DNA from: an uncultured bacterium
GTDB lineage: Bacteria; Verrucomicrobiota; Kiritimatiellia; RFP12; UBA1067
Direction of reading: 5' to 3'
Length of the DNA stretch: 64,000 nt
NCBI GenBank assembly: GCA_902801025.1
Contig: CADCGZ010000012.1
Location: 1-64,000, forward strand
Shown: positions 1-64,000 of the stretch, in pieces
Numbering within the stretch: the stretch's first letter is position 1
Layout of the letters: each line of letters opens with the position of its first letter
Program-made: the position numbers and the translations under genes
Notes under the pieces: model-generated
Databases searched by the model: none
Seen by the model: only the letters and a program-made list of their open reading frames with translations
What the model was told of the DNA's origin: nothing

Positions 1-230
1 TCCTCGAACGTGTCGAGCGTCAGCTCCTTTTCGACAGGCATTGCGCCGCCGTAGACGAGGCGGTCGTACATCGTGTAGGTGACGTTTATTTCGTCAGGCG
101 CCATCACCTTCTCCATCACGAAGCGCGAACGCGTCGTAGCCGTGTCATACGACTTGAAGTCGTCGGGATGGACCGCAGTCTGGACGGTGAAGTTGACCGT
201 CGTTGCCAGCATTATCGCAATCATGTTCAT
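1..230 (-). CDS. kduI: 5-dehydro-4-deoxy-D-glucuronate isomerase (KduI), 3' part cut by window edge
   Basis: Only the first ~76 codons are in the window. KduI converts 5-keto-4-deoxyuronate, released from unsaturated pectin/uronate oligomers, to 3-deoxy-D-glycero-2,5-hexodiulosonate in the cytoplasm. The visible protein has the family pattern AVHPDDFKSYDT, then a segment like FVMEKV..DEINVTYTMYDR, then GGAMPVEKELTLDTFE, all in KduI order. The ATG overlaps the stop of the upstream DUF4861 gene as ATGA, which fixes the start and implies translational coupling. Oddly, 17-18 hydrophobic residues precede the usual N-terminus (MNMIAIMLATTVNFTVQT) and contain no basic residue. Whether this is an export signal or just an extension is unclear. 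Confidence 0.85.
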   Translation of the reverse strand, partial: MNMIAIMLATTVNFTVQTAVHPDDFKSYDTATTRSRFVMEKVMAPDEINVTYTMYDRLVYGGAMPVEKELTLDTFE

Positions 231-1129
231 TTGTCTTTCCCTTTCGTTTTATGTTTAAGCTTTGAATCGACCATGGCCTTGAATATACGAGACACCGCCA
301 GTTCACTCGCAGCCTGCTCGCCGCGCACGTAGTCGTGCCACGACTTCGCGTCGCGGAACCGGCCGGCCTCGGTCCAGTCCGCGCCAGCGCAGACGACAAG
401 CGCGGTACCGTGCATTTTCAACGGCTCTGTCATTATCATCTTCGCGCCCTCAGGCCCGTCGGCAAGCAAGACGCCGCCCATGCCCGGCACCGCGAAAATC
501 GCGTTCATCATAGAGCCCTCCTCTCCCTCGCGATTGTGCGGCTTTTCGAAGAGGGAGACGATGAGCTTCTTTTCGTCGATGAAAAGGTCGCCCGTGTGTT
601 CGCGCTCGGCGCTTAAGTCCAGCCCTACGCCAACCTCGACGCCTTCAATCGGAGTGTCCTTTGAAAACGTCACCGCCTCCGAGAAGAACGAGCTCCCCTT
701 CCCCAGGACAATCCCAAGCGTCATCGTGCCGCCAATCGGGAGCTTGTAGTCGAGCTCGAACGAACAGCGCTCCTCGCAGTTCGTGCGTATGCGATAGGCC
801 ACCCAGTCGCCGTAGTCGGGCAACCACTTTCCATCCTTGCGGAGCGCAACTCCGCCAACGCCGCGCCCAGGGCCAACGGCGTAGTCGTCCATGCCGAGCC
901 CATTAACGTTCTTGTGCCAGTTGCCGTAGTCGCCGTGGCCGCGCAGGAGATGCACGACAAAGTTATTCGTCGTCGCCTTGTTAAAGACGTCTATTCCGCT
1001 CCACTTGTGCGGATCGCCGGGGCCATAGGCACGAAAGCCCGTCCTGTCGTTCTCCCAGAAGAAGTCATTCGCCCTCTCCGGCGCCTCGCCGCAAAGGCAT
1101 GTGGTAGCTATCAAAATCGCTGCTATCAT
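227..1129 (-). CDS. DUF4861 family protein, probable pectin/uronate-associated exported protein
   Basis: A 300-residue protein with the DUF4861 hallmark FFWENDRTGFRAYGP near residue 23, followed by beta-rich sequence with repeated G-x-G-D turns. The family has no settled biochemical role that I can cite; its members are typically found beside pectin-degradation genes, and here it is coupled to kduI by an ATGA overlap. The N-terminus (MIAAILIATTCLCGEAPERA) looks like a short secretion signal without a positively charged n-region. Its own ATG overlaps the stop of the upstream RAYT transposase gene, also as ATGA, so the transposase insertion has become its upstream cistron. Family assignment is fairly secure; function is inferred from context. 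Confidence 0.75.
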   Translation of the reverse strand: MIAAILIATTCLCGEAPERANDFFWENDRTGFRAYGPGDPHKWSGIDVFNKATTNNFVVHLLRGHGDYGNWHKNVNGLGMDDYAVGPGRGVGGVALRKDGKWLPDYGDWVAYRIRTNCEERCSFELDYKLPIGGTMTLGIVLGKGSSFFSEAVTFSKDTPIEGVEVGVGLDLSAEREHTGDLFIDEKKLIVSLFEKPHNREGEEGSMMNAIFAVPGMGGVLLADGPEGAKMIMTEPLKMHGTALVVCAGADWTEAGRFRDAKSWHDYVRGEQAASELAVSRIFKAMVDSKLKHKTKGKDK

Positions 1130-2310
1130 TGCCCGCCTCCCCCTTGCTGTCGTACGCTTGCTGTCCTCTCCCTTCCCAGATCGGCCCTCGAGAAGCCAGA
1201 AGAGAGGTCGCCTATCGACTTGGCCGCAAGGTTAAGCCACTCAAACCGCGCCTTGCCATAGCTCTCGCGAGCCGAGCCCGCCTCGCGCGGGGCAAAGGGC
1301 GACAACTGGAGAAGCCGCCCATAGGCGCAAAGGTCAAAATCTGCCCCGCCTGGCTTGTAGTAGCGGCCCATGCCCTCGGCGAGCAACTGCACAACCCTCC
1401 CGCCGCGAGCAACGGCCTCGGCTTTGACAGCTTTCTCTCCTGGGGAGATCCACGGGCCAACAAGCACAGCCCCGCGTTCTGCCTTTGCGCCCAACTTGTC
1501 GACGAGCTCGGCGAGCTTGTCGTCTGGCGTTGCCGTAGATATCCTAACGGTCACGAGAAGCGGAGCGTCCAATAAAAATGGGTTGCCAACCGCAGTCCAG
1601 GCAAGGGGACGACAAGCGACAGCAAGCGTACTACAACAAGTTTTGCCATCAGTCGCTTGGCCATTACCGCCGGCCGCTTGTTGTTCCTCAAACGCGCTCA
1701 ACACACGATTGCCCTTCCGTGGCTTTGCGATCTCCTCGCCGGTCTCGACATCCCAAAGCTCGCCGCCATCTCTCGCAAAAGAGCGGAAATCCCAGCTGTC
1801 GGCGCCAGCAACGCCAGCCAGCGTTGCGGCCGCGCGCTCAAGGCGCCAGTGCCTAAAGCCCATGACCTTCTTGAAAAGCCCCGGGTTGTTCTCCTTTATC
1901 CAGCGGCGCTTGGCGTTTGACAAAATATAGTTTATCTGCCTGTGAAGCTGCCCCTTCGCAAGGCAAACCGAGTCCCGCCAAAGCGCACACCACACTCTGC
2001 GGCCTATGCGCCTCTCGACCTCTCCCGCAAAAAAGGCGACAACCTCGTCGAGAACAGCAGCCCCTTCCTCGGTTATGTAGACGATGCCGTGGAAGTGATC
2101 GGGCATTATCGCATTGTAAGTAGCCCTAACACCAGGAAAATGCGCCTCGATTGCCTGCCATGCGTCGTAGACCGCTCGGCCACCTTCGGTGCGCTCAACG
2201 CCCCATTCTCTCAAGTTGCCAAAGATATTGGCCCTCGGCTCGGTGACGAGGGTTATCATATAGTTACATCGCGAATCATAGCGCCACCCCAGAAGCCCCT
2301 TGTGACGCAT
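1126..2310 (-). CDS. REP-associated tyrosine transposase (RAYT / IS200-like, Y1 HUH) with extra C-terminal DprA/LOG-like domain
   Basis: A 394-residue protein. The HUH motif is MPDHFHG with H72 and H74. The nucleophile motif INYILSNAK has Tyr128 in the YIxxN context expected for RAYTs, enzymes that nick and mobilise REP palindromes. Residues ~240-345 form a second domain (RGAVLVGPWISPGEKAV, then a glycine-rich stretch, KPGGADFDLCAYGRLL) that reads like a Rossmann/DprA-LOG-type nucleotide-binding fold; I recall similar tails on Bacteroidota RAYTs but cannot verify it. Peptides encoded by the local repeat occur between the domains (~218-232) and at the C-terminus (381-394). An upstream in-frame extension to 2406 is repeat sequence, so ATG 2310 is preferred, although no clear Shine-Dalgarno site is visible. 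Confidence 0.78.
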   Translation of the reverse strand: MRHKGLLGWRYDSRCNYMITLVTEPRANIFGNLREWGVERTEGGRAVYDAWQAIEAHFPGVRATYNAIMPDHFHGIVYITEEGAAVLDEVVAFFAGEVERRIGRRVWCALWRDSVCLAKGQLHRQINYILSNAKRRWIKENNPGLFKKVMGFRHWRLERAAATLAGVAGADSWDFRSFARDGGELWDVETGEEIAKPRKGNRVLSAFEEQQAAGGNGQATDGKTCCSTLAVACRPLAWTAVGNPFLLDAPLLVTVRISTATPDDKLAELVDKLGAKAERGAVLVGPWISPGEKAVKAEAVARGGRVVQLLAEGMGRYYKPGGADFDLCAYGRLLQLSPFAPREAGSARESYGKARFEWLNLAAKSIGDLSSGFSRADLGRERTASVRQQGGGGQ

Positions 2311-2474
2311 GGGAGTGACAACAAGCGTACTACAACAAGTGTCGCCGCCAGCCCCTTGCTGTCGCCTCTTGCCGTCGCCCACTTGCTGTTGTACGCTTGC
2401 CGTCATTCCTTATCGTCACCCACTTGCTGTTGTACGCTTGTTGTTGTACGCTTGTTGTTGTACGCTTGCTGTCA
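2311..2474. repeat. REP-like repeat cluster associated with the RAYT gene (14-nt tandem units and inverted copies)
   Basis: Three tandem 14-nt units (TTGTTGTTGTACGC and a one-base variant) lie at 2424-2465. A single copy in the same orientation is at ~2385-2400, and an opposite-orientation copy (CAAGCGTACTACAACAAG) is at ~2323-2340. Further copies are at ~1146-1162 and ~1619-1637, at the 3' end and in the middle of the transposase gene. The gatC stop codon (2472-2474) lies inside the last unit. Opposed copies flanking a short spacer are the arrangement expected of REP/BIME pairs next to their RAYT. Confidence 0.75.
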
Positions 2475-3839
2475 TTTCGCCCTCCTGATCCTGACGAAGT
2501 TGACCGCGCACATGCCGACTGCGAGAAGACCCGCAAGTGCGGCGCCAATCCACTTGAGCGTCACCGTGAGGTGGTAAATCGACCAGCACCAGAGCGCCGA
2601 GGCGAAATCCAAGGCCGCGCCGCCCTCGAAACCCTCGGGCACCGCGATACCGTCACAGTTCGCCGCCGCAATCGCCTTTGTGAAAGCTGGCGTCAGGTTC
2701 GTAACGAAGAACAAACCGCAGACGAGCGCAGCAAGCCCGACGATAAAAGTCTTCGGCACATTGCCCTTCGTGATTGGGAGCACACACGGGAAAAGGTAGA
2801 ACATACCCGCAAGCGACGCGAGCGGCAGGAACTTGTTGCCGGGGAGGAAGACCGACAAAAAGAGAATTACCGGAATGAGCAAAATCGAGACGACGAGCGT
2901 CGTCGGATGTCCGATGACGAGCGCAGGGCTCATGCCGATAGAAAGGCCCTTAAGCCCAGAGAAGCGCTTCTCGACAAAGCTCCGCGTCTGCTCGCAGATC
3001 GGCTTCAAGCCCTCGATGAAAAGCGCGGTGATGCGCGGGATAAGCTCCATCACCGCACCGACCGTCACACCGAGCTTCAAAATAGACGGAATCGAGTCGA
3101 CGACGGCCTTCCACGAGTCGCACTTCAAGGCACCAATGCCGCAGCCGATAAGAAGACCGAGGAAAAGCGGCTCGCCGAGAAGCCCAAACCGCTTCTTCAT
3201 CCCCTCTGCGTCGATGTCGATCTTCGAGAATCCCGGGATCCTGTCGAGGACCCAGCAAATCGCGACCGCAAACGGAGTAAAGCTCTGGCAAAACGGCTGC
3301 GGGATGGAGATGCCGTCCATGTCCTTGTAGTAGGACTGAAAGCCCCTTGCCGTGAAGTCGGCCATGCAAAGCGTGATGACGTAGAGGACGATCGCCGCAT
3401 AAAACGCCCACGCGAGCGAGCCCGTCGCAAAGAACACCATCGCGCCGAGAAAAGCGAAGTGCCAGTAGTTCCAAAGGTCGATGTTCACGGTGCGCGTCGT
3501 TCCAGTCACGAGCATAAGGACGTTTACGCCAAGGCACACAGGAATGATAAACGCGCCGACAGCGCACGAATACGCAACAGCCGCCGCCGCAGGCCAGCCG
3601 AGATCGAAGAACGGGAGGTTCAGGTGATAGAGGTCGGTCATCCCCTTCAAGGCGGGGCCGAGGTTGGAGGTGAGAAGCGCCGTCACGACGCCCAAGCCAA
3701 CGAAGCCAACGCCGACGAGAAGACCCGACTTCAGCGCCTTCGAGAACTTGATGCCGATGAGAGTTCCGAGAACTGTGAAGATGACGGGCATCATAACTGC
3801 CGCGCCGAGACCGATTACATAAGTGAAGACCTCTTTCAT
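2472..3839 (-). CDS. PTS galactitol-type permease, EIIC component
   Basis: A 455-residue polytopic membrane protein matching the EIIC-Gat (GatC) family: about ten to eleven hydrophobic segments, an N-terminus (MKEVFTYVIGLGAAVMMPVI) typical of GatC, and the soluble loop around MIELIP-like GAVMELIPRITALFIEGL. It would translocate and phosphorylate a polyol or sugar together with EIIA and EIIB, neither of which is in the window, so it is an orphan here. Its ATG is preceded by an extended -10 motif exactly 6 nt upstream and no ribosome-binding site, suggesting its own leaderless transcript. The gene ends in the REP cluster. The true substrate cannot be read from the sequence. Confidence 0.85.
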   Translation of the reverse strand: MKEVFTYVIGLGAAVMMPVIFTVLGTLIGIKFSKALKSGLLVGVGFVGLGVVTALLTSNLGPALKGMTDLYHLNLPFFDLGWPAAAAVAYSCAVGAFIIPVCLGVNVLMLVTGTTRTVNIDLWNYWHFAFLGAMVFFATGSLAWAFYAAIVLYVITLCMADFTARGFQSYYKDMDGISIPQPFCQSFTPFAVAICWVLDRIPGFSKIDIDAEGMKKRFGLLGEPLFLGLLIGCGIGALKCDSWKAVVDSIPSILKLGVTVGAVMELIPRITALFIEGLKPICEQTRSFVEKRFSGLKGLSIGMSPALVIGHPTTLVVSILLIPVILFLSVFLPGNKFLPLASLAGMFYLFPCVLPITKGNVPKTFIVGLAALVCGLFFVTNLTPAFTKAIAAANCDGIAVPEGFEGGAALDFASALWCWSIYHLTVTLKWIGAALAGLLAVGMCAVNFVRIRRAK

Positions 3840-3845
3840 GCCGCA

Positions 3846-3854
3846 ATTATACCA
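3846..3854 (-). promoter_or_regulatory. extended -10 promoter, predicted leaderless start of the PTS IIC gene
   Basis: On the minus strand the sequence reads TGGTATAAT followed by six bases and then the ATG at 3839. With a normal -10 to +1 spacing, transcription would begin at the A of the ATG. No -35 match and no Shine-Dalgarno site are present. Confidence 0.6.
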
Positions 3855-3861
3855 TAAACCG

Positions 3862-4608
3862 TCACGTCATGGCGTCCCCTTTATAGGGGAGCGGGGCTGA
3901 CGCGCCCGCCACGTGCGCCTCGCCCGCATACACCTTCACATCGCCGACGAGAAGCGAGCCGTCTTCCTGCACGCCGCCGCACAGCCCCCTTATCGGCGCG
4001 GCATCGCCGTCAGTCGCAAGGACCGCGACTTCACGCCCCTTAAGCAAGTCAACCGCGGCAAATGCGCCGCGGAGCGCGGCAAATCCGCCGCGCAGCCAAC
4101 GAGAGTACGTGTCGCCAATTTCCGCGACGACGCCGTTTAGCACGTCGTCGCGGTCAAATGGACTTCCCGCGACGAGCCGCAGCGACGTCGCGCGCGCGGC
4201 GATCTCGGCGGGGAAATCGGTCTGGTTGACGTTGAGTCCGACACCGGCGATAACTGCGTCGCCGTTTCGCTCGCAGAGTATGCCGCAGATTTTCTTCCCG
4301 CCGACAAGCACATCGTTCGGCCATTTCACCGCGACTCGTGAAGAACTGCCGAGAAGAGTCCCCACGGCGCGCGCGACGGCGAGCCCTACGACGAGCGGAA
4401 GAGTCGCGACCTCCGCAGGCGACGCATCTGCCGCGTCAAGCACGACTGAAAAGGTGAGGTTCTCGCCTCGCGCGGCGTGCCATTCGTGATCAAGCCGGCC
4501 GCGCCCCGCCGTCTGGAAGTCCGCTACAAACACGTCGCCAGGGCGCCCTTCGCGGGCGTCGGCGTTTGTCGACGCAGTCGTTTCCTTGCGGTGGAAGCGG
4601 AATTCCAT
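3862..4608 (-). CDS. birA: biotin--[acetyl-CoA-carboxylase] ligase (BirA catalytic type)
   Basis: This 248-residue enzyme attaches biotin to carboxylase carrier domains via biotinyl-AMP. It shows the ATP/biotin motif GRGRLDHEWHA, the conserved KWPNDVLV with downstream GKKICGIL, and GVGLNVNQ. There is no N-terminal helix-turn-helix, so it is the catalytic-only form and not a repressor. It starts 4 nt after the GH36 alpha-galactosidase stop, so a housekeeping gene rides at the end of a glycosidase run. A small perfect hairpin (six-base stem, 3886-3901) lies inside its 3' coding end. The assignment is secure. Confidence 0.93.
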   Translation of the reverse strand: MEFRFHRKETTASTNADAREGRPGDVFVADFQTAGRGRLDHEWHAARGENLTFSVVLDAADASPAEVATLPLVVGLAVARAVGTLLGSSSRVAVKWPNDVLVGGKKICGILCERNGDAVIAGVGLNVNQTDFPAEIAARATSLRLVAGSPFDRDDVLNGVVAEIGDTYSRWLRGGFAALRGAFAAVDLLKGREVAVLATDGDAAPIRGLCGGVQEDGSLLVGDVKVYAGEAHVAGASAPLPYKGDAMT

Positions 4609-4612
4609 CGCC

Positions 4613-6325
4613 TCAGAGCTCGATCCAGTCGCCCGACTTGCAGGAGACTTCGGAAATTTTTCCGCCGCGGCGGATAACGAAGGAATCCTTGCCAGACGCG
4701 TTCATGACGAATGTCTTCTTCGCGGGAACGTCCACTATGCGGCCGTCGTCGTAAAGACCGATGATGACTTCCTTGTCGCTCTCGGCCTCAATGACGGGAT
4801 ACTGGAGCTCAGGATGGCGCGGCGTGAACTTGCCGTTGAGAAGCGTATCGCGGTGGTCCTGAGAGAACTTGATCCACCTCTCGACCATCGCAAGATGTTC
4901 CTTCGGCGCGTTGCGGAGCATGACAGAATACTGCACGACACCGAACATGGAGTTGATGACATAGAGCGCCGCATGCTCGGGGCTCTCCGCGAAGTTCCAC
5001 TCGAGCATGTCGGAATGAACGGCGGCACTGCCGGAAGCGAGGCGCAGGTTCGCGATGGCGAAGCGGTTGCGCCTCAAATTGCCGGGGCAGTCGCCTACGC
5101 GCAGCATGTTGCCGTATTTCCTGATCGCGGGACCGACGTAGCTCTGGCGGAACTCGACGAGTATGTCGGGCTTTATCGCGGTAAGCGCTTCCTTGACCTC
5201 GGTCATCAGCCGGTCGACGGCGACGGGAAGCGACTTAATGTCGCGCCCGGCGTAGTTCTCCTTGACAGCGGGATCCTCGCCGGAAAAACGGAAGGCGTCG
5301 ATGAAGTCGAGCTTGAAGCCGTCGATGTTCCAGTCCTTGAGCGCCTTGACATAGGTGTCGACGAGGAATTTCCTGACCTCAGGGAAGCGCGGGTCGAGAA
5401 CCGCAGCGCCCATGCCGCGGTCGTCTCCTTTGACATACTTACCCTTGAACTTCTCGTAGTTGGCGCTCTTGAGCCCTATGAAGGGAACGGAGTACCACAT
5501 CATGTACTTGATTCCGAGGTCCTGCACCCTCTTCACGTGCGCGGCCATGTCGGGGAAGCGGCGCTTCGAGATCTGCCAGTCGCCGCAAAACGCGTAGCCG
5601 CGGTTCGTGTCGTCTGTCTGCCAGCCGTCGTCAACGATGAAAGTCTTCATGCCAAGCTTTGCCGCGATCGCGAGCTCCGCCTCGATATCGGCGGCGAAGA
5701 CGTCCTGGTGGAAATTGTACCAGCTCGAGTAGAGCGGGTCGCAGGCGGCAACTGGAACGCGGCACGGCACGATGTTCGCCGTCTTCTCGATCCACGCTAC
5801 GGCTTCGCGCACCGCGTCGGCAAAGCCCTTCGCGCGAGCATCGAACCTCACACGCGTCTCGTAGTGCGAAATCGGGGCCTCGGGCGTCTCGAACCAGCCA
5901 ATGCTGATCTCGAGAATACTCCCTTCCTCGCGGATGCCGCCTACGTGGTTGAGGTGACGCACACACTCCTCGGCCGCGACGGAAAAATGGCTCGTGTCGT
6001 TTCCATCGAAGTAGACGAAGACCGGCATGCCCTGCGCGACCTCGGTGTGCGAACGCGCGCCCCAGTTCGGGCGCATGCCGCAGTCGCCTGTGTTGACGTT
6101 CCAGGAATAGTCCATGCCGACCTGAGGAACCAGCGCCGACAAACGCGTCTTCGGCGGGAGCTTCGCCTCCGCGCAGTCGAGCGTGATCTTCGCGATCTCC
6201 GCACCGTCAGACGCGACTTCGCGAGAAAACGCAAGCTTCCAGCCGTCGCGATCCTCGCAGTCGACCTTGACCTCTCCAAACGAAAACGTAGCCGCAGCAG
6301 CAGCGGCAAGAATCATCGATGTCAT
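4613..6325 (-). CDS. GH36-type alpha-galactosidase, exported
   Basis: A 570-residue glycosidase of the melibiase/GH36-GH27 clan. A beta-sandwich occupies roughly the first 200 residues, followed by a TIM barrel with FIVDDGWQ, then DGFKLDFIDAF near residue 340, whose first barrel aspartate fits the nucleophile, then LVEFRQSYVGP and GDCPGN in the acid/base region. It should release terminal alpha-galactose. ATG 6325 follows a strong AAGGAGG site. The N-terminus MTSMILAAAAAATFSFGE resembles a signal peptide but lacks lysine or arginine. It lies 2 nt after the GH106 stop, in one operon with GH106 and lacZ. Family is confident; exact linkage specificity is not. Confidence 0.88.
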   Translation of the reverse strand: MTSMILAAAAAATFSFGEVKVDCEDRDGWKLAFSREVASDGAEIAKITLDCAEAKLPPKTRLSALVPQVGMDYSWNVNTGDCGMRPNWGARSHTEVAQGMPVFVYFDGNDTSHFSVAAEECVRHLNHVGGIREEGSILEISIGWFETPEAPISHYETRVRFDARAKGFADAVREAVAWIEKTANIVPCRVPVAACDPLYSSWYNFHQDVFAADIEAELAIAAKLGMKTFIVDDGWQTDDTNRGYAFCGDWQISKRRFPDMAAHVKRVQDLGIKYMMWYSVPFIGLKSANYEKFKGKYVKGDDRGMGAAVLDPRFPEVRKFLVDTYVKALKDWNIDGFKLDFIDAFRFSGEDPAVKENYAGRDIKSLPVAVDRLMTEVKEALTAIKPDILVEFRQSYVGPAIRKYGNMLRVGDCPGNLRRNRFAIANLRLASGSAAVHSDMLEWNFAESPEHAALYVINSMFGVVQYSVMLRNAPKEHLAMVERWIKFSQDHRDTLLNGKFTPRHPELQYPVIEAESDKEVIIGLYDDGRIVDVPAKKTFVMNASGKDSFVIRRGGKISEVSCKSGDWIEL

Positions 6326-6327
6326 GC

Positions 6328-12119
<5,792 letters not shown>

Positions 12120-12138
12120 CTATTTTTAGACAATCAGC

Positions 12139-12193
12139 CGTGTAGAACATGCAGATCATGCAGAAAGTCTACACGATCTACACGTTCTACATG
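12139..12193. repeat. nonamer-based inverted repeat upstream of lacZ
   Basis: The left arm is built of 9-mers (GTGTAGAAC, ATGCAGATC, ATGCAGAAA) and the right arm carries their inverted counterparts (GTCTACACG, ATCTACACG, TTCTACATG), giving a ~55-nt hairpin between the lipoprotein gene stop and lacZ. A related copy is at 37489-37525 in front of an ABC transporter gene. It may act as a terminator for the upstream gene or be a mobile short repeat. Confidence 0.7.
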
Positions 12194-12208
12194 GTTCAAA
12201 AACAAGTT

Positions 12209-13438
12209 CTACTCCACACGACCAGTGTATGCATCGATGCCGCGTGAATCGACGGCCGACTTGAAGAACTTCTCTGACGCCTCTTCCCTATCCTTGTCCC
12301 ACGGACGCGGACCGCCGCAGAGCTGGACGGCCCAGAGCTTAAGCTGCTTCGTGTGCCAGTTGACGGAGCAGTTCGTGCCCCATGCGCCGCCGTGACCGAA
12401 CCACTGGTCCTCCTTGTCGGTCTCAGGAGCGGAAAGGCCGAGGGAGTAGCCGCCAAGCCCCTTCGGACGCGTGGAGACGGCGAGAATCGACTTGACCGTC
12501 TCTTCCTTGAGGATGCGCGCGCCGTTGTCCCCAACCCCGAGGTTCATCAGCATCTTGTAGAACTTGTACTGGTCGTGCGCCGTCGTCCAGAGGCCAGCGC
12601 CAGCGGACGCAAACACATGGCCGTCGTTGTAGGGGCGCTGCTGCTGGTCGTTCTGCAGGCGCCACTTCGCGGGCGCACCCTTCTGGCAGTCGTACATCTC
12701 GATCTGCGTCTTGAGCTGCTCGTCGGTCGGCCAGAACCAGGTGCTCTTCATGCCGAGGGGATCGAGAACCTCCCTCTTGAGATAGTCCTCCCACTTCATG
12801 CCGGTCACAACCTCGACAACCGCAGCGCCGATGTCGATGCCTGTGTTGGAATACTGCACCTTCGTGCCGGGCTCGAAGAGAAGCGGCGATGCGGCAGCAA
12901 TAGCCGCTGTCTGGCGCAGAGGCGCGCCGCCGGACCAACCGCCGCCCTTGATCGCGGGGCTCTTGGCGCAGATTTCGAACGGGAAGCCGCCCGTGTGGTT
13001 GAGGCACATGCGCACGGTGAGGACGTTCTTCGCCTTGACGAGCGTCTTGACGCCGTTTGTCTCGCCGCCGTTCACCCAAAGCGTGCCGAACTCGGGAAGG
13101 TACTTGGAGACGGGATCGTCGAGGTTGAGCTTTCCTTCCTCGACAAGCTTTGCGACCGTCACGCCGCAGAAGCCCTTCGTCTGCGAGCACTGCATGTAGA
13201 CGTCGTCTGCGGTGATCTTGCGCTTCTTGGCGACATCTGCGTAGCCGACGCATGCCGTCTCGGTCACTCCGTCCTTGTAGAGCATGCATACCGCGCCCGG
13301 GAGTTCGCCGCTTTCGACATATGGGGCGAGAGCGTCCGCGACATATGTCGTGCCAGAGTCCTTGATTCCGTTGCAGGGCTGCGTGCAGCAACCGACCATC
13401 GCCACCGCAGCGACGAGTCCGATAATGAGTTTATTCAT
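12209..13438 (-). CDS. beta-lactamase-fold (class C / serine hydrolase) lipoprotein
   Basis: A 409-residue protein with a lipoprotein signal (MNKLIIGLVAAVAMVGC), so it is probably anchored to a membrane facing the periplasm. The serine hydrolase motifs are SQTK near residue 85 (SxxK nucleophile), YSN near 196 (YxN) and HGGAWGTN towards the C-terminus (the H/KxG position). The family includes penicillin-binding-like peptidases and esterases, and a true beta-lactamase role is not implied. The promoter-like TGGTACAAT lies ~40 nt upstream and an AAGGGA site precedes the ATG. A second, unrelated-in-detail member of the fold is at 25328-26869. Confidence 0.88.
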   Translation of the reverse strand: MNKLIIGLVAAVAMVGCCTQPCNGIKDSGTTYVADALAPYVESGELPGAVCMLYKDGVTETACVGYADVAKKRKITADDVYMQCSQTKGFCGVTVAKLVEEGKLNLDDPVSKYLPEFGTLWVNGGETNGVKTLVKAKNVLTVRMCLNHTGGFPFEICAKSPAIKGGGWSGGAPLRQTAAIAAASPLLFEPGTKVQYSNTGIDIGAAVVEVVTGMKWEDYLKREVLDPLGMKSTWFWPTDEQLKTQIEMYDCQKGAPAKWRLQNDQQQRPYNDGHVFASAGAGLWTTAHDQYKFYKMLMNLGVGDNGARILKEETVKSILAVSTRPKGLGGYSLGLSAPETDKEDQWFGHGGAWGTNCSVNWHTKQLKLWAVQLCGGPRPWDKDREEASEKFFKSAVDSRGIDAYTGRVE

Positions 13439-13483
13439 TTGTTCCCTTGTGTTTTAGTGTTCATGTAAAGCGAGTATTTGAGT

Positions 13484-13492
13484 ATTGTACCA
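13484..13492 (-). promoter_or_regulatory. extended -10 promoter of the beta-lactamase-fold lipoprotein gene
   Basis: The minus strand reads TGGTACAAT. It is followed by a ~40-nt leader containing AAGGGA before the ATG at 13438, so this transcript should have a normal leader, unlike five other genes with the same promoter motif. Confidence 0.45.
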
Positions 13493-13584
13493 TATTTCCA
13501 CGCCCCCGTGGATTATGGCTTCGGGTTATGTGTTGGCTGTTCATTGCCGATCTGCGTGGGTTGCAAATCAACCACTGACCATTC

Positions 13585-13992
13585 TCATTGGCTTCTATTT
13601 CTATAATCATAAATGGTCTGGAGGCCTATAACGCTTGCACCAAACTTAAACTTGTCTGCAATCTCAAACATATGGTTAAAGTAGTCTACGCCTGCATCTA
13701 CATTTTCATAGTCAATGGCAAACGCCCTTTCCCCGCACAGTCCATAAATGTAGTGGCCGTCAATCTTGAGCATAATCGAGCCAGACATCAAGACATTTGT
13801 GCCCCACATTATCACACTGTCATTTGGATCGCCCAACGATACATTCCATTGCAATCCACCAGGAAGTTCAAGTGCTCGCCTATGAACGAATTTAACGCGC
13901 AAAACTCCGAACGCAATGACTGCAAGACAAATGAAAGGTAAAAGGGCCCAATGGCGAGACACCCCTTTTGCGTTGCTGTTTTTATCGCCCAT
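13585..13992 (-). CDS. hypothetical small membrane-anchored protein
   Basis: A 135-residue protein of no recognised family. Residues ~17-35 form one hydrophobic helix (LLPFICLAVIAFGVL) with a soluble C-terminal part rich in aromatic residues and ending in TIYDYRNRSQ. The coding sequence is clearly more AT-rich than its neighbours, which suggests recent acquisition or weak codon selection. ATG 13992 is chosen because GGGAAG lies a suitable distance upstream; a GTG start six codons earlier is possible. It lies alone between the lipoprotein gene and a dispersed repeat. Confidence 0.6.
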   Translation of the reverse strand: MGDKNSNAKGVSRHWALLPFICLAVIAFGVLRVKFVHRRALELPGGLQWNVSLGDPNDSVIMWGTNVLMSGSIMLKIDGHYIYGLCGERAFAIDYENVDAGVDYFNHMFEIADKFKFGASVIGLQTIYDYRNRSQ

Positions 13993-14080
13993 TTCGTAAC
14001 TTCCCGTCACTTTCCTAATTTCAACAGCTTTGAGGTATATTATAGCGAAACCTCCACATAGAAATCAACCACGCTGAAAT

Positions 14081-14173
14081 CTGTCGTGGACAAGGTTAAG
14101 CGAGTCGATGGAACATCGACGAGCGCAGATGCTACGAAGAAAAACGCGCCATAGAGGAAGGTCGGGACAAGGC
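14081..14173. repeat. dispersed ~90-bp repeat, copy 1, with internal hairpin
   Basis: This sequence shares a nearly collinear ~90-bp stretch with 52631-52720 (CAAGGTTAAGCGAG, then CGAGCGCAGATGCT, CGAAGAAAAACGC and GGAAGGT blocks). The variable segment between the first two blocks is a perfect hairpin at 14105-14119 (TCGATG-GAA-CATCGA). In copy 2 the stem bases differ but pairing is kept. It lies just downstream of rsmD. Confidence 0.75.
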
Positions 14174-14190
14174 GCTGCGCAAGCGTGGGA

Positions 14191-14742
14191 CTACTCGGCG
14201 AGGCGCCAGACGCAGATGCGTGTGCGGCCGTAGGAGCGGTCGCGAAGGAGCTCCCAGCGCGGCGCATCTGCCGCGGACTGCACCGCCGTCATCTCGGCCG
14301 CAAAAAGCCCGCCCGGGCGGACAACTCCGCGAGCGGCAAGAGTCTCAAGAACAGACGCATACCCCTTCTCTTCGCCAAGCGCATACGGCGGGTCGGCATA
14401 CACGACGGAAAAGCCGGGGCCGGAATAGGCGGCGATCCACCGATATACATCGGCAAGGATGCAATTTGCAGTCGTGATGCGCAAGGTGGAAAGGTTCTCC
14501 TTCAAGACCGCCATGTGGCGGCGGTCTTGCTCGACGAACGTCGCGGACTTCGCACCGCGCGAGAGCGCCTCTATGCCTACCGCGCCTGAACCCGCGAAGA
14601 GATCGAGAAAGTCAGACCCTGGAACTTCGCACTGGATGATATTGAAAAGCGCCTGCCTCACGCGGTCCTGCGTCGGGCGAACGGCGTCCGTCTTCGGGAC
14701 CTTCAAAATCCGCCCGCAGAACTCGCCGCCCGTTACCCTCAT
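14191..14742 (-). CDS. rsmD: 16S rRNA (guanine(966)-N2)-methyltransferase RsmD
   Basis: A 183-residue Rossmann methyltransferase that methylates G966 of 16S rRNA in the small subunit. Family motifs are MRVTGGEFCGR at the N-terminus, RPTQDRVRQALFNII, the SAM-binding DLFAGSGAVGIEALSRGA, and the catalytic VYADPPYALG (DPPY). ATG 14742 overlaps the queD stop as ATGA, so the two are translationally coupled; an ORF start four codons earlier lies inside queD and is unlikely. The assignment is secure. Confidence 0.94.
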   Translation of the reverse strand: MRVTGGEFCGRILKVPKTDAVRPTQDRVRQALFNIIQCEVPGSDFLDLFAGSGAVGIEALSRGAKSATFVEQDRRHMAVLKENLSTLRITTANCILADVYRWIAAYSGPGFSVVYADPPYALGEEKGYASVLETLAARGVVRPGGLFAAEMTAVQSAADAPRWELLRDRSYGRTRICVWRLAE

Positions 14743-15155
14743 GCCTGCCTGCACTCCGCGCAGCTGTCGGCCGTCTCCCAGACCTTCACGGCAAAGAGCC
14801 CGGGGATCCGCGACTTGAGCTCGCCGAAGAAAAGCTTCGCGAGGTTCTCGGCCGTGGAGCGGAAAGGAATCGCCGCCGTGCGCATGCCGTACCGCTCGAC
14901 GACGGCGGCAATCTCGCGCTCGCCCTCGCTCTCGGTATTGTAGATGAACGCGTGGTCAAAGCGCTCGCAGACGACCTCGGTTGCGATCCTCTTGAGGTCC
15001 TTGAAGTCGATCACCATGTCCTTCGTGTCGCCTGCGGGCTGCGCAACCGTCACGTCCACGCGATAGGTGTGACCGTGCAGGTTCTTGCAAAGCCCCTCGT
15101 GGTTCGTGAGAACGTGCGCGGCGTCGAACTTGACAGTCTTCGTTACAGTAACCAT
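14739..15155 (-). CDS. queD: 6-carboxy-5,6,7,8-tetrahydropterin synthase QueD
   Basis: A 138-residue PTPS-family enzyme of queuosine/7-deazaguanine biosynthesis that converts dihydroneopterin triphosphate to carboxytetrahydropterin. Zinc ligands are visible as FDAAHVL and NLHGHTY, and the catalytic Cys is within GLCKNLHGH. FDHAFIYN and the C-terminal WETADSCAEC region also fit. No other queuosine genes are nearby. The ATG lies exactly 6 nt after an extended -10 (TGGTATAAT) with no Shine-Dalgarno site, predicting a leaderless mRNA for queD-rsmD. Confidence 0.93.
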   Translation of the reverse strand: MVTVTKTVKFDAAHVLTNHEGLCKNLHGHTYRVDVTVAQPAGDTKDMVIDFKDLKRIATEVVCERFDHAFIYNTESEGEREIAAVVERYGMRTAAIPFRSTAENLAKLFFGELKSRIPGLFAVKVWETADSCAECRQA

Positions 15156-15161
15156 GACGAA

Positions 15162-15170
15162 ATTATACCA
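15162..15170 (-). promoter_or_regulatory. extended -10 promoter, predicted leaderless start of queD
   Basis: The minus strand reads TGGTATAAT, then six bases, then the queD ATG at 15155. The predicted +1 coincides with the start codon. No recognisable -35 is present. Confidence 0.6.
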
Positions 15171-15172
15171 TT

Positions 15173-16240
15173 TTACGCGAGGCGGCGCGACGCGAACATC
15201 GAAAGCGACACGGCGAGAAAGACGAGGACCGCGCCTCCAAAGAGGAACGCGGCGAAATGCTCGTCCCAGCGGTCGTAGGCATCGGCGTCGAGCTTCGTCG
15301 TCTCGAGCTGGTCGATCTCCGCAAGCGCCTTCTCGAGCGAGTCGCGGTCGTTCACGGGAAAGTACATCGCGCCCGTAGCGGCGGCGATTCCCTTGAGCTG
15401 GCGCTCGTCGAAAGTCATGCGGTCGGCAACAACGCCATAGCGGCCATAGCCGTCGCGCACAAGGCGCGGCGTGCGGCGCAGCGCCGTGCCGATGCCGATG
15501 CAGTAGACCTTGACGCCCATCTTCGCCGCAGTCGCCGCAGCATCCTTCGGCTCGACGACGCCGGTATTCGATACGCCGTCGGAAAGGAGAATCACGATCT
15601 TCGACTTGGGCTTCGCGTCCTTGAGTCTGAGGAGCGCCGTCGCGAGACCGTCGCCAATCGCAGTGTTCGCCTCGTCCTCTCCGCCGATTGCGTTGCCCTG
15701 CGCATCGAAGACTGTCGAGGGAATCTCGACTCCCTTGAGCGCATGAAGCAACATTTCGTGGTCCATAGTGAGCGGCGCGACGGTCGTTGCGTAGGTGCCG
15801 AACGAGACGAGGCCGATCAAGTCGTCCGGACGCTTCTCGACGAACTCGGCAAAAAGCCGCTTAACCACCGAAAGGCGCGTCCACTCTTCAAGCTTCTTCG
15901 ATGGGTTCCTGAAGTCGGTGCCGGACGGAGCGAGATCGAGCGCGTCCATCGATCCCGAGACGTCGACGGTCATCGCAATTGCAATCGCGTCGATAGACTT
16001 CTTGTCATGCGCCAGTGGAGTGCGAGGACGCGCCGCTGCAACGATGAGCAAGACGAGCCCCGCGAGGAGTATAAACGGCGTGAGCGACGCAAGCTTCGCG
16101 CGCCAGCCCGCCGTCTTCGCAGGAAGGCGAGAGGTCGCGGAAAACCTTATCCCCGACCGCCGGCCGCGACGCAGCAGCCGCCACGCGGCAAGGCCGAGCG
16201 GCAGAAGAAGAAAAAGCATCCATGGAGTCGCAAAAGACAT
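15173..16240 (-). CDS. BatA/BatB-like von Willebrand factor A domain membrane protein
   Basis: A 355-residue protein with an N-terminal membrane segment (FATPWMLFLLLPLGLAAW), a second hydrophobic helix near residues 47-65, a VWA domain with the MIDAS motif DVSGSMDA and downstream SDGVSNTG, and a C-terminal transmembrane helix (FAAFLFGGAVLVFLAVSL). This is the BatA/BatB layout (aerotolerance operon type), though the MoxR ATPase and other Bat genes are not in the window. ATG 16240 is chosen because MSFATPW matches family N-termini. An extended -10 lies 7 nt upstream, so the mRNA should be leaderless or nearly so. Confidence 0.85.
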   Translation of the reverse strand: MSFATPWMLFLLLPLGLAAWRLLRRGRRSGIRFSATSRLPAKTAGWRAKLASLTPFILLAGLVLLIVAAARPRTPLAHDKKSIDAIAIAMTVDVSGSMDALDLAPSGTDFRNPSKKLEEWTRLSVVKRLFAEFVEKRPDDLIGLVSFGTYATTVAPLTMDHEMLLHALKGVEIPSTVFDAQGNAIGGEDEANTAIGDGLATALLRLKDAKPKSKIVILLSDGVSNTGVVEPKDAAATAAKMGVKVYCIGIGTALRRTPRLVRDGYGRYGVVADRMTFDERQLKGIAAATGAMYFPVNDRDSLEKALAEIDQLETTKLDADAYDRWDEHFAAFLFGGAVLVFLAVSLSMFASRRLA

Positions 16241-16247
16241 GTCATGT

Positions 16248-16256
16248 ATTATACCA
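16248..16256 (-). promoter_or_regulatory. extended -10 promoter, near-leaderless start of the BatA-like gene
   Basis: The minus strand reads TGGTATAAT, then seven bases, then the ATG at 16240. No Shine-Dalgarno sequence fits in the gap. Confidence 0.55.
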
Positions 16257-16296
16257 CAGCGAGACGCCTCTGCCAATGCCGCCAAACCAGACAACG

Positions 16297-16328
16297 AAAA
16301 AAGCGCGGCAAATGTGCCGCGCCCTTTT
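16297..16328 (-). terminator. Rho-independent terminator of the S10-spc ribosomal operon
   Basis: On the minus strand an 8-bp GC stem (GCGCGGCA / TGCCGCGC) with a 4-nt loop is followed by six T residues. It lies ~20 nt after the rplO stop and closes the operon. The plus-strand side also has a T-rich tail, so it may work in both directions. Confidence 0.85.
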
Positions 16329-16347
16329 TCTTGGATCGAGAGATGGC

Positions 16348-16719
16348 TTAGGCGACAGAGCCGCCAGCCTTCTCGATCTTCGCCTTCGCGGAGGCCGAGC
16401 AGGGAACCTTGACGGTGAGCTTCTTGGTGAGCTCGCCGTTGCCGAGGATCTTGATCTTCGGACGCTTGTTGTCGGAGAAGCCGGCCTTGGCGAGCGTCTC
16501 GACGGTCACCTCGGCTCCCGCCTCGAACTTCTTCTCGAGATCGGAGACGTTGACGGCGAGCGCCTTGGCGTTGAAGCGGGCGTTGTTGAAGCCGCGCTTC
16601 GGGAGACGACGGACGAGCGGCATCTGGCCGCCTTCGAACGTCAGCTTGTGCTTGTGGCCCTTGCGAGCGCCCGCACCCTTGTGTCCGCGGGTGGAGGTCT
16701 TGAAGTTATGCAGTTCCAT
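16348..16719 (-). CDS. rplO: 50S ribosomal protein L15 with shortened N-terminus
   Basis: A 123-residue L15. The family usually has about 140-150 residues. The start MELHNF is followed directly by KTSTRGHKGAGARKG, so the ~22-residue basic stretch that normally lies between them (the GRGxGSGxGKT segment) is missing. The rest is normal (FEGGQMPLVRRLPKRGF). ATG 16719 has an AAAGGAA site and follows rpsE by 17 nt. It is the last gene of the operon; no secY follows, only a terminator. Confidence 0.95.
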   Translation of the reverse strand: MELHNFKTSTRGHKGAGARKGHKHKLTFEGGQMPLVRRLPKRGFNNARFNAKALAVNVSDLEKKFEAGAEVTVETLAKAGFSDNKRPKIKILGNGELTKKLTVKVPCSASAKAKIEKAGGSVA

Positions 16720-16736
16720 CTTGTGGTTCCTTTCAC

Positions 16737-17228
16737 TTATGCGCGGATCGCCGCGATCTCCTCGGCCGAACGGAGCTTCATGAGCGCGTTCATGGTGGCC
16801 TTGACCACGTTGAGCCGGTTCTTCGAGCCGAGCGACTTGCCCACAGCGTCGCGGATGCCGACCGCCTCGAGGACGGGGCGCATGCCGCCGCCGACGATGA
16901 GGCCCGTGCCGTCGGGAGCGGGCTTCAGGATCACGCGGCCGCCGTCGCAGACGCCTTCGACGTCGTGCGGGATGGTCTTGCCCTTCATTGTGATCTTGCG
17001 CATGTCCTTGCGAGCGGCCTCGCCGCCCTTGCGGATTGCATCGGCTACCTCGTTGGCCTTGCCGAAGCCGACGCCGACCTTGCCCTCCTTGTCACCGACG
17101 ACGATGACGGCGGAGAAGCTCATGCGACGACCGCCCTTGACGGTCTTGGCGCAGCGGTTGATGAACACTGTGTGCTCGTCGAGCTCGTCGCCCTGTTCCT
17201 GCGGACGCTTGTCACGATTCGTTGCCAT
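16737..17228 (-). CDS. rpsE: 30S ribosomal protein S5
   Basis: A 163-residue S5 with the conserved double-stranded RNA-binding segment (VFINRCAKTVKGGRRMSFSA), KVGVGFGKANEV and GGGMRPVLEAVGI. Its ATG overlaps the rplR stop by one base (TAATG). rpmD (L30), which often sits between rpsE and rplO, is absent here. Confidence 0.97.
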   Translation of the reverse strand: MATNRDKRPQEQGDELDEHTVFINRCAKTVKGGRRMSFSAVIVVGDKEGKVGVGFGKANEVADAIRKGGEAARKDMRKITMKGKTIPHDVEGVCDGGRVILKPAPDGTGLIVGGGMRPVLEAVGIRDAVGKSLGSKNRLNVVKATMNALMKLRSAEEIAAIRA

Positions 17229-17587
17229 TACTTGTCCTCCTTCTTGGCGCTGATCGAGAGGCCCGCCTCGACGGCGGACTCGACGATCGCCGCGATGCGG
17301 CCCGTGTACTTGAAGCCGCCGCGGTCGACGACCACGGTCGAGATGCCGGCGGCCTTCGCGGCCTCCGCAGCCCTCGCGCCGAGCGCCTTCGCGACTTCGG
17401 TGTTGGCCTTCTCGTCCTTGAGCGTGTTCGCCTGGGCGAGGGTCTTCCCCGCGTCGTCGTCGATGAACTGGACGTACATGTGCTTGTTCGTCACGCAGAT
17501 CGACATGCGCGGACGCTCCGCGGTGCCGACTACGCGCTGACGGAGGCGCAGGTGGCGCTTCTGACGCTGATCTTTGCGATTGAACAT
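17228..17587 (-). CDS. rplR: 50S ribosomal protein L18
   Basis: A 119-residue 5S-rRNA-binding protein with RLRQRVVGTAERPRMSICV and a conserved C-terminus (DRGGFKYTGRIAAIVESAVEAGL). It lies between rplF and rpsE, with a one-base overlap to rpsE. Confidence 0.97.
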   Translation of the reverse strand: MFNRKDQRQKRHLRLRQRVVGTAERPRMSICVTNKHMYVQFIDDDAGKTLAQANTLKDEKANTEVAKALGARAAEAAKAAGISTVVVDRGGFKYTGRIAAIVESAVEAGLSISAKKEDK

Positions 17588-17610
17588 ATCTTAGCTCCTT
17601 GCGCCCTGGA

Positions 17611-18147
17611 TTAGGCGACCTTCTTGCCCTGTTTGCGGCGGATGCGCTCGCCGACGTACTTGATGCCCTTGCCCTTGTAGGGTTCGGCCGGGTAGTACGA
17701 GCGGATGCGGGCGGCTGCTTCGCCGACCAGCTGCTTGTCGATGCCCTTGACCGTCACCTGGAGGCCGTCGTTCTCGACAGTCACCGTGAGCCCCTCGGGG
17801 ACGAGGAAGACCTTCGGGGACGCGAAGCCGAGCGAAAGCGCGAGCTCCTTGCCCTTGAGGACCGCCTTGAAGCCGGTGCCCTCGATCGAGAGCTGCTTCT
17901 GGTAGCCAGTGGACACGCCGATCGCCATCGAGTTGATCAGCGCGCGGGCGAGGCCGTGGAAGTTGCCGTGAAGCTTGTCGTCGTCGCATTCGACTACGAC
18001 CTGCCCGGCCTCCACCTTCGCCGTGATGCCATCATGCATCGTGTAGGAGAGCTCTCCGAGCTTCCCCTTGACCGTCACCTTCTGCCCTTCGACCTTGGCC
18101 GTTACGCCTTCGGCGAGCTTGACGGGTTCTTTACCGATTCGAGACAT
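17611..18147 (-). CDS. rplF: 50S ribosomal protein L6
   Basis: A 178-residue L6 starting MSRIGKEPVKL, with two L6 beta-alpha repeats and the signature PEPYKGKGIKYVGERIRRK-type ending. ATG 18147 is chosen over an upstream in-frame ATG because MSRIGK is the family start. Confidence 0.97.
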   Translation of the reverse strand: MSRIGKEPVKLAEGVTAKVEGQKVTVKGKLGELSYTMHDGITAKVEAGQVVVECDDDKLHGNFHGLARALINSMAIGVSTGYQKQLSIEGTGFKAVLKGKELALSLGFASPKVFLVPEGLTVTVENDGLQVTVKGIDKQLVGEAAARIRSYYPAEPYKGKGIKYVGERIRRKQGKKVA

Positions 18148-18163
18148 TGTCTTTGGCTCCTGA

Positions 18164-18556
18164 TTATGCAACTGTGCAGATTACCTCGCCGCCGAGCTTC
18201 TCCTTCTTGGCCTGGACGCCGCTCATGACGCCCTTGGAGGTCGAGAGGATGACGAGCCCCATGCCGTCGAGGACGGAGGGGATCTTGCCGACGGACGCGT
18301 AGTGGCGAAGTCCCGGCTTCGAGACGCGCTTGATCTCCGTGATGGCGGGAGCCGCCTTGTCGGAGTACTTGAGCGTGATGACGAGCTTCTTCGGGAATTC
18401 GGTCGTCGTGACGGCGTCGGCGATGTAGCCGGACTCCTTCATGACGCGGGCGATCTCGCCCTTGAGGTTGCTCGCGGGGGTCGTGACGGAGTGAAGGCGG
18501 GCCTTCTGTCCGTTGCGGATCGTCGTGAGCATGTCGGAAATGGGATCCATTGTCAT
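18164..18556 (-). CDS. rpsH: 30S ribosomal protein S8
   Basis: A 130-residue S8: N-terminal MTMDPISDMLTTIRNGQ and C-terminal STSKGVMSGVQAKKEKLGGEVICTVA match the 16S-binding family. The start is placed at 18556, which is preceded by AAAGGAAAGG, instead of at a farther upstream GTG/ATG. Confidence 0.97.
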   Translation of the reverse strand: MTMDPISDMLTTIRNGQKARLHSVTTPASNLKGEIARVMKESGYIADAVTTTEFPKKLVITLKYSDKAAPAITEIKRVSKPGLRHYASVGKIPSVLDGMGLVILSTSKGVMSGVQAKKEKLGGEVICTVA

Positions 18557-18579
18557 TTTCGTGATTCCTTTCCTTTTGA

Positions 18580-18765
18580 TTACCACGAGGCCTTCGTGAC
18601 GCCGGGGATGAGGCCGGCGACGGCGAGTTCGCGGAAGCAGAGACGGCAGACGCCGAACTTGCGGAGATACGCGTGGCGGCGGCCGCAGCGCTGGCAGCGG
18701 TTGTACGCGCGCACCTTGAACTTGGGCGTCCTCTTCTGCTTTTCAATGAGACACTGCTTTGCCAT
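18580..18765 (-). CDS. rpsN: 30S ribosomal protein S14, zinc-binding (type Z)
   Basis: A 61-residue S14 with two CxxC pairs ([20 protein letters not shown]) forming the zinc knuckle. It is the short zinc-dependent form, not the ~100-residue C-minus form. It sits between rplE and rpsH. Confidence 0.97.
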
Positions 18766-18768
18766 GGA

Positions 18769-19302
18769 TTAGTTCCTTCCTGCGAACGGCATGCCCATGG
18801 AGACGAGAAGCTCCTTGGCGGCCTTGTTGTCGGTGGAGCTCGTCACGAACGTGATGTCCATGCCGGAGTGCGCCGAAGACTCGACGAGCTCGGGGAATAT
18901 CGTGTGCTCCTTGATGCCCAGCGTGTAGTTGCCGCGCCCGTCGAAGCCCCTGTTGGAGACGCCGCGGAAGTCGCGGATCCTCGGCAACGCGGCGGAGATG
19001 AGGCGGTCGGCGAACTCCCACATGCGCTCGCCGCGGAGAGTGACCTTCGCGCCGATGACCATGCCCTCGCGGAGCTTGAAGTTCGAGATCGACTTCTTCG
19101 CCTTGCAGAGGAGCGGCTTCTGGCCGGTGATGGCCGCGAGGTCGTCGACGAGGGCCTTCTGCTCGTCCTTGGAGACGATGCCGAAGCCCATGTTGACGAC
19201 AATCTTCTGGAGGCGCGGAACGAGCATCCTGTTCGTGGTGCCGAGCTTCTTCTCGAGCTCGGGAACCATGCGGCTCGCGTATTCGTCCTTTAGTCTTGCC
19301 AT
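18769..19302 (-). CDS. rplE: 50S ribosomal protein L5
   Basis: A 177-residue 5S-rRNA-binding protein with KIVVNMGFG, KKSISNFKLREGMVIG and the conserved FPEL..DITFVTSS region near the end. Full length and well placed between rplX and rpsN. Confidence 0.97.
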   Translation of the reverse strand: MARLKDEYASRMVPELEKKLGTTNRMLVPRLQKIVVNMGFGIVSKDEQKALVDDLAAITGQKPLLCKAKKSISNFKLREGMVIGAKVTLRGERMWEFADRLISAALPRIRDFRGVSNRGFDGRGNYTLGIKEHTIFPELVESSAHSGMDITFVTSSTDNKAAKELLVSMGMPFAGRN

Positions 19303-19319
19303 GATGATTCGTTCCTTCC

Positions 19320-19631
19320 TTAGAGGGCCTTGCCGCTCTTGACCGAGACGCGGGCCTTCTTGCCGTCCTTCTCGCCAGTCCTGACGCGGACGCCCGCCTT
19401 CTTCTCGGCGTCGTAGGGCATCAGCTTGCAGAGGCGGATAGGGAGTTCCTTGTCGATGAGTCCGCCGGCGGTCTTCTCCGTGCGGCGCATCGCCTTCTTG
19501 TGGACGTTGACTCCGCCGACTACGGCGACGCCCTTCTTGGGGTCCACGCTGATGACCGTGCCCGTCTTCCCGGCGTCGTTGCCGCTGATGACGACTACGG
19601 TATCGTTCTTCTTGATACGTGCGATAGCCAT
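19320..19631 (-). CDS. rplX: 50S ribosomal protein L24
   Basis: A 103-residue L24 with the KOW motif (IKKNDTVVVISGNDAGKTGTV) and GGVNVHKKAMRR. It is an assembly initiator protein near the exit tunnel. Normal length and order. Confidence 0.97.
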   Translation of the reverse strand: MAIARIKKNDTVVVISGNDAGKTGTVISVDPKKGVAVVGGVNVHKKAMRRTEKTAGGLIDKELPIRLCKLMPYDAEKKAGVRVRTGEKDGKKARVSVKSGKAL

Positions 19632-19646
19632 TTTACGAGCTCCTTC

Positions 19647-20042
19647 TCAGACAACTTCCGGCGCGAGCGACAGGATCTTCATGTAGAGACCGTGCACGGC
19701 GTCGTTGTCCTTGTTGATTTCGCGCAGTTCGCGCGGAACGGGTCCGAACACGCGCGAGCCGATCGGGTTCTTCTTGGAAGAGTCGAGGAGCACGCACGCG
19801 TTCTGGTCGAAGCGCACCGTGGAGCCGTCCGCGCGGCGGATCGGATTGCCGGTGCGGATGACGACTGCAGTCGCGACCGAGCCCTTCTTGACGGCGCCCG
19901 TGGGGGACGCTTCCTTGATGGCGACGCGGATGAAGTCGCCGAGATGGGCGTACTCCTTGCGCTGCCCGAGGATGCGGAAGCACATGGCGCGCTTGGCGCC
20001 GGTGTTGTCCGCTACTACGAGGTTGGAGAGTTCCTGAAGCAT
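19647..20042 (-). CDS. rplN: 50S ribosomal protein L14 with small C-terminal insertion
   Basis: A 131-residue L14 (family about 122). [27 protein letters not shown] and [11 protein letters not shown] are conserved. Between PREL and the final [11 protein letters not shown] there is an extra ~8-9-residue segment (around [12 protein letters not shown]). L14 contacts 16S helix 14 and forms bridge B8, so the insertion lies near an intersubunit face. Confidence 0.96.
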
Positions 20043-20052
20043 GACCTACTCC

Positions 20053-20304
20053 TTACTTCACGATGCGCCAGCGCTTGGTGGCGCTCAGGGGGCGCGTTTC
20101 CATGATTGTGACGGTGTCGCCGACCTTTGCGTCGTCGGCCTCGTCATGCGCATGGTAGTTCTTGGTGCGCGTGACGACCTTGCCGTACATGGGGTGGATT
20201 TCGCGGTACGAAACCCGTACTTTGACGGTCTTCGCGCCAGACTTCGAGACGACGACGCCCTTGCGGACCTTGCGCGCGCCGCGGGTTGTGTTTTCCGTAC
20301 TCAT
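20053..20304 (-). CDS. rpsQ: 30S ribosomal protein S17
   Basis: An 83-residue S17 (RKGVVVSKSGAKTVKVRV, HPMYGKVVTRTKNYHAHDE, VGDTVTIMETRPLSATKRWR). Its ATG overlaps the rplP stop by one base (TAATG), so no rpmC gene can lie between them. A longer ORF start at 20376 lies inside rplP and is rejected. Confidence 0.97.
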   Translation of the reverse strand: MSTENTTRGARKVRKGVVVSKSGAKTVKVRVSYREIHPMYGKVVTRTKNYHAHDEADDAKVGDTVTIMETRPLSATKRWRIVK

Positions 20305-20726
20305 TAGATCTTGACTCCTGCGCGGGTGATGAATTTCGTGTGGATTCCGATCTTGGTCGCCGCGAGACGGAGGCACTCCTTCGCGACTTCCTCGCTCACG
20401 CCGCCGACCTCGAAGAGGACCTTGCCGGGGAGGATGACGGCCGCCCAGAACTCCGGGTTGCCCTTTCCTCCGCCCATACGGACTTCGATCGGCTTGCGTG
20501 TCACGGGCTTGTCGGGGAACACGCGGATCCAGAGCTTGCCCTTGCGCTTCATTTCGCGGTTGATCGCGACGCGGCAGGCTTCGATCTGGGTTGCGGTGAG
20601 AAGCCCGCGGGTGAGCGCCTTGAGGCCGAACTCGCCGTACGCGAGCTCAGTGCCCGACGTGGCGTATCCGGCGCGGCTGCCCTTCGAAACCTTGCGGTAC
20701 TTGACTCTCTTAGGCATCAAAGGCAT
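20304..20726 (-). CDS. rplP: 50S ribosomal protein L16
   Basis: A 140-residue L16 beginning [22 protein letters not shown], with the conserved [30 protein letters not shown] and KFITR region. It runs straight into rpsQ by a one-base overlap instead of the usual rpmC. Confidence 0.97.
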
Positions 20727-20729
20727 GGC

Positions 20730-21425
20730 TTACTTCCCTTCCTTGCGGTCCCCGCGCTCGCGACGCTCGCCACGGCGTTCGCCGCGCGGCTGACGGGCCT
20801 GGAAACCCTCTTTCTTGCAGATCCACACCTTGATGCCGATCTTGCCGGCGGTGGTGTTGGCCTCGGCGAAGCCATAGTCGATGTTCGCGCGGAGCGTGTG
20901 CAGCGGCACCTTGCCCTCGCGGGACCACTCGACGCGCGCGATTTCCGCGCCGTTGATGCGGCCGCCCGCATGGACCTTGATGCCGTCGACGCCCATGTCC
21001 ATCGCGACCTTCATCGCGCGCTTCATCGCGCGCTTGAGGGCGATGCGGCGCTCGAGCTGCTGGGCGATGCCCTCGGCGACGAGCTGCGCGTCGGCGTCGG
21101 CTCCCTGGACTTCCTTGATCTCGATGTAGACTTCCTTCTTGGTCATCTTCTCGAGCTCGGCGCGAATCGCCTCGACGTCACCGCCCTTGTGGCCGATGAT
21201 CACGCCGGGGCGCGCGGAGAACAGCGTCACGCGGACGCGGTTGGCGTAGCGCTCGACGAGGATCCTGGAGATCCCGGCCTCGGCGAGGCGCTTCTTGCAG
21301 ACGTCGCGGATCTTCTGGTCCTCGACGAGGAACGCGCCGAACATCTTCTTGGGCGCGAACCAGCGGCTGCCCCAGGCGTGCGTGACGCCTACGCGGAAGC
21401 CTACGGGGTTGACTTTCTGTCCCAT
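20730..21425 (-). CDS. rpsC: 30S ribosomal protein S3
   Basis: A 231-residue S3 starting [13 protein letters not shown], with KH-domain motif [15 protein letters not shown] and a basic Arg/Glu tail ([17 protein letters not shown]). The start at 21425 is the family start; the frame is open further upstream inside rplV, but that is an artefact. Confidence 0.97.
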
Positions 21426-21426
21426 A

Positions 21427-21924
21427 TTACTTCGCTCCCTTCTTGGCCTTCTTCGCCGCGGCGAGAATGACCTTGCAGTGGCACATGCGGCGGGCGATCG
21501 GATGAGCCGAGCCGCGCGCGGTCGGCCAGTAGCGGCGCATCCTGACGGACTCGTCGAGGACGCAGAGCTTGACCGTGAGCCCCGCGGCATCGGCCACGGA
21601 GTCGTTGTTCTTCGCGTTCGCGAGTGCGCTCAGGATCGTCTTCTTGATGATCTGGGCGGCCTTCTTGGGCGAGAACTCGACGAGCTTGAGCGCCTCGGAA
21701 GCTGGAAGCCCCTGGCAGGCGGCGGCAAGCGGACGGCCCTTGAATGCGCTCATCCTGGTGTTGCGGATCGTCGCGACGTAGACCTGCTCGAACCCGAGCA
21801 CCTTGACGCCGGAACCCTTCGGGAACTTGGCGTCGAGCTTGGCGCGGGCCTCGCTCTCGTCGGCGGCGGTGACGCACCCTTCGGCGGTCGCGCCCTTCTT
21901 GTTGATCTTGTAGAGGAATGTCAT
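21427..21924 (-). CDS. rplV: 50S ribosomal protein L22 with extra N-terminal domain
   Basis: A 165-residue protein. Residues ~50-155 are L22 ([53 protein letters not shown]). The first ~48 residues ([16 protein letters not shown], then [17 protein letters not shown]) are not L22 and resemble the small beta-beta-alpha domain at the N-terminus of GspF/PilC proteins (FxYxxxxxxGxxxxGxxxAxxxxEAxxxL). ATG 21924 has a GGGAGAG site 7-8 nt upstream and follows rpsS by 13 nt, so the extension should be translated. L22 lines the exit tunnel, and its N-terminus lies at the ribosome surface. Confidence 0.93.
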
Positions 21925-21937
21925 GATTCACTCTCCC

Positions 21938-22219
21938 TTACTTGGCTTCGGCCTTCGCCGCGGAGTTGCCGTGCGCCTTGAACGTGCGCGTGGGGGCGAA
22001 CTCGCCGAGGCGGTGGCCGACCATGTTTTCGGTGATGAAGACCGGCATGTGCTGACGGCCGTTGTGGATCGCGAACGTGAGCCCGACGAATTCCGGGAGC
22101 ACCATGGAACGGCGGCTCCAGGTCTTGATCGGCTGCTTCTTGCCGCTCGCCTGCATCTTCTCGACCTTGCGGAGGAGGCTTTCCTCCACATAGGGTCCCT
22201 TCTTCAGAGAACGCGCCAT
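21938..22219 (-). CDS. rpsS: 30S ribosomal protein S19
   Basis: A 93-residue S19 ([53 protein letters not shown]). Normal length and order between rplB and rplV. Confidence 0.97.
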
Positions 22220-22222
22220 GGA

Positions 22223-23047
22223 TTACTTCCTCCTCTTGACGATGACCTTGTTGGACGCCTTGCGCTTCGCGCGGGTCTTGCCGCCCTTGGCGAGCTTGCC
22301 CCACGGGGAACGCGGATTGGAACCGCCGGACGTGCGGCCTTCGCCGCCGCCCATCGGGTGGTCGACAGGGTTCATGGCGACGCCGCGCACCGTCGGGCGG
22401 ATGCCGAGGTAGCGCTTGCGGCCGGCCTTGCCGAGCTTGATCGAGCCCCAGTCCTTGTTGCCGACCGAGCCGACCGTGGCGAGGCAGCGGCCGTTGAAGA
22501 TGCGGACTTCGCCCGAAGGCATCTTGAGCGTCACCCTGCCGCCGTCGCGGGCCATGACCTGGCACGCGTTGCCGGCGCTGCGGGCGACGGAGGCGCCGCG
22601 CCCGGGCACGAGCTCGACAGCGTGGACGAAGAGCCCGAGCGGGATCTGCGAGAGCGGCAGGCAGTTGCCGACGGTCGCCTCGGCCTTGGGGCCGTTCATG
22701 ACCTTCATGCCCGGCTTCAAGCCCTCGGGCGCAAGAATGTAGTTCTTGACGCCGTCGGTGTACTCGATGAGCGCGAGATAGGCGCTGCGCGTGGGATCGT
22801 AGGCGATGTCCTTGACCGTCGCCTCGACGTCGAACTTGTTGCGCTTGAAGTCGACGATGCGCATGCGCTGCTTGGCGCCGCCACCGTGGTGGCGCGTCGT
22901 GATGCGGCCCTGGTTGTTGCGCCCGGCGGTCTTGCGGACCGCCTTGGTGAGGCGCTTCACCGGCCTTTTCTCGGTGATTTCCTCGAACGTGGCGGACTCG
23001 CGGAAGCGCATGCCGCACGAACGGGGTTTGTATTTCTTGAGTGCCAT
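22223..23047 (-). CDS. rplB: 50S ribosomal protein L2
   Basis: A 274-residue L2 with RHHGGGAKQRMRIVDFKR, the peptidyl-transferase-centre loop (VAMNPVDHPMGGGEGRTSGG, containing the critical His) and the usual basic tail. Full length. rplW precedes it by 15 nt. Confidence 0.97.
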   Translation of the reverse strand: MALKKYKPRSCGMRFRESATFEEITEKRPVKRLTKAVRKTAGRNNQGRITTRHHGGGAKQRMRIVDFKRNKFDVEATVKDIAYDPTRSAYLALIEYTDGVKNYILAPEGLKPGMKVMNGPKAEATVGNCLPLSQIPLGLFVHAVELVPGRGASVARSAGNACQVMARDGGRVTLKMPSGEVRIFNGRCLATVGSVGNKDWGSIKLGKAGRKRYLGIRPTVRGVAMNPVDHPMGGGEGRTSGGSNPRSPWGKLAKGGKTRAKRKASNKVIVKRRK

Positions 23048-23062
23048 ATCGTTAAGTCTCCC

Positions 23063-23365
23063 TTACGCGAGCTCGATGCGCTCGCCCTGCTTGACGGTCA
23101 CGATCGCCTTCTTCCAGGTCGGTTCCGTTACCGCGCGGCGGGTGCCGCGGATGTACCTGAGGCCGCCCTTCATGTTGGCGGTCTTGACCGCGAGAACATG
23201 GACGCCGAAGGCCTTCTCGGCCATCGCCGCGATCACGGGCTTGCGGGCGTCGGGCGCGACCTCGAGGAGGTAGCGGTTCTCGGCGGAAAGGCGCGAGCCC
23301 TTCTCGGTGATGAGGACGTTGAGGATCACGCCCTCGGTCTTTTCCTTGAGTTCCTTGATCGTCAT
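23063..23365 (-). CDS. rplW: 50S ribosomal protein L23
   Basis: A 100-residue L23 (VLITEKGSRLSAENRYLLEV and TANMKGGLRYIRGTRR), docking site for trigger factor and SRP at the tunnel exit. The start is MTIKELKEK at 23365, after AGGAGG; the larger open frame upstream is antisense-like noise inside rplD. Confidence 0.96.
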   Translation of the reverse strand: MTIKELKEKTEGVILNVLITEKGSRLSAENRYLLEVAPDARKPVIAAMAEKAFGVHVLAVKTANMKGGLRYIRGTRRAVTEPTWKKAIVTVKQGERIELA

Positions 23366-23375
23366 GACGTCCTCC

Positions 23376-23969
23376 TTACTTGGCGATGCGCGCCATGAGC
23401 GCGTCGAAACCGTCCTTGTCGCAGACGAGCTTGCGGTTCGCGAGAACCGTGTAGACGTCGAGCGCCTGGGCGGTCGAATAGTCGACGGTGGGGATGTTGC
23501 TCGCCGCGAGGACGACGGTGTCGTCGACGTCCTTCTGGACGATGCAGGCGGTGCGGTCGACGCCGAGCTCCTTGAGGAGCTTGACCATGAGCTTCGTCTT
23601 GGGCGCCTCGAACTTGAACTCGTCGAGGACGATGACGTCGCCAGCCACGAGCTTGTCGGAGAACGCACGCGCGAACGCGAGCTTCATCACCTTCTTGTTG
23701 ATCTTCTGCTCGTAGGAGCGCGGATGAGGGCCGTGCGCGACGCCACCGCCACGCCACACAGGCGACTGGCGGAAACCGGCGCGGGCGTTGCCCGTGCCCT
23801 TCTGCTTCCACGGCTTCTTGTTGGAGCCGGCGACCTCGCCCTTGGACTTGGTGGACGCCGTTCCGGCGCGGAGCGCGTTGCGGATGGCGGTGACCGCGTC
23901 CTTGACGGCCTGCTCGCCCTTGTCGAGCGTAAGCTGGGCCTGGTCGAAAGCGACTTCGATCTTCTTCAT
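23376..23969 (-). CDS. rplD: 50S ribosomal protein L4
   Basis: A 197-residue L4 with the conserved loop KPWKQKGTGNARAGFRQSP and WRGGGVAHGPHPRSY. In E. coli L4 represses its own S10 operon; whether it does so here is unknown, but the operon has a long structured leader. Confidence 0.97.
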   Translation of the reverse strand: MKKIEVAFDQAQLTLDKGEQAVKDAVTAIRNALRAGTASTKSKGEVAGSNKKPWKQKGTGNARAGFRQSPVWRGGGVAHGPHPRSYEQKINKKVMKLAFARAFSDKLVAGDVIVLDEFKFEAPKTKLMVKLLKELGVDRTACIVQKDVDDTVVLAASNIPTVDYSTAQALDVYTVLANRKLVCDKDGFDALMARIAK

Positions 23970-23970
23970 A

Positions 23971-24624
23971 TTACTTCGCCCCCTTCTTCACGTTGTTCCT
24001 GAGGGACTTGCGGACGAACACGATGCCGTTGCGGGCACCGGGAATCGAACCCTTGACGAGGAGCGCATTGTCCTCGGGACGGACCGCGACGACCTCGAGG
24101 TTCGTCGTGGTGCGGGTGACCGCGCCCATGTGGCCGGGCATCTTCTTGCCCTTCTCGATCCAGCCGGGGAGGTCGCGCGCGGCGAGACCGCCGGTGCGGC
24201 GCTTGGAGTGGCCGCCGTGGGTCATGTTGCCGCCGGCAAAGCCGTAGCGCTTGATGACGCCCGCGAAGCCCTTGCCCTTGGTGACGCCCGTGACGTCAAC
24301 GTACTTGACGCCTTCGAAATTGCTGACGGTGAGGACGTCTCCGACCTTCACCTCTTCGCCCGCGTCGGGAGCGAACTCCTTGAGGACCTTGAGGCCGCCT
24401 TCCTGGCCGCCGGTCTTCTTGAGATGACCCGCGACCGCCTTGGAGAGGCGCTTGACCTTCTGCTCGCCGAAGCCGAGCTGAGCGGCAACATAGCCGTCCT
24501 TCTCGGTCGTCTTGAGCTGAACGACGGGGCAGGGCCCCACCTCAATGACGGTAACGCAGGTCCTGACGCCATCGGCGTCGTAAACCTGCGTCATTCCAAC
24601 CTTCTTGCCTATCAAACCTTCCAT
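23971..24624 (-). CDS. rplC: 50S ribosomal protein L3
   Basis: A 217-residue L3 (MEGLIGKKVGMTQVYDADG, KGKGFAGVIKRYGFAGG, THGGHSKRRTG, KKMPGHMGAV). Full length. It ends 1 nt before the rplD start. Confidence 0.97.
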   Translation of the reverse strand: MEGLIGKKVGMTQVYDADGVRTCVTVIEVGPCPVVQLKTTEKDGYVAAQLGFGEQKVKRLSKAVAGHLKKTGGQEGGLKVLKEFAPDAGEEVKVGDVLTVSNFEGVKYVDVTGVTKGKGFAGVIKRYGFAGGNMTHGGHSKRRTGGLAARDLPGWIEKGKKMPGHMGAVTRTTTNLEVVAVRPEDNALLVKGSIPGARNGIVFVRKSLRNNVKKGAK

Positions 24625-24636
24625 GTCGACCTCCTA

Positions 24637-24945
24637 TCAGACCTTGATGGTGATGTCGACGCCAGCGGGAAGATTGAGCTTCTTGAGCTCGTCGATCGTC
24701 TGGGCGGTCGGGTTGACGATGTCGAGAAGGCGCTTGTGCGTCCTCATCTCGAACTGGTCCATCGACTTCTTGTCGACGTTCGGCGAGCGGTTCACCGTGA
24801 AGCGCTCGACGCGCGTGGGGAGCGGAATAGGCCCCACAACCTGCGCACCCGTGCCGCGGGCCGTGTCGATGATGCCACCGACGGCCTGGTCAAGCACACG
24901 GTGATCGTATGCCTGGAGGCGGATGCGGACTCTCTGCTGCTGCAT
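24637..24945 (-). CDS. rpsJ: 30S ribosomal protein S10
   Basis: A 102-residue S10 ([50 protein letters not shown]). It is the first gene of the operon; tuf, fusA, rpsG and rpsL do not precede it. A ~340-nt leader lies upstream. Confidence 0.97.
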
Positions 24946-25287
24946 TGTCTTTTCCTTTTTCTTCTTTTCTGTTTCGACTCGGGCTCGAACCTTTCTTCTC
25001 GCCTTCGTCCCTTCGTTCCTGTGCCTAGACGGTCGCGACTTCCGCGCGCGCCTTACCGCTTTCGCAGTCTCTCGGCGTCGACGCGTGAGGCCCGTTGGGC
25101 GCCTCGCTCGCGACTGGGTTTCGGCCCAGTTCGTCGCGCCATAACCCGCAGGGGTGACGGCGGACTATCCCCGCAAAAACAAGGCTCGCGACCGCTTTTC
25201 GCGACCGCGAGCTTGGAACTCAACGGTCACGACGCGACGGGATATACTCGCCCGTATCGCGACCCTTCTCTTGCGAGAATTGTGGAT
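24946..25287 (-). promoter_or_regulatory. long structured 5' leader of the rpsJ ribosomal operon
   Basis: No gene is supported in this 382-nt gap (24946-25327). Read on the minus strand it contains several stable hairpins: the attenuator-like stem listed separately, a 7-bp stem around ACTGGGCCGAAACCCAGT, and GAGGC/GCCTC around 25095-25113. Leader length and density of stems fit a ribosomal-protein autoregulatory leader, but no known leader consensus is recognised. Confidence 0.5.
25174..25216 (-). terminator. candidate attenuator hairpin in the rpsJ leader
   Basis: On the minus strand a 7-bp GC stem (GCTCGCG / CGCGAGC), extended by CAAG/CTTG with one bulge and an inner CGC-GAAAA-GCG hairpin, is followed by CCTTGTTTTTGC. 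It lies ~230 nt before the rpsJ ATG and downstream of the predicted promoter, which is where a transcription attenuator would sit. Confidence 0.5.
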
Positions 25288-25296
25288 AGTATATCA
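25288..25296 (-). promoter_or_regulatory. extended -10 promoter of the ribosomal operon
   Basis: The minus strand reads TGATATACT immediately after the T-run of the upstream gene's terminator. The predicted start is near 25281, giving a ~335-nt leader. Confidence 0.45.
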
Positions 25297-25323
25297 AAAA
25301 CCCCTCGCTATGCGCAAGGGGGT
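25296..25323 (-). terminator. Rho-independent terminator of the serine hydrolase gene
   Basis: On the minus strand CCCCT...CGC-ATA-GCG-AGGGG forms a stem with a small bulge, followed by TTTTT. It begins a few nucleotides after the stop at 25328. Its T-run merges into the rpsJ promoter. Confidence 0.7.
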
Positions 25324-25327
25324 ATTT

Positions 25328-26869
25328 TCAATTTTTTGCATCTGTGACAAGCTTTGTCCCGTTCATGGCGAAAAAGTCGCCCGTCGCCTTTCCGTCCGGC
25401 GTGATTTCGAGGCTGATGTGGCCTGGCGTGTTCGTGAAGAATATGTGGAGGTGGAAGACGCCCTTCTCGTCCACGGCGCACGAGGCGGCCGTCCGCTGGC
25501 GACCGATGTACAGGCCAAGCCCTTCGTAGCTTTCGACGTCGAAGCCGATCTCTCCCTGCTTCCATTCGCCGATGCCGACGGGGAGGCGCTGGTCGCCGGC
25601 CGGGAGTTCGAGCTGGCACATGATTCCGTCCGCCGTATGGTCGAAGAGCTGGAAGGACTTGATGCCCCGGCCGTTTTGCTTGAAGCGCTTATGATGCCCG
25701 AGGAAGGCGTCGAGGCCCTTGTCCGTGCCGGCGACCGGCGCGATTGCAAGATTTGCGAGCCGTACGCGCAGCCGTTCGCCAGCCTCGCCCTCAGCGAGCG
25801 GCGCGTCCTTAACCCCAGGAAGAAGATGATTCCAGATGAGAGAAAGTTCCGCCTGCATGTTGCTAAGTCCCGCGTTGACCGAAACAACCATGTCGCACTC
25901 GGGCAGGACGACGGTGAGCTGCCCGGCCGCGCCATCGGCGCGATACGCCCCGTGGTGGCAACGCCAGAACTGGAAGCCGTAGCCCTGCTCCCAGTCGCTA
26001 CCCTCGCCAAGCGCCTTCACGCCGACGTTGCCCCAGCCGCTCCACGTGTGGCGCGCAGTCGCGAGAGCAACCCAACTCGGGGAGAGGATGTATTCTCCGC
26101 CCCACTTGCCCTTCTGGAGATAGAGCTGGCCAAAGCGCGCAATTTCGCGCGTCGTCATGTTCATGCCCCAGCCGCCGCAGGCAATCCCCTGGGGCGAGGT
26201 AGTGGACCAGGCCGACGAGATGCCGATCTTGTCGAACATGCGCTCCTTGAGGAAGTCCATGAGCTTGCGCCCCGTTCGCTTCTCTACGATCGCCGCGAGC
26301 ATGTAGGTCGCGTCGGAATCATAGCGAAAGCCGGTGCCGGGCTTCTTCTCGAAGTCCTTGGAGAGGAACTCCCTGACCCAGTCGCCGCCGTCCCTCAAAA
26401 GATGGTCCTTCTTGCCGACGTTCATCGTGAGTAAGTCGCGCACGCGAAGCTGGCGGAGATTGTCGGACGGATTCGCCGGGAGCTCGTCCGGGAATATGTC
26501 GACTATCCGCTCGTCGAGGTCGATCTTTCCGTCGTCCGCGAGAAAGCCGACTGCGGACGAAGTGAAGCTCTTCGAATGGGAGTAGAGCATGTGGGGCTCG
26601 TTCAGCGTGTCGAAGGGCTTCCAGCTACCCTCGGCTATCGTCTTGCCGTGGCGGACGATGACAAAGCCGTGGATGCGCCCTTCCTTCACGCCGTCGAACG
26701 TCTTTTCGCATGCGTCGATCCAGTTCAGGATCGCCTGCGAGTCGACTCCCTGCGACTCGGGGGTCGCGTACTCCATCTCGGCAACTGCCGAAAACACTGC
26801 AAGCGCGCAGCAAAGCGCCGCCACAATCCCGCAAAAGCGGTTGAAATCGAAAGGTCTTCTGTTTTTCAT
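25328..26869 (-). CDS. beta-lactamase-fold serine hydrolase with signal peptide and C-terminal beta domain
   Basis: A 513-residue protein. The signal segment is FCGIVAALCCALAVFSAVA. The hydrolase core spans residues ~30-350 with SHSK (SxxK nucleophile) near residue 95, YxS/YxN at RYDSDATYM, and a HGAY region near 330. The remaining ~150 residues form an extra beta-rich domain (HHKRFKQNGRGIKSFQLFDH onwards) seen in some class C family hydrolases. Substrate unknown. ATG 26869 is chosen because it directly precedes the basic n-region (MKNRRPFDFNRF) and because the extended -10 lies 7 nt upstream; the open frame reaching 27049 overlaps the next gene and is not used. Confidence 0.85.
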   Translation of the reverse strand: MKNRRPFDFNRFCGIVAALCCALAVFSAVAEMEYATPESQGVDSQAILNWIDACEKTFDGVKEGRIHGFVIVRHGKTIAEGSWKPFDTLNEPHMLYSHSKSFTSSAVGFLADDGKIDLDERIVDIFPDELPANPSDNLRQLRVRDLLTMNVGKKDHLLRDGGDWVREFLSKDFEKKPGTGFRYDSDATYMLAAIVEKRTGRKLMDFLKERMFDKIGISSAWSTTSPQGIACGGWGMNMTTREIARFGQLYLQKGKWGGEYILSPSWVALATARHTWSGWGNVGVKALGEGSDWEQGYGFQFWRCHHGAYRADGAAGQLTVVLPECDMVVSVNAGLSNMQAELSLIWNHLLPGVKDAPLAEGEAGERLRVRLANLAIAPVAGTDKGLDAFLGHHKRFKQNGRGIKSFQLFDHTADGIMCQLELPAGDQRLPVGIGEWKQGEIGFDVESYEGLGLYIGRQRTAASCAVDEKGVFHLHIFFTNTPGHISLEITPDGKATGDFFAMNGTKLVTDAKN

Positions 26870-26876
26870 GGAGCCA

Positions 26877-26885
26877 ATTATACCA
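26877..26885 (-). promoter_or_regulatory. extended -10 promoter, near-leaderless start of the serine hydrolase gene
   Basis: The minus strand reads TGGTATAAT, seven bases, then ATG at 26869. No Shine-Dalgarno site is visible. Confidence 0.55.
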
Positions 26886-26918
26886 CAAACCAGCCGAGTT
26901 GCGGGCAACTTGCGCATT

Positions 26919-29555
26919 CTATCGCGAAGAATTCTCGCCCGTCTTCTTGAGCACGACGTACGCGATCGCGATGTAGGGCGGCCCGTTCGCATTCGCGCCC
27001 ACACCGAGATTCCTGATCTTGAGCTTGTTGTGCCGCTCCATGCAGTCAAACGGAATGCGAAACTTCTTCATGGTGTACTTGCGCGGCACAAAGCCGGAAG
27101 GCCCAGAATAGAACACCTTGCCGTTCACGGAAAGCTCGATGTCGTTCAGCCCCTCGACCTCGTCGTCCATTCCCGCGACGTAAAGCTCGTAGTCGCCGGC
27201 CGGCGGGAAGGGATCGCACTCGAATTTCATCTCGGAGGCGGAAAAGACGGTCTGGGCGCCGCGTATGAACTTGACGAAGCGGTATTCGTCGACGTTGGGG
27301 TGCTTGTAGAAGTCCATCTGCGGGCCGCTCATGTCGGTGGGCAGGTACATCAGGTCGCCCTTCTCCTTGTCGAAAGCCGTCTCCTTCACGGCCTCCGCCC
27401 GCGCCGCGGCAAGATACTGCGCATACTTCGCGAGGAAGTCGGGCGGGTTCTTCGCCGCCGCAAGGACCCGCGCGGCGAATCCGACACCGCGTCCATACGC
27501 GCCGTAGACCTGCACTTCGGGGTTGTAGGCGACGGCCTTCGCCCAGCAGTTGCTCGCCGTCTCGTACGCCTTCCTGAGCTCGTCGAGGTCGTCGTACAGG
27601 ATATCGGCGTTGATGTCGCCGTACTTGTACCTGTCGAACCTCGTAAGGCCCTCGAGGCCCGGCTTCAGGATGGAAAACATGTCCTCGCCGAGAAGGAACG
27701 CAACCCCTCGCTCGACAGAGCGGCGCTTGTCGTAGCCCTTGACGTTCCAGAGGCAGTCGCCGAGCGTCGAGATCTGCACACACTCGTTAGGAGTGTGCGA
27801 ATTCTTGTGGAAGGCGGCGATGTCGTTCTCGAAGAACCCGGGATAGTGCCACCCGTTCCAGTCCGTCTCGTCAACGAGGTACGAAAGGAGGTTGTGCGCG
27901 CCTGTGCCGTTCTGGAAGATCACAGGCCTGTGGCCGGTGAGGTTCGTGAACCACTCGACCTGGCGCTTGCACTTGTTGTAGCCCTTGACCTGCCCGCCGG
28001 TCCAGTAGAGGTCAAGTTCCGGCGGCAGGATGCGCAGGCTCTTCAGGTACTTCTCGCGGTCGTCGGGATAGGCCGCGGAAGAGTCCGGCCCCCAGTAAAA
28101 CGGAGGGCAGTAGACCATCTTGAACTTCGGGTACTTCTCCCTCACGGCGTTATAGAGCGCGAGGACGTGCGGTGCGTCGACATCGGATGCGTTGAGCCCC
28201 TTCGCCGTGTCGTCGGCATGCACTGGATAGCGCATGTCGTCGTTCGGATAGTAGACGTTCGCGCCCATCTGCGCGAAATGGCAGCAGCGCTCGACGTGCA
28301 TCGAAAGGGTCCCTGCCCATGAATATGCCCAGCCGAGCCCCATCGTGTAGTTGGAAATGCCGAAGTAGAGCTCCAGCCCGAACGCGCCGAACTGCCTTGC
28401 GAGCTCCGTGCACTGGAACACGTTGAGCGGCGTGTCGCGGCCGCTGTCGCCCGGATAGTCCTGCAGCACGACGGAGTTCATCTTGCAGAAGATCGTGAAC
28501 TCCAGGCATCCCGACCAGATGCAGCTGCCGAGATAGCCGCGGCGGGCCGTGTCGGGCCAGTCGTCCATCCTGCAGATGCGCACGGCCCTTTCAGTGTCGG
28601 AAAGGCACTGGATGAAGGACACTACGCCCCAGAGAACGCCCTGACCGTCGCGGGCGCGCACGGTCGCCTCCTTCTCGCCTATCTCAAGCGTGTACCCTTC
28701 GCTCCTTTCGACCGGCGCCTTCGCGTCGATGGACAGCGTGACCGAATAGGGGCATCGCCCGCCAATGGCCGCCTTTATGCCGCGAGCCGCGAGTCGGCGC
28801 ACAAGAAAGTCCACTCGTGGATCGTCCCGCTTGACGCCTACGAGCCGGACCGAGACCTCGGAAAGCGGCGCAAAGTCGTCGGTGTATTCGACTCTCTGCG
28901 GCTCGGGGAAGGCCTTTGCGCCCGTCCACCTTGGGAGCTCCGTCGCACACGGAACCGCGCCAGAAAGGAAGTCGTACGACGCTTTCGCGTAGGCGCTCCA
29001 GTCCTCGACGCCGCGCCTGCTTGTGACGAGCTTTCTGTCGACAAGCGTCTTGAGCTGGTCTTTTGCTCCGGACCTGAAGCCCTGCGCAAACAACGCCTCG
29101 GCAATGCGGTATTCGCTCTGCGCGATCTTGAACGCATCCCTGCGACTGCCCGCGAAACACGTCTCGTGCACACGGCGGTAGACCCTCTCCGCCTCTGCGT
29201 ACTTCCCCGAGAACATGAGCGCGTCGCCGTACTCGAAGGCGATCTTCGCGTCGTCCGGCGCGAGGTCCAGCATCTCCTTCAGGACGGCGCAGTACTCGCC
29301 GCTTATAGCGGCAAGTTCCTCCTCTGAAAGGGGCTTTGCGGAATTCTTGTCCGTCGTCCACTTGCGCCGCAGCCACGGCGACCAGCACGACAAGGTCGAG
29401 CACTGGTCGGCCTTGCCGCGCAGGACCTTGAGCTTCTCCCGCCGCGCCTCCGCGCAAGCGGCCTGCTTCGCGGGTTCCGGCGAATCCGCCAGGCACGCGT
29501 CAAGCGCCGCGGCGCACAACAAGAGACATGCCATCACGATTGCTGGCCTCTTCAT
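26919..29555 (-). CDS. GH84-like beta-N-acetylhexosaminidase with N-terminal TPR-like and GH20b-like domains
   Basis: An 878-residue exported protein (MKRPAIVMACLLLCAAALDA). Residues ~60-215 look like short helical TPR-type repeats (KIAFEYGDALMFSGKYAEAE). Residues ~240-340 form a GH20b/GH84 N-terminal alpha-beta domain (VDFLVRRLAARGIKAA..TLEIGEKEATVRARDGQG). Then comes a TIM barrel beginning DWPDTARRGYLGS, with an Asp pair in YYPNDDMRYP near residue 436 that fits the catalytic DD of GH84, and a C-terminal beta domain. The predicted role is release of GlcNAc from glycans such as mucin. The gene follows fmt by 47 nt with a GGAGGGG site. Assignment to GH84 versus a related uncharacterised family is uncertain. 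Confidence 0.75.
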   Translation of the reverse strand: MKRPAIVMACLLLCAAALDACLADSPEPAKQAACAEARREKLKVLRGKADQCSTLSCWSPWLRRKWTTDKNSAKPLSEEELAAISGEYCAVLKEMLDLAPDDAKIAFEYGDALMFSGKYAEAERVYRRVHETCFAGSRRDAFKIAQSEYRIAEALFAQGFRSGAKDQLKTLVDRKLVTSRRGVEDWSAYAKASYDFLSGAVPCATELPRWTGAKAFPEPQRVEYTDDFAPLSEVSVRLVGVKRDDPRVDFLVRRLAARGIKAAIGGRCPYSVTLSIDAKAPVERSEGYTLEIGEKEATVRARDGQGVLWGVVSFIQCLSDTERAVRICRMDDWPDTARRGYLGSCIWSGCLEFTIFCKMNSVVLQDYPGDSGRDTPLNVFQCTELARQFGAFGLELYFGISNYTMGLGWAYSWAGTLSMHVERCCHFAQMGANVYYPNDDMRYPVHADDTAKGLNASDVDAPHVLALYNAVREKYPKFKMVYCPPFYWGPDSSAAYPDDREKYLKSLRILPPELDLYWTGGQVKGYNKCKRQVEWFTNLTGHRPVIFQNGTGAHNLLSYLVDETDWNGWHYPGFFENDIAAFHKNSHTPNECVQISTLGDCLWNVKGYDKRRSVERGVAFLLGEDMFSILKPGLEGLTRFDRYKYGDINADILYDDLDELRKAYETASNCWAKAVAYNPEVQVYGAYGRGVGFAARVLAAAKNPPDFLAKYAQYLAAARAEAVKETAFDKEKGDLMYLPTDMSGPQMDFYKHPNVDEYRFVKFIRGAQTVFSASEMKFECDPFPPAGDYELYVAGMDDEVEGLNDIELSVNGKVFYSGPSGFVPRKYTMKKFRIPFDCMERHNKLKIRNLGVGANANGPPYIAIAYVVLKKTGENSSR

Positions 29556-29602
29556 CTTTCCACCCCTCCTCAGTTGAAAGTCACGGGGATTTCCCCTCTC
29601 CC

Positions 29603-30583
29603 CTACTGCTTGAGAAACACCGTCTCGCCGGGAACGAGCTGGCGACCGCGGCAAAACGCGCCGCCGTCCATGCAAGACGAGCCCTCGGGCTTTACTTCAA
29701 GAAGCTGGAGAGCGGTGTCGTGGCAGCGCACTATCGGGCCCGCCTTGTCGATCTTTACGACAGTGCCGGGAGCAGCGCTTTTCCACGACGGCTCGAGCTT
29801 GGCGACGCGAGCGCGCAAAATGACGACGCGTCCCGTGGTGCCGCGCTTGCGCATGTTCTCGGGGAGAAATGTATAGCAGCAAGGCCAGGGATTGTAGGCG
29901 CGAATCCTGCGCTCAATCTCGATCACCGGCTGGTCCCAGTCGATAAGCCCGTCCGTCTTCTTGAGCTTGCGCGCGTAGGTCGCGGAGCCCTCGTCCTGCT
30001 TGACCTCAGGGGGAAGCGCGTTTGCACCGAGAAGCCGAAGCGCCTTTGCAAGCGTGACGCCACCCGCTATCGCGAGATCGTCCATCAGCTGGCCGCCAGT
30101 CGTGTCGGGGTATATCGGCTCAAAGCTCTGGAGCATGATCGGCCCGTCGTCAAGCCCAACTCCCATCTTCATAACGGTGACGCCCGTCATCCTCTCGCCC
30201 GCCTCGAGGGCTGCAACGACAGGAGCCGCGCCGCGGTACTTTGGGAGAAGCGAGAAATGGCAGTTGACGCAACCAAAGAGAGGCAGGTCAAGAAGCGGCT
30301 TTTTAAGAATCTGGCCGAAGGCGACCACTACGACGACATCTGGCTTCCACGCGCGAATCTTCTCCATTGGCTCTGGGTCGTTGACGCGCTCTGGCTTTAT
30401 GATGTCGCGAAGCCCCATGTCGGCGGCGTATTTCGCGAGGGCGCACGGCGACAAGACCTTGCCGCGGCCCGTAGGGCGGTCTGGCTGGGTTACGACCCCG
30501 ACGACTTCGAACTCCTTTTCGCGCAATAGCGCGTGGAGGCATTCGGCCGACGCCGAGGACGAACCCATGAAGACTACGCGCAC
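29603..30583 (-). CDS. fmt: methionyl-tRNA formyltransferase
   Basis: A 326-residue enzyme that formylates initiator Met-tRNA using 10-formyl-THF. The formyltransferase domain has VVVVVAFGQILKKPLLDLP, the catalytic NCHFSLLPKYRGAAPV (N, H) and GVTVMKMGVGLDDGPIM. The C-terminal tRNA-binding domain starts around residue 210 (IDWDQPVIEIERRIRAYNPWP). It lies 4 nt after infB. The usual partner def is not adjacent. Secure. Confidence 0.95.
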   Translation of the reverse strand: MRVVFMGSSSASAECLHALLREKEFEVVGVVTQPDRPTGRGKVLSPCALAKYAADMGLRDIIKPERVNDPEPMEKIRAWKPDVVVVVAFGQILKKPLLDLPLFGCVNCHFSLLPKYRGAAPVVAALEAGERMTGVTVMKMGVGLDDGPIMLQSFEPIYPDTTGGQLMDDLAIAGGVTLAKALRLLGANALPPEVKQDEGSATYARKLKKTDGLIDWDQPVIEIERRIRAYNPWPCCYTFLPENMRKRGTTGRVVILRARVAKLEPSWKSAAPGTVVKIDKAGPIVRCHDTALQLLEVKPEGSSCMDGGAFCRGRQLVPGETVFLKQ

Positions 30584-30587
30584 GAAA

Positions 30588-33077
30588 CTACAGGCTCCTT
30601 GGCAGCTCCTCGAGCGTGTAGCACTCGATAATGTCGCCGACCTGGAACTCCTCGTAGTCCGCGAAGCACACGCCGCACTCCTGCTGGCCTGTGACCTGGG
30701 CTACTTCGTCCTTGAAGTGGCGGAGCGTCTGCACCTTGCCGTCCCAAATCTGCTGCTTGTTGCGGAGGATGCGGTACTTCTCCTTGGCGATGAGCGAGCC
30801 GTCGAGCATCTGGGAGCCCGCGATCTTGCCGAGCTTGCCGATGTCGTAGATCGCCTTGATCTCCGCATGGCCCTTGATGACTTCCTTGTACTCTGGCGGC
30901 AGGAGGTCGAGCATCGAGTTCTTGACGTGGTCGATGAGCTCGTAGATGATGCGGAATGAGTTGATCCTGACGCCGTCGTGGCGCGCCTGCTGCTGGACGC
31001 CGGAGTCGTTGGAAATGTCGAAGCCGACGATAATTGCCTTGCCGGCCGCCGCGGTTTTGACGTCCGTAAGAGACACGTTGCCAGTACCTGTCCCGATGAC
31101 GTTGAGCCCCACCTTCTCGGACTTGATTTCCTGAAGCGCTGCGACAACCGCCTCGAGCGTGCCCTGGTTCTCGGACTTCACGATGACATTGAGCTCGCGC
31201 TTGCCCTCGGCCGCCATGCGGCGCATGAGGGCGTCGAGCGTCGTCGCCTTGGAAGACGAAAGCTCCTGCTCCTTGCGCTCCTGCGCGGTCTGCTCGGCAA
31301 GAGTCCTTGCACGCTTCTCGTCAAGCATTACGCGGAACTCCGCGCCCGCCTCGGGAACGCCGGAAAGACCGGTGCACTTGACTGGCATCGCGGGCGGCGC
31401 TTCCTTGATGCGGCGACCGTGGTCGTCGATAAGAGCGCGAACCTTGCCGAAGTGCTCGCCGACGAGAATCGCGTCGCCGACCTTGAGCGTGCCGCCGGTG
31501 ACGAGGAGAGTCGCGCAGGGGCCGAGCCCTTGCTGGAGCTCCGCCTCAATGACGTAGCCATTCGCGCGGCGATTTGGATTCGCCTGAAGCTCAAGCACCT
31601 CGGCCTGGACGAGAATGTTCTCGAGAAGAGCGTCAACGCCCTCGCCAGTCACGCCGGAGACAGGGCAGCAGATGATGTCGCCGCCCCAGTCTTCAGGTGT
31701 GAGGCCACGCTTCTGGAGCTGCTGCTTTACGCGGTCAACGTTGGCCGTCGGCTTGTCGCACTTGGTGATGGCGACCATGATCTGGACGCCAGTCTGGCGC
31801 GCGACCCTGATGCACTCCTCGGTCTGCGGCATGATGCCGTCATCTGCCGCGATGATGAGCACCGCGATGTCGGTGAGCTGTGCGCCGCGAGCGCGCATCG
31901 CGCTGAACGCGGCGTGGCCGGGGGTGTCGAGGAAGGTGATCTTCTTACCGGCGATCTCAACCTGGTAGGCGCTGATCTGCTGGGTTATGCCACCCGCCTC
32001 GCCGGCTGCGACATGCTCCTTGCGGATCCAGTCCATGAGCGTCGTCTTGCCGTGGTCGACGTGACCGAGGAACGTGACGACTGGAGCGCGGGGCTTCAGC
32101 GTCTCGGGCGGATCCTCCGGAATGAGATCGTCGGCGTCGATCGCCTTGAGGACGGGCTTCGCGGCGGCCTTGTCGCGCGCATGCTCGATCGTCACCTTGA
32201 AACCGTATTTCTCCGCAACCTTCGTCGCAACGTCAGGTTCGACGCGCTGGTTGATGGACGCGAGTATCTTGAGGCCCATCAGGTCCGCGATAAGGCGGTT
32301 CGGCTTGATGTTGAGCTTCGCGGCGAGATCCTTGACGATCACTGCGCCGCGAATCGAAATCTCCTTTGCCTCCTCGTCGACCGAGATGCGGCTGCCCTGC
32401 TGGGGAACGACCTGGGCGACGCGCGGCACCCCGCCGCGCTGCTTCTCGAACGCCTTCTGCGCGTCGCGGCCCTTCTTCCCCTTGCGGCCGCGCTCGTCCT
32501 CGTAGTCGTCGACCTTGGGCGACTTCGGCGGCTTTGGCTTTGCGGGCGCAGCGACGGAAATGGAAATCGAATGAGCGGGTGAGGCGTGCTGAAGAGGCCT
32601 AAAGCCGGACGCGGCGGTGAGGCCGGTCTTTGCGGCGCTCACGGGGGCGACGGTCTTCGGCTTGTAGCCGGGCGCCATGCGGATGGCGGGCTTTGCCGGC
32701 GCGGCAGGCGCATCCTTCGCGGAAGCGGCCTGGGGCTCACTCTTCGATGGCTCCGCGGCAGGGGTCGGCTCCACGGAAACCGCGGGCACGGGCTTCCCTT
32801 CTGCGGCGGCCTTGGCTATCGCGAGATGCCTCTCGAGCTTGGCCCGCTGCTCGGCGAAGAACTTGGCGTTGAGCTCAGCCGCGAGATTGCGCTTTTCGGA
32901 GCGCTTCGCGACGCGGCTCGCGCCTGCGTCCTTGCTGATGGCGGCCTTGAGCGCCGCCGCTTCTCCGTCATCGACGGAGCTAATGGCGCTCGTGGCCTCC
33001 ATCCCGGCGGCTTCGGCCGCCTTGAGAACCTCGACGCTCGTCACGCCGATTTCCCTTGCTATTTCGTATATTCTCAT
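30588..33077 (-). CDS. infB: translation initiation factor IF-2
   Basis: An 829-residue GTPase. The N-terminal IF2_N helix ([19 protein letters not shown]) is followed by a ~150-residue Ala/Pro/Lys linker, then the G domain with G1 [10 protein letters not shown]3 DTPGHAAF and G4 TKCD (Thr instead of the commoner Asn), then domains II-IV ending [15 protein letters not shown]...[12 protein letters not shown]. It places fMet-tRNA on the 30S P site. Its ATG overlaps the nusA stop as ATGA. The order nusA-infB is typical, but rimP before and rbfA/truB after are absent. Confidence 0.97.
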
Positions 33078-34369
33078 GCGTCAACGGCCTCCTCGCCGGC
33101 CATGAGCTTGGCGACGGCCTGCGCCGCCGCGTAAATGCCCTTCGCCGTAACCTCGTCGAGACCGGTCGCCGCGATGAAGCTCGCTTCGTCCTCGCCGACA
33201 ATCCCGTCAACCGAAAGGAAGCCCGCGTCGGCCATCTGGGTGGCGACCGCCGTCGAGACGGAGAACGTCTCGGCGAGCTCCTTGATGGCAGCGGCCTTCT
33301 GGTCCTCGAACGAGGCCGTCGCCATCGACTTGCGGATCTCCACATGCCAGCCGGTGAGCTTCGTCGTGAGCCGGACATTCTGGCCCCTCTTGCCGATCGC
33401 AAGCGAATACTGGTCAGCCGCCGCGACGACGTGGACCGTGTTAGGAAGCACAGGATCGACCTCGATCGACTCGAGCTTCGCCGGCGCGAGCGCCTGGGCG
33501 ACGTACTGGCGGATGTCGTCGTTCCAGCGGACAATGTCGATCTTCTCGCCGTTGAGTTCGTTGACAATGGCCCTGACGCGGCTACCGCGCTGGCCGACGC
33601 ACGCGCCGACGGGGTCGACGTTCTCGTTGGAAGTCCTGACCGCGAGCTTGGCGCGGTAGCCAGGGTCGCGGCTCACGCCCATGATCTCGACGATGCCGTC
33701 GGCGATTTCGCTGACCTCGAGGCGGAAGAGCGCTTCGACAAACTTGCCGCTAGCGCGGGAAAGGACGACGCTCGGCCCCTTCGCGCTCTTGTCATCGGAG
33801 GAAACGACACGAAGGATGATCGCGCGGATGGGATCGCCCACCTGGAATTCCTCGGTCGGGATGCGCTCCTTGCCGGGGAGGATCATCTCGGTCTTGCCGA
33901 CTACGACATAGATGTCGCGGTGGGAAACGGCGGAGACGGTGCCGGAGACGATGTCGCCGACGCGATCCTTGTATTCGGAGAATGTGTTGGTGCGCTCGGC
34001 TTCGCGAATCTTCTGCATGATCATCTGGCGCGAAGTCTGCGCAGCGATGCGGCCAAGCCGAGAGGCAGGCATCTCGATTTCAATCGTATCGCCCTCTGCG
34101 ACGGGCTTTCCGTGGTTGGCGCGGGTGGCTCTCGCGATGGAAATGAAGCCAGGGCCCGTATCCTCGTCGGAAGCCACTAACGTGTCAAATACATGCAAGG
34201 AGAGGTCTTTGCGGTCAATTACGACACGCAGATCGTTGGTGACGTCACGGTTTTTGCGCGCGGCCTGGCTGATTGCCTGCTCAATCGCCTGAAGGACGAT
34301 TTCACGGCTTACGCCACGCTCGCTCTCAATATGCTGGACAACCGCCAGCAGCTGACTGTTCATCGCCAT
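33074..34369 (-). CDS. nusA: transcription termination/antitermination factor NusA
   Basis: A 431-residue NusA: N-terminal RNA polymerase-binding domain, S1 domain (residues ~135-200, VGDIVSGTVSAVSHRDIYVVVG), KH1/KH2 (CVGQRGSRVRAIVNELNGEKIDIV and YSLAIGKRGQNVRLTTKLTG), and a short C-terminal helix-hairpin-helix domain (ATQMADAGFLSVDGIVGEDE). A consensus promoter (TTGACC, 18 nt, TATACT) and AAGGAG site precede it. It heads the nusA-infB-fmt-GH84 transcription unit. Confidence 0.96.
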   Translation of the reverse strand: MAMNSQLLAVVQHIESERGVSREIVLQAIEQAISQAARKNRDVTNDLRVVIDRKDLSLHVFDTLVASDEDTGPGFISIARATRANHGKPVAEGDTIEIEMPASRLGRIAAQTSRQMIMQKIREAERTNTFSEYKDRVGDIVSGTVSAVSHRDIYVVVGKTEMILPGKERIPTEEFQVGDPIRAIILRVVSSDDKSAKGPSVVLSRASGKFVEALFRLEVSEIADGIVEIMGVSRDPGYRAKLAVRTSNENVDPVGACVGQRGSRVRAIVNELNGEKIDIVRWNDDIRQYVAQALAPAKLESIEVDPVLPNTVHVVAAADQYSLAIGKRGQNVRLTTKLTGWHVEIRKSMATASFEDQKAAAIKELAETFSVSTAVATQMADAGFLSVDGIVGEDEASFIAATGLDEVTAKGIYAAAQAVAKLMAGEEAVDA

Positions 34370-34444
34370 TTCAACTCTCCTTTTTTGTCAAAAATCAAAA
34401 CACACCTAACGGTACGGCCCATCCGAGCCGCCGAAAAGTTGTTG

Positions 34445-34474
34445 TAGTATAGCAAATAGCCCCCCGAGCGGTCA
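34445..34474 (-). promoter_or_regulatory. sigma70-type promoter of nusA-infB-fmt
   Basis: On the minus strand TTGACC (34469-34474) and TATACT (34445-34450) are separated by 18 nt, followed by a ~75-nt leader with AAGGAG before the ATG. It is the best -35/-10 pair in the window, in contrast to the extended -10-only promoters elsewhere. Confidence 0.65.
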
Positions 34475-34537
34475 ACCCGCAAAACTGCGATTTTTTATGC
34501 CCTAGATCAGTTGCAAATGAGCTGCATACGCTGGACC

Positions 34538-36703
34538 TCAGCGGCAGGTAGAGCGGCGGACGATGGCGAGGGAGGCGGGAATGGCGACGGCGAGGGCGAA
34601 GACGATCGAGAAGAACGCGCCCTTCGCGATGATTAGCATCGGCACGACGAAAGTCGCGGGGAGCCCCCAGTTCGCCATAGCCGCGCGCGTACCCGTCGTA
34701 CAAAGCCAGCCAAGCGGCGCGCCAAGCGCAAGCCCAAGCGCGACGCCGACAATTGCAACCCCAAGCGCTTCGCCTATAAGCACCTTCGCAAGCTGGAACC
34801 GCGTCGCGCCGACCGCGCGAAGAACGGCGAACTCGCGACGACGCGACTCGAACGACGCAACAAGCATCGCGACGAAGCCAAGAGAGATGACGGCGACGAA
34901 AATGAACGGCACGCGCGCCATCGCACCCACGAGATCGCTCCCATGCGCGAGCGTTCCGTCGGCAATCTCGTCGCGCGAATGGAGACGCACGGTGTTGCCG
35001 CGAATCTCGCCTTCGAAATCCTCGCTCCAGGCGCCGCCAAGCGCCTCGGCGATCTCGCGCTCCACAATGCGTCCAGACGGGAACACACCGTTTGCAGCGA
35101 GGAACTCCGGCTCGTAGTCGAGCCATACATGCGTCATCTTCACGAAGTCCTGCGGCCTTGCGTCGCAGGCGGCAAGCGTGTCGAAAGAAACGAAGACGGG
35201 CCCATCGGTATTGACCGGCATCCTGTTCATCCCACGCACGAGGGCGCGGCTCGTCACCATGTGCCAGTTGAGATCGACTACGCCGACTACCTTAAGAGGG
35301 ATAATGAGCCCACGCCCAGCGTCCAGCACAAGTTCGTCGCCGACATTTAGCTTGCGGGCGCGCGCCATCATCTCGGTTATGACGCAGTTGTCGCCTTCCG
35401 CAAGTGCTTTCTCCGCCGACTCGCGGTCGCCCTGCGAAAACTTGAAGTCGGGAAGCCACGCACTTGCAAGAAGTAGCGCGTTCCTGTACTGCTTCATTGG
35501 CCCACGTCCGCCGCGGCCGCCACCGCCGCCGCCGAAGCCCTTCAGCTCCTCAAGCGGCGAGATATTGACCTGAAGCGGTTGAAGTTCGCCTATGCGCTTC
35601 ACGCCCTTGAGGTTGCGTAGATGCTCTATGTCAAAGCTCGAGACGCCGCCAGGGAGTATCGAAACTATCGCATCTGGCCACTCGGGTGAAGGTATGAACG
35701 GCTTTGTGAGCGACGTGCCCCACGTCTCCACGGCGACAAACGCGCCGAAGCCGCACGCGAACGCGATAATCATGCCAAGCTGCCTCTTGCGCGGCGCACG
35801 GCCTGACGCGGCCTCGAGCGGCCTGACGGCAAACGCCGGCTTTAGGGCGAAGAGAGCGCCAAATACTGCGACGACAGGCGCGACTGCTATGACGGCAATT
35901 ACGCCCTTCATGCCGATTGCAGCACCTGCGGGAAAAGTCTCTGCGTCACAAGCGACGTATGCGAAGAGCGCGGTAATTGCGCCGCCGATGCCGAGCGCAA
36001 GCCCCGCGGCGACAAGCGCAAGCGCTTCGCGGACGATCATTTTCGCGACACCGCCGCGCGTCATGCCAAGAATCCGCAGCGTCGCAATTTCCATGCGGCG
36101 GGATTCGATCGTGAGAAAGAGAGTGTTTACGAGCAGGCAAAGAGCCGTAAGCGCGGCGGCCCAAAGGAGAAGCGGCTTTGCGCGATCCATGTTGCGCCCT
36201 GCGTCGGAAAGGAACATCGGGGACAATTCCTCGGCAGAGACTGGCTTGAAGTCCTGCCATTCCTCGTCTATCTCTGCAACGGCAGACGGTGGAAGGAACA
36301 TGTTGGGATAGCCGCGCGCAGGACGCTCCCAGTCGAGGTAGCCAGCGAGCTTCACGCGATACGCGCCCTTGCGACCGACGAGAGTAAGCTCTTCGCCTAT
36401 CGCGGGGAGGTTCTTGACGCGGCGCTGGGCGAAAAGCGCCTTGGTGACGAGCGCGCCGTCGAGCCCTGGACGCGTCGCGGCGTACGCCATCATCGGCGGG
36501 CCCTGCAAAACGCGACCATCTGGACGGAAGTCGAGCTGGAGCTGCACTGTGCGGGCATCGGCGTCGACAGGAACGGCCTTGATAAGCCGCTCGGCAATTG
36601 CGACCGCCTGGGCGTCGTTGGTCTCCACAAGCGACTGCGTGAACACGACTGCCCCCGCAGCGGCGGCTATTCCGAGAACTGCACATATATGTCTTGCTCT
36701 CAT
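34538..36703 (-). CDS. ABC transporter permease, two-FtsX-domain (MacB/LolCE-like superfamily)
   Basis: A 721-residue membrane protein. It has an N-terminal helix (ICAVLGIAAAAGAVVFTQSL), an extracytoplasmic domain, an FtsX domain of three helices around residues 175-290 (LLLWAAALTALCLLVNTLF), a further helix near 315, a second extracytoplasmic domain with a Gly-rich loop (GFGGGGGGRGGRG), and a C-terminal FtsX domain (residues ~605-720). With the adjacent ATPase it forms an exporter of the lipoprotein/macrolide/peptide type; the substrate is not readable. A heptamer repeat fills the gap to the ATPase gene. Confidence 0.85.
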   Translation of the reverse strand: MRARHICAVLGIAAAAGAVVFTQSLVETNDAQAVAIAERLIKAVPVDADARTVQLQLDFRPDGRVLQGPPMMAYAATRPGLDGALVTKALFAQRRVKNLPAIGEELTLVGRKGAYRVKLAGYLDWERPARGYPNMFLPPSAVAEIDEEWQDFKPVSAEELSPMFLSDAGRNMDRAKPLLLWAAALTALCLLVNTLFLTIESRRMEIATLRILGMTRGGVAKMIVREALALVAAGLALGIGGAITALFAYVACDAETFPAGAAIGMKGVIAVIAVAPVVAVFGALFALKPAFAVRPLEAASGRAPRKRQLGMIIAFACGFGAFVAVETWGTSLTKPFIPSPEWPDAIVSILPGGVSSFDIEHLRNLKGVKRIGELQPLQVNISPLEELKGFGGGGGGRGGRGPMKQYRNALLLASAWLPDFKFSQGDRESAEKALAEGDNCVITEMMARARKLNVGDELVLDAGRGLIIPLKVVGVVDLNWHMVTSRALVRGMNRMPVNTDGPVFVSFDTLAACDARPQDFVKMTHVWLDYEPEFLAANGVFPSGRIVEREIAEALGGAWSEDFEGEIRGNTVRLHSRDEIADGTLAHGSDLVGAMARVPFIFVAVISLGFVAMLVASFESRRREFAVLRAVGATRFQLAKVLIGEALGVAIVGVALGLALGAPLGWLCTTGTRAAMANWGLPATFVVPMLIIAKGAFFSIVFALAVAIPASLAIVRRSTCR

Positions 36704-36747
36704 CTGACTCCTAACTACTAACTACTGACCCCTGACCCCTAACTCCT
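36704..36747. repeat. heptamer tandem repeat (RGTYAGK units) between ABC ATPase and permease genes
   Basis: On the minus strand the sequence reads as consecutive 7-mers AGTTAGG, GGTCAGG, GGTCAGT, AGTTAGT, AGTTAGG, AGTCAG, ending directly at the permease ATG. The first unit supplies the ATPase stop codon. The array occupies the whole intercistronic gap, so no normal Shine-Dalgarno site exists beyond GGAGTCAG. Confidence 0.8.
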
Positions 36748-37455
36748 ATACGTCTCCAAATACCTCTTCGACACCATCTCTGCATCGCCCTCGGTAGCAT
36801 ACGAGGCGGCTATCTTGCCGTCCTTCAAGAAATGGACTTTGCTCGCCGTCGCAGCCACCTGCGGGTCATGCGTGACAACGAGGATCGCGCTCTTCTCCTT
36901 GCCGTTGAGATCGCGGAGAAGCGAACATATCGCCTTTGACGCCTTCGCGTCGAGGTCGCCCGTCGGCTCGTCTGCGAGCACCACGTCGGGAGACGCGATG
37001 AGTGCGCGGGCAATCGCGACGCGCTGGCGCTCTCCACCAGAAAGCTCCTCAGGTTTCTTCGAGAGGATGTCCGCGATACCAAGCGCCGAGACGAGCGACT
37101 TAAGCCGCTCTTCGTCGACCTTCGCACCGTCGAGGCGAAGCGGAAGAACGATATTGTCACGCACCGTCTTCTCGTTCAGGAGATTGAACGACTGGAAGAC
37201 GACTCCGATGTGGCGGCGGCGGAATTTCGTCGCGGCCGCGTCGCTCATCTTCACGATATCGCTTCCGCCGACGAGTATTTCGCCCGCGTCGGCGGAGAGA
37301 AGCCCCGCCGCAAGATGCAGGAATGTGGACTTGCCGCTACCGCTTGGCCCCATCAGCGCCTCGAAGCTGCCAGGCGCCATCTCCAGGGAAAAGTCCTTGA
37401 GAACTTCCTGCTTGCCATACTTGCGGCACACGCCGCTTGCGTTAAGAGCTTCCAT
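36739..37455 (-). CDS. ABC transporter ATPase, LolD/MacB-type
   Basis: A 238-residue nucleotide-binding subunit: Walker A GPSGSGKST, Q-loop VVFQSFNLL, signature LSGGERQR, Walker B VVLADEPTGDLD, H-loop VTHD. ATG 37455 is chosen over an upstream in-frame ATG at 37524 because it has GGAGG at the right distance and the upstream part is nonamer repeat. It is the first gene of a two-gene exporter operon with the FtsX-type permease. The last codons run into a heptamer repeat. Confidence 0.93.
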   Translation of the reverse strand: MEALNASGVCRKYGKQEVLKDFSLEMAPGSFEALMGPSGSGKSTFLHLAAGLLSADAGEILVGGSDIVKMSDAAATKFRRRHIGVVFQSFNLLNEKTVRDNIVLPLRLDGAKVDEERLKSLVSALGIADILSKKPEELSGGERQRVAIARALIASPDVVLADEPTGDLDAKASKAICSLLRDLNGKEKSAILVVTHDPQVAATASKVHFLKDGKIAASYATEGDAEMVSKRYLETYRS

Positions 37456-37488
37456 CACTCCTCCATAGAGCCAATTTTTGAGTTTAGC

Positions 37489-37525
37489 CGTGTAGAACGT
37501 GTAGATCGTGTAGAATTTCTGCATG
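37489..37525. repeat. nonamer repeat in front of the ABC ATPase gene
   Basis: Units GTGTAGAAC, GTGTAGATC and GTGTAGAAT are followed by TTCTGCATG. It is the same family as the inverted repeat at 12139-12193. Both copies lie just upstream of a gene start, in the presumed 5' UTR. Confidence 0.7.
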
Positions 37526-37686
37526 TTATACCTTGGCTTATCCTTTTGACATATTAAACGCCCCTATTCACAAAACGGTTCATACGCGATATAAGTAGCA
37601 GATCACACCCGGCACAACTTCCCGCCTTCCGTCTTCACCTACCGCGCACCTTCAATCTGCCGCCGCTTCGCCAGCGGGTAACAACA

Positions 37687-37721
37687 ACTCGCCTAATCTG
37701 CATGTTGCAAATTAGGCGAGT
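37687..37721 (-). terminator. hairpin downstream of the giant surface-protein gene, possible terminator
   Basis: A perfect 11-bp stem (ACTCGCCTAAT / ATTAGGCGAGT) with a 13-nt loop lies ~85 nt after the stop at 37807. On the minus strand it is followed only by TTGTTGTT, so intrinsic termination would be weak. The rest of the 37526-37806 gap shows no gene. Confidence 0.4.
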
Positions 37722-37806
37722 CTGACAGTCTTCCACCACTTCTACTTCTCGTGCCTACCGGTCGGGCCGCACGAGCCCCCGTCCGTGCAAGTCCGTGGTT
37801 AACACC

Positions 37807-40800
37807 CTACCGTTTGCCGAACACGAAGTCGCTGAAGTCGCTGTCGCAGGAGGTGCCGACGGCCTTTACCGAATAGTAGTAGGTCTTGTCTGCTGCGCCA
37901 CTTTCATCGGCGTAGGTCGTCTCCGTGGTGGTGTCGATCTCGACTGCGTAGTCGCTGCCGGTCCGCGTGCCACGGTAGACCCTGTAGTACGCCGCACCGT
38001 CGACCGACTGCCACGAGACCGTCACCGCCGCCGCGCCCGAAGTGGTCGTCGCCGTGACGCCCGTCGGCGCTGGAATCGAGCGGAAGCCCGTCTCGACGGC
38101 GCTCTTCGCGCTCTCGGAGACCGCATTCGTCGCCGTCACCCAATAGAAGTAGAGCGTTCCCGGCGCGGCGGTCGTGTCGTCGAACGAGACGGACGGGACA
38201 GCAGGGACGGACGACACGACCTCTGCCGCATCTGGATTGTTCGAGGTGCCGCGATAGATCTTGTAGCCCTCCGCGCCGGGCGTCGCGTTCCACGACACCG
38301 TCACGCCCGTCGCCGACGTGCCGTCCGTCGCGTACACGCCCGTCGGTGCGCCGATCTTGAGGCTGCCGGCCGCGCCCGCGCTGTAGCCGCTCGCGTTCCG
38401 GCCCTCGCCGTCCGCCGCCGCCACGACGAAGTACCAGTACGTCACGCCCGGCTCGGCGGTCGTATCGGAATAGTTGAGCGCCGTCTGCCAGCCGCTGACC
38501 GGCGTCTTCGAGCCGCTTGCCGACGCGCTACGGTACACGCGGTAGTGGCTGGCCTCCGCCACGGCGTTCCACGCGATCTTGACGCGGTCGGCGAAGCCGC
38601 CGTTCGAAGCCGTCACGCCTTCCGGCACCGCAAGGCGCAGATAGCCGACGTCCGAAGCAGACGCCTCGCCCTCGAAGCTCGCGCCAACCGCGACGACCCA
38701 GTAGTTGTAGGTGACGCCGTTCGCCGCATTGAGATCCATCCAGCTCGTGCCTGCCGAAGTCCCGACCTCGACGGCATCTTCCACGAACTCCGTCGTCGCG
38801 CGGAGAATACGGTACGAAACCGCACCCTCAACCGCGTTCCACGTCACCGTGATCCAGTCCGCGGACGTGCCGTCGGACGCCGCCACGTTCCTCGGTACGC
38901 CAATCTTGCGGTTTCCGGCCGCGCTTGCGCTCGTCATCCACTCGCCGCCGTTCGCCACGGAGACAATCCAGTAGTAGTACCACGTGCCGGGAAGCGCCGT
39001 TGCGTCAACGTACGCCGTGTCCGCCGTGGACGCAAGCAACGTCGCCTGGCTGAAGTTGTCGACCGTCGAACGGTAGATGTTGTAGCCAACCGCCCAATCG
39101 ACGGCGCTCCAGGAGATCGACACGTCCCCGGCGGATGTCCCCGCCGTCGCCACGACATCCCGCGCAACGCCAGGTTCGCCCATCGTAACTGTCACCTTGA
39201 AGAAGCGATGTTCCTCGTTCACCGGAATTACCCACGCCGTATCGGTCAGGTTCGTCTTGCCCATCACCGTGTAGTGGCGCTTCGGTTCGGCGTTCGAGAG
39301 ATCCGGCGTCCACGAGACCTCAACCTCGCCGTCCGCTCCAACATGAATGTCGGCCAGCAACTGCGAGTCGGGATCCCACGGATCGAATCCCGCGACCCAC
39401 GATTCCCAGAGCGGAATGCCGTTGTCGCCAACCTGCACCATTTTCGACTGAAGCGACTCGGGCGTCGAATCTTCGTCCACGTACCCGTATGCGCCGAGCC
39501 ATTCGACCGGCACCGCCGCGTCCGTCCCTTCCACAGGCACATTGCCCAGCCCCGTCGGGAGCGTGAACTCGTACGCGCCGATATCGACGATGCCGTTCTG
39601 GATGCGCGCGTTGCCGCGAATGTCCGTCTCGCCCGAGACATACCTGTTGTTGCCCATGTCGATGCACGGCGAGTCTCCCAGCAGACGGAAGTCGCCGTTC
39701 GCCGCATCCACGAAACGCGGATTGCCCGTGAAACTGTTGAAGGACGCCATGCGCGAGTCGATATTATTGTCCGAGGTGCCAGCGCTGTTTCCATAAACGA
39801 TGCAGTTGTAGTTCGTGCTAACGGACACTCCATCAACAAGCCATGCATGCGTCCCGCCGCTATTGTAGCCGCAACGGTTATCGTAAATGGTGCAGTTCCG
39901 GCAAACAGAACGCGAAGCACCGCCACCAGCACCCTCGGTCGCGCAGTTCCCGTAAATGAGGCAATTCTCCAATTCTGAATCATACGCTCCGCCACCGTAC
40001 CCCGTACTTATCAGTGCGCATTCGTTATCGGTAATAACGCATTTGGAAACTGTTGCACTATTAATTCCGCCGCCACTAACGGATGCAGTGTTGTTGCTGA
40101 CGACACAGCCATACAGGCTTCCGCCATAGGCGCCACCTCCGTGTGTCAACGCCACGTTGCCCTGGAGGACACAGTTCGTCACAGCCGCAGCATACGTTCC
40201 GCCACCAGACTTCTCCGCGCGATTTGAAATCACAGAACAGTTAACCAGCACACCGCCACTGGCACCCGCGCCATTTGTTGGGCAACTATTGTTGATGAAC
40301 AAACAGTCGTAAGCCATCGCCGAATGTGAACCTCCGCCACTGTTCCCGCACGAGTTCCCTTCCACCGTGCAATGATAAAGCGCAGAGTAGCAGGTACCGC
40401 CACCGCTACGCGCAGCACGGTTTGAGACAACAAGACAGTCGTATAGCGAGCCACCATAAACGCCGCCGCCGTCAAACGGAGTTGAATATCCGTTCTGTAT
40501 CGTAAATCCGCGAAGAACGGTATTCGTCATGGATGCCGTTGCGGAATAACCCGACAACCTTGCGCACATCGCCGTGTTACCGCCGTCGATGATAGTCCGC
40601 TCAGCGCCGTTCACCGACTGGATGGTGATCGACTTGTTGTTCGAGTTGATCGGGGCGTACGTGCCGTCCGCGACAATGATCGTCATTCCCGCAACCGACT
40701 GGTCGATCGCGTGCTGGATCGTCTTGAACGGCTGCGCCGCGCTGATACCTTCGTTCGCGTCGTTGCCGTTCGTCGCATCCACGTACCACGTGTCCGTCCA

Positions 40801-43800
40801 CTTGGCGGAGAGCGTCACCACCGCGCCGTCGTTCGTCGCGATGTTGAGCACCTGCTGCCTGTTCGTGTAGGACACGGTCGCCGAGTCCCCTCCCGTCGTC
40901 CAACCCACGAATCCGAAGCCTTCCTTCGTGAACGCATTCGCCTTGAGGTTGACCGCCGTGTCGTATGTCGCCGCCTGGTCCGACATCGCACCTTCCGCGC
41001 CGTTCGGCAGGAAGCGGATCGTGTAGGCGTTCGGACGCCACACGGCGTAGAGCGCGAGCGTACCGCCCGTCGCGAGGTTCGAGACGGATGCTCCGTCCGC
41101 GTAGGCCGCGCTCGTCGCCTGCGGGTTCGTGGACCAGCCGAGGAACGTGTAGCCCGTCCGCGTGTAGCTTCCGTTCGACAGGTTCTGCGCCGTGCCGTAG
41201 GTGAAGCCCTGCGAGGCCATCGCGGCGCCCGTGCCGCCGTTCGCGTTGAACGTCACCGTGTACGGATTCGCCGTCCACACCGCGTAGAGGTTGACCGTCC
41301 CGTTCGCCGTCGCTGTCAGGTTGCTCACCATCTGCTTGTTGGCGTATGCCGCATCCCCGTCGGCGGACGTCGCCCAGCCCTGGTACGTGTAGCCCGTGCG
41401 CGTGAACGCATTCGCCGTCAGCGCCTTCGCGGCATCGTAGGTGAACGACTCGTTCGCCATCGTCCCCGTGCCGCCGTTCGCGTTGAACTTTACCGCGTAG
41501 GTGTTCGCCTTCCAGACCGCGTACAGGTTGATTGTCCCGTTCGCCGCCGCCGTCAGGTTGCTCACCGTCTGCTTGTCGGAATAGACCTTGCTTCCCGCAG
41601 CCGTCGTCGCCCAGCCCTGATAGGCGTAGCCTGTGCGCGTGAAGGCGTTCGCCGTCAGCGCCTTCGCGACATCGTAGGTGAACGACTCGTTCGCCATCGT
41701 GCCCGCGCCCTTGTTGGCGTTGAACTTCACCGTGTAGCCGTTCGCCTTGTAGGTCGCGGTCAACGTCACCGCGCGTCCCGGCATCTTGAACGTGGTAGAG
41801 GCGGACGTCTTGCTCGTCACCAGCGCGACATCGGCCGCAGCGCCCGTCCACTCCTTGAACGAGTATCCCGTCGGCGCGGCGTTTGCGACGATCGGCACCG
41901 TGGTGTTCGCAAAGCAGTTCGTACTGCCCTTGCCGCCCGCGACTGTCAGCTGGTACTTCAACCGATAACCGGAGTCGCTTGCACTAACTTTTCCGCGCTT
42001 GCCGTCGACCTGAGCCTGAACCCAAAGCCAATAGAGATTTGTCGTGTTCGCACTCGTGTGATACATGTTCGTCGTCGACCAATTCATCGTCACGGCATCC
42101 GAAAAGTTTGGCGTCTCACTCTTCCATATCAAATATTTCTCCGCACCAGGCACCGCCGTCCATGTAAGGAGAATACCATCCGGATCCGTTCCGTCAGACG
42201 CCGCAAGGTTCACCACCTGGTTCTGGCTGAAGTTCGCGAAGTTAACGACGGCGCGGAAACCACGTAGCGTGTCGGTAAAATATGCCTGATTCCTCAATCT
42301 GTGTGCACCCGAACGGCAATGCGAGGAATAATTACCCCAGGTACCACCACGTATGCTTCTCTCGGACCCAGTTTCTCGGCCTACAGGATCCGTTGCAGTA
42401 CTTGAAGTTACGGTCCCAAACCAGTCGAGGCAGAACTCGCCCACATTACCGTGCATATCATAGAGTCCCCAAGCATTGGGCAGATACGAACCAACCTTCG
42501 CCGTTCCCGTCTCATCCGTACTCCCATTATAGTCATACGAATTATTGTATGATCCGCTGTTGTAGTAGTAACGGCCCACTTCAGCCATGTTGGCATCAAC
42601 ACCGGAAGCAGTCGAAAGGTTCTTACCGGAATTGAGCGCCGTCGTCGTTCCTGCACGGCATGCATATTCCCACTGCGCCTCGGTCGGGAGGTCGAAGAGC
42701 CGCCCCGTTTTTGTACGTAACTTGCCCATGAAGCTCGTCTCGTCAACCGAATTCATCTGCGGCCAGTACTTGCCCATGTCCGAGCCACGAATCTGGTTAT
42801 AGCTGACGCTTTCGACAGGGCGTGTCGCATAGCAAACCGTGTTCGAGAATGCGCTCGGACGATTCCCCATCACCAATTCCCACTGGCGCTGGGTCAGTTC
42901 GAATACGCCAATGTAGTAGGAATGCGTCAACGTCACCTGATGCGGCGTCTCATCGCTATCCAACCGTCCAGCCTCGCCAGTCGGCGCACCCATCGTGAAC
43001 GTGCCTGGGTCGATGCGGCGGAGAACGAGCTTCGTCGTCTTGTACTCGTCCGTCCAGCCGCCGGACGGGATGTCCGTGAGGTTGCTGACGGGATACGACG
43101 CCGCGTTCGGTCCGCCGCTCAGGTCGATGACGAGATACGACTGCAGGTCGTCGTACTCCGCCGTGAACGAGAGGTTGCGCGTGGGCATCGTGAACGTGTT
43201 CGTCATGCTGTTGGCGTTCGCGAGCACCGAGACGTCGCCCGTCCAGCGCGTGAAGGCGTAGCGCGGCGAACGGTCCTCGGCCGCCACGGTCACCGTGTCG
43301 CCCTCGTAGTAGATCGCGCCGCCCGTGCCGTTCGCCACCTGGACGGTGAAGTTCGTGTCGTCCGACGCGGAATACTCGTACGCGCCGATATCGACCGTAT
43401 TGTTGTCGATGCGCGCGTTCCCCGCGAAGTCCACCGTGTTCGTCACATACGCGTTGTTGCCCGCGTTGATGCACGGCGAGTTGTACCGCAGGCGGAAATC
43501 CCCCGCCTCCGCGCGGATGAACTGCGGATCGTTCGTGTAGCAGTTGAAGGACATAACGCGAGTGTCGATTTCATTGTCCGTCCCAGCCGTATTGCCATAA
43601 ACGATGCAATTGAAGTTGGTTGCGCTCGGCACACCGTCCCAAAGCTCGCTGCTCACACCGCCACCGCGGCCACCACAAGAATTGTCGTATATTGTGCTGT
43701 TTATCGCAATGGCGCTGGCTATGCCGCCACCATTTTCATTTGGTGCCTTGTTTCCATATACAATGCAGTTCTGCAATTCTCCGCGGAACACACCGCCGCC

Positions 43801-46359
43801 CCAGCGTCCACATTCATTATCGGCGATAATGCAATTATAGCACTTGCCGCTACTAGTGCCGCCGCCATGAATTGTTGATTTATTGCTCGTGATTTCCGAA
43901 TCGTAAATAGTCGCACCATACGCACCGCCGCCCCAGCCATACGACTCATTGCCGACGATAACGCTTTTTATAACGGTGCCGGCGCGCACACCGCCGCCAT
44001 GCTGCCATGAGACATTATTGGTGACAATACAACCATAAAGGCTGCTTCCATTAACACCGCCACCGTGTTCCAGCGCCTCATTACACTGAAAAACACAATT
44101 CGTAGCGAAACCGCCATACACACCGCCGCCGGTTTTTTCCGCACGGTTTGAGATCACCGAGCAGTTGATCAACACACTGCCATTGGCACCCGCGCCACTT
44201 GCCTCGCACCTATTGTTGGAGAGCAGACAGTTTTCAAGCTGGCTACGATATGCGCCGCCACCATCGGCCTGCGCGTCGTTATCGCAAATCGTACAGTCAT
44301 ACATCACGGAGTGTGCCACGCCGCCACCACATCCGCCAGCATGGTTAGATTTTACAACGCAATCGTACAGCGTACCGCCTGCAACACCAGCGCCGTTTAT
44401 TCCGCTTGAAAGTCCGACAGAGCATCCATTCAGCATGGTAAATCCGCGAACAACCGTATTGGTCTTATCGTTATTTCCACCCGCATACACGCACCGATTC
44501 GTCACCGCCGGATATCCACCGTCGATGACCGTCGTCGCCGCGCCGTTCACCGACTGGATGGTGATTGCTAGGTTATCCGTGCGAATCGGTGCATACGTGC
44601 CATCCGCTACGAAGATCGTCATCCCGGCCACCGACTTGTCGATCGCGTGCTGGATCGTCTTGAATGGATCATTCTCGCTCGCGCCCTCGTTCGTGTCGTC
44701 GCCCGACGTCGCATCCACATACCAACGGTCCGTCCACTTGGCGTAGAGGTTCACCGTCGCGTTCATCTGGTTGGTCAGGTTCAGCACCGACTGCTTGTCC
44801 GTGTAGGCGACCGTCGTTCCGTTCGCCGAGGTCATCCAACCGACGAAGGCATGTCCCGTGCGGGTGAAGCCGTTCGCCGTGAGCGTCGCGTTCTGTCCGT
44901 AGGTGCAGGCGAGCTGGGCCGTCGTGCCGCTGCCGCCGTTCGCGTTGAACTTCACGGCGTAGGTGTTCACCTGCCACACGGCGAAGAGGGTGACCGTGCC
45001 GTTGGCCGTCGCCGTGAGGTTGCTGACGGACTGTCCGTTCGTGTAGGCCGCGCTCGTCGCGCCGCTGGAGGTCGCCCATCCCTTGAACGTGTAGCCCGTG
45101 CGCGTGAAGGCGTTCGCCGTCAGCGCCTTGGCCGTGCCGTAGGTGAACGACTCGTCCGCCATCGTACCCGTGCCGCCGTTCTTGTTGAACTTCACGGAAT
45201 ACGTGATCGGCGTCCACTGGGCCGTCACCGTCTTCGCGCCGAAGCCGCCGGCGGGGATGCTGGCGGGGTTCCAGCCGTTGAACACGTAGCCCGTCACGTT
45301 CGCCAGAGGGGTGAAGGTGATGGAGCTGTCGATGTTGTACTGCGCGGGGTTTGAGTTCGCCGCCCCCTTCGTGTTCGCGTAGGTGATGGCGTAGTACCCC
45401 GAATGCTTGAACGTGGCCGAGTAGTTGGCCGTCCCCGCCGTGTAGGTCAGCTTCCAGTAGTTCGTCTGCTCCGAGTTGGGCGTCCACGAATAGGCGCCCT
45501 TGCTCGAAAGCCCCGACACCGCCGTGCCGTTGACCTTGAGCGTACCCGACGACGCCCCGCCCCAGGCCGTATCGTAGGCGATGGATTCCGTCGTCTTCGC
45601 GACGCGCGTCCCCGTGCGCGTATCGAGCGCAACCGCCGAAGCCGCCTTCGCCGCCGACATGGATTTTACCGGGCGGAGCGGGAAACCATAAATGCGAGAA
45701 GTCGTATTCGTTGCACGCCAAACTCTATTTCCAGAACCAACCGTAATCCTCCGGGTTCCTACAGAATCTGCGGTCGCACTCCACAAATAAATCGTGTCGA
45801 CTTTATTGGTCGTTGTACCATCGCCATATCCCATCGCCGGAATGAATACACTGTTGCCAGCATAGAGACCTTTGCCTACAATTGTATAACCAACCACCCC
45901 ATTGTTGGTCGTCCAGTTCCATGAACATAGCGCCAACAGATTTTCTATCTCGGATGCCTTCGGCACGCGCCAGTCGTCACCCCATTGCTGCGCCGCAGCA
46001 TCGTAGGCAGGCAGAAGATTGCCGTCCGCGCCTACAACACCCATCGACTGCAGCTGCGCGAGCGACTTCCCGTATGTCGGACAGTTCGCCGTGCTGAAGC
46101 TAAAGTTGTTCACCGAACTGTCGCTTGCGACCCATTTGGAGTTCTGCCACTTGTAGCCGAGCGTATCGCCCCACCAGAAGTAGTAGCCCGTCTCCGTAGG
46201 CGAGTTCGCGCCGACATTAGTCTTGGCCCACAGCAGACCGTTCTCCCAGAGCTGCACGCCCTCGTGCGTCGCGCCAAAGACGCCACACACCCAGGCCAGC
46301 ACCGCGCCAAGCGCCATAATCTTTCTTTTCATCGTTTTTTCCTTTCTAAAACCTTTCAT
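37807..46359 (-). CDS. giant modular surface/secreted protein: two beta-helices, InlB repeats, SUMF1/FGE-like domain, Fn3 array
   Basis: About 2850 residues. In order (DNA coordinates): signal peptide (MKRKIMALGAVLAWVCGVFG); Fibrobacter-type paralogous domain (46270-45660, GVQLWENGLLWAKTN); linker; InlB-type repeats (~45200-44735, YSVKFNKNGGTGTM..GYTFKGWA); right-handed beta-helix 1 (~44730-43380, WYVDATSGDDTNEG start, GGG-turn repeats); divergent InlB domain; SUMF1/formylglycine-enzyme-like domain (~43020-42240, TFTMGAPTGEAGR, PTEAQWEYACRAG, GNVGEFCLDW, SIRGGTW); Fn3; four more InlB repeats (~41740-40790); beta-helix 2 (~40790-39550); five C-terminal Fn3-like domains. No sortase or PEP-CTERM signal is seen. 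It is probably an adhesin or glycan-interacting surface protein. ATG 46359 has AAGGAGG; 46332 is an alternative. Confidence 0.88.
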   Translation of the reverse strand: MKGFRKEKTMKRKIMALGAVLAWVCGVFGATHEGVQLWENGLLWAKTNVGANSPTETGYYFWWGDTLGYKWQNSKWVASDSSVNNFSFSTANCPTYGKSLAQLQSMGVVGADGNLLPAYDAAAQQWGDDWRVPKASEIENLLALCSWNWTTNNGVVGYTIVGKGLYAGNSVFIPAMGYGDGTTTNKVDTIYLWSATADSVGTRRITVGSGNRVWRATNTTSRIYGFPLRPVKSMSAAKAASAVALDTRTGTRVAKTTESIAYDTAWGGASSGTLKVNGTAVSGLSSKGAYSWTPNSEQTNYWKLTYTAGTANYSATFKHSGYYAITYANTKGAANSNPAQYNIDSSITFTPLANVTGYVFNGWNPASIPAGGFGAKTVTAQWTPITYSVKFNKNGGTGTMADESFTYGTAKALTANAFTRTGYTFKGWATSSGATSAAYTNGQSVSNLTATANGTVTLFAVWQVNTYAVKFNANGGSGTTAQLACTYGQNATLTANGFTRTGHAFVGWMTSANGTTVAYTDKQSVLNLTNQMNATVNLYAKWTDRWYVDATSGDDTNEGASENDPFKTIQHAIDKSVAGMTIFVADGTYAPIRTDNLAITIQSVNGAATTVIDGGYPAVTNRCVYAGGNNDKTNTVVRGFTMLNGCSVGLSSGINGAGVAGGTLYDCVVKSNHAGGCGGGVAHSVMYDCTICDNDAQADGGGAYRSQLENCLLSNNRCEASGAGANGSVLINCSVISNRAEKTGGGVYGGFATNCVFQCNEALEHGGGVNGSSLYGCIVTNNVSWQHGGGVRAGTVIKSVIVGNESYGWGGGAYGATIYDSEITSNKSTIHGGGTSSGKCYNCIIADNECGRWGGGVFRGELQNCIVYGNKAPNENGGGIASAIAINSTIYDNSCGGRGGGVSSELWDGVPSATNFNCIVYGNTAGTDNEIDTRVMSFNCYTNDPQFIRAEAGDFRLRYNSPCINAGNNAYVTNTVDFAGNARIDNNTVDIGAYEYSASDDTNFTVQVANGTGGAIYYEGDTVTVAAEDRSPRYAFTRWTGDVSVLANANSMTNTFTMPTRNLSFTAEYDDLQSYLVIDLSGGPNAASYPVSNLTDIPSGGWTDEYKTTKLVLRRIDPGTFTMGAPTGEAGRLDSDETPHQVTLTHSYYIGVFELTQRQWELVMGNRPSAFSNTVCYATRPVESVSYNQIRGSDMGKYWPQMNSVDETSFMGKLRTKTGRLFDLPTEAQWEYACRAGTTTALNSGKNLSTASGVDANMAEVGRYYYNSGSYNNSYDYNGSTDETGTAKVGSYLPNAWGLYDMHGNVGEFCLDWFGTVTSSTATDPVGRETGSERSIRGGTWGNYSSHCRSGAHRLRNQAYFTDTLRGFRAVVNFANFSQNQVVNLAASDGTDPDGILLTWTAVPGAEKYLIWKSETPNFSDAVTMNWSTTNMYHTSANTTNLYWLWVQAQVDGKRGKVSASDSGYRLKYQLTVAGGKGSTNCFANTTVPIVANAAPTGYSFKEWTGAAADVALVTSKTSASTTFKMPGRAVTLTATYKANGYTVKFNANKGAGTMANESFTYDVAKALTANAFTRTGYAYQGWATTAAGSKVYSDKQTVSNLTAAANGTINLYAVWKANTYAVKFNANGGTGTMANESFTYDAAKALTANAFTRTGYTYQGWATSADGDAAYANKQMVSNLTATANGTVNLYAVWTANPYTVTFNANGGTGAAMASQGFTYGTAQNLSNGSYTRTGYTFLGWSTNPQATSAAYADGASVSNLATGGTLALYAVWRPNAYTIRFLPNGAEGAMSDQAATYDTAVNLKANAFTKEGFGFVGWTTGGDSATVSYTNRQQVLNIATNDGAVVTLSAKWTDTWYVDATNGNDANEGISAAQPFKTIQHAIDQSVAGMTIIVADGTYAPINSNNKSITIQSVNGAERTIIDGGNTAMCARLSGYSATASMTNTVLRGFTIQNGYSTPFDGGGVYGGSLYDCLVVSNRAARSGGGTCYSALYHCTVEGNSCGNSGGGSHSAMAYDCLFINNSCPTNGAGASGGVLVNCSVISNRAEKSGGGTYAAAVTNCVLQGNVALTHGGGAYGGSLYGCVVSNNTASVSGGGINSATVSKCVITDNECALISTGYGGGAYDSELENCLIYGNCATEGAGGGASRSVCRNCTIYDNRCGYNSGGTHAWLVDGVSVSTNYNCIVYGNSAGTSDNNIDSRMASFNSFTGNPRFVDAANGDFRLLGDSPCIDMGNNRYVSGETDIRGNARIQNGIVDIGAYEFTLPTGLGNVPVEGTDAAVPVEWLGAYGYVDEDSTPESLQSKMVQVGDNGIPLWESWVAGFDPWDPDSQLLADIHVGADGEVEVSWTPDLSNAEPKRHYTVMGKTNLTDTAWVIPVNEEHRFFKVTVTMGEPGVARDVVATAGTSAGDVSISWSAVDWAVGYNIYRSTVDNFSQATLLASTADTAYVDATALPGTWYYYWIVSVANGGEWMTSASAAGNRKIGVPRNVAASDGTSADWITVTWNAVEGAVSYRILRATTEFVEDAVEVGTSAGTSWMDLNAANGVTYNYWVVAVGASFEGEASASDVGYLRLAVPEGVTASNGGFADRVKIAWNAVAEASHYRVYRSASASGSKTPVSGWQTALNYSDTTAEPGVTYWYFVVAAADGEGRNASGYSAGAAGSLKIGAPTGVYATDGTSATGVTVSWNATPGAEGYKIYRGTSNNPDAAEVVSSVPAVPSVSFDDTTAAPGTLYFYWVTATNAVSESAKSAVETGFRSIPAPTGVTATTTSGAAAVTVSWQSVDGAAYYRVYRGTRTGSDYAVEIDTTTETTYADESGAADKTYYYSVKAVGTSCDSDFSDFVFGKR

Positions 46360-46373
46360 GCCGCCTCCTTTGC

Positions 46374-46407
46374 TTTGAACTTTCGTGCGTCCGCACAAAA
46401 GTTCAAA
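46374..46407. promoter_or_regulatory. 34-bp near-perfect palindrome in the divergent intergenic region
   Basis: TTTGAACTTT pairs with AAAGTTCAAA (10 bp), then one mismatch, then GTGCG pairs with CGCAC around a 2-nt centre. It lies between the divergently transcribed giant-protein and ATPase genes, and its edge is 3-4 nt from the AAGGAGG of the giant gene. It could be a repressor operator or an RNA hairpin affecting translation. Confidence 0.6.
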
Positions 46408-46493
46408 GTCCCACTGTCAAGCAAGCCATTGACGCCGCACGCCGAAAATGCTATCATACCATCAAACTTCCAATGCCAGACAAGGATTCTTCC

Positions 46494-47717
46494 ATGTACG
46501 ATAGCAAGATCAGGAGAAAATGGTTCGTCGACTGGCTCGCAAGATGGCGCGACAAAGACGTCATCAAAGTCGTGACCGGCATACGCCGTTGCGGGAAAAC
46601 CACGCTTTTTGAGCTTTTCCGCAAACAACTTGTTGAAAGCGGACTTGCCGCAGACAGGATAATCGCAATCAATTTCGAGGATCCCGACTGCGCCTCCTTC
46701 GCAGGCTGGCGCGAGGCATGGGAGTTCATCAAGCCCAATATCAAGCCAGATGGCAGAACATACGTTTTTCTCGACGAGGTACAGAACGTTCCGGAGTTCG
46801 AAAAGCTCGTTGACGGGCTTTACTCCCGCAAGAATCTCGATGTCTATATCACTGGCTCGAACGCCAAGTTCCTCTCCGGCGAACTGGCCACGTTCCTCAC
46901 CGGACGCTATGTCGAAATACGCCTCCAGCCACTTCACTTCACGGAATACATCACCCTGTTCCCCGACAGGGACGCGCATTCCGTATTCAACGACTTTCTG
47001 CGTTTCGGCGGCTTCCCGTTCGCCGCCCAGCTTGCCAACGGCTCGCGCACTCAGCTCGACTACCTCTCCGGCATCCTCGATACGGTTCTCTACAAGGACG
47101 TTATGGCCCAGAACGGCTACCGCGACGCCGCCACGCTCAAGCGCATCGTCCGTTTCCTCTTCGACAACATCGGCAATCTGCTTTCGGTGAACAAGATCGT
47201 CGGAATGTTCAAAAGCGAGGGCTTCTCCGTGCCCCACGCGACGCTGGACACCTACATCGACGCACTCTGCCAGACATTCCTCCTCGACAGGGTGGACCGT
47301 TACGACATCAAGGGGCGTCAGTATCTCAAGACAACGGCGAAGTACTACGTCGCCGACACGGGGCTTCGCCGCACCCTTCTTGGAACGAAAGGCGAAGACT
47401 TCGGCCATCTGCTTGAAAATGTCGTTTACCGTGAACTGCGCCGTCGGTTCCGCGAAATCTATGTCGGGATGCTCAACAACGGAGAAGTCGATTTCGTGAC
47501 GCTCGAAAACGGACTCCCCCTCTACTTTCAGGTGGCGCACACGGTCCGCGACGAAGCCACGCTCACGCGCGAACTCGCCCCGCTCCGCGCCATTCGCGAC
47601 AACCACCCCAAGTTCCTGCTCACGCTCGACAACGACCCGCCGCTCGACCATGACGGCATAAAGCGGATGAATGTTGTCGAATTCCTCCTCGACCCCAAGT
47701 CGCTGGAAACGCTGTAG
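46494..47717 (+). CDS. AAA family ATPase with DUF4143 domain
   Basis: A 407-residue protein of the widespread AAA_14/DUF4143 family, of unknown cellular role. Walker A is GIRRCGKTT, Walker B is YVFLDEVQNV, sensor-like ITGSNAKFLSGE, then the DUF4143 part with YYVADTGLR and a nuclease-like ENVVYRELRRR...GEVDFV segment. It is the only well-supported plus-strand gene in the window and is divergent from the giant surface-protein gene. ATG 46494 is preferred because AAGGA lies 7 nt upstream; 46473 is possible. Such genes are often accessory and horizontally spread. Confidence 0.88.
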   Translation: MYDSKIRRKWFVDWLARWRDKDVIKVVTGIRRCGKTTLFELFRKQLVESGLAADRIIAINFEDPDCASFAGWREAWEFIKPNIKPDGRTYVFLDEVQNVPEFEKLVDGLYSRKNLDVYITGSNAKFLSGELATFLTGRYVEIRLQPLHFTEYITLFPDRDAHSVFNDFLRFGGFPFAAQLANGSRTQLDYLSGILDTVLYKDVMAQNGYRDAATLKRIVRFLFDNIGNLLSVNKIVGMFKSEGFSVPHATLDTYIDALCQTFLLDRVDRYDIKGRQYLKTTAKYYVADTGLRRTLLGTKGEDFGHLLENVVYRELRRRFREIYVGMLNNGEVDFVTLENGLPLYFQVAHTVRDEATLTRELAPLRAIRDNHPKFLLTLDNDPPLDHDGIKRMNVVEFLLDPKSLETL

Positions 47718-47884
47718 CAAACCACAGATCAACGCAGACGCGCGGCGCGCGGTCTCTTGCGACTTTGCTTCGCAAAGCTCCTCGCTTCGCTCGTCGGGCA
47801 ACCTGACGGCTTCGCCGCAGGCGCATCTACGCTTGCGCCGTTCCGAGGCCCACAAAGCAAGGGGCATTCTGGCTGAGCCGTAAC
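47718..47884. other. repeat-like gap with small hairpins
   Basis: No gene is supported. The stretch begins with CCACAGATCAACGCAGAC, like a common environmental-genome dispersed repeat, and contains small hairpins with TTC/TTCG turns (TTTGC-TTC-GCAAA; CGCTTCGCTCG). It lies between convergent genes, so it may serve both as terminator and repeat landing site. Confidence 0.4.
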
Positions 47885-48721
47885 TCACCCGTCCACCTCC
47901 CCAAACATCGTTATGCCAAACTCATTCATGAACTTCAACACCGCCTTCAACGAGGGCGTCTTGCCACCCAACGTCTCAGCAAGGTAATTGAAGTTAATTG
48001 AATCCGTACAAATACTTTTTTCACGAACAAAATCCTTGAACGACTTATCCAAATCGCTCTTGTCTTTAAGTGCTTCTCCGTAGACACTTACGCTATGTGC
48101 AGCATCTTTTACGCACTCATCCAAAAATTGAGTGTCACCTAGTTTATTTGCTAGCACCAATGTTTCCACTGTTCTGTAAAGCGGCAGAACAATATCGCGA
48201 TCTTTTGCATTTCCACTTTGAACTATATGAAGAAACTTCACCCATTCAAGTTTCATCGTAGAAGACGAGTGTTTCGCTTGCATCCGCTGAAATTGAGAAT
48301 CAGATTTGAGAAGCTCACCAAGCCGACGTTTCAGATTACGAACTTCTTTCATCATTTTCTTTTCTCTCCAAACTGACAGAAGCGGAACAACAACTCCTAA
48401 CAAGGCAACAAGTCCAGAGATTACCCAAAGTGAAATATTCAGCTGCAACATAAACCTATCATGTGCCGTCTTCAACTCCTCATACCGATCCTTATACTCT
48501 TCCTTCGCGTCATTCACGGCCGCCTTCAATTCTGCCCTTACCGCCCTATCAAACGCCGTATCCCCTACCGGCGCCATGGTAACCACATTCACAGAAGCTA
48601 CAGGTGGACACTTCTCCGCCGTCGCAACAACAGCATTCGTATCTGCCACCACCGCGAAATTCACAGCTGTTACTGCGAACACAATCAATATCATTCTACT
48701 TCTGCTCTTAAGAAATGACAT
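47885..48721 (-). CDS. hypothetical membrane-anchored coiled-coil protein
   Basis: A 278-residue protein, no recognised family. An N-terminal hydrophobic stretch (MILIVFAVTAVNFAVV) resembles a signal. A charged, helical region (residues ~65-90, AKEEYKDRYEELKTAHDRF) precedes a strong transmembrane helix (~95-115, LWVISGLVALLGVVVPLLSV), then a basic helical segment (REKKMMKEVRNLKRRLGELL) and a ~150-residue cytoplasmic part. The AAGGAGCG site before ATG 48721 is good. The gene is much more AT-rich than its neighbours and is the last of a run of three unknown AT-rich genes. Confidence 0.7.
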   Translation of the reverse strand: MSFLKSRSRMILIVFAVTAVNFAVVADTNAVVATAEKCPPVASVNVVTMAPVGDTAFDRAVRAELKAAVNDAKEEYKDRYEELKTAHDRFMLQLNISLWVISGLVALLGVVVPLLSVWREKKMMKEVRNLKRRLGELLKSDSQFQRMQAKHSSSTMKLEWVKFLHIVQSGNAKDRDIVLPLYRTVETLVLANKLGDTQFLDECVKDAAHSVSVYGEALKDKSDLDKSFKDFVREKSICTDSINFNYLAETLGGKTPSLKAVLKFMNEFGITMFGEVDG

Positions 48722-48739
48722 ATTAGCACGCTCCTTATT

Positions 48740-49027
48740 TCAGAACTCTTTACAATCTGGCATTTTCGATACTGACTGCTTCATTCTATCAATCTCTTTA
48801 ATCCCAATTTCTGTCAATCGGTACTGATTAACACCAACTCTTTCTGCAAATCCAAATTCTATTTGCTCAATTAATTCATCCGCCTCAAAAGGATCAATGT
48901 TAAATTCCTGCATAATCTCATTTCTGGACGTCGTGACAACGTTTCGGTTATCCATGTGAAGTGACATGAACCACAACAAGTGACCAACATGTGGTCCACA
49001 ACTTGCAGCTTGGTGTTCTCCATTCAT
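48740..49027 (-). CDS. hypothetical small protein, winged-helix-like
   Basis: A 95-residue protein. Residues ~35-85 (RNEIMQEFNIDPFEADELIEQ, then FAERVGVNQYRLTEIGIKEI) have the alternation of a winged-helix DNA-binding fold, but no family is recognised. ATG 49027 is preferred because AAGGA precedes it; an ATG ten codons earlier is possible. AT-rich like its neighbours. A regulatory role for the adjacent genes is conceivable but unproven. Confidence 0.55.
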   Translation of the reverse strand: MNGEHQAASCGPHVGHLLWFMSLHMDNRNVVTTSRNEIMQEFNIDPFEADELIEQIEFGFAERVGVNQYRLTEIGIKEIDRMKQSVSKMPDCKEF

Positions 49028-49103
49028 TGATTGAATCCTTCTTGAAATGATTTGCATTTACTGGTTTATACTTCAAACCACCCAGTCTTTCAGGCGATCG
49101 CTC

Positions 49104-49436
49104 TTACCATCCTTTTAGACGATCATTGACAATACGAAGCTTTCTCTTCGCTCCATCAATAACCTCTTGTGAATTATCTGCATATTCCGCATCACCAACA
49201 ACACTCACACAGGCTTCAATCGCAACAATTGCATTTTCAATGTCACCATAGAAATCATTGACAGTATTTTCTTCAAGCACCTGTGGGCGTAGTTCAGTTA
49301 GAAATATCTTCGCCCTTGCAAACAATTCTATGAATTTAGATGTTGTGACAATACTTTTCACAGCATCTTCCTGCAAAAACATTTCTTCAAGGGCCCTAAA
49401 TGTCTCTTTGATTTCTTTTCGCTTTTCTTTTGTCAT
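49104..49436 (-). CDS. hypothetical small all-helical protein
   Basis: A 110-residue acidic, helix-rich protein (MTKEKRKEIKETFRALEEMF, then VIDGAKRKLRIVNDRLKGW at the end). No family recognised. ATG 49436 has GGAGA upstream. A longer start at 49517 would overlap the upstream surface-protein gene by 11 nt. AT-rich, between the second surface-protein gene and the winged-helix-like gene. Confidence 0.6.
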   Translation of the reverse strand: MTKEKRKEIKETFRALEEMFLQEDAVKSIVTTSKFIELFARAKIFLTELRPQVLEENTVNDFYGDIENAIVAIEACVSVVGDAEYADNSQEVIDGAKRKLRIVNDRLKGW

Positions 49437-49506
49437 CGTTGTTTCTCCGTAATTGTCTTGGCAACACCGCCTCCCAAAAGATCTGTTTGGAGTAGTCTCT
49501 TTTATG

Positions 49507-52083
49507 CTAATTTCCATAACTTATGATTGGGCGGATTTGGTATCCAGCGTATCTAGCAAAGGTCTTGGAAGTAATTGTCCAGTCGTATTCATAAAGTTGG
49601 TGCCCATCTGCATCTTCATGCCTATGAAACATCCCCCATGCGCCAGTAGAAGTCGCTATAGCAGAAGAAGTAGGAGTATCGGAACACCAACCAAAAAGCA
49701 ATTGCCCCCCGCCATTTCGCGTCCACCCAGATTTGAATGATGTCCCTGTACCAACACCTGCAAACGGAATGAAAATACTCTTCGATGCATAATCCCCCTT
49801 GCCAGTGATAAGCACTCCACTCACCCCGTTACGAACAGTACATTCGCAAGTTGTGTTAGCACGAAGTTCCGAAACATCACTACTAGTCGGCATTCTCCAC
49901 GGAGCGCCAAGGTATTTGGTCGCCGCATCATGGGCCGCAACTAGGCTACCATTGCCATCAACCCAACCAGAACTCTGCAATTGTGCAAGTGATTTGTTGT
50001 AATTGGGACAATTTGTGCTTGCGAACGAAAAGCCTGTCACGGAGCCATCAACCGCATTCCAACTATCTCCAACTCGTTTATATCCAACCGTGTCCCCCCA
50101 CCAGAAGAAGTATCCTGTTCCTTGCGGTGTTGTTGCACCAAGATTGTTCTTAGCCCAATACGGACCGCCTTCCCATAGCTGCACGCCTTGAGGATCCCAC
50201 ACCGCGTACAGGTTTTTCGTGCCAGAAGCCGCAAGGTTCTTCACGGTCTGTCCGTTTGTGTATTTCGCAGAGGTTGCATCGGCAGTGTCGGCCCATCCCT
50301 TGAAGGTAAAACCATTTCGCGTAAACGCATTTGCAGTGAGCGCCTTCGAGACGTCGTAGGTGAAACTCTCGACCGGCATCGTGCCGGAGCCGCCGTTGGC
50401 GTTGAACTTGACGGTGTAGGTGTTGGGCGTGTAGGTTGCCTCGTACGCCACGTCGCGCGACGGGATGGTGAGCGTTGTACTCGCTGATGTCGCGCTCGCA
50501 AGGAGACCCGTGTCGGCAGTTGTGCCAGTCCAGCTCGCGAAGGTGTAGCCCGTCTTGGCCGCCGCTGCGATCGTGACGGACTTACCCTGCACGAACGACC
50601 CGGATCCCGTGCCGCCCGTCACGTTCACCTGGAAGTTCTTCTCCGTCACCTTCGCGGTCACGGCGAAGGAGGAAAGCGTTACCTGCCCCAAGTCGGCGAA
50701 GGCGTCCCACACGAACCGCCGCGTGCCGGGCTGGACCTCCAGCGTGCGGTTGTTCTCACTGGGATTGCCGACGTAGAATGTCCGCGCATTGAGGTTCGTG
50801 TTGCCCTTCGTGTCCTTAACCTCGAACGAGACAGTGCTCAGTCCGCTCGCCGCAAAGGTGACGTCTATGTCGACGAGTCCGTTCCACGGATACCGCTGGC
50901 GCGCCGTGACCGAGGTGACCTCAAGGACGAGTTTCCACACCGCATAGAGATTCACCGTGCCGTCCGGCGTCGCCGTGAGGTTGCTGACGCTCTGCTTGTT
51001 GCTGTAGGTCGCCGTTGTCGCGCTCGCCGACGTTGCCCATCCCATGAACTTGTAGTTCACGCGCTGGAACGCGTTCGCCGTCAGCGCCTTGGCCACATCG
51101 TAGGTCATCGCGAGGTTCGCCATCGTGCCCGTTCCGCCGTTCTTGTTGAACTTGATGGTGTAGGCGTTCGCCTGCCACACCGCATAGAGATTGACCGTTC
51201 CGCCCGAGGTCGTCGTCAGGTTCTTGACGCTCTGCCCGTCGTCATACGCGGTGGTGGTAGCGGATGCACTCTTAGCCCAGCCGATGAATATGTAGCCCGT
51301 GCGCGTGAAGGTGTTGAGCGTAAGCGCCTTCGCCGTGCCGTACACAAAGCTCTCGTTCGCCATCGACCCCGTGCCGCCGTTCGCGTTGAACTTCACCGTG
51401 TAGGGCTGCCCGTCGTACGAAGTGCCGCCGCCAGATTCACCGCCGCCCGATCCGCCGCCCGAGGAGCTCGCGCGGTAGCCGGTGTTGTAGGAGCTCGTGA
51501 TGTTTCCGGACGACTTCACGGCAACAATCCAGTAGTAGTAGGTCGTGCCGGCCACTGCGGTCGTATCGGTATAGGAGGTTCCAGTGACCGTCGTGAGCTG
51601 GTTAGCGTACTCGAAGTTGGAAGTATTGCCGCGCACTACGCGATAGCTCGTCGCGCTAGTCTGCGCCGACCAAGTGATGATGACGCCGGCCGTCGACGTG
51701 CCGTCCGAGGCATTGATCGAAAACGACCCGCCGGACGATCCGCCGCCGCCGCTGCCGCTTGCCGCAGTGGCCATGCCGCTGATCGCATGAGCGCCAGAGC
51801 TGTCCCAAGCCTCGACCCAGTAGTAGCAGGTGTCGACTCCGGCCTGGCTGTCGGTATAGGATGTGCCTGTCGGGGTTCCCAGCGTTGATGCAGAACTAGA
51901 CGACGCGGTCCAGCTGCGCTTGACAACATAATAGGAAGCGCCGCTGACCGACGTCCACGCCAGGCTTACGGACGTCGATGAAGTCCGTGTACAGGACGTT
52001 ATGCTCGGAGCCGAAATGGCCAGGGCATTAAAGCCCACGAGCGCCAGACCCAACAGGATCAAACCGCGAATTTTGTTCATCAT
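49507..52083 (-). CDS. modular surface protein: Fn3-like domains, InlB repeats, C-terminal Fibrobacter-type paralogous domain
   Basis: An 858-residue exported protein (MMNKIRGLILLGLALVGFNALA). Order: Fn3-like domain (residues ~24-105), Gly/Ser linker (SGSGGGGSSGGS), second Fn3-like domain (~115-205), second Gly/Ser linker, two InlB-type repeats (YTVKFNANGGTGSMANESF.. and a second copy), a beta domain, a divergent InlB domain (~490-565), a third InlB repeat, then a C-terminal domain (GVQLWEGGPYWAKNNLGATT to IRPIISYGN) homologous to the N-terminal domain of the giant protein. The last domain is visibly more AT-rich than the rest of the gene, suggesting a domain swap. Likely secreted or surface-bound; ligand unknown. 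Confidence 0.85.
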   Translation of the reverse strand: MMNKIRGLILLGLALVGFNALAISAPSITSCTRTSSTSVSLAWTSVSGASYYVVKRSWTASSSSASTLGTPTGTSYTDSQAGVDTCYYWVEAWDSSGAHAISGMATAASGSGGGGSSGGSFSINASDGTSTAGVIITWSAQTSATSYRVVRGNTSNFEYANQLTTVTGTSYTDTTAVAGTTYYYWIVAVKSSGNITSSYNTGYRASSSGGGSGGGESGGGTSYDGQPYTVKFNANGGTGSMANESFVYGTAKALTLNTFTRTGYIFIGWAKSASATTTAYDDGQSVKNLTTTSGGTVNLYAVWQANAYTIKFNKNGGTGTMANLAMTYDVAKALTANAFQRVNYKFMGWATSASATTATYSNKQSVSNLTATPDGTVNLYAVWKLVLEVTSVTARQRYPWNGLVDIDVTFAASGLSTVSFEVKDTKGNTNLNARTFYVGNPSENNRTLEVQPGTRRFVWDAFADLGQVTLSSFAVTAKVTEKNFQVNVTGGTGSGSFVQGKSVTIAAAAKTGYTFASWTGTTADTGLLASATSASTTLTIPSRDVAYEATYTPNTYTVKFNANGGSGTMPVESFTYDVSKALTANAFTRNGFTFKGWADTADATSAKYTNGQTVKNLAASGTKNLYAVWDPQGVQLWEGGPYWAKNNLGATTPQGTGYFFWWGDTVGYKRVGDSWNAVDGSVTGFSFASTNCPNYNKSLAQLQSSGWVDGNGSLVAAHDAATKYLGAPWRMPTSSDVSELRANTTCECTVRNGVSGVLITGKGDYASKSIFIPFAGVGTGTSFKSGWTRNGGGQLLFGWCSDTPTSSAIATSTGAWGMFHRHEDADGHQLYEYDWTITSKTFARYAGYQIRPIISYGN

Positions 52084-52630
52084 CTCTTCATTCCCCCGCG
52101 CCTTTCCTTTACGAGGCCCGACACCCTCGGCGCAGAAAAGAAGAGTGGCGTGCCTTTAAATCCATGTCTTGTAGAGGCATCGCCAAACGCCCGTAGTTAA
52201 ACACGATTATAAGACACGCCACGTGATTGCACACGCGACGCATCTCACATACTCGGCTTAACTACTGAAAATTGGCGATTTTCTACAAAGCCAAATACGC
52301 AAGATTGCGTACGTCGGCGGATGTTGCCACCCGCCCTTGGCGGACTCCGCGTTTCGCGTGCCGCCGCTCCCGGGCCATCCTGCACCCGGGAGTATGGGAA
52401 AGATCAATGTCGTGCGGTTTCCCGCAAGACGGTGAAATTATACTACATCCGCCCTTCCGCCGTCAAATCGCAAAATTAAAAAATCAAAGCGCGGTTAAAT
52501 GAGATTATGGTGCGGACGAAATCACATATCCCCCGACGACCGAAGGGAGGAGCCGCGAAGCATATCCACCGACCGAAGGTCGCTGCCGAAGGCAGTCGCT
52601 AGAGTGGTGGCGCTATGCGGGGTGCGGATG
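52084..52630. other. noncoding upstream region with promoter-like site and stable hairpins
   Basis: No convincing gene. It contains TATAAT on the minus strand at 52206-52211 (candidate -10 for the surface-protein gene, poor -35), a stem GGCGTGCCT/AGGCATCGCC at ~52157-52195, and a perfect 8-bp stem CTCCCGGG/CCCGGGAG at ~52369-52394 within a GC-rich block. A 76-codon plus-strand ORF at 52272 spans these hairpins and has no ribosome-binding site or recognisable protein character. Confidence 0.45.
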
Positions 52631-52720
52631 TGTCGCGGCAAGGTTAAGCGAGCTGACGGAACGTCGGCGAGCGCAGATGCTGCGAAGAAAAACGCACCTT
52701 ATGGAAGGTGAGGCAAGGGA
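52631..52720. repeat. dispersed ~90-bp repeat, copy 2, with covarying hairpin
   Basis: Matches 14081-14173 over its whole length with scattered substitutions. The central hairpin at 52653-52667 is CTGACG-GAA-CGTCGG. Relative to copy 1, paired positions have changed together, so the stem is kept. It lies 200 nt before the long nested inverted repeat. Confidence 0.75.
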
Positions 52721-52924
52721 CGAGGGGGCGAGTGCCGAACTGAGCGACATGCAACGACGCGGTTCTTCGGATGCGCGGTGAGACACGTCGCAAGGCGAGG
52801 AGGTGTATTCACCGACGAAGCATTGCGGCGCGTATCGCCGCGAAGACGACGAGAGCGGCGGCGCAGGGAGCGTGAGAGAGGCCGAGACCCCGAGCACCGC
52901 GCCGAACTCCCGAGGGTGCCAAGC

Positions 52925-53106
52925 GCGGCCACGGTTCGGGTCGGTTAGCGGAACGGACCGAAGCAGGGGGAGGCGAGTTGCGCAGGACTCGACCCCGACG
53001 GCGTATATGTATACGCCGAGCGGGTCGAAGGACGCGCAAATCGCCCGCCCTGCACAGGGAGTACCGTTACCCGAACCGTGGCCGCACACCCGAACCGTGG
53101 CCGCAC
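52925..53106. ncRNA. long nested inverted repeat, candidate structured RNA
   Basis: A perfect 17-bp outer stem (GCGGCCACGGTTCGGGT at 52925-52941 with its complement at 53069-53085, and a tandem second copy of that 3' arm at 53088-53106). Inside it, in order: an asymmetric internal loop, GCAGGG/CCCTGC, GGCGAGTTGCGC/GCGCAAATCGCC (11 of 12), CGACCC/GGGTCG, and CGGCGTATA/TATACGCCG closed by a 2-nt turn. The result is one rod-like hairpin of ~180 nt. No known RNA family motif is recognised and the transcribed strand is unknown. Confidence 0.5.
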
Positions 53107-53176
53107 GTTGACAGGCAAACCAGCACAGCTAGCGAGCGCTAAACCGAAACACGCCCCGCCGCGGACGCGCCACCAC

Positions 53177-54349
53177 TTACAAACTCGCTATGCGCTTGGC
53201 GAGACGGGGGAGGCCGGGGTCGCGCGCACCAGCCGTCGCAAACGCGGCGTATTTGCCGCGGCGAGCCGCAATCCAGTCGAACGCCGCATCAAGATCTCCG
53301 ACGAGCTCGACGCGCGAGGGGTCAAGCTTAGCCGCAAGCGCGTCGGAGTTTATCGAGCGGTCGGTCGTGCCGCCCGCATCGTAGACGGGAAGCAAAAGCA
53401 GCTTGTCCTGCGGGCGAATCACCTCGGCAAACATGTCGGCGAGATCGTCCTTCATCTTGCGAAGTGGCGCGTAGCCGTGGGGACGCCAAACGACGCAAAG
53501 TCCGCCCGGATAACGCTCGGCAAGCGTCAGCCACATCGCGCGAAGCTTCTCGGGATTGTGCGCGTAGTCATCGTAGACACATTCGCCATACTTCTGCAAC
53601 CGGCGCTCGACGCCGCCAAAACTCTCCATCGCCTTCTCCGCCTCGGCGCGGTCACAGCCAAGCGCGACTGCCATGCGGACTGCGAGCGAGGCGTTCTGGC
53701 TGTTGAAGTCCTGCGGGCGGTAGGTTTCGCCGCGAGCGTCGACGACGGGACCTGGGCAGTCCTTCACGAAAGCGTCGAAGACTTCGTCCATCTCCTCCTT
53801 CGAGTAATGGTCGGCTGAAGCGTTCGTCACGATTGCGGCATAGGGGCTAAACGCGACGAGAGACTTGTCGCTTTCATCTACCTCTGCAACGGCATATTCT
53901 CCCTTCCCGAACCTGACAGCCCCCTGCCAGCCGGGGACGTTCGCGCCGTTGACGCACATCGGGTCGAGCCCACATGTCGAAAGCACGTGGCCGAGCATCG
54001 CGGTGACGGTTGACTTGCCGCAAGTGCCGACTACGGCGACGAGCTTGTAGCCGGAGAGCGCGCGGGCGAGGGCCTTAGCACGATGGGTCACAGGGATTCC
54101 AAATTCCTTGGCACGCGCAAGCCCGGAATTCGTGTCCTCAATCGCAGTAGAAACAATTACCTCGTCAGTGGACGCGTCGATTCCGCTGCCGTCGTCAGGG
54201 AAGCAGCGGATGCCAAGAGAGCCGAGAAATCTTATGTTCGGAGTGTCGAGATTGCGATCGGCGCCGGTCACTTCGTCGCCGAGACGGACAAGCGCCGTCG
54301 CGAGCGCACTCATGCCGACGCCGCCGATTCCGATAAGATGTCGCTTCAC
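53177..54349 (-). CDS. compact MurC-like Mur ligase
   Basis: A 390-residue protein with the MurC/Mpl layout: N-terminal HLIGIGGVGMSALA, P-loop GTCGKSTVTAMLGH, the ligase motif EVDESDKSLVAFSP with AIVTNASADHY, and the C-terminal YDDYAHNPEKLRAMW. MurC normally has ~460-490 residues; here much of the central domain after SADHY is missing (only ~35 residues before the NASLAV helix). The real start is GTG 54349, overlapping the upstream stop as GTGA; the ORF reading upstream is not protein-like. It could be MurC itself or a paralogue acting on another UDP-muramyl substrate. No other peptidoglycan genes are adjacent. Confidence 0.75.
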   Translation of the reverse strand: MKRHLIGIGGVGMSALATALVRLGDEVTGADRNLDTPNIRFLGSLGIRCFPDDGSGIDASTDEVIVSTAIEDTNSGLARAKEFGIPVTHRAKALARALSGYKLVAVVGTCGKSTVTAMLGHVLSTCGLDPMCVNGANVPGWQGAVRFGKGEYAVAEVDESDKSLVAFSPYAAIVTNASADHYSKEEMDEVFDAFVKDCPGPVVDARGETYRPQDFNSQNASLAVRMAVALGCDRAEAEKAMESFGGVERRLQKYGECVYDDYAHNPEKLRAMWLTLAERYPGGLCVVWRPHGYAPLRKMKDDLADMFAEVIRPQDKLLLLPVYDAGGTTDRSINSDALAAKLDPSRVELVGDLDAAFDWIAARRGKYAAFATAGARDPGLPRLAKRIASL

Positions 54350-54777
54350 TGCACCTGTATCGTGCGCTGCTCGTAGTGCCCGGGCTGCCAAGTCCTGAGA
54401 ACAGTGCCGTTCGGCTGAACCGTGTCGACATAGCGCCCCTCGACCCAGACGTTCTGTGTCTGGTAGACCGGCTGCTGAACGACGACGGGCGCTGGAGCCA
54501 CGACGACAGGCGCGGGCTGCACGACGACAGGCGCGGGCGTCACGACAGTCGGAGCTGGCGTCACGACCACCGGCGCGGGAGTCGACACTGCGCTTGCGAC
54601 AAGCCCGCCGAGAAGAGCGCCGCCGACAATGCCCGCGGCAATTGCGCCGCCGCTGCCGTGGTGGTGATGGTGGCTCGTGTGAACCGAGACGTGCGGTGGC
54701 CTGTAGGGGGCATGCCCCCTGGCGAAAAGCGTTGAAGCAGCAACAAGCGCCATCGCGAAAACAATGATCCTCTTCAT
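54346..54777 (-). CDS. exported His-cluster, glycine-zipper and Pro/Val-repeat protein
   Basis: A 143-residue protein: signal peptide (MKRIIVFAMALVAASTLFA), a His cluster (HTSHHHHHGSGG), a glycine-zipper-like hydrophobic stretch (AIAAGIVGGALLGGLVASAV), six P-A-P-V-V-V-type repeats, and a C-terminal segment with QPGHYEQRTIQVQ that recalls YXWXPGHY-type periplasmic proteins. It may bind metal and sit in the envelope; function unknown. It is coupled to the MurC-like gene by GTGA overlap, and has an AGGAGGAG site and an extended -10 upstream. Confidence 0.75.
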   Translation of the reverse strand: MKRIIVFAMALVAASTLFARGHAPYRPPHVSVHTSHHHHHGSGGAIAAGIVGGALLGGLVASAVSTPAPVVVTPAPTVVTPAPVVVQPAPVVVAPAPVVVQQPVYQTQNVWVEGRYVDTVQPNGTVLRTWQPGHYEQRTIQVQ

Positions 54778-54814
54778 GGTGGCATCTCCTCCTTAAAAGT
54801 TTACGTTCGTGTAA

Positions 54815-54823
54815 ATTATACCA
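54815..54823 (-). promoter_or_regulatory. extended -10 promoter of the His/Pro-rich protein and MurC-like gene
   Basis: The minus strand reads TGGTATAAT, followed by a ~32-nt leader with AGGAGGAG and the ATG at 54777. Confidence 0.6.
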
Positions 54824-54848
54824 TAATTCCGCCGTCGCTTGGCGGGAA

Positions 54849-56249
54849 TCACTCGAACTGGTATGTCTGGCCTGGCATCGGCGCGACGACATTGCGGATG
54901 CCATGCTCCTTGAGGATGTCGGCCATCGCCGCCACCTTCTCCGGCTCGCCGTGGACAGCGAACGCACTGCGCACGTTGTCCTTCACCTCGTTTATCCAGT
55001 CGATGAGACCGGCGCGGTCGGCATGCGCGGAGAGCGCGTTGATGATCTCGACGCGGGCTCTAAGCGGAACTTCTTCGCCAAAGACCTTGATCGTCTCGCG
55101 CCTCTCGACGATGCGGCGGCCGAGCGTGTTCTCCGCCTGGAAGCCGCAGATGAGGATGATGTTGTCCTCGTCCTGAACGCAGTGCTTCAAGTGGTGGAGA
55201 ACCCGCCCGCCTTCGCACATGCCTGACGCCGCGATGATGATCATGGGGCCGGGAGTGTCGTTGAGCGCCATCGACTCCTCGGGCGTGCCGACGAACACCA
55301 TGCCCGGGAACTCGAGCGGGTCCTTGCCCTCGGCAAGCATCCTCTTCGCCTCGTCGTTGTAGACTTCGCGGTGCTTCGCGTAGATGCGCGTCGCCTTCTG
55401 GGAAAGCGGCGAGTCGATGTAGACCTTCACCTCGCGCGGCACCTTGCCCTTCTCGCGCAGCTTGTTCAGGTAGTAGATGATCTGCTGCGTACGGCCGACC
55501 GAGAACGCGGGAATTAGCAGCTTCGCGTTATGTCGGTCGATGTACTTGAGATACTTCTCGAGCCGTAGCTCGACGTCGTCGGCCGACGGGTGGAACTTGT
55601 CGGCGTAGGTCGACTCGATGATGAGGATGTCCGCGCCGGCGGGATACTCGTAGTGGCGGAGTATCGGCTGGTTCGGCTGGCCGAGGTCTCCGGAGAAAAG
55701 CAGGCGGTGGTTGTGGCCGTGGTCGGAGCGGATGTCGAGCTGGACGAGGGCGGAGCCGAGGATGTGCCCAGCGTTGAAGAACTCGAGCGTTATTCCGCGG
55801 CATATCTCCCGCGGCTCGTGCATGTGCGTCGGGACGAAAAGCTGCATCAGCGCGTCGACGTCGCTCTCCTCGTAAAGCGGCTCGAAAAGCTTCTTGCCTT
55901 CCTTGCGGCGCTTCTTGTTGATGTATTCGAGGTCGCGCTTCTGGAGAAAGCACGAGTCTCTCAGCATCACGTCGCAGAGGTCGGTCGTGGACTGCCTTGC
56001 AAACACGCGTCCGCGGAAGCCCTGCCTTACGAGCTGCGGGAGGTTCCCACTGTGGTCGATGTGCGCATGCGAGAGAATGACATAGTCAATCTTCGCTGGG
56101 TCCACCGGAAGGTTGCGGTTCTTCTCGAACGCCTCCTTGCGATGTCCTTGGTACAGCCCGCAGTCGAGCAGTATCCGCTTGCCGTTGGCCTCTACGAGAT
56201 GCATGGAGCCGGTCGTCGTCTGCGCCGCTCCGTAGAAAGTTATTCTCAT
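54849..56249 (-). CDS. metallo-beta-lactamase/beta-CASP RNA-processing exonuclease
   Basis: A 466-residue protein of the beta-CASP nuclease family (Ysh1/CPSF73-like bacterial members). Motif 2 is LSHAHIDHSGN; further motifs are LFSGDLGQ, the beta-CASP STYADKFH, SAHADRAGLIDW and ASGMCEGGRVLHHLKH. Predicted two-zinc RNA endo/exonuclease. The ATG lies 6 nt after TGATATAAT, with no Shine-Dalgarno site, so the mRNA should be leaderless. It is monocistronic, with the next gene unit starting separately. Confidence 0.9.
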   Translation of the reverse strand: MRITFYGAAQTTTGSMHLVEANGKRILLDCGLYQGHRKEAFEKNRNLPVDPAKIDYVILSHAHIDHSGNLPQLVRQGFRGRVFARQSTTDLCDVMLRDSCFLQKRDLEYINKKRRKEGKKLFEPLYEESDVDALMQLFVPTHMHEPREICRGITLEFFNAGHILGSALVQLDIRSDHGHNHRLLFSGDLGQPNQPILRHYEYPAGADILIIESTYADKFHPSADDVELRLEKYLKYIDRHNAKLLIPAFSVGRTQQIIYYLNKLREKGKVPREVKVYIDSPLSQKATRIYAKHREVYNDEAKRMLAEGKDPLEFPGMVFVGTPEESMALNDTPGPMIIIAASGMCEGGRVLHHLKHCVQDEDNIILICGFQAENTLGRRIVERRETIKVFGEEVPLRARVEIINALSAHADRAGLIDWINEVKDNVRSAFAVHGEPEKVAAMADILKEHGIRNVVAPMPGQTYQFE

Positions 56250-56255
56250 GCCATG

Positions 56256-56264
56256 ATTATATCA
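56256..56264 (-). promoter_or_regulatory. extended -10 promoter, predicted leaderless start of the beta-CASP gene
   Basis: The minus strand reads TGATATAAT, six bases, then ATG at 56249; the predicted +1 is the start codon. Confidence 0.6.
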
Positions 56265-56348
56265 AAATTTACACCATGCGGCTATTGCAAAACGCAAATG
56301 CGGACATGACCCGCGGACGGCGAGAACCGATTTCGCAATAGATGCACG

Positions 56349-57626
56349 TCAAGCGCGAGAATCGACATCCGTGACGCGATCGCGGCGGAAGAACAAAAAC
56401 CGCGCAAGCAGGACGGCGACCGCACCGAGGGCGTAGGTGCCGCCGAAGATCGCGATGCCGTGCTGGTAGGAGAAGTGCTGTCCGACATAGCCAAGGACCG
56501 CCGTCGCGGGGCAGCCAATCAGGAACGCTCCGCAGAGGTACACTCCCATCGCGGCGGCGCGGTAGCGCGGCGCCACGACCTCGAAGAGGCCCGAGTAGAG
56601 CGAGCAGTCGAAGAGTCCGCCGCCGATGCCGAAGAGGAACATCATGAAGCAGCAAAGCGCGAAGTTCGGCATGTAGACCATCGCCGCCATCGCGGGGGCG
56701 GAGAGCGAGAGTCCGAAGATGAGCATGTTGATGCGGATCGCCGGGAAGCGGTGCACGAGCCGGTCGGAGAGGCGCGCGCCAGACGCGATGCCGATGAACG
56801 AGCCGACGTAGAACCAGAAGACCGCGTGGAACGCGGCAGAGCCGCCCTCGAGTCCGAAACCGCCCTCCGAGCCCGGGATGCGAAGGAAGAGCGGCATGAA
56901 GGTGCGGAAGCAGTTGGAGCCGAAGACCAGCATGCCGAACGCAAAGGTGAGGAGCAGCGCGGTTGGCTTGGAGACCATGGCGAAGCACGCCTCCTTGAAG
57001 CTCGCGCGCTCGAGCTCGCCCGCACGGTGGTTCTGGATGAGCGGCGGCGTGTCGCGCATGAAGATGCATAGGATGACCGTCCACACGACGCCAAGGGCGC
57101 CGAAGCCCCAGAACGCCCAGCGCCAGCCCTCCTGGGAATGCGCGCCGAGGAATCCGGCGAGAACGGACGAGACGATGATGCCGAAGTAGAGTCCGGTCTG
57201 GTAGATGGAAAGCGCGGTCGAACGCGTCTCGTGGTGATACTGTGCAATCAGCGAACTCGACGAAGCGGGAATCATGCACTGTCCGATGCCGTTCATGAGT
57301 CCGTACATGATGAGCATTCCGACGAAGCCGTCGACAAAGCCCGTTCCGAGGACGCTTGCGGAAAAGAGGAATGCGCCAACGACGACCACCCACTTGCGGC
57401 GGAGCATGTCGGCGGCAATGCCGGCGAGCGGAACGGCGAGTCCGTAGGCGAAAAGAAACGCGGTGCGGGTGAAGCCCCACTGAGCATCGCTCGTCCCCGG
57501 GAGAGACGCCTTGATGTCCGGCAGCGACGCGTTGAAAATCTGACGCGTCGCATGCATCAGAAAATAGGTGAAGGCCAGGAGCCCCAGCAAGAGCCACTTG
57601 TAGTTCTTCCCCTCCTGTTTCTCCAT
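56349..57626 (-). CDS. MFS transporter (OPA/sugar-phosphate- or organic-anion-type)
   Basis: A 425-residue transporter with twelve predicted helices in two halves. It has LLGLLAFTYFLMHATRQIFN at the start, the loop 2-3 motif GIAADMLRRK, and a central loop around HRAGELERASFKE. Overall spacing fits the phosphate/organic-anion branch of the MFS, but substrate is not determined. ATG 57626 follows GAGGAGG. It is the last gene of the kinase-GH31-oxidase-aldolase cluster, so it probably imports the substrate or exports a product. A 442-codon ORF in another frame over the same DNA is a shadow. Confidence 0.88.
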   Translation of the reverse strand: MEKQEGKNYKWLLLGLLAFTYFLMHATRQIFNASLPDIKASLPGTSDAQWGFTRTAFLFAYGLAVPLAGIAADMLRRKWVVVVGAFLFSASVLGTGFVDGFVGMLIMYGLMNGIGQCMIPASSSSLIAQYHHETRSTALSIYQTGLYFGIIVSSVLAGFLGAHSQEGWRWAFWGFGALGVVWTVILCIFMRDTPPLIQNHRAGELERASFKEACFAMVSKPTALLLTFAFGMLVFGSNCFRTFMPLFLRIPGSEGGFGLEGGSAAFHAVFWFYVGSFIGIASGARLSDRLVHRFPAIRINMLIFGLSLSAPAMAAMVYMPNFALCCFMMFLFGIGGGLFDCSLYSGLFEVVAPRYRAAAMGVYLCGAFLIGCPATAVLGYVGQHFSYQHGIAIFGGTYALGAVAVLLARFLFFRRDRVTDVDSRA

Positions 57627-57672
57627 GGCCTCTACCTCCTCTGTACCGGGATCCAGTCCGGCGCCGGCCGGG

Positions 57673-58500
57673 TCATCGCCCGGCAAAGAACTTCACGAGA
57701 CGCTGCACGTGCGCGGCGCACTCGTCGATGATCGGGTCTGCGAGCTTGTCGGGCGGTACGAACGCGCCGTTCAAGTCACCGTAGACCTTGAGCGTAGACT
57801 TGATGTACGTGTCGAGGAACTCGGTCGCGATGTTCACTTTCGCGATGCCGCATTCTATCGCGCGCCGGACGTCCGCGAGCGGAGTTCCGCTGCCGCCATG
57901 CAGGACGAGCGGCGTATCGGGAAGCGACTCCGCAATCGCGGCGCAGCGCGGGATGTCGAGCTTCGGCTCCGCCTTGTAGTAGCCGTGAGCCGTGCCGATC
58001 GACACCGCAAGCGCGTCTACGCCAGTATCCTTCGCAAAGGACACCGCTTCGTCGACATCGGTAAGCGCGGTCTCGTCGCCCTGCGCGACATGGCCAATCT
58101 CGCCTTCGCACGTCGCGCCGAGCGCGTGCGCGTAGTCGGCGACGAACTTGGTCCACTTCACGTTCTCTTCGTAGGAAGAGCGCGAGCCATCGTACATCAC
58201 GGAGGTGTAGCCCCACGCAAGCGCGTCCTTCGCCTGCTTTACGGTCGAGCCGTGGTCAAGGTGAAGCGCAACGGGAACCTTCGCGCGGAACGCGAGTCGC
58301 TGAAGCGTTCCAGCGAGGTCATACGCCTTCCCCGTGTCGAAGAGGCGCATATAGAGCTGGATGATGACCGGCTCGTTCTCGGCCTCGGCGGCCTTGAGCA
58401 CCGCAGCGGCCGTTTCGTAGTTCGTGATGTTGAAAGCGCCGACGGCCTTCTTGGCCTTGCGGGCGCCGTTCAGCATCTCCTTCATGTTGACTAGAGACAT
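57673..58500 (-). CDS. class II (zinc) fructose/tagatose-bisphosphate-type aldolase
   Basis: A 275-residue aldolase with catalytic Asp and zinc His in VALHLDHGST (D82, H83), CEGEIGHV, the zinc ligand in GTAHGYYK, and the phosphate-binding VLHGGSGTP and NIATEF. It cleaves a ketose-1-phosphate or 1,6-bisphosphate to dihydroxyacetone phosphate and an aldehyde. Beside an FGGY kinase and oxidoreductases, it probably serves a dedicated sugar pathway rather than glycolysis. Preceded by AAGGAGGAG and by a 35-bp palindrome in the gap to the Fe-S gene. Confidence 0.9.
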   Translation of the reverse strand: MSLVNMKEMLNGARKAKKAVGAFNITNYETAAAVLKAAEAENEPVIIQLYMRLFDTGKAYDLAGTLQRLAFRAKVPVALHLDHGSTVKQAKDALAWGYTSVMYDGSRSSYEENVKWTKFVADYAHALGATCEGEIGHVAQGDETALTDVDEAVSFAKDTGVDALAVSIGTAHGYYKAEPKLDIPRCAAIAESLPDTPLVLHGGSGTPLADVRRAIECGIAKVNIATEFLDTYIKSTLKVYGDLNGAFVPPDKLADPIIDECAAHVQRLVKFFAGR

Positions 58501-58515
58501 TCTCCTCCTTTTTGG

Positions 58516-58550
58516 AGAGTGGAAAATAGGTCAGACCTAAATTCCACTCT
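58516..58550. promoter_or_regulatory. 35-bp palindrome between the Fe-S protein and aldolase genes
   Basis: AGAGTGGAA (58516-58524) pairs with TTCCACTCT (58542-58550), and TAGGT pairs with ACCTA inside. It fills most of the 51-nt gap just before the aldolase ribosome-binding site. An intra-operon operator, or an RNA stem affecting decay or translation, would fit. Confidence 0.55.
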
Positions 58551-58551
58551 T

Positions 58552-59586
58552 TCACAGGCAGCTGGCGGCAAGCTCTTCCATCGTGACGACGTTGAGCTTG
58601 CCGTACTTCGCGAGACACTTCTTCGTGTAGACCGAGAGGACGACGATCCTGTCCTTCTTCGGATTGTCCGCACGCGCGGCGACATACTCCGCAAGCGCCT
58701 TGACGAGCGCGGGATTGAGCTTGTCGAGGACAATCGCGCCCTCGCCGCAGCAATACGACTCCTCGTCGTTCGTGCCGAACGGCCTCAGATCCGCCTTGAG
58801 CGTCTTCAGCAGCCTCTCGGGGCATTCGCAGCCGTCGTAGTTGCGCATGAAGTCGTCCGCGAGATAGTAGAGCTCGCCCGCCTTCTTCGTGAACTTCACC
58901 TTCGCCTGGTTGAGGAAGCCGGAGAAGCAGAACACCTTGCAAGGGAGCTTCACGCCGAACTCCGGGAAGTCCTTCGTGAGCGCGTCGAACGCCGCAGGGT
59001 TCGAGACGACGAGCGTCTTCACACCCTCGGCCTTAAGGAACGCAGCGAACTTCTCGGCGGCGGCCTTTGCCTCGGGGAGATACCCGAGCACCTTCAGCAC
59101 CTTGCCGATGGTGTCGCCAGTAATCGTCTTCGGCGCGACCTTCGCCGCCGCGAAGAGCTTCTTCACCGCCGCGACAACCTGCTTGTCGGACGCGGTCGTC
59201 TCGTCGAGGAAATAGGCGACGTCGCCCTTACCGGACGCGCTCCAGCCGATCGTCTTCGCGAACTTCGCGGCGAGCTTCTTCACCGCCTCGGGCTGCTTGC
59301 CGGCCTCGACGACATCGGCGCGTGCCGCAAGAGCGAGTCCGTTCTCGTCGTAGTGGTTGACGCAGTGGTGAGTGCAGCACGCGGAGAGCTCCTGGCGATA
59401 GAGCGCGTCGACGAAATCGGAGTCGTCGAACGAGTTCGTCCCGGTCTTGAGGCCGTAGAGCATCGCCGCGCGAACGCGGGGCGTATCGACCTCTGTGCAG
59501 CGCACCTGGCCGATCGTCGAGAGGTGCCGGCACATAAAGCAGAACCGGCAGTTCATCATCGCTTCTTCGTACTTGTCAATATGCAT
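58552..59586 (-). CDS. (Fe-S)-binding oxidoreductase subunit, CCG-domain type
   Basis: A 344-residue protein with an N-terminal cysteine cluster (CRFCFMCRH, then CCTHHC) likely binding an Fe-S cluster, and a C-terminal half with CECPERLL and the CCG-type motif ESYCCGEGA seen in GlpC/GlcF/HdrB-like electron-transfer subunits. It directly follows the FAD oxidase gene and should take electrons from it and pass them to a membrane carrier or another acceptor. The middle ~100 residues are Ala/Lys-rich helices. The exact cluster type cannot be told from the sequence. Confidence 0.82.
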   Translation of the reverse strand: MHIDKYEEAMMNCRFCFMCRHLSTIGQVRCTEVDTPRVRAAMLYGLKTGTNSFDDSDFVDALYRQELSACCTHHCVNHYDENGLALAARADVVEAGKQPEAVKKLAAKFAKTIGWSASGKGDVAYFLDETTASDKQVVAAVKKLFAAAKVAPKTITGDTIGKVLKVLGYLPEAKAAAEKFAAFLKAEGVKTLVVSNPAAFDALTKDFPEFGVKLPCKVFCFSGFLNQAKVKFTKKAGELYYLADDFMRNYDGCECPERLLKTLKADLRPFGTNDEESYCCGEGAIVLDKLNPALVKALAEYVAARADNPKKDRIVVLSVYTKKCLAKYGKLNVVTMEELAASCL

Positions 59587-59602
59587 TTGAAAACTCCTTT
59601 CC

Positions 59603-61060
59603 TTACCAGCAGCCAGGAAGCCCCATCTTGCCGGGATTCATGATTCCGTTCGGGTCGAGCTTCGCCTTGAGGCTCTCGAGAATCGGCATCGCGGTGCCGT
59701 AGAGGTCCTTGACGTAGCGGCCGAGCTTGAGCCCTACGCCGTGGTGCTCGTTGATGACGCCGCCTTCGCGGATTGCCGCGCGGATCGCCTTGTCCCACAC
59801 CGCGTTGTAGAGCGCGGCCGCCTCCTCGGCGTTCGGCGGAACCTTGTCGCCAGGGAAGATGAAGCGCGCATAGAGCATGCAGCCCCAGTCGTACCAGTGC
59901 GAGAAGTGTCCGATGAAGCGGGCATCGGGGAACTCCTTGTTCACGACCTTCTTCATCGCCCAGTAGACGTTCTCGATGTGCGAGAAGTCCGCAACCGTGT
60001 CGAGCGTTCCGAACGCCTGCGGAACGTGGAACATGTAGCCCGGGTAGAAGAACTTGTACTTGTTCTCCCACCACCACTCGCCGCCCTTCGAGCCCAAGTC
60101 CTTGCCGTGGAACTGCTTCTCCATGATTTCGCGTGCGTACTGCATCTGGAGGTCTACGATCTTCTCGCGTCCGTCGAAGCCGAACACGAGGTACGCGCCC
60201 TTGTCGAGGTCGATGCCGAAGACCTTCGAGACGTGCGTCTTCGTCTCGGTCTCGTCGTAGAGGCGCATCGCGCAGGGCCCTAGGCGCGAGCGCATGAGCG
60301 TCTGGCCGGCCTGCATCGCGGTGTGGAAGTCCTTGAAGATGTAGGCGCGGAACTTGCGGGCCTCGGGCTGTGGATGGATCTTGAGCGTCACCTCGGTGAT
60401 GACGCCGAGCGTGCCCTCGCTGCCAAGGAACATCATCGTGAGGTCTGGGCCCGACGCGTGGCGCGGCACCGGGAGCGTGCGGATGATCTCACCGGTCGGA
60501 GTGACGACTTCAAGCGACATCACCATGTCCTCGATCTTGCCGTACTTCGTCGAAAGGACGCCAGTTCCGCGGTGCGCGAGGAAGCCGCCGATCGTGGAGC
60601 ACGAAATCGAGGCGGGAAGGTGCATCGTCGAAAGGCCCTCCTTGTTGCAGCCCCACTCAAGGTGCTTCGTAATGATGCCGGTCTGAGCGGTGACGGTCAG
60701 CGCCTCCTTGTCGATCTTGATGATCTTGTTCATGCGCTTCATGTCGAGGACGATGCCGTTGTAGATCGGAAGCGCACCGCCCTGCGAACCCGAACCGCCG
60801 CCCCACGGAACAACGGGAATCTTGTACTGGTTCGCGATCTTCATGACGCGCGCGACTTCCTGGGTCGTCGCGGGATGGACGACGAAGTCGGGCTTCGGGC
60901 ACTCTCGGCCGCGGTCGTGCCACATCTCTGGAATCCAGTAGTAGTCGATGGAGTGGCCGAACTTGTCCGCGAACTTCACGTCCACGAACTCGTCGCCCAC
61001 GACGTCGGTGAGCTCCGTCCGAATCATCTCGAACATGTAGCTGTCAGGCTTGATCTTCAT
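59603..61060 (-). CDS. FAD-linked oxidase (GlcD / alkyl-DHAP-synthase-like, FAD_binding_4)
   Basis: A 485-residue PCMH-type flavoprotein. The FAD-binding half has VVPWGGGSGSQGGALP, TGIITKHLEWGCN and HRGTGVLSTKYGKIEDMV; then FLGSEGTLGVITEVTLKIHPQPE; the C-terminal FAD-oxidase domain ends with the conserved NEHHGVGLKLGRY and LDPNGIMNPGKM. It would oxidise a 2-hydroxy acid or a related sugar-derived alcohol. The adjacent Fe-S subunit supports a dehydrogenase rather than an oxygen-dependent oxidase. A candidate -10 (TATAAT at 61092-61097) and GGAAGGA site precede the ATG. Confidence 0.87.
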   Translation of the reverse strand: MKIKPDSYMFEMIRTELTDVVGDEFVDVKFADKFGHSIDYYWIPEMWHDRGRECPKPDFVVHPATTQEVARVMKIANQYKIPVVPWGGGSGSQGGALPIYNGIVLDMKRMNKIIKIDKEALTVTAQTGIITKHLEWGCNKEGLSTMHLPASISCSTIGGFLAHRGTGVLSTKYGKIEDMVMSLEVVTPTGEIIRTLPVPRHASGPDLTMMFLGSEGTLGVITEVTLKIHPQPEARKFRAYIFKDFHTAMQAGQTLMRSRLGPCAMRLYDETETKTHVSKVFGIDLDKGAYLVFGFDGREKIVDLQMQYAREIMEKQFHGKDLGSKGGEWWWENKYKFFYPGYMFHVPQAFGTLDTVADFSHIENVYWAMKKVVNKEFPDARFIGHFSHWYDWGCMLYARFIFPGDKVPPNAEEAAALYNAVWDKAIRAAIREGGVINEHHGVGLKLGRYVKDLYGTAMPILESLKAKLDPNGIMNPGKMGLPGCW

Positions 61061-61091
61061 TTGAGTTCCTTCCGTAAGCTTTTATGGGCAC

Positions 61092-61097
61092 ATTATA
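61092..61097 (-). promoter_or_regulatory. candidate -10 element upstream of the FAD oxidase gene
   Basis: The minus strand has TATAAT ~31 nt before the ATG, in the 76-nt gap after the GH31 gene. No good -35 is seen. It would allow the oxidase-Fe-S-aldolase-MFS part to be transcribed separately from the kinase and GH31. Confidence 0.4.
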
Positions 61098-61136
61098 CAA
61101 AACTTGCAGTGAGAGTTGGATGGTATATTCTGATAT

Positions 61137-62774
61137 TTAATGAGAAGAATTGAGAGGCGCGGAAATCAACTCGTAGCGCGGCAATCGCGCGAGTGGAACG
61201 CCTTCAAGTTGCACCGTCTTGGGGCCGACGAACTCCTGCCCGAGGTCGTCGCGCCACTTCCCGGCGGGAAGCTCAACCGTCTTCGCATCGTCCGGTGTGA
61301 CAACTGGGGCTACGAGCCAGCGAGGCCCAAGCATAAACTGCTGCATAGGGCGATTGAAGCCCTGGTGCGGGAACTCGTATTCCATAGCGCGCACGATCGG
61401 CTCGCCAGTCGTCGCAGCGTGCCGCACCTGTTCCATTATGTAGGGCGCGAAGTCTACGTGAAGCTGCGCGAACTCGCGGCAGAGCTTCACGCCCTCGGGC
61501 GAGAGGTGACGCGCCGGGAGAAGGGAAAACTGCACCATCGGCATCAGCGCCTGCATCGCGGCAGAACGGACAAACAGCTTCTCGTCTATCTCCTTGCCTA
61601 CGAACGAGACTTCAAGTCCGCCGCCAACCATGTCAGCGACGAGATACGGACAGCCGAGGAGCCCTGCGGCAACGACCTGCGGGATAACGGTGTCCTGTGC
61701 GTTCTTGCCAGTCCACGCATGGGCGCGGTCGTTGAGCCGTGTCACGAGCGGAAGCCCGCCGCACTTCCAGCTGACGCGTATTTCGTGAAAGGGAAACTCG
61801 CGCGCGGCGAGTTCTGCGTAGAGGCGCGTGTAGTCGACCGGCTCCGCCTTCTCATCGTGGAATCGGCAGTCCTCGGCAAAGAAGCGCGGATCGCCAGCAT
61901 CGAACTTAAAACCCTTGATGCCGTACTTGTCTGCAAACTCGTGTAGTATCTTCGCGTAGTACGCGTTGGCCTCGGGCTTCGTGAGATCGTAGATCGCGCT
62001 GATGCCGCTCCACCAGCGGACAACCGCCGCCGCGCGCGAACCCGGCGCCTTGCGGTAGGCGAGATAGTCGAGGCAGTTGTGAGTGTCGTGATAACGAAGC
62101 TTCTTGTACTCGCGGCTGTCTGGCGAGACGAAGTGGGCCGTCCAGATAAGCGGCGTCCAGCCATGCGCGTTGATGCGGTCGAAGAGCCCCTTCGGGTCGG
62201 GGAAGTCCTTCTCGTAGAACTCGTAGGAACCCTGATGCGAAAGCCATCCGCCATCCATCATGTATACGCCGCACGGGAAAGCGCTCTTCGCGAGATCGGC
62301 AGTGTAGTCGTCCGCCGCCTTCTGGTTCACCCCGTTAAGGAATATCTCGATCCAGTTGTTCCACTGAGGGAGCGTGAAAAAGACGTCGGGCGGCGCCTTC
62401 CCCTCGAAGCGCATGTGGTCTTTTGCCGCGGCGAGATAGGCGTCCTTGAGGGTCTTCCCCCCGACCGTCGGCTCGATCTTCTCGAAATCAGAGTCGAGGA
62501 CAAGCTTGCCGTCCTTGAACTCGTAGCCGAACGGCTTCTCGCTCCAGACATAGCGGCCACACGACGAGACGAGCAGTGGAGAGGAAGTGTTGCCGTGGAC
62601 TCGCAGATCAATGCGCTTGTGGGATGACGCGCCGTAGGGCTGACTCTGGCCGTCACCACCGCCACCACCCCACCAGCGCTCAGATTCGATCAACGGAATT
62701 TCGGAAACAAAGGTCTCCGCTGTTGCGGTAAACGCGGAAAGTGCAACGGCAGCAACGATGCATGCGTGCTTCAT
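61137..62774 (-). CDS. GH31 family glycosidase, exported
   Basis: A 545-residue protein with signal peptide (MKHACIVAAVALSAFTATA). The GH31 barrel contains NNWIEIFLNGVNQ, YMMDGGWLSHQGSY, the nucleophile Asp in GFKFDAGDPRF near residue 290, and SWKCGGLPLVTRLNDRAHAW with the acid/base region, followed by beta-sandwich domains. GH31 includes alpha-glucosidases, xylosidases, galactosidases and sulfoquinovosidases; the specificity here is not readable. ATG 62774 overlaps the stop of the FGGY kinase gene (ATGA), linking glycan release to sugar phosphorylation. The open frame to 62834 lies inside the kinase. Confidence 0.85.
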   Translation of the reverse strand: MKHACIVAAVALSAFTATAETFVSEIPLIESERWWGGGGGDGQSQPYGASSHKRIDLRVHGNTSSPLLVSSCGRYVWSEKPFGYEFKDGKLVLDSDFEKIEPTVGGKTLKDAYLAAAKDHMRFEGKAPPDVFFTLPQWNNWIEIFLNGVNQKAADDYTADLAKSAFPCGVYMMDGGWLSHQGSYEFYEKDFPDPKGLFDRINAHGWTPLIWTAHFVSPDSREYKKLRYHDTHNCLDYLAYRKAPGSRAAAVVRWWSGISAIYDLTKPEANAYYAKILHEFADKYGIKGFKFDAGDPRFFAEDCRFHDEKAEPVDYTRLYAELAAREFPFHEIRVSWKCGGLPLVTRLNDRAHAWTGKNAQDTVIPQVVAAGLLGCPYLVADMVGGGLEVSFVGKEIDEKLFVRSAAMQALMPMVQFSLLPARHLSPEGVKLCREFAQLHVDFAPYIMEQVRHAATTGEPIVRAMEYEFPHQGFNRPMQQFMLGPRWLVAPVVTPDDAKTVELPAGKWRDDLGQEFVGPKTVQLEGVPLARLPRYELISAPLNSSH

Positions 62775-64000
62775 CTGTCTCCCTTCCTTTGTACGTATGT
62801 GGGCGCAAGTGCGTCGTGGATGCGACGATAGCACGTGAAAAGGTGGTCATACTTGACCGCTGCCGCAGGATCGGGCTCGATGGTGCGGTCGATGTGCAGG
62901 CATTTTGCGACAGCTGCCTTCACGTCGGGGAAAACGCCGATTCCAGTTCCTGCCAGGAGGCACGAGCCAAAGCTCGCGTCGCCCGGCTGGGGCACAGATA
63001 CCGGACGATTGAAAACATTTGCGACAATCTCGCTCCAGAGCGGCGACCTTGCGCCGCCGCCGATCAGGAAGATGCGCTTCACTGGAAGCTTCATCTCCTC
63101 AAGCGTTCGGTAGCAGTCCCTTAGCGAAAACGCGACGCCTTCCATCAGCGCGCGCGCGAAGTCGCCCCTGGCCGACGAGATCGACACGCCCGTGAACGAG
63201 GCGCGCAAGTTCGAGTCCCAGTAGGGGCACCGTTCGCCCTGGAGATAGGGATGGAAAAAGACGCCGTTCGCGCCGATTGGCGATTTTGCTGCTTCTGCGT
63301 CGATTAAGCCATACAAATTCCCCGTTCCCACCCCTGCTAGGGCATCGCCTTCGGCGACTCGCTTCGCTCGGGGGATACGTTCCCCATTCCCCGACTCGAC
63401 CGCCATAGCCTTGGCGTCGGCGGTTCCCCATTCCCCGTAAAACGTGTCGCGGAACCACCGCATGCAGAGCGCGGCGGCGTTCGTCGCCGAGACCGAGTAC
63501 CACATGCCGGGCACGATGTGCGAGTAGGTGAGCGTCTTCGGATGTGGATGCGCAGCGGCCGTCATGGCGTTGACGTTACCCGCCGTCGCGAGCTTAAGAA
63601 TGAGGTCCCCCGGCTCAACTGCACCCGCACCGTAGTCCTCGACCGCGCTATCGGACGAACCGCAAACGACGGGCAGACCTTCTGGAAGGCCCGTGAACTC
63701 CGCCGCCAGGCGCGTTACATGCCCCGCGACGTCCGTCGGCTCGATAAAGCGCGGGAGCTTCTCAAGCGACAGCCCGGCAAGCTCCACGAGTTCCCTATCC
63801 CAGTCACCCTTCGCCATGTCGAAGAAGAGCGTGCCCTGCGCCTCGATGCGGTCGGTCGCAGCCTCGCCCGTGAGCAGGTAGCGCACATAGTCCTTGACGA
63901 AAAGGACATTGCTCGTGCGCTCAAGCGAGTCTGGCTCGTTTGCCTTAAGCCACATCATCTGCGGAAGCGTCCATGTCGGCGCAGGCATCTGGTAGCAAGT
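62771..64000 (-). CDS. FGGY-family carbohydrate kinase (xylulokinase-like), 5' end outside the window
   Basis: The last ~409 residues of a sugar kinase. Visible are VCGSSDSAVEDYGAGAVEPGDL (first/second domain junction), YLQGERCPYWDSNLRASFTG (typical of XylB), and IFLIGGGARSPLWSEIVANVFNRPV of the C-terminal FGGY_C domain. It would phosphorylate a ketose or polyol for the aldolase downstream. A Gly-rich in-frame insert encoded by heptamer repeats lies in a loop before NLYGLIDAEAAKSP. The reading frame continues past the right edge, so the ATG at 63988 is not the true start. Confidence 0.85.
   Translation of the reverse strand, partial: TCYQMPAPTWTLPQMMWLKANEPDSLERTSNVLFVKDYVRYLLTGEAATDRIEAQGTLFFDMAKGDWDRELVELAGLSLEKLPRFIEPTDVAGHVTRLAAEFTGLPEGLPVVCGSSDSAVEDYGAGAVEPGDLILKLATAGNVNAMTAAAHPHPKTLTYSHIVPGMWYSVSATNAAALCMRWFRDTFYGEWGTADAKAMAVESGNGERIPRAKRVAEGDALAGVGTGNLYGLIDAEAAKSPIGANGVFFHPYLQGERCPYWDSNLRASFTGVSISSARGDFARALMEGVAFSLRDCYRTLEEMKLPVKRIFLIGGGARSPLWSEIVANVFNRPVSVPQPGDASFGSCLLAGTGIGVFPDVKAAVAKCLHIDRTIEPDPAAAVKYDHLFTCYRRIHDALAPTYVQRKGDR
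63317..63436. repeat. heptamer-repeat element (GGGGAAY doublets plus hairpins) in frame inside the FGGY kinase gene
   Basis: On the minus strand the doublet GGGGAATGGGGAAC occurs at 63423-63436 and 63379-63392, and a variant (TGGGAACGGGGAAT) at 63317-63330. Between them are small hairpins (CGAGCGAAGCGAG; CGCC-GAA-GGCG). The ~120-nt block is translated (from GEWGTADAKAMAV to AGVGTGN) without frame disruption. Confidence 0.75.

Follow-up and report, generated by a model that had tools for sequence, protein, structure and literature searches.

The locus raises the question of what kind of genetic object lies behind the rod-like nested inverted repeat that the earlier note had marked at positions 52925-53106 of the window (the whole stretch of 64,000 nucleotides that was analysed): a candidate new structured RNA, as proposed there, or, as also considered, a 6S-like RNA or a mobile palindrome. 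The rod itself was confirmed. Its closing stem (52925-52941 with 53069-53085) is a perfect 17-bp inverted repeat, and the inner nested stems follow as described, up to the GTATAT-GTATAC tip. Folding of 52900-53130 goes beyond chance, as had been expected: the predicted minimum free energy of the + strand is -127.8 kcal/mol, versus a shuffle mean of -92.2 (z -7.5), and that of the - strand is -134.8 (z -7.5 versus shuffles), neither value being matched by any shuffle. Since the rod is palindromic, folding energy by itself is silent on which strand matters. The 3' arm is repeated exactly in tandem over 19 bp (53069-53087 and 53088-53106), and 52925-52941 can pair with 53088-53104, giving the two alternative pairings suggested previously. 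The duplication is missing, and the arm therefore single, in both orthologues located 3' of the murC-like gene (L277 in genome G075 and L278 in G058); the alternative pairing is thus not family-wide, and was rejected.

The rod proved to be part of a larger unit. Used as a query against the window's own genome, 52500-53170 returned 47 matches, several of which, on other contigs, extend over hundreds of bases at 77-95% identity. In a k-mer profile over 58 copies, conservation climbs sharply ~360 nt upstream of a GGACT anchor (52985 in the window) and drops sharply ~115-130 nt downstream of it, and these edges place the unit in the window at about 52644-53128. The inverted repeat of the earlier note is real, and its coordinates correspond to only the 3' domain (the 3' third) of this unit. 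The parts of the unit, and the outer repeat around it, are as follows.

52644-53128, + strand: whole structured non-coding element, 5' TTAAGCGAGC ... GGCAAACCAGCACAG 3', from conservation edges, aligned ends and the covarying fold (47 copies)
52648-52674, + strand: 5' hairpin P1 (GCGAGCTGACGGAACGTCGGCGAGCGC), consensus pairs 32-58, 33-57, 34-56, 36-52, 37-51, 38-50 and 39-49
52690-52920, + strand, limits approximate: branched central domain with a long-range closing stem, consensus columns about 78-306
52802-52813, + strand: small hairpin GGTG-TATT-CACC within the central domain, consensus pairs 187-200 to 191-196
52925-53085, + strand: 3' rod domain (the feature first noticed), with double substitutions in 34 of 56 well-kept pairs
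52944-53071, + strand: core rod, which varies little in length (126-130 nt among relatives); basis of model R1
53069-53106, + strand: 3' arm duplicated exactly in tandem (19 bp), which among the orthologues examined is peculiar to the window copy
53107-53128, + strand: conserved 3' tail GTTGACAGGCAAACCAGCACAG, from aligned copies
52480-53177, no strand assigned: outer mosaic repeat enclosing this copy of the element, with ends that recur elsewhere around other interiors

The element measures ~485 nt, with the private 19-bp duplication counted in. Aligned copies begin with (G)TTAAGCGAG... and end with ...CCGCACAYTGGAAGGCAAACCAGCACAG, and no terminal inverted repeat was apparent by eye in these aligned ends. 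Some copies are without the 5' part, and variable CA-rich tails were observed in some. Separate searches with the ends and with the rod distinguished two modules, an outer repeat and an inner rod-bearing unit. The ends of the former (~52480-52526 and ~53123-53177, the right end adjoining the stop codon of the murC-like gene) enclose different interiors at other sites in the genome, and the latter is also found outside the outer repeat. The outer repeat has a AAATGAGATTATGGTGCGGACGAAATC-like motif at its left end (52500-52526); near-exact matches of 22-45 nt to this motif occur in rod-free congeners, e.g., G012, and upstream of a copy from another genus (L175) there is a similar motif. Short outer-repeat copies and their flanks (L023, L024, L026 and L014) contain degenerate runs of AGAGTCGGTTAGGGTCAG-like units inside or beside the repeats. 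Elsewhere in the window, positions 49507-52083 encode a predicted secreted protein of 858 aa, the repeats of which, by eye, resemble those of the InlB type (Listeria-Bacteroides).

The substitutions among copies were analysed in terms of the predicted fold. For the rod, 23 diverse core rods were aligned with MAFFT, blind to structure, and the alignment was then submitted to RNAalifold. The consensus contains 41 pairs, 24 of which carry double substitutions. Pairing was retained in 96.7% of the cells, versus 79.9% after shuffling and 29-45% when the partners were slid by 1-3 columns; the covariation score was 0.448 (0.141 shuffled, at most 0.135 slid), and 157 cells were double-changed versus 47 in the control. 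The full-length alignment of 47 non-redundant copies yielded 135 pairs, 95 of them with double substitutions, and its consensus fold consists of the rod preceded by the 5' hairpin and the branched central domain. Of the 39 pairs located 5' of the rod that are retained in at least 85% of the copies, 20 show double substitutions, and the GGTG-TATT-CACC hairpin keeps its pairing while its sequence changes among copies. Compensating changes above the controls, as would be expected of a conserved structured RNA, were thus found in both the rod and the full-length alignments, although not all of them are independent events, since the copies recombine. Base pairs kept by compensating mutations mean that one strand is very probably used in folded form. 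That strand has a conserved three-part fold (5' hairpin, branched centre and long 3' rod with G/A internal loops), which the compensating changes maintain across copies, species and genera.

On the + strand, G-U exceeded A-C among the pairs kept in at least 85% of the copies, both in the rod (45 versus 11) and in the 5' domain (64 versus 23), the p-values of this bias being indicative only owing to the relatedness of the copies. One G-U pair is near-invariant (22 of 23 rods). The unpaired G and A residues of the internal loops are invariant, whereas many paired columns vary, which is the opposite of the outcome expected from arm-to-arm correction of a DNA palindrome.

The element is non-coding. 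Antisense frames of up to 158 codons are present in many copies, out of register with one another and without codon periodicity, and the codon positions vary equally; coding on either strand was therefore rejected. In Rfam 15, no gathering-score match to the element was found (with ROOL, GOLLD, OLE, HEARO, group I and II introns, RNase P and tmRNA among the families searched) in 52100-53300 of the window and in 11 related loci; the only matches obtained were spurious miRNA/snoRNA hits and a real tRNA elsewhere. For 6S RNA (RF00013), no match was detected up to E 10 in 52100-53300, nor up to E 0.5 in the 11 related loci, and the element is multicopy and ~485 nt long with further domains; the suggested 6S resemblance found no support. 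The conserved AGC/GUU end of the core resembles the triad of group II intron domain V; the 34-nt D5 hairpin with its bulge is absent, Rfam gave nothing, and the likeness was taken as coincidence. In another part of the window, 48295-48360 has a gathering-score match (E 0.39) to SNORD36, a eukaryotic snoRNA family, which is almost certainly spurious. Among papers that mention both Kiritimatiellae and noncoding RNA, none was related, judged by title. The proposal of a candidate new structured RNA thus stands at the level of structure, with heavy covariation, no Rfam match and no coding.

The distribution of the element was followed with two covariance models, R1 and R2, both built from the element family itself and thus with rough E-values. 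R1 matched 25 of 61 congeners, with 13 copies in the window genome and up to 19 elsewhere, and 31 of the 115 genomes of the family. R2, in which divergent members were included, gave matches in 33 of the class's 346 genomes, and these belong to four genera of a single family. Genomes that carry the element contain 1 to 19 copies, numbers that are lower bounds because contigs often break at copies; the genomes are all probably MAGs. G307, from another genus, has 10-12 matches, in which the core architecture is retained at low sequence identity, and in three other genera the rod length and loops are the same despite low sequence identity. A degenerate rod pattern, run against GTDB contigs, was found almost only in MAGs of ruminant or other gut Kiritimatiellae, 'Lentisphaerae' or Verrucomicrobia. 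Almost all named matches are MAGs of gut Kiritimatiellae. A copy was also observed on a 3.2-kb contig labelled Coriobacteriaceae (L234, CACYAX010000217.1), which is probably misbinned.

The occurrence of the element varies at orthologous positions. Downstream (3') of the murC-like gene, copies are present in G000, G058 and G075, and other sequence in G030, G077 and G002; upstream of dnaG, only G000 and G006 carry copies among the relatives examined. To the left of dnaG, nearly every close relative has a different gene context (L305-L312, L333-L334), indicating frequent rearrangement. Of the pairs of collected copies, 27 have one flank in common and only 2 have both, and many synteny breakpoints are occupied by copies. 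G075 and G058 match G000 over the left flank and the element, as far as the element's 3' end, and then diverge, while in other copy pairs identity falls at various points inside the element. Whole arm modules are swapped in pairs between copies, and at one locus a module swap separates L225 from L021. Judged from these sequence breaks, homologous recombination between dispersed copies, together with module swapping, would account for the pattern. No neighbouring gene is common to all copies, nor was an autonomous version found. The 12 candidate empty-site matches include several that represent one place repeated, and both of the aligned sites are mosaics of other modules, which renders a target-site duplication unreadable. 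The idea of a mobile palindrome thus holds insofar as the copies are multicopy, dispersed, mosaic and variably present at orthologous positions.

A single IMG/VR contig (L274, IMGVR_UViG_3300028832_000322) contains two inverted copies ~5 kb apart, with a tyrosine integrase and a probable tRNA antisense ORF adjacent. The integrase and probable tRNA are most likely host flank, and a phage element was rejected; this putative viral contig may represent a prophage edge in a Kiritimatiellae host.

The reading that we favour, with somewhat less than even confidence, is that 52644-53128 is a copy of a previously uncatalogued family of intergenic elements in gut Kiritimatiellae, which are structured, mosaic and non-autonomous, are selected for a single-strand fold and most likely act as RNA. 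The + strand would act as the RNA, produced by read-through or by an unrecognised promoter, and its fold would be recognised by a trans-acting partner, presumably a protein encoded elsewhere. The element would most likely be a non-autonomous mobile element that needs its folded RNA for its own spread, and homologous recombination between copies would then shuffle modules and rearrange the chromosome. Several results count against this reading: sense sigma70-like promoters are not enriched upstream of the copies and no T-run follows their 3' end, neither a common neighbouring gene nor an autonomous version came to light, no target-site duplication could be read, and Y1 (RAYT-like) transposases do not follow the element cleanly. 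The further idea of a bacterial counterpart of a SINE, i.e., a large folded RNA spreading by an RNA-dependent route with an enzyme encoded elsewhere, appears quite improbable; the sharp 3' end, the variable CA-rich tails and the 5'-less copies are suggestive in this respect.

Several other explanations were weighed against the favoured reading. Extremely improbable, and already largely refuted, is a lack of any structural selection, whereby template switching or gene conversion within the palindrome would mend arm mismatches. Quasi-palindromes are readily corrected where inverted repeats are long, and the swapping of arm modules, whole and in pairs, is in line with this. Such correction would, however, erase internal loops, yet the unpaired G and A of these loops rank with the most conserved residues, and nearly all copies have a core of 126-130 nt; covariation extends to the branched 5' domain, and correction gives no reason why one strand should prefer G-U to A-C. 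Very little probability is also given to a cis-regulatory role as a leader or terminator for the neighbouring genes (6S-like, riboswitch or attenuator). It draws on the TATAAT motifs that point away from the element within 200 nt of its 3' end, which were observed in 32 of 110 copies versus 3 in the opposite orientation. These promoters start downstream of the element, which therefore lies outside the leader, and promoters point away on the 5' side too (14 of 66 copies versus 2); the element is located upstream of its neighbours' promoters, and a riboswitch or leader was rejected on these grounds. Moreover, the copies are intergenic with mixed orientations of the neighbouring genes (counts that rest on a simple ORF heuristic), and RF00013 is not matched.

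More weight, although still in the range of the unlikely, can be given to a host-beneficial, trans-acting gene for a large structured RNA of the OLE, ROOL or GOLLD sort, which would happen to have turned multicopy, its copies being functional RNA genes and their dispersal secondary. The conservation of structure across four genera, the single match per genome in some distant relatives (G155, G219, G316 and G311) and the complex multi-domain fold all speak for such a gene; it is missing, however, from 36 of 61 congeners, several of them about 90% complete, the presence and context of its copies vary, and sense sigma70-like promoters are not enriched upstream (2 of 45 copies versus 18 of 225 shuffled). 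An element acting at the level of DNA, one strand of which would fold as ssDNA in replication, with selection on this DNA fold, and be mobilised by an enzyme specific for hairpins (Y1/RAYT as for REPINs, another HUH enzyme or a tyrosine recombinase), we consider distinctly unlikely. The rod is palindromic, intergenic, multicopy and without a promoter, and G-T wobble and tandem G-A mismatches are tolerated in DNA too. Y1_Tnp families were detected in 40 of 59 congeners, with four matches in the window genome; by our own tally, however, they do not track the element cleanly (20 of 24 element-positive versus 20 of 35 element-negative congeners). Against a DNA-level element, it greatly exceeds REPs and REPINs in size and branching, 17 of the 18 Y1 loci examined are without a rod (a rod fragment lies near the other), and G007, 82% complete, has 13 copies and no Y1 match. 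The complex branched fold and the wobble bias favour an RNA-level element over ssDNA.

A large, clearly covarying element outside Rfam is thereby gained from a poorly studied group of gut bacteria, and its combination of strong selection on a complex single-strand fold with dispersal, module swapping and synteny breakpoints is unusual. If transcribed, it would constitute a new class of large RNA, for which over 100 natural variants are at hand for probing and structural studies; should it act as DNA instead, its folded strand would be far more elaborate than that of any of the repeats compared here. Either way, a testable object takes the place of an unexplained palindrome.

In comparison with known systems, the element recalls 6S RNA in its rod with bubbles and its 3' domain of about 180 nt, but differs in the lack of an Rfam match, the position of the rod inside a larger unit and the multicopy state. 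Like REPs and REPINs with their RAYT (TnpA-REP) proteins, as partly outlined in PMC3116915, it is palindromic, intergenic and non-autonomous, and Y1 transposases occur in many of these genomes; unlike them, it has no consistent Y1 neighbour. REPs, according to the portions of PMC3733652 and PMC2817692 drawn upon, are 20-40 bp long, carry GTAG or CGTC tags and often exceed 100 copies. In the consensus of the present element, neither tag stood out by eye, and the rod is ~160 nt within the 485-nt unit. With ROOL (named from rumen sequence), GOLLD and OLE, as described in part in PMC12286853, it shares a length of hundreds of nt and a multi-domain, strongly covarying, non-coding nature. In contrast to these RNAs, it has no Rfam match, occurs in up to 19 dispersed chromosomal copies per genome, has no promoter that was found and, bar the one IMG/VR contig, no evident link to phages or tRNA islands; its fold and sequence are unrelated to theirs as judged by Rfam only. 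The BOX, NEMIS/Correia and bcr1 structured intergenic repeats, in the partial account taken from PMC2267715, are likewise multicopy, intergenic, foldable, modular and non-autonomous, and the present copies are indeed multicopy, dispersed, intergenic, non-coding and foldable. Unlike BOX, NEMIS and bcr1, the element is ~485 nt long and folds into a branched structure, most helices of which show pairwise compensating changes across genera. It is thus a structured intergenic element, filed in none of the named families, that is unusually large and unusually well supported by covariation.
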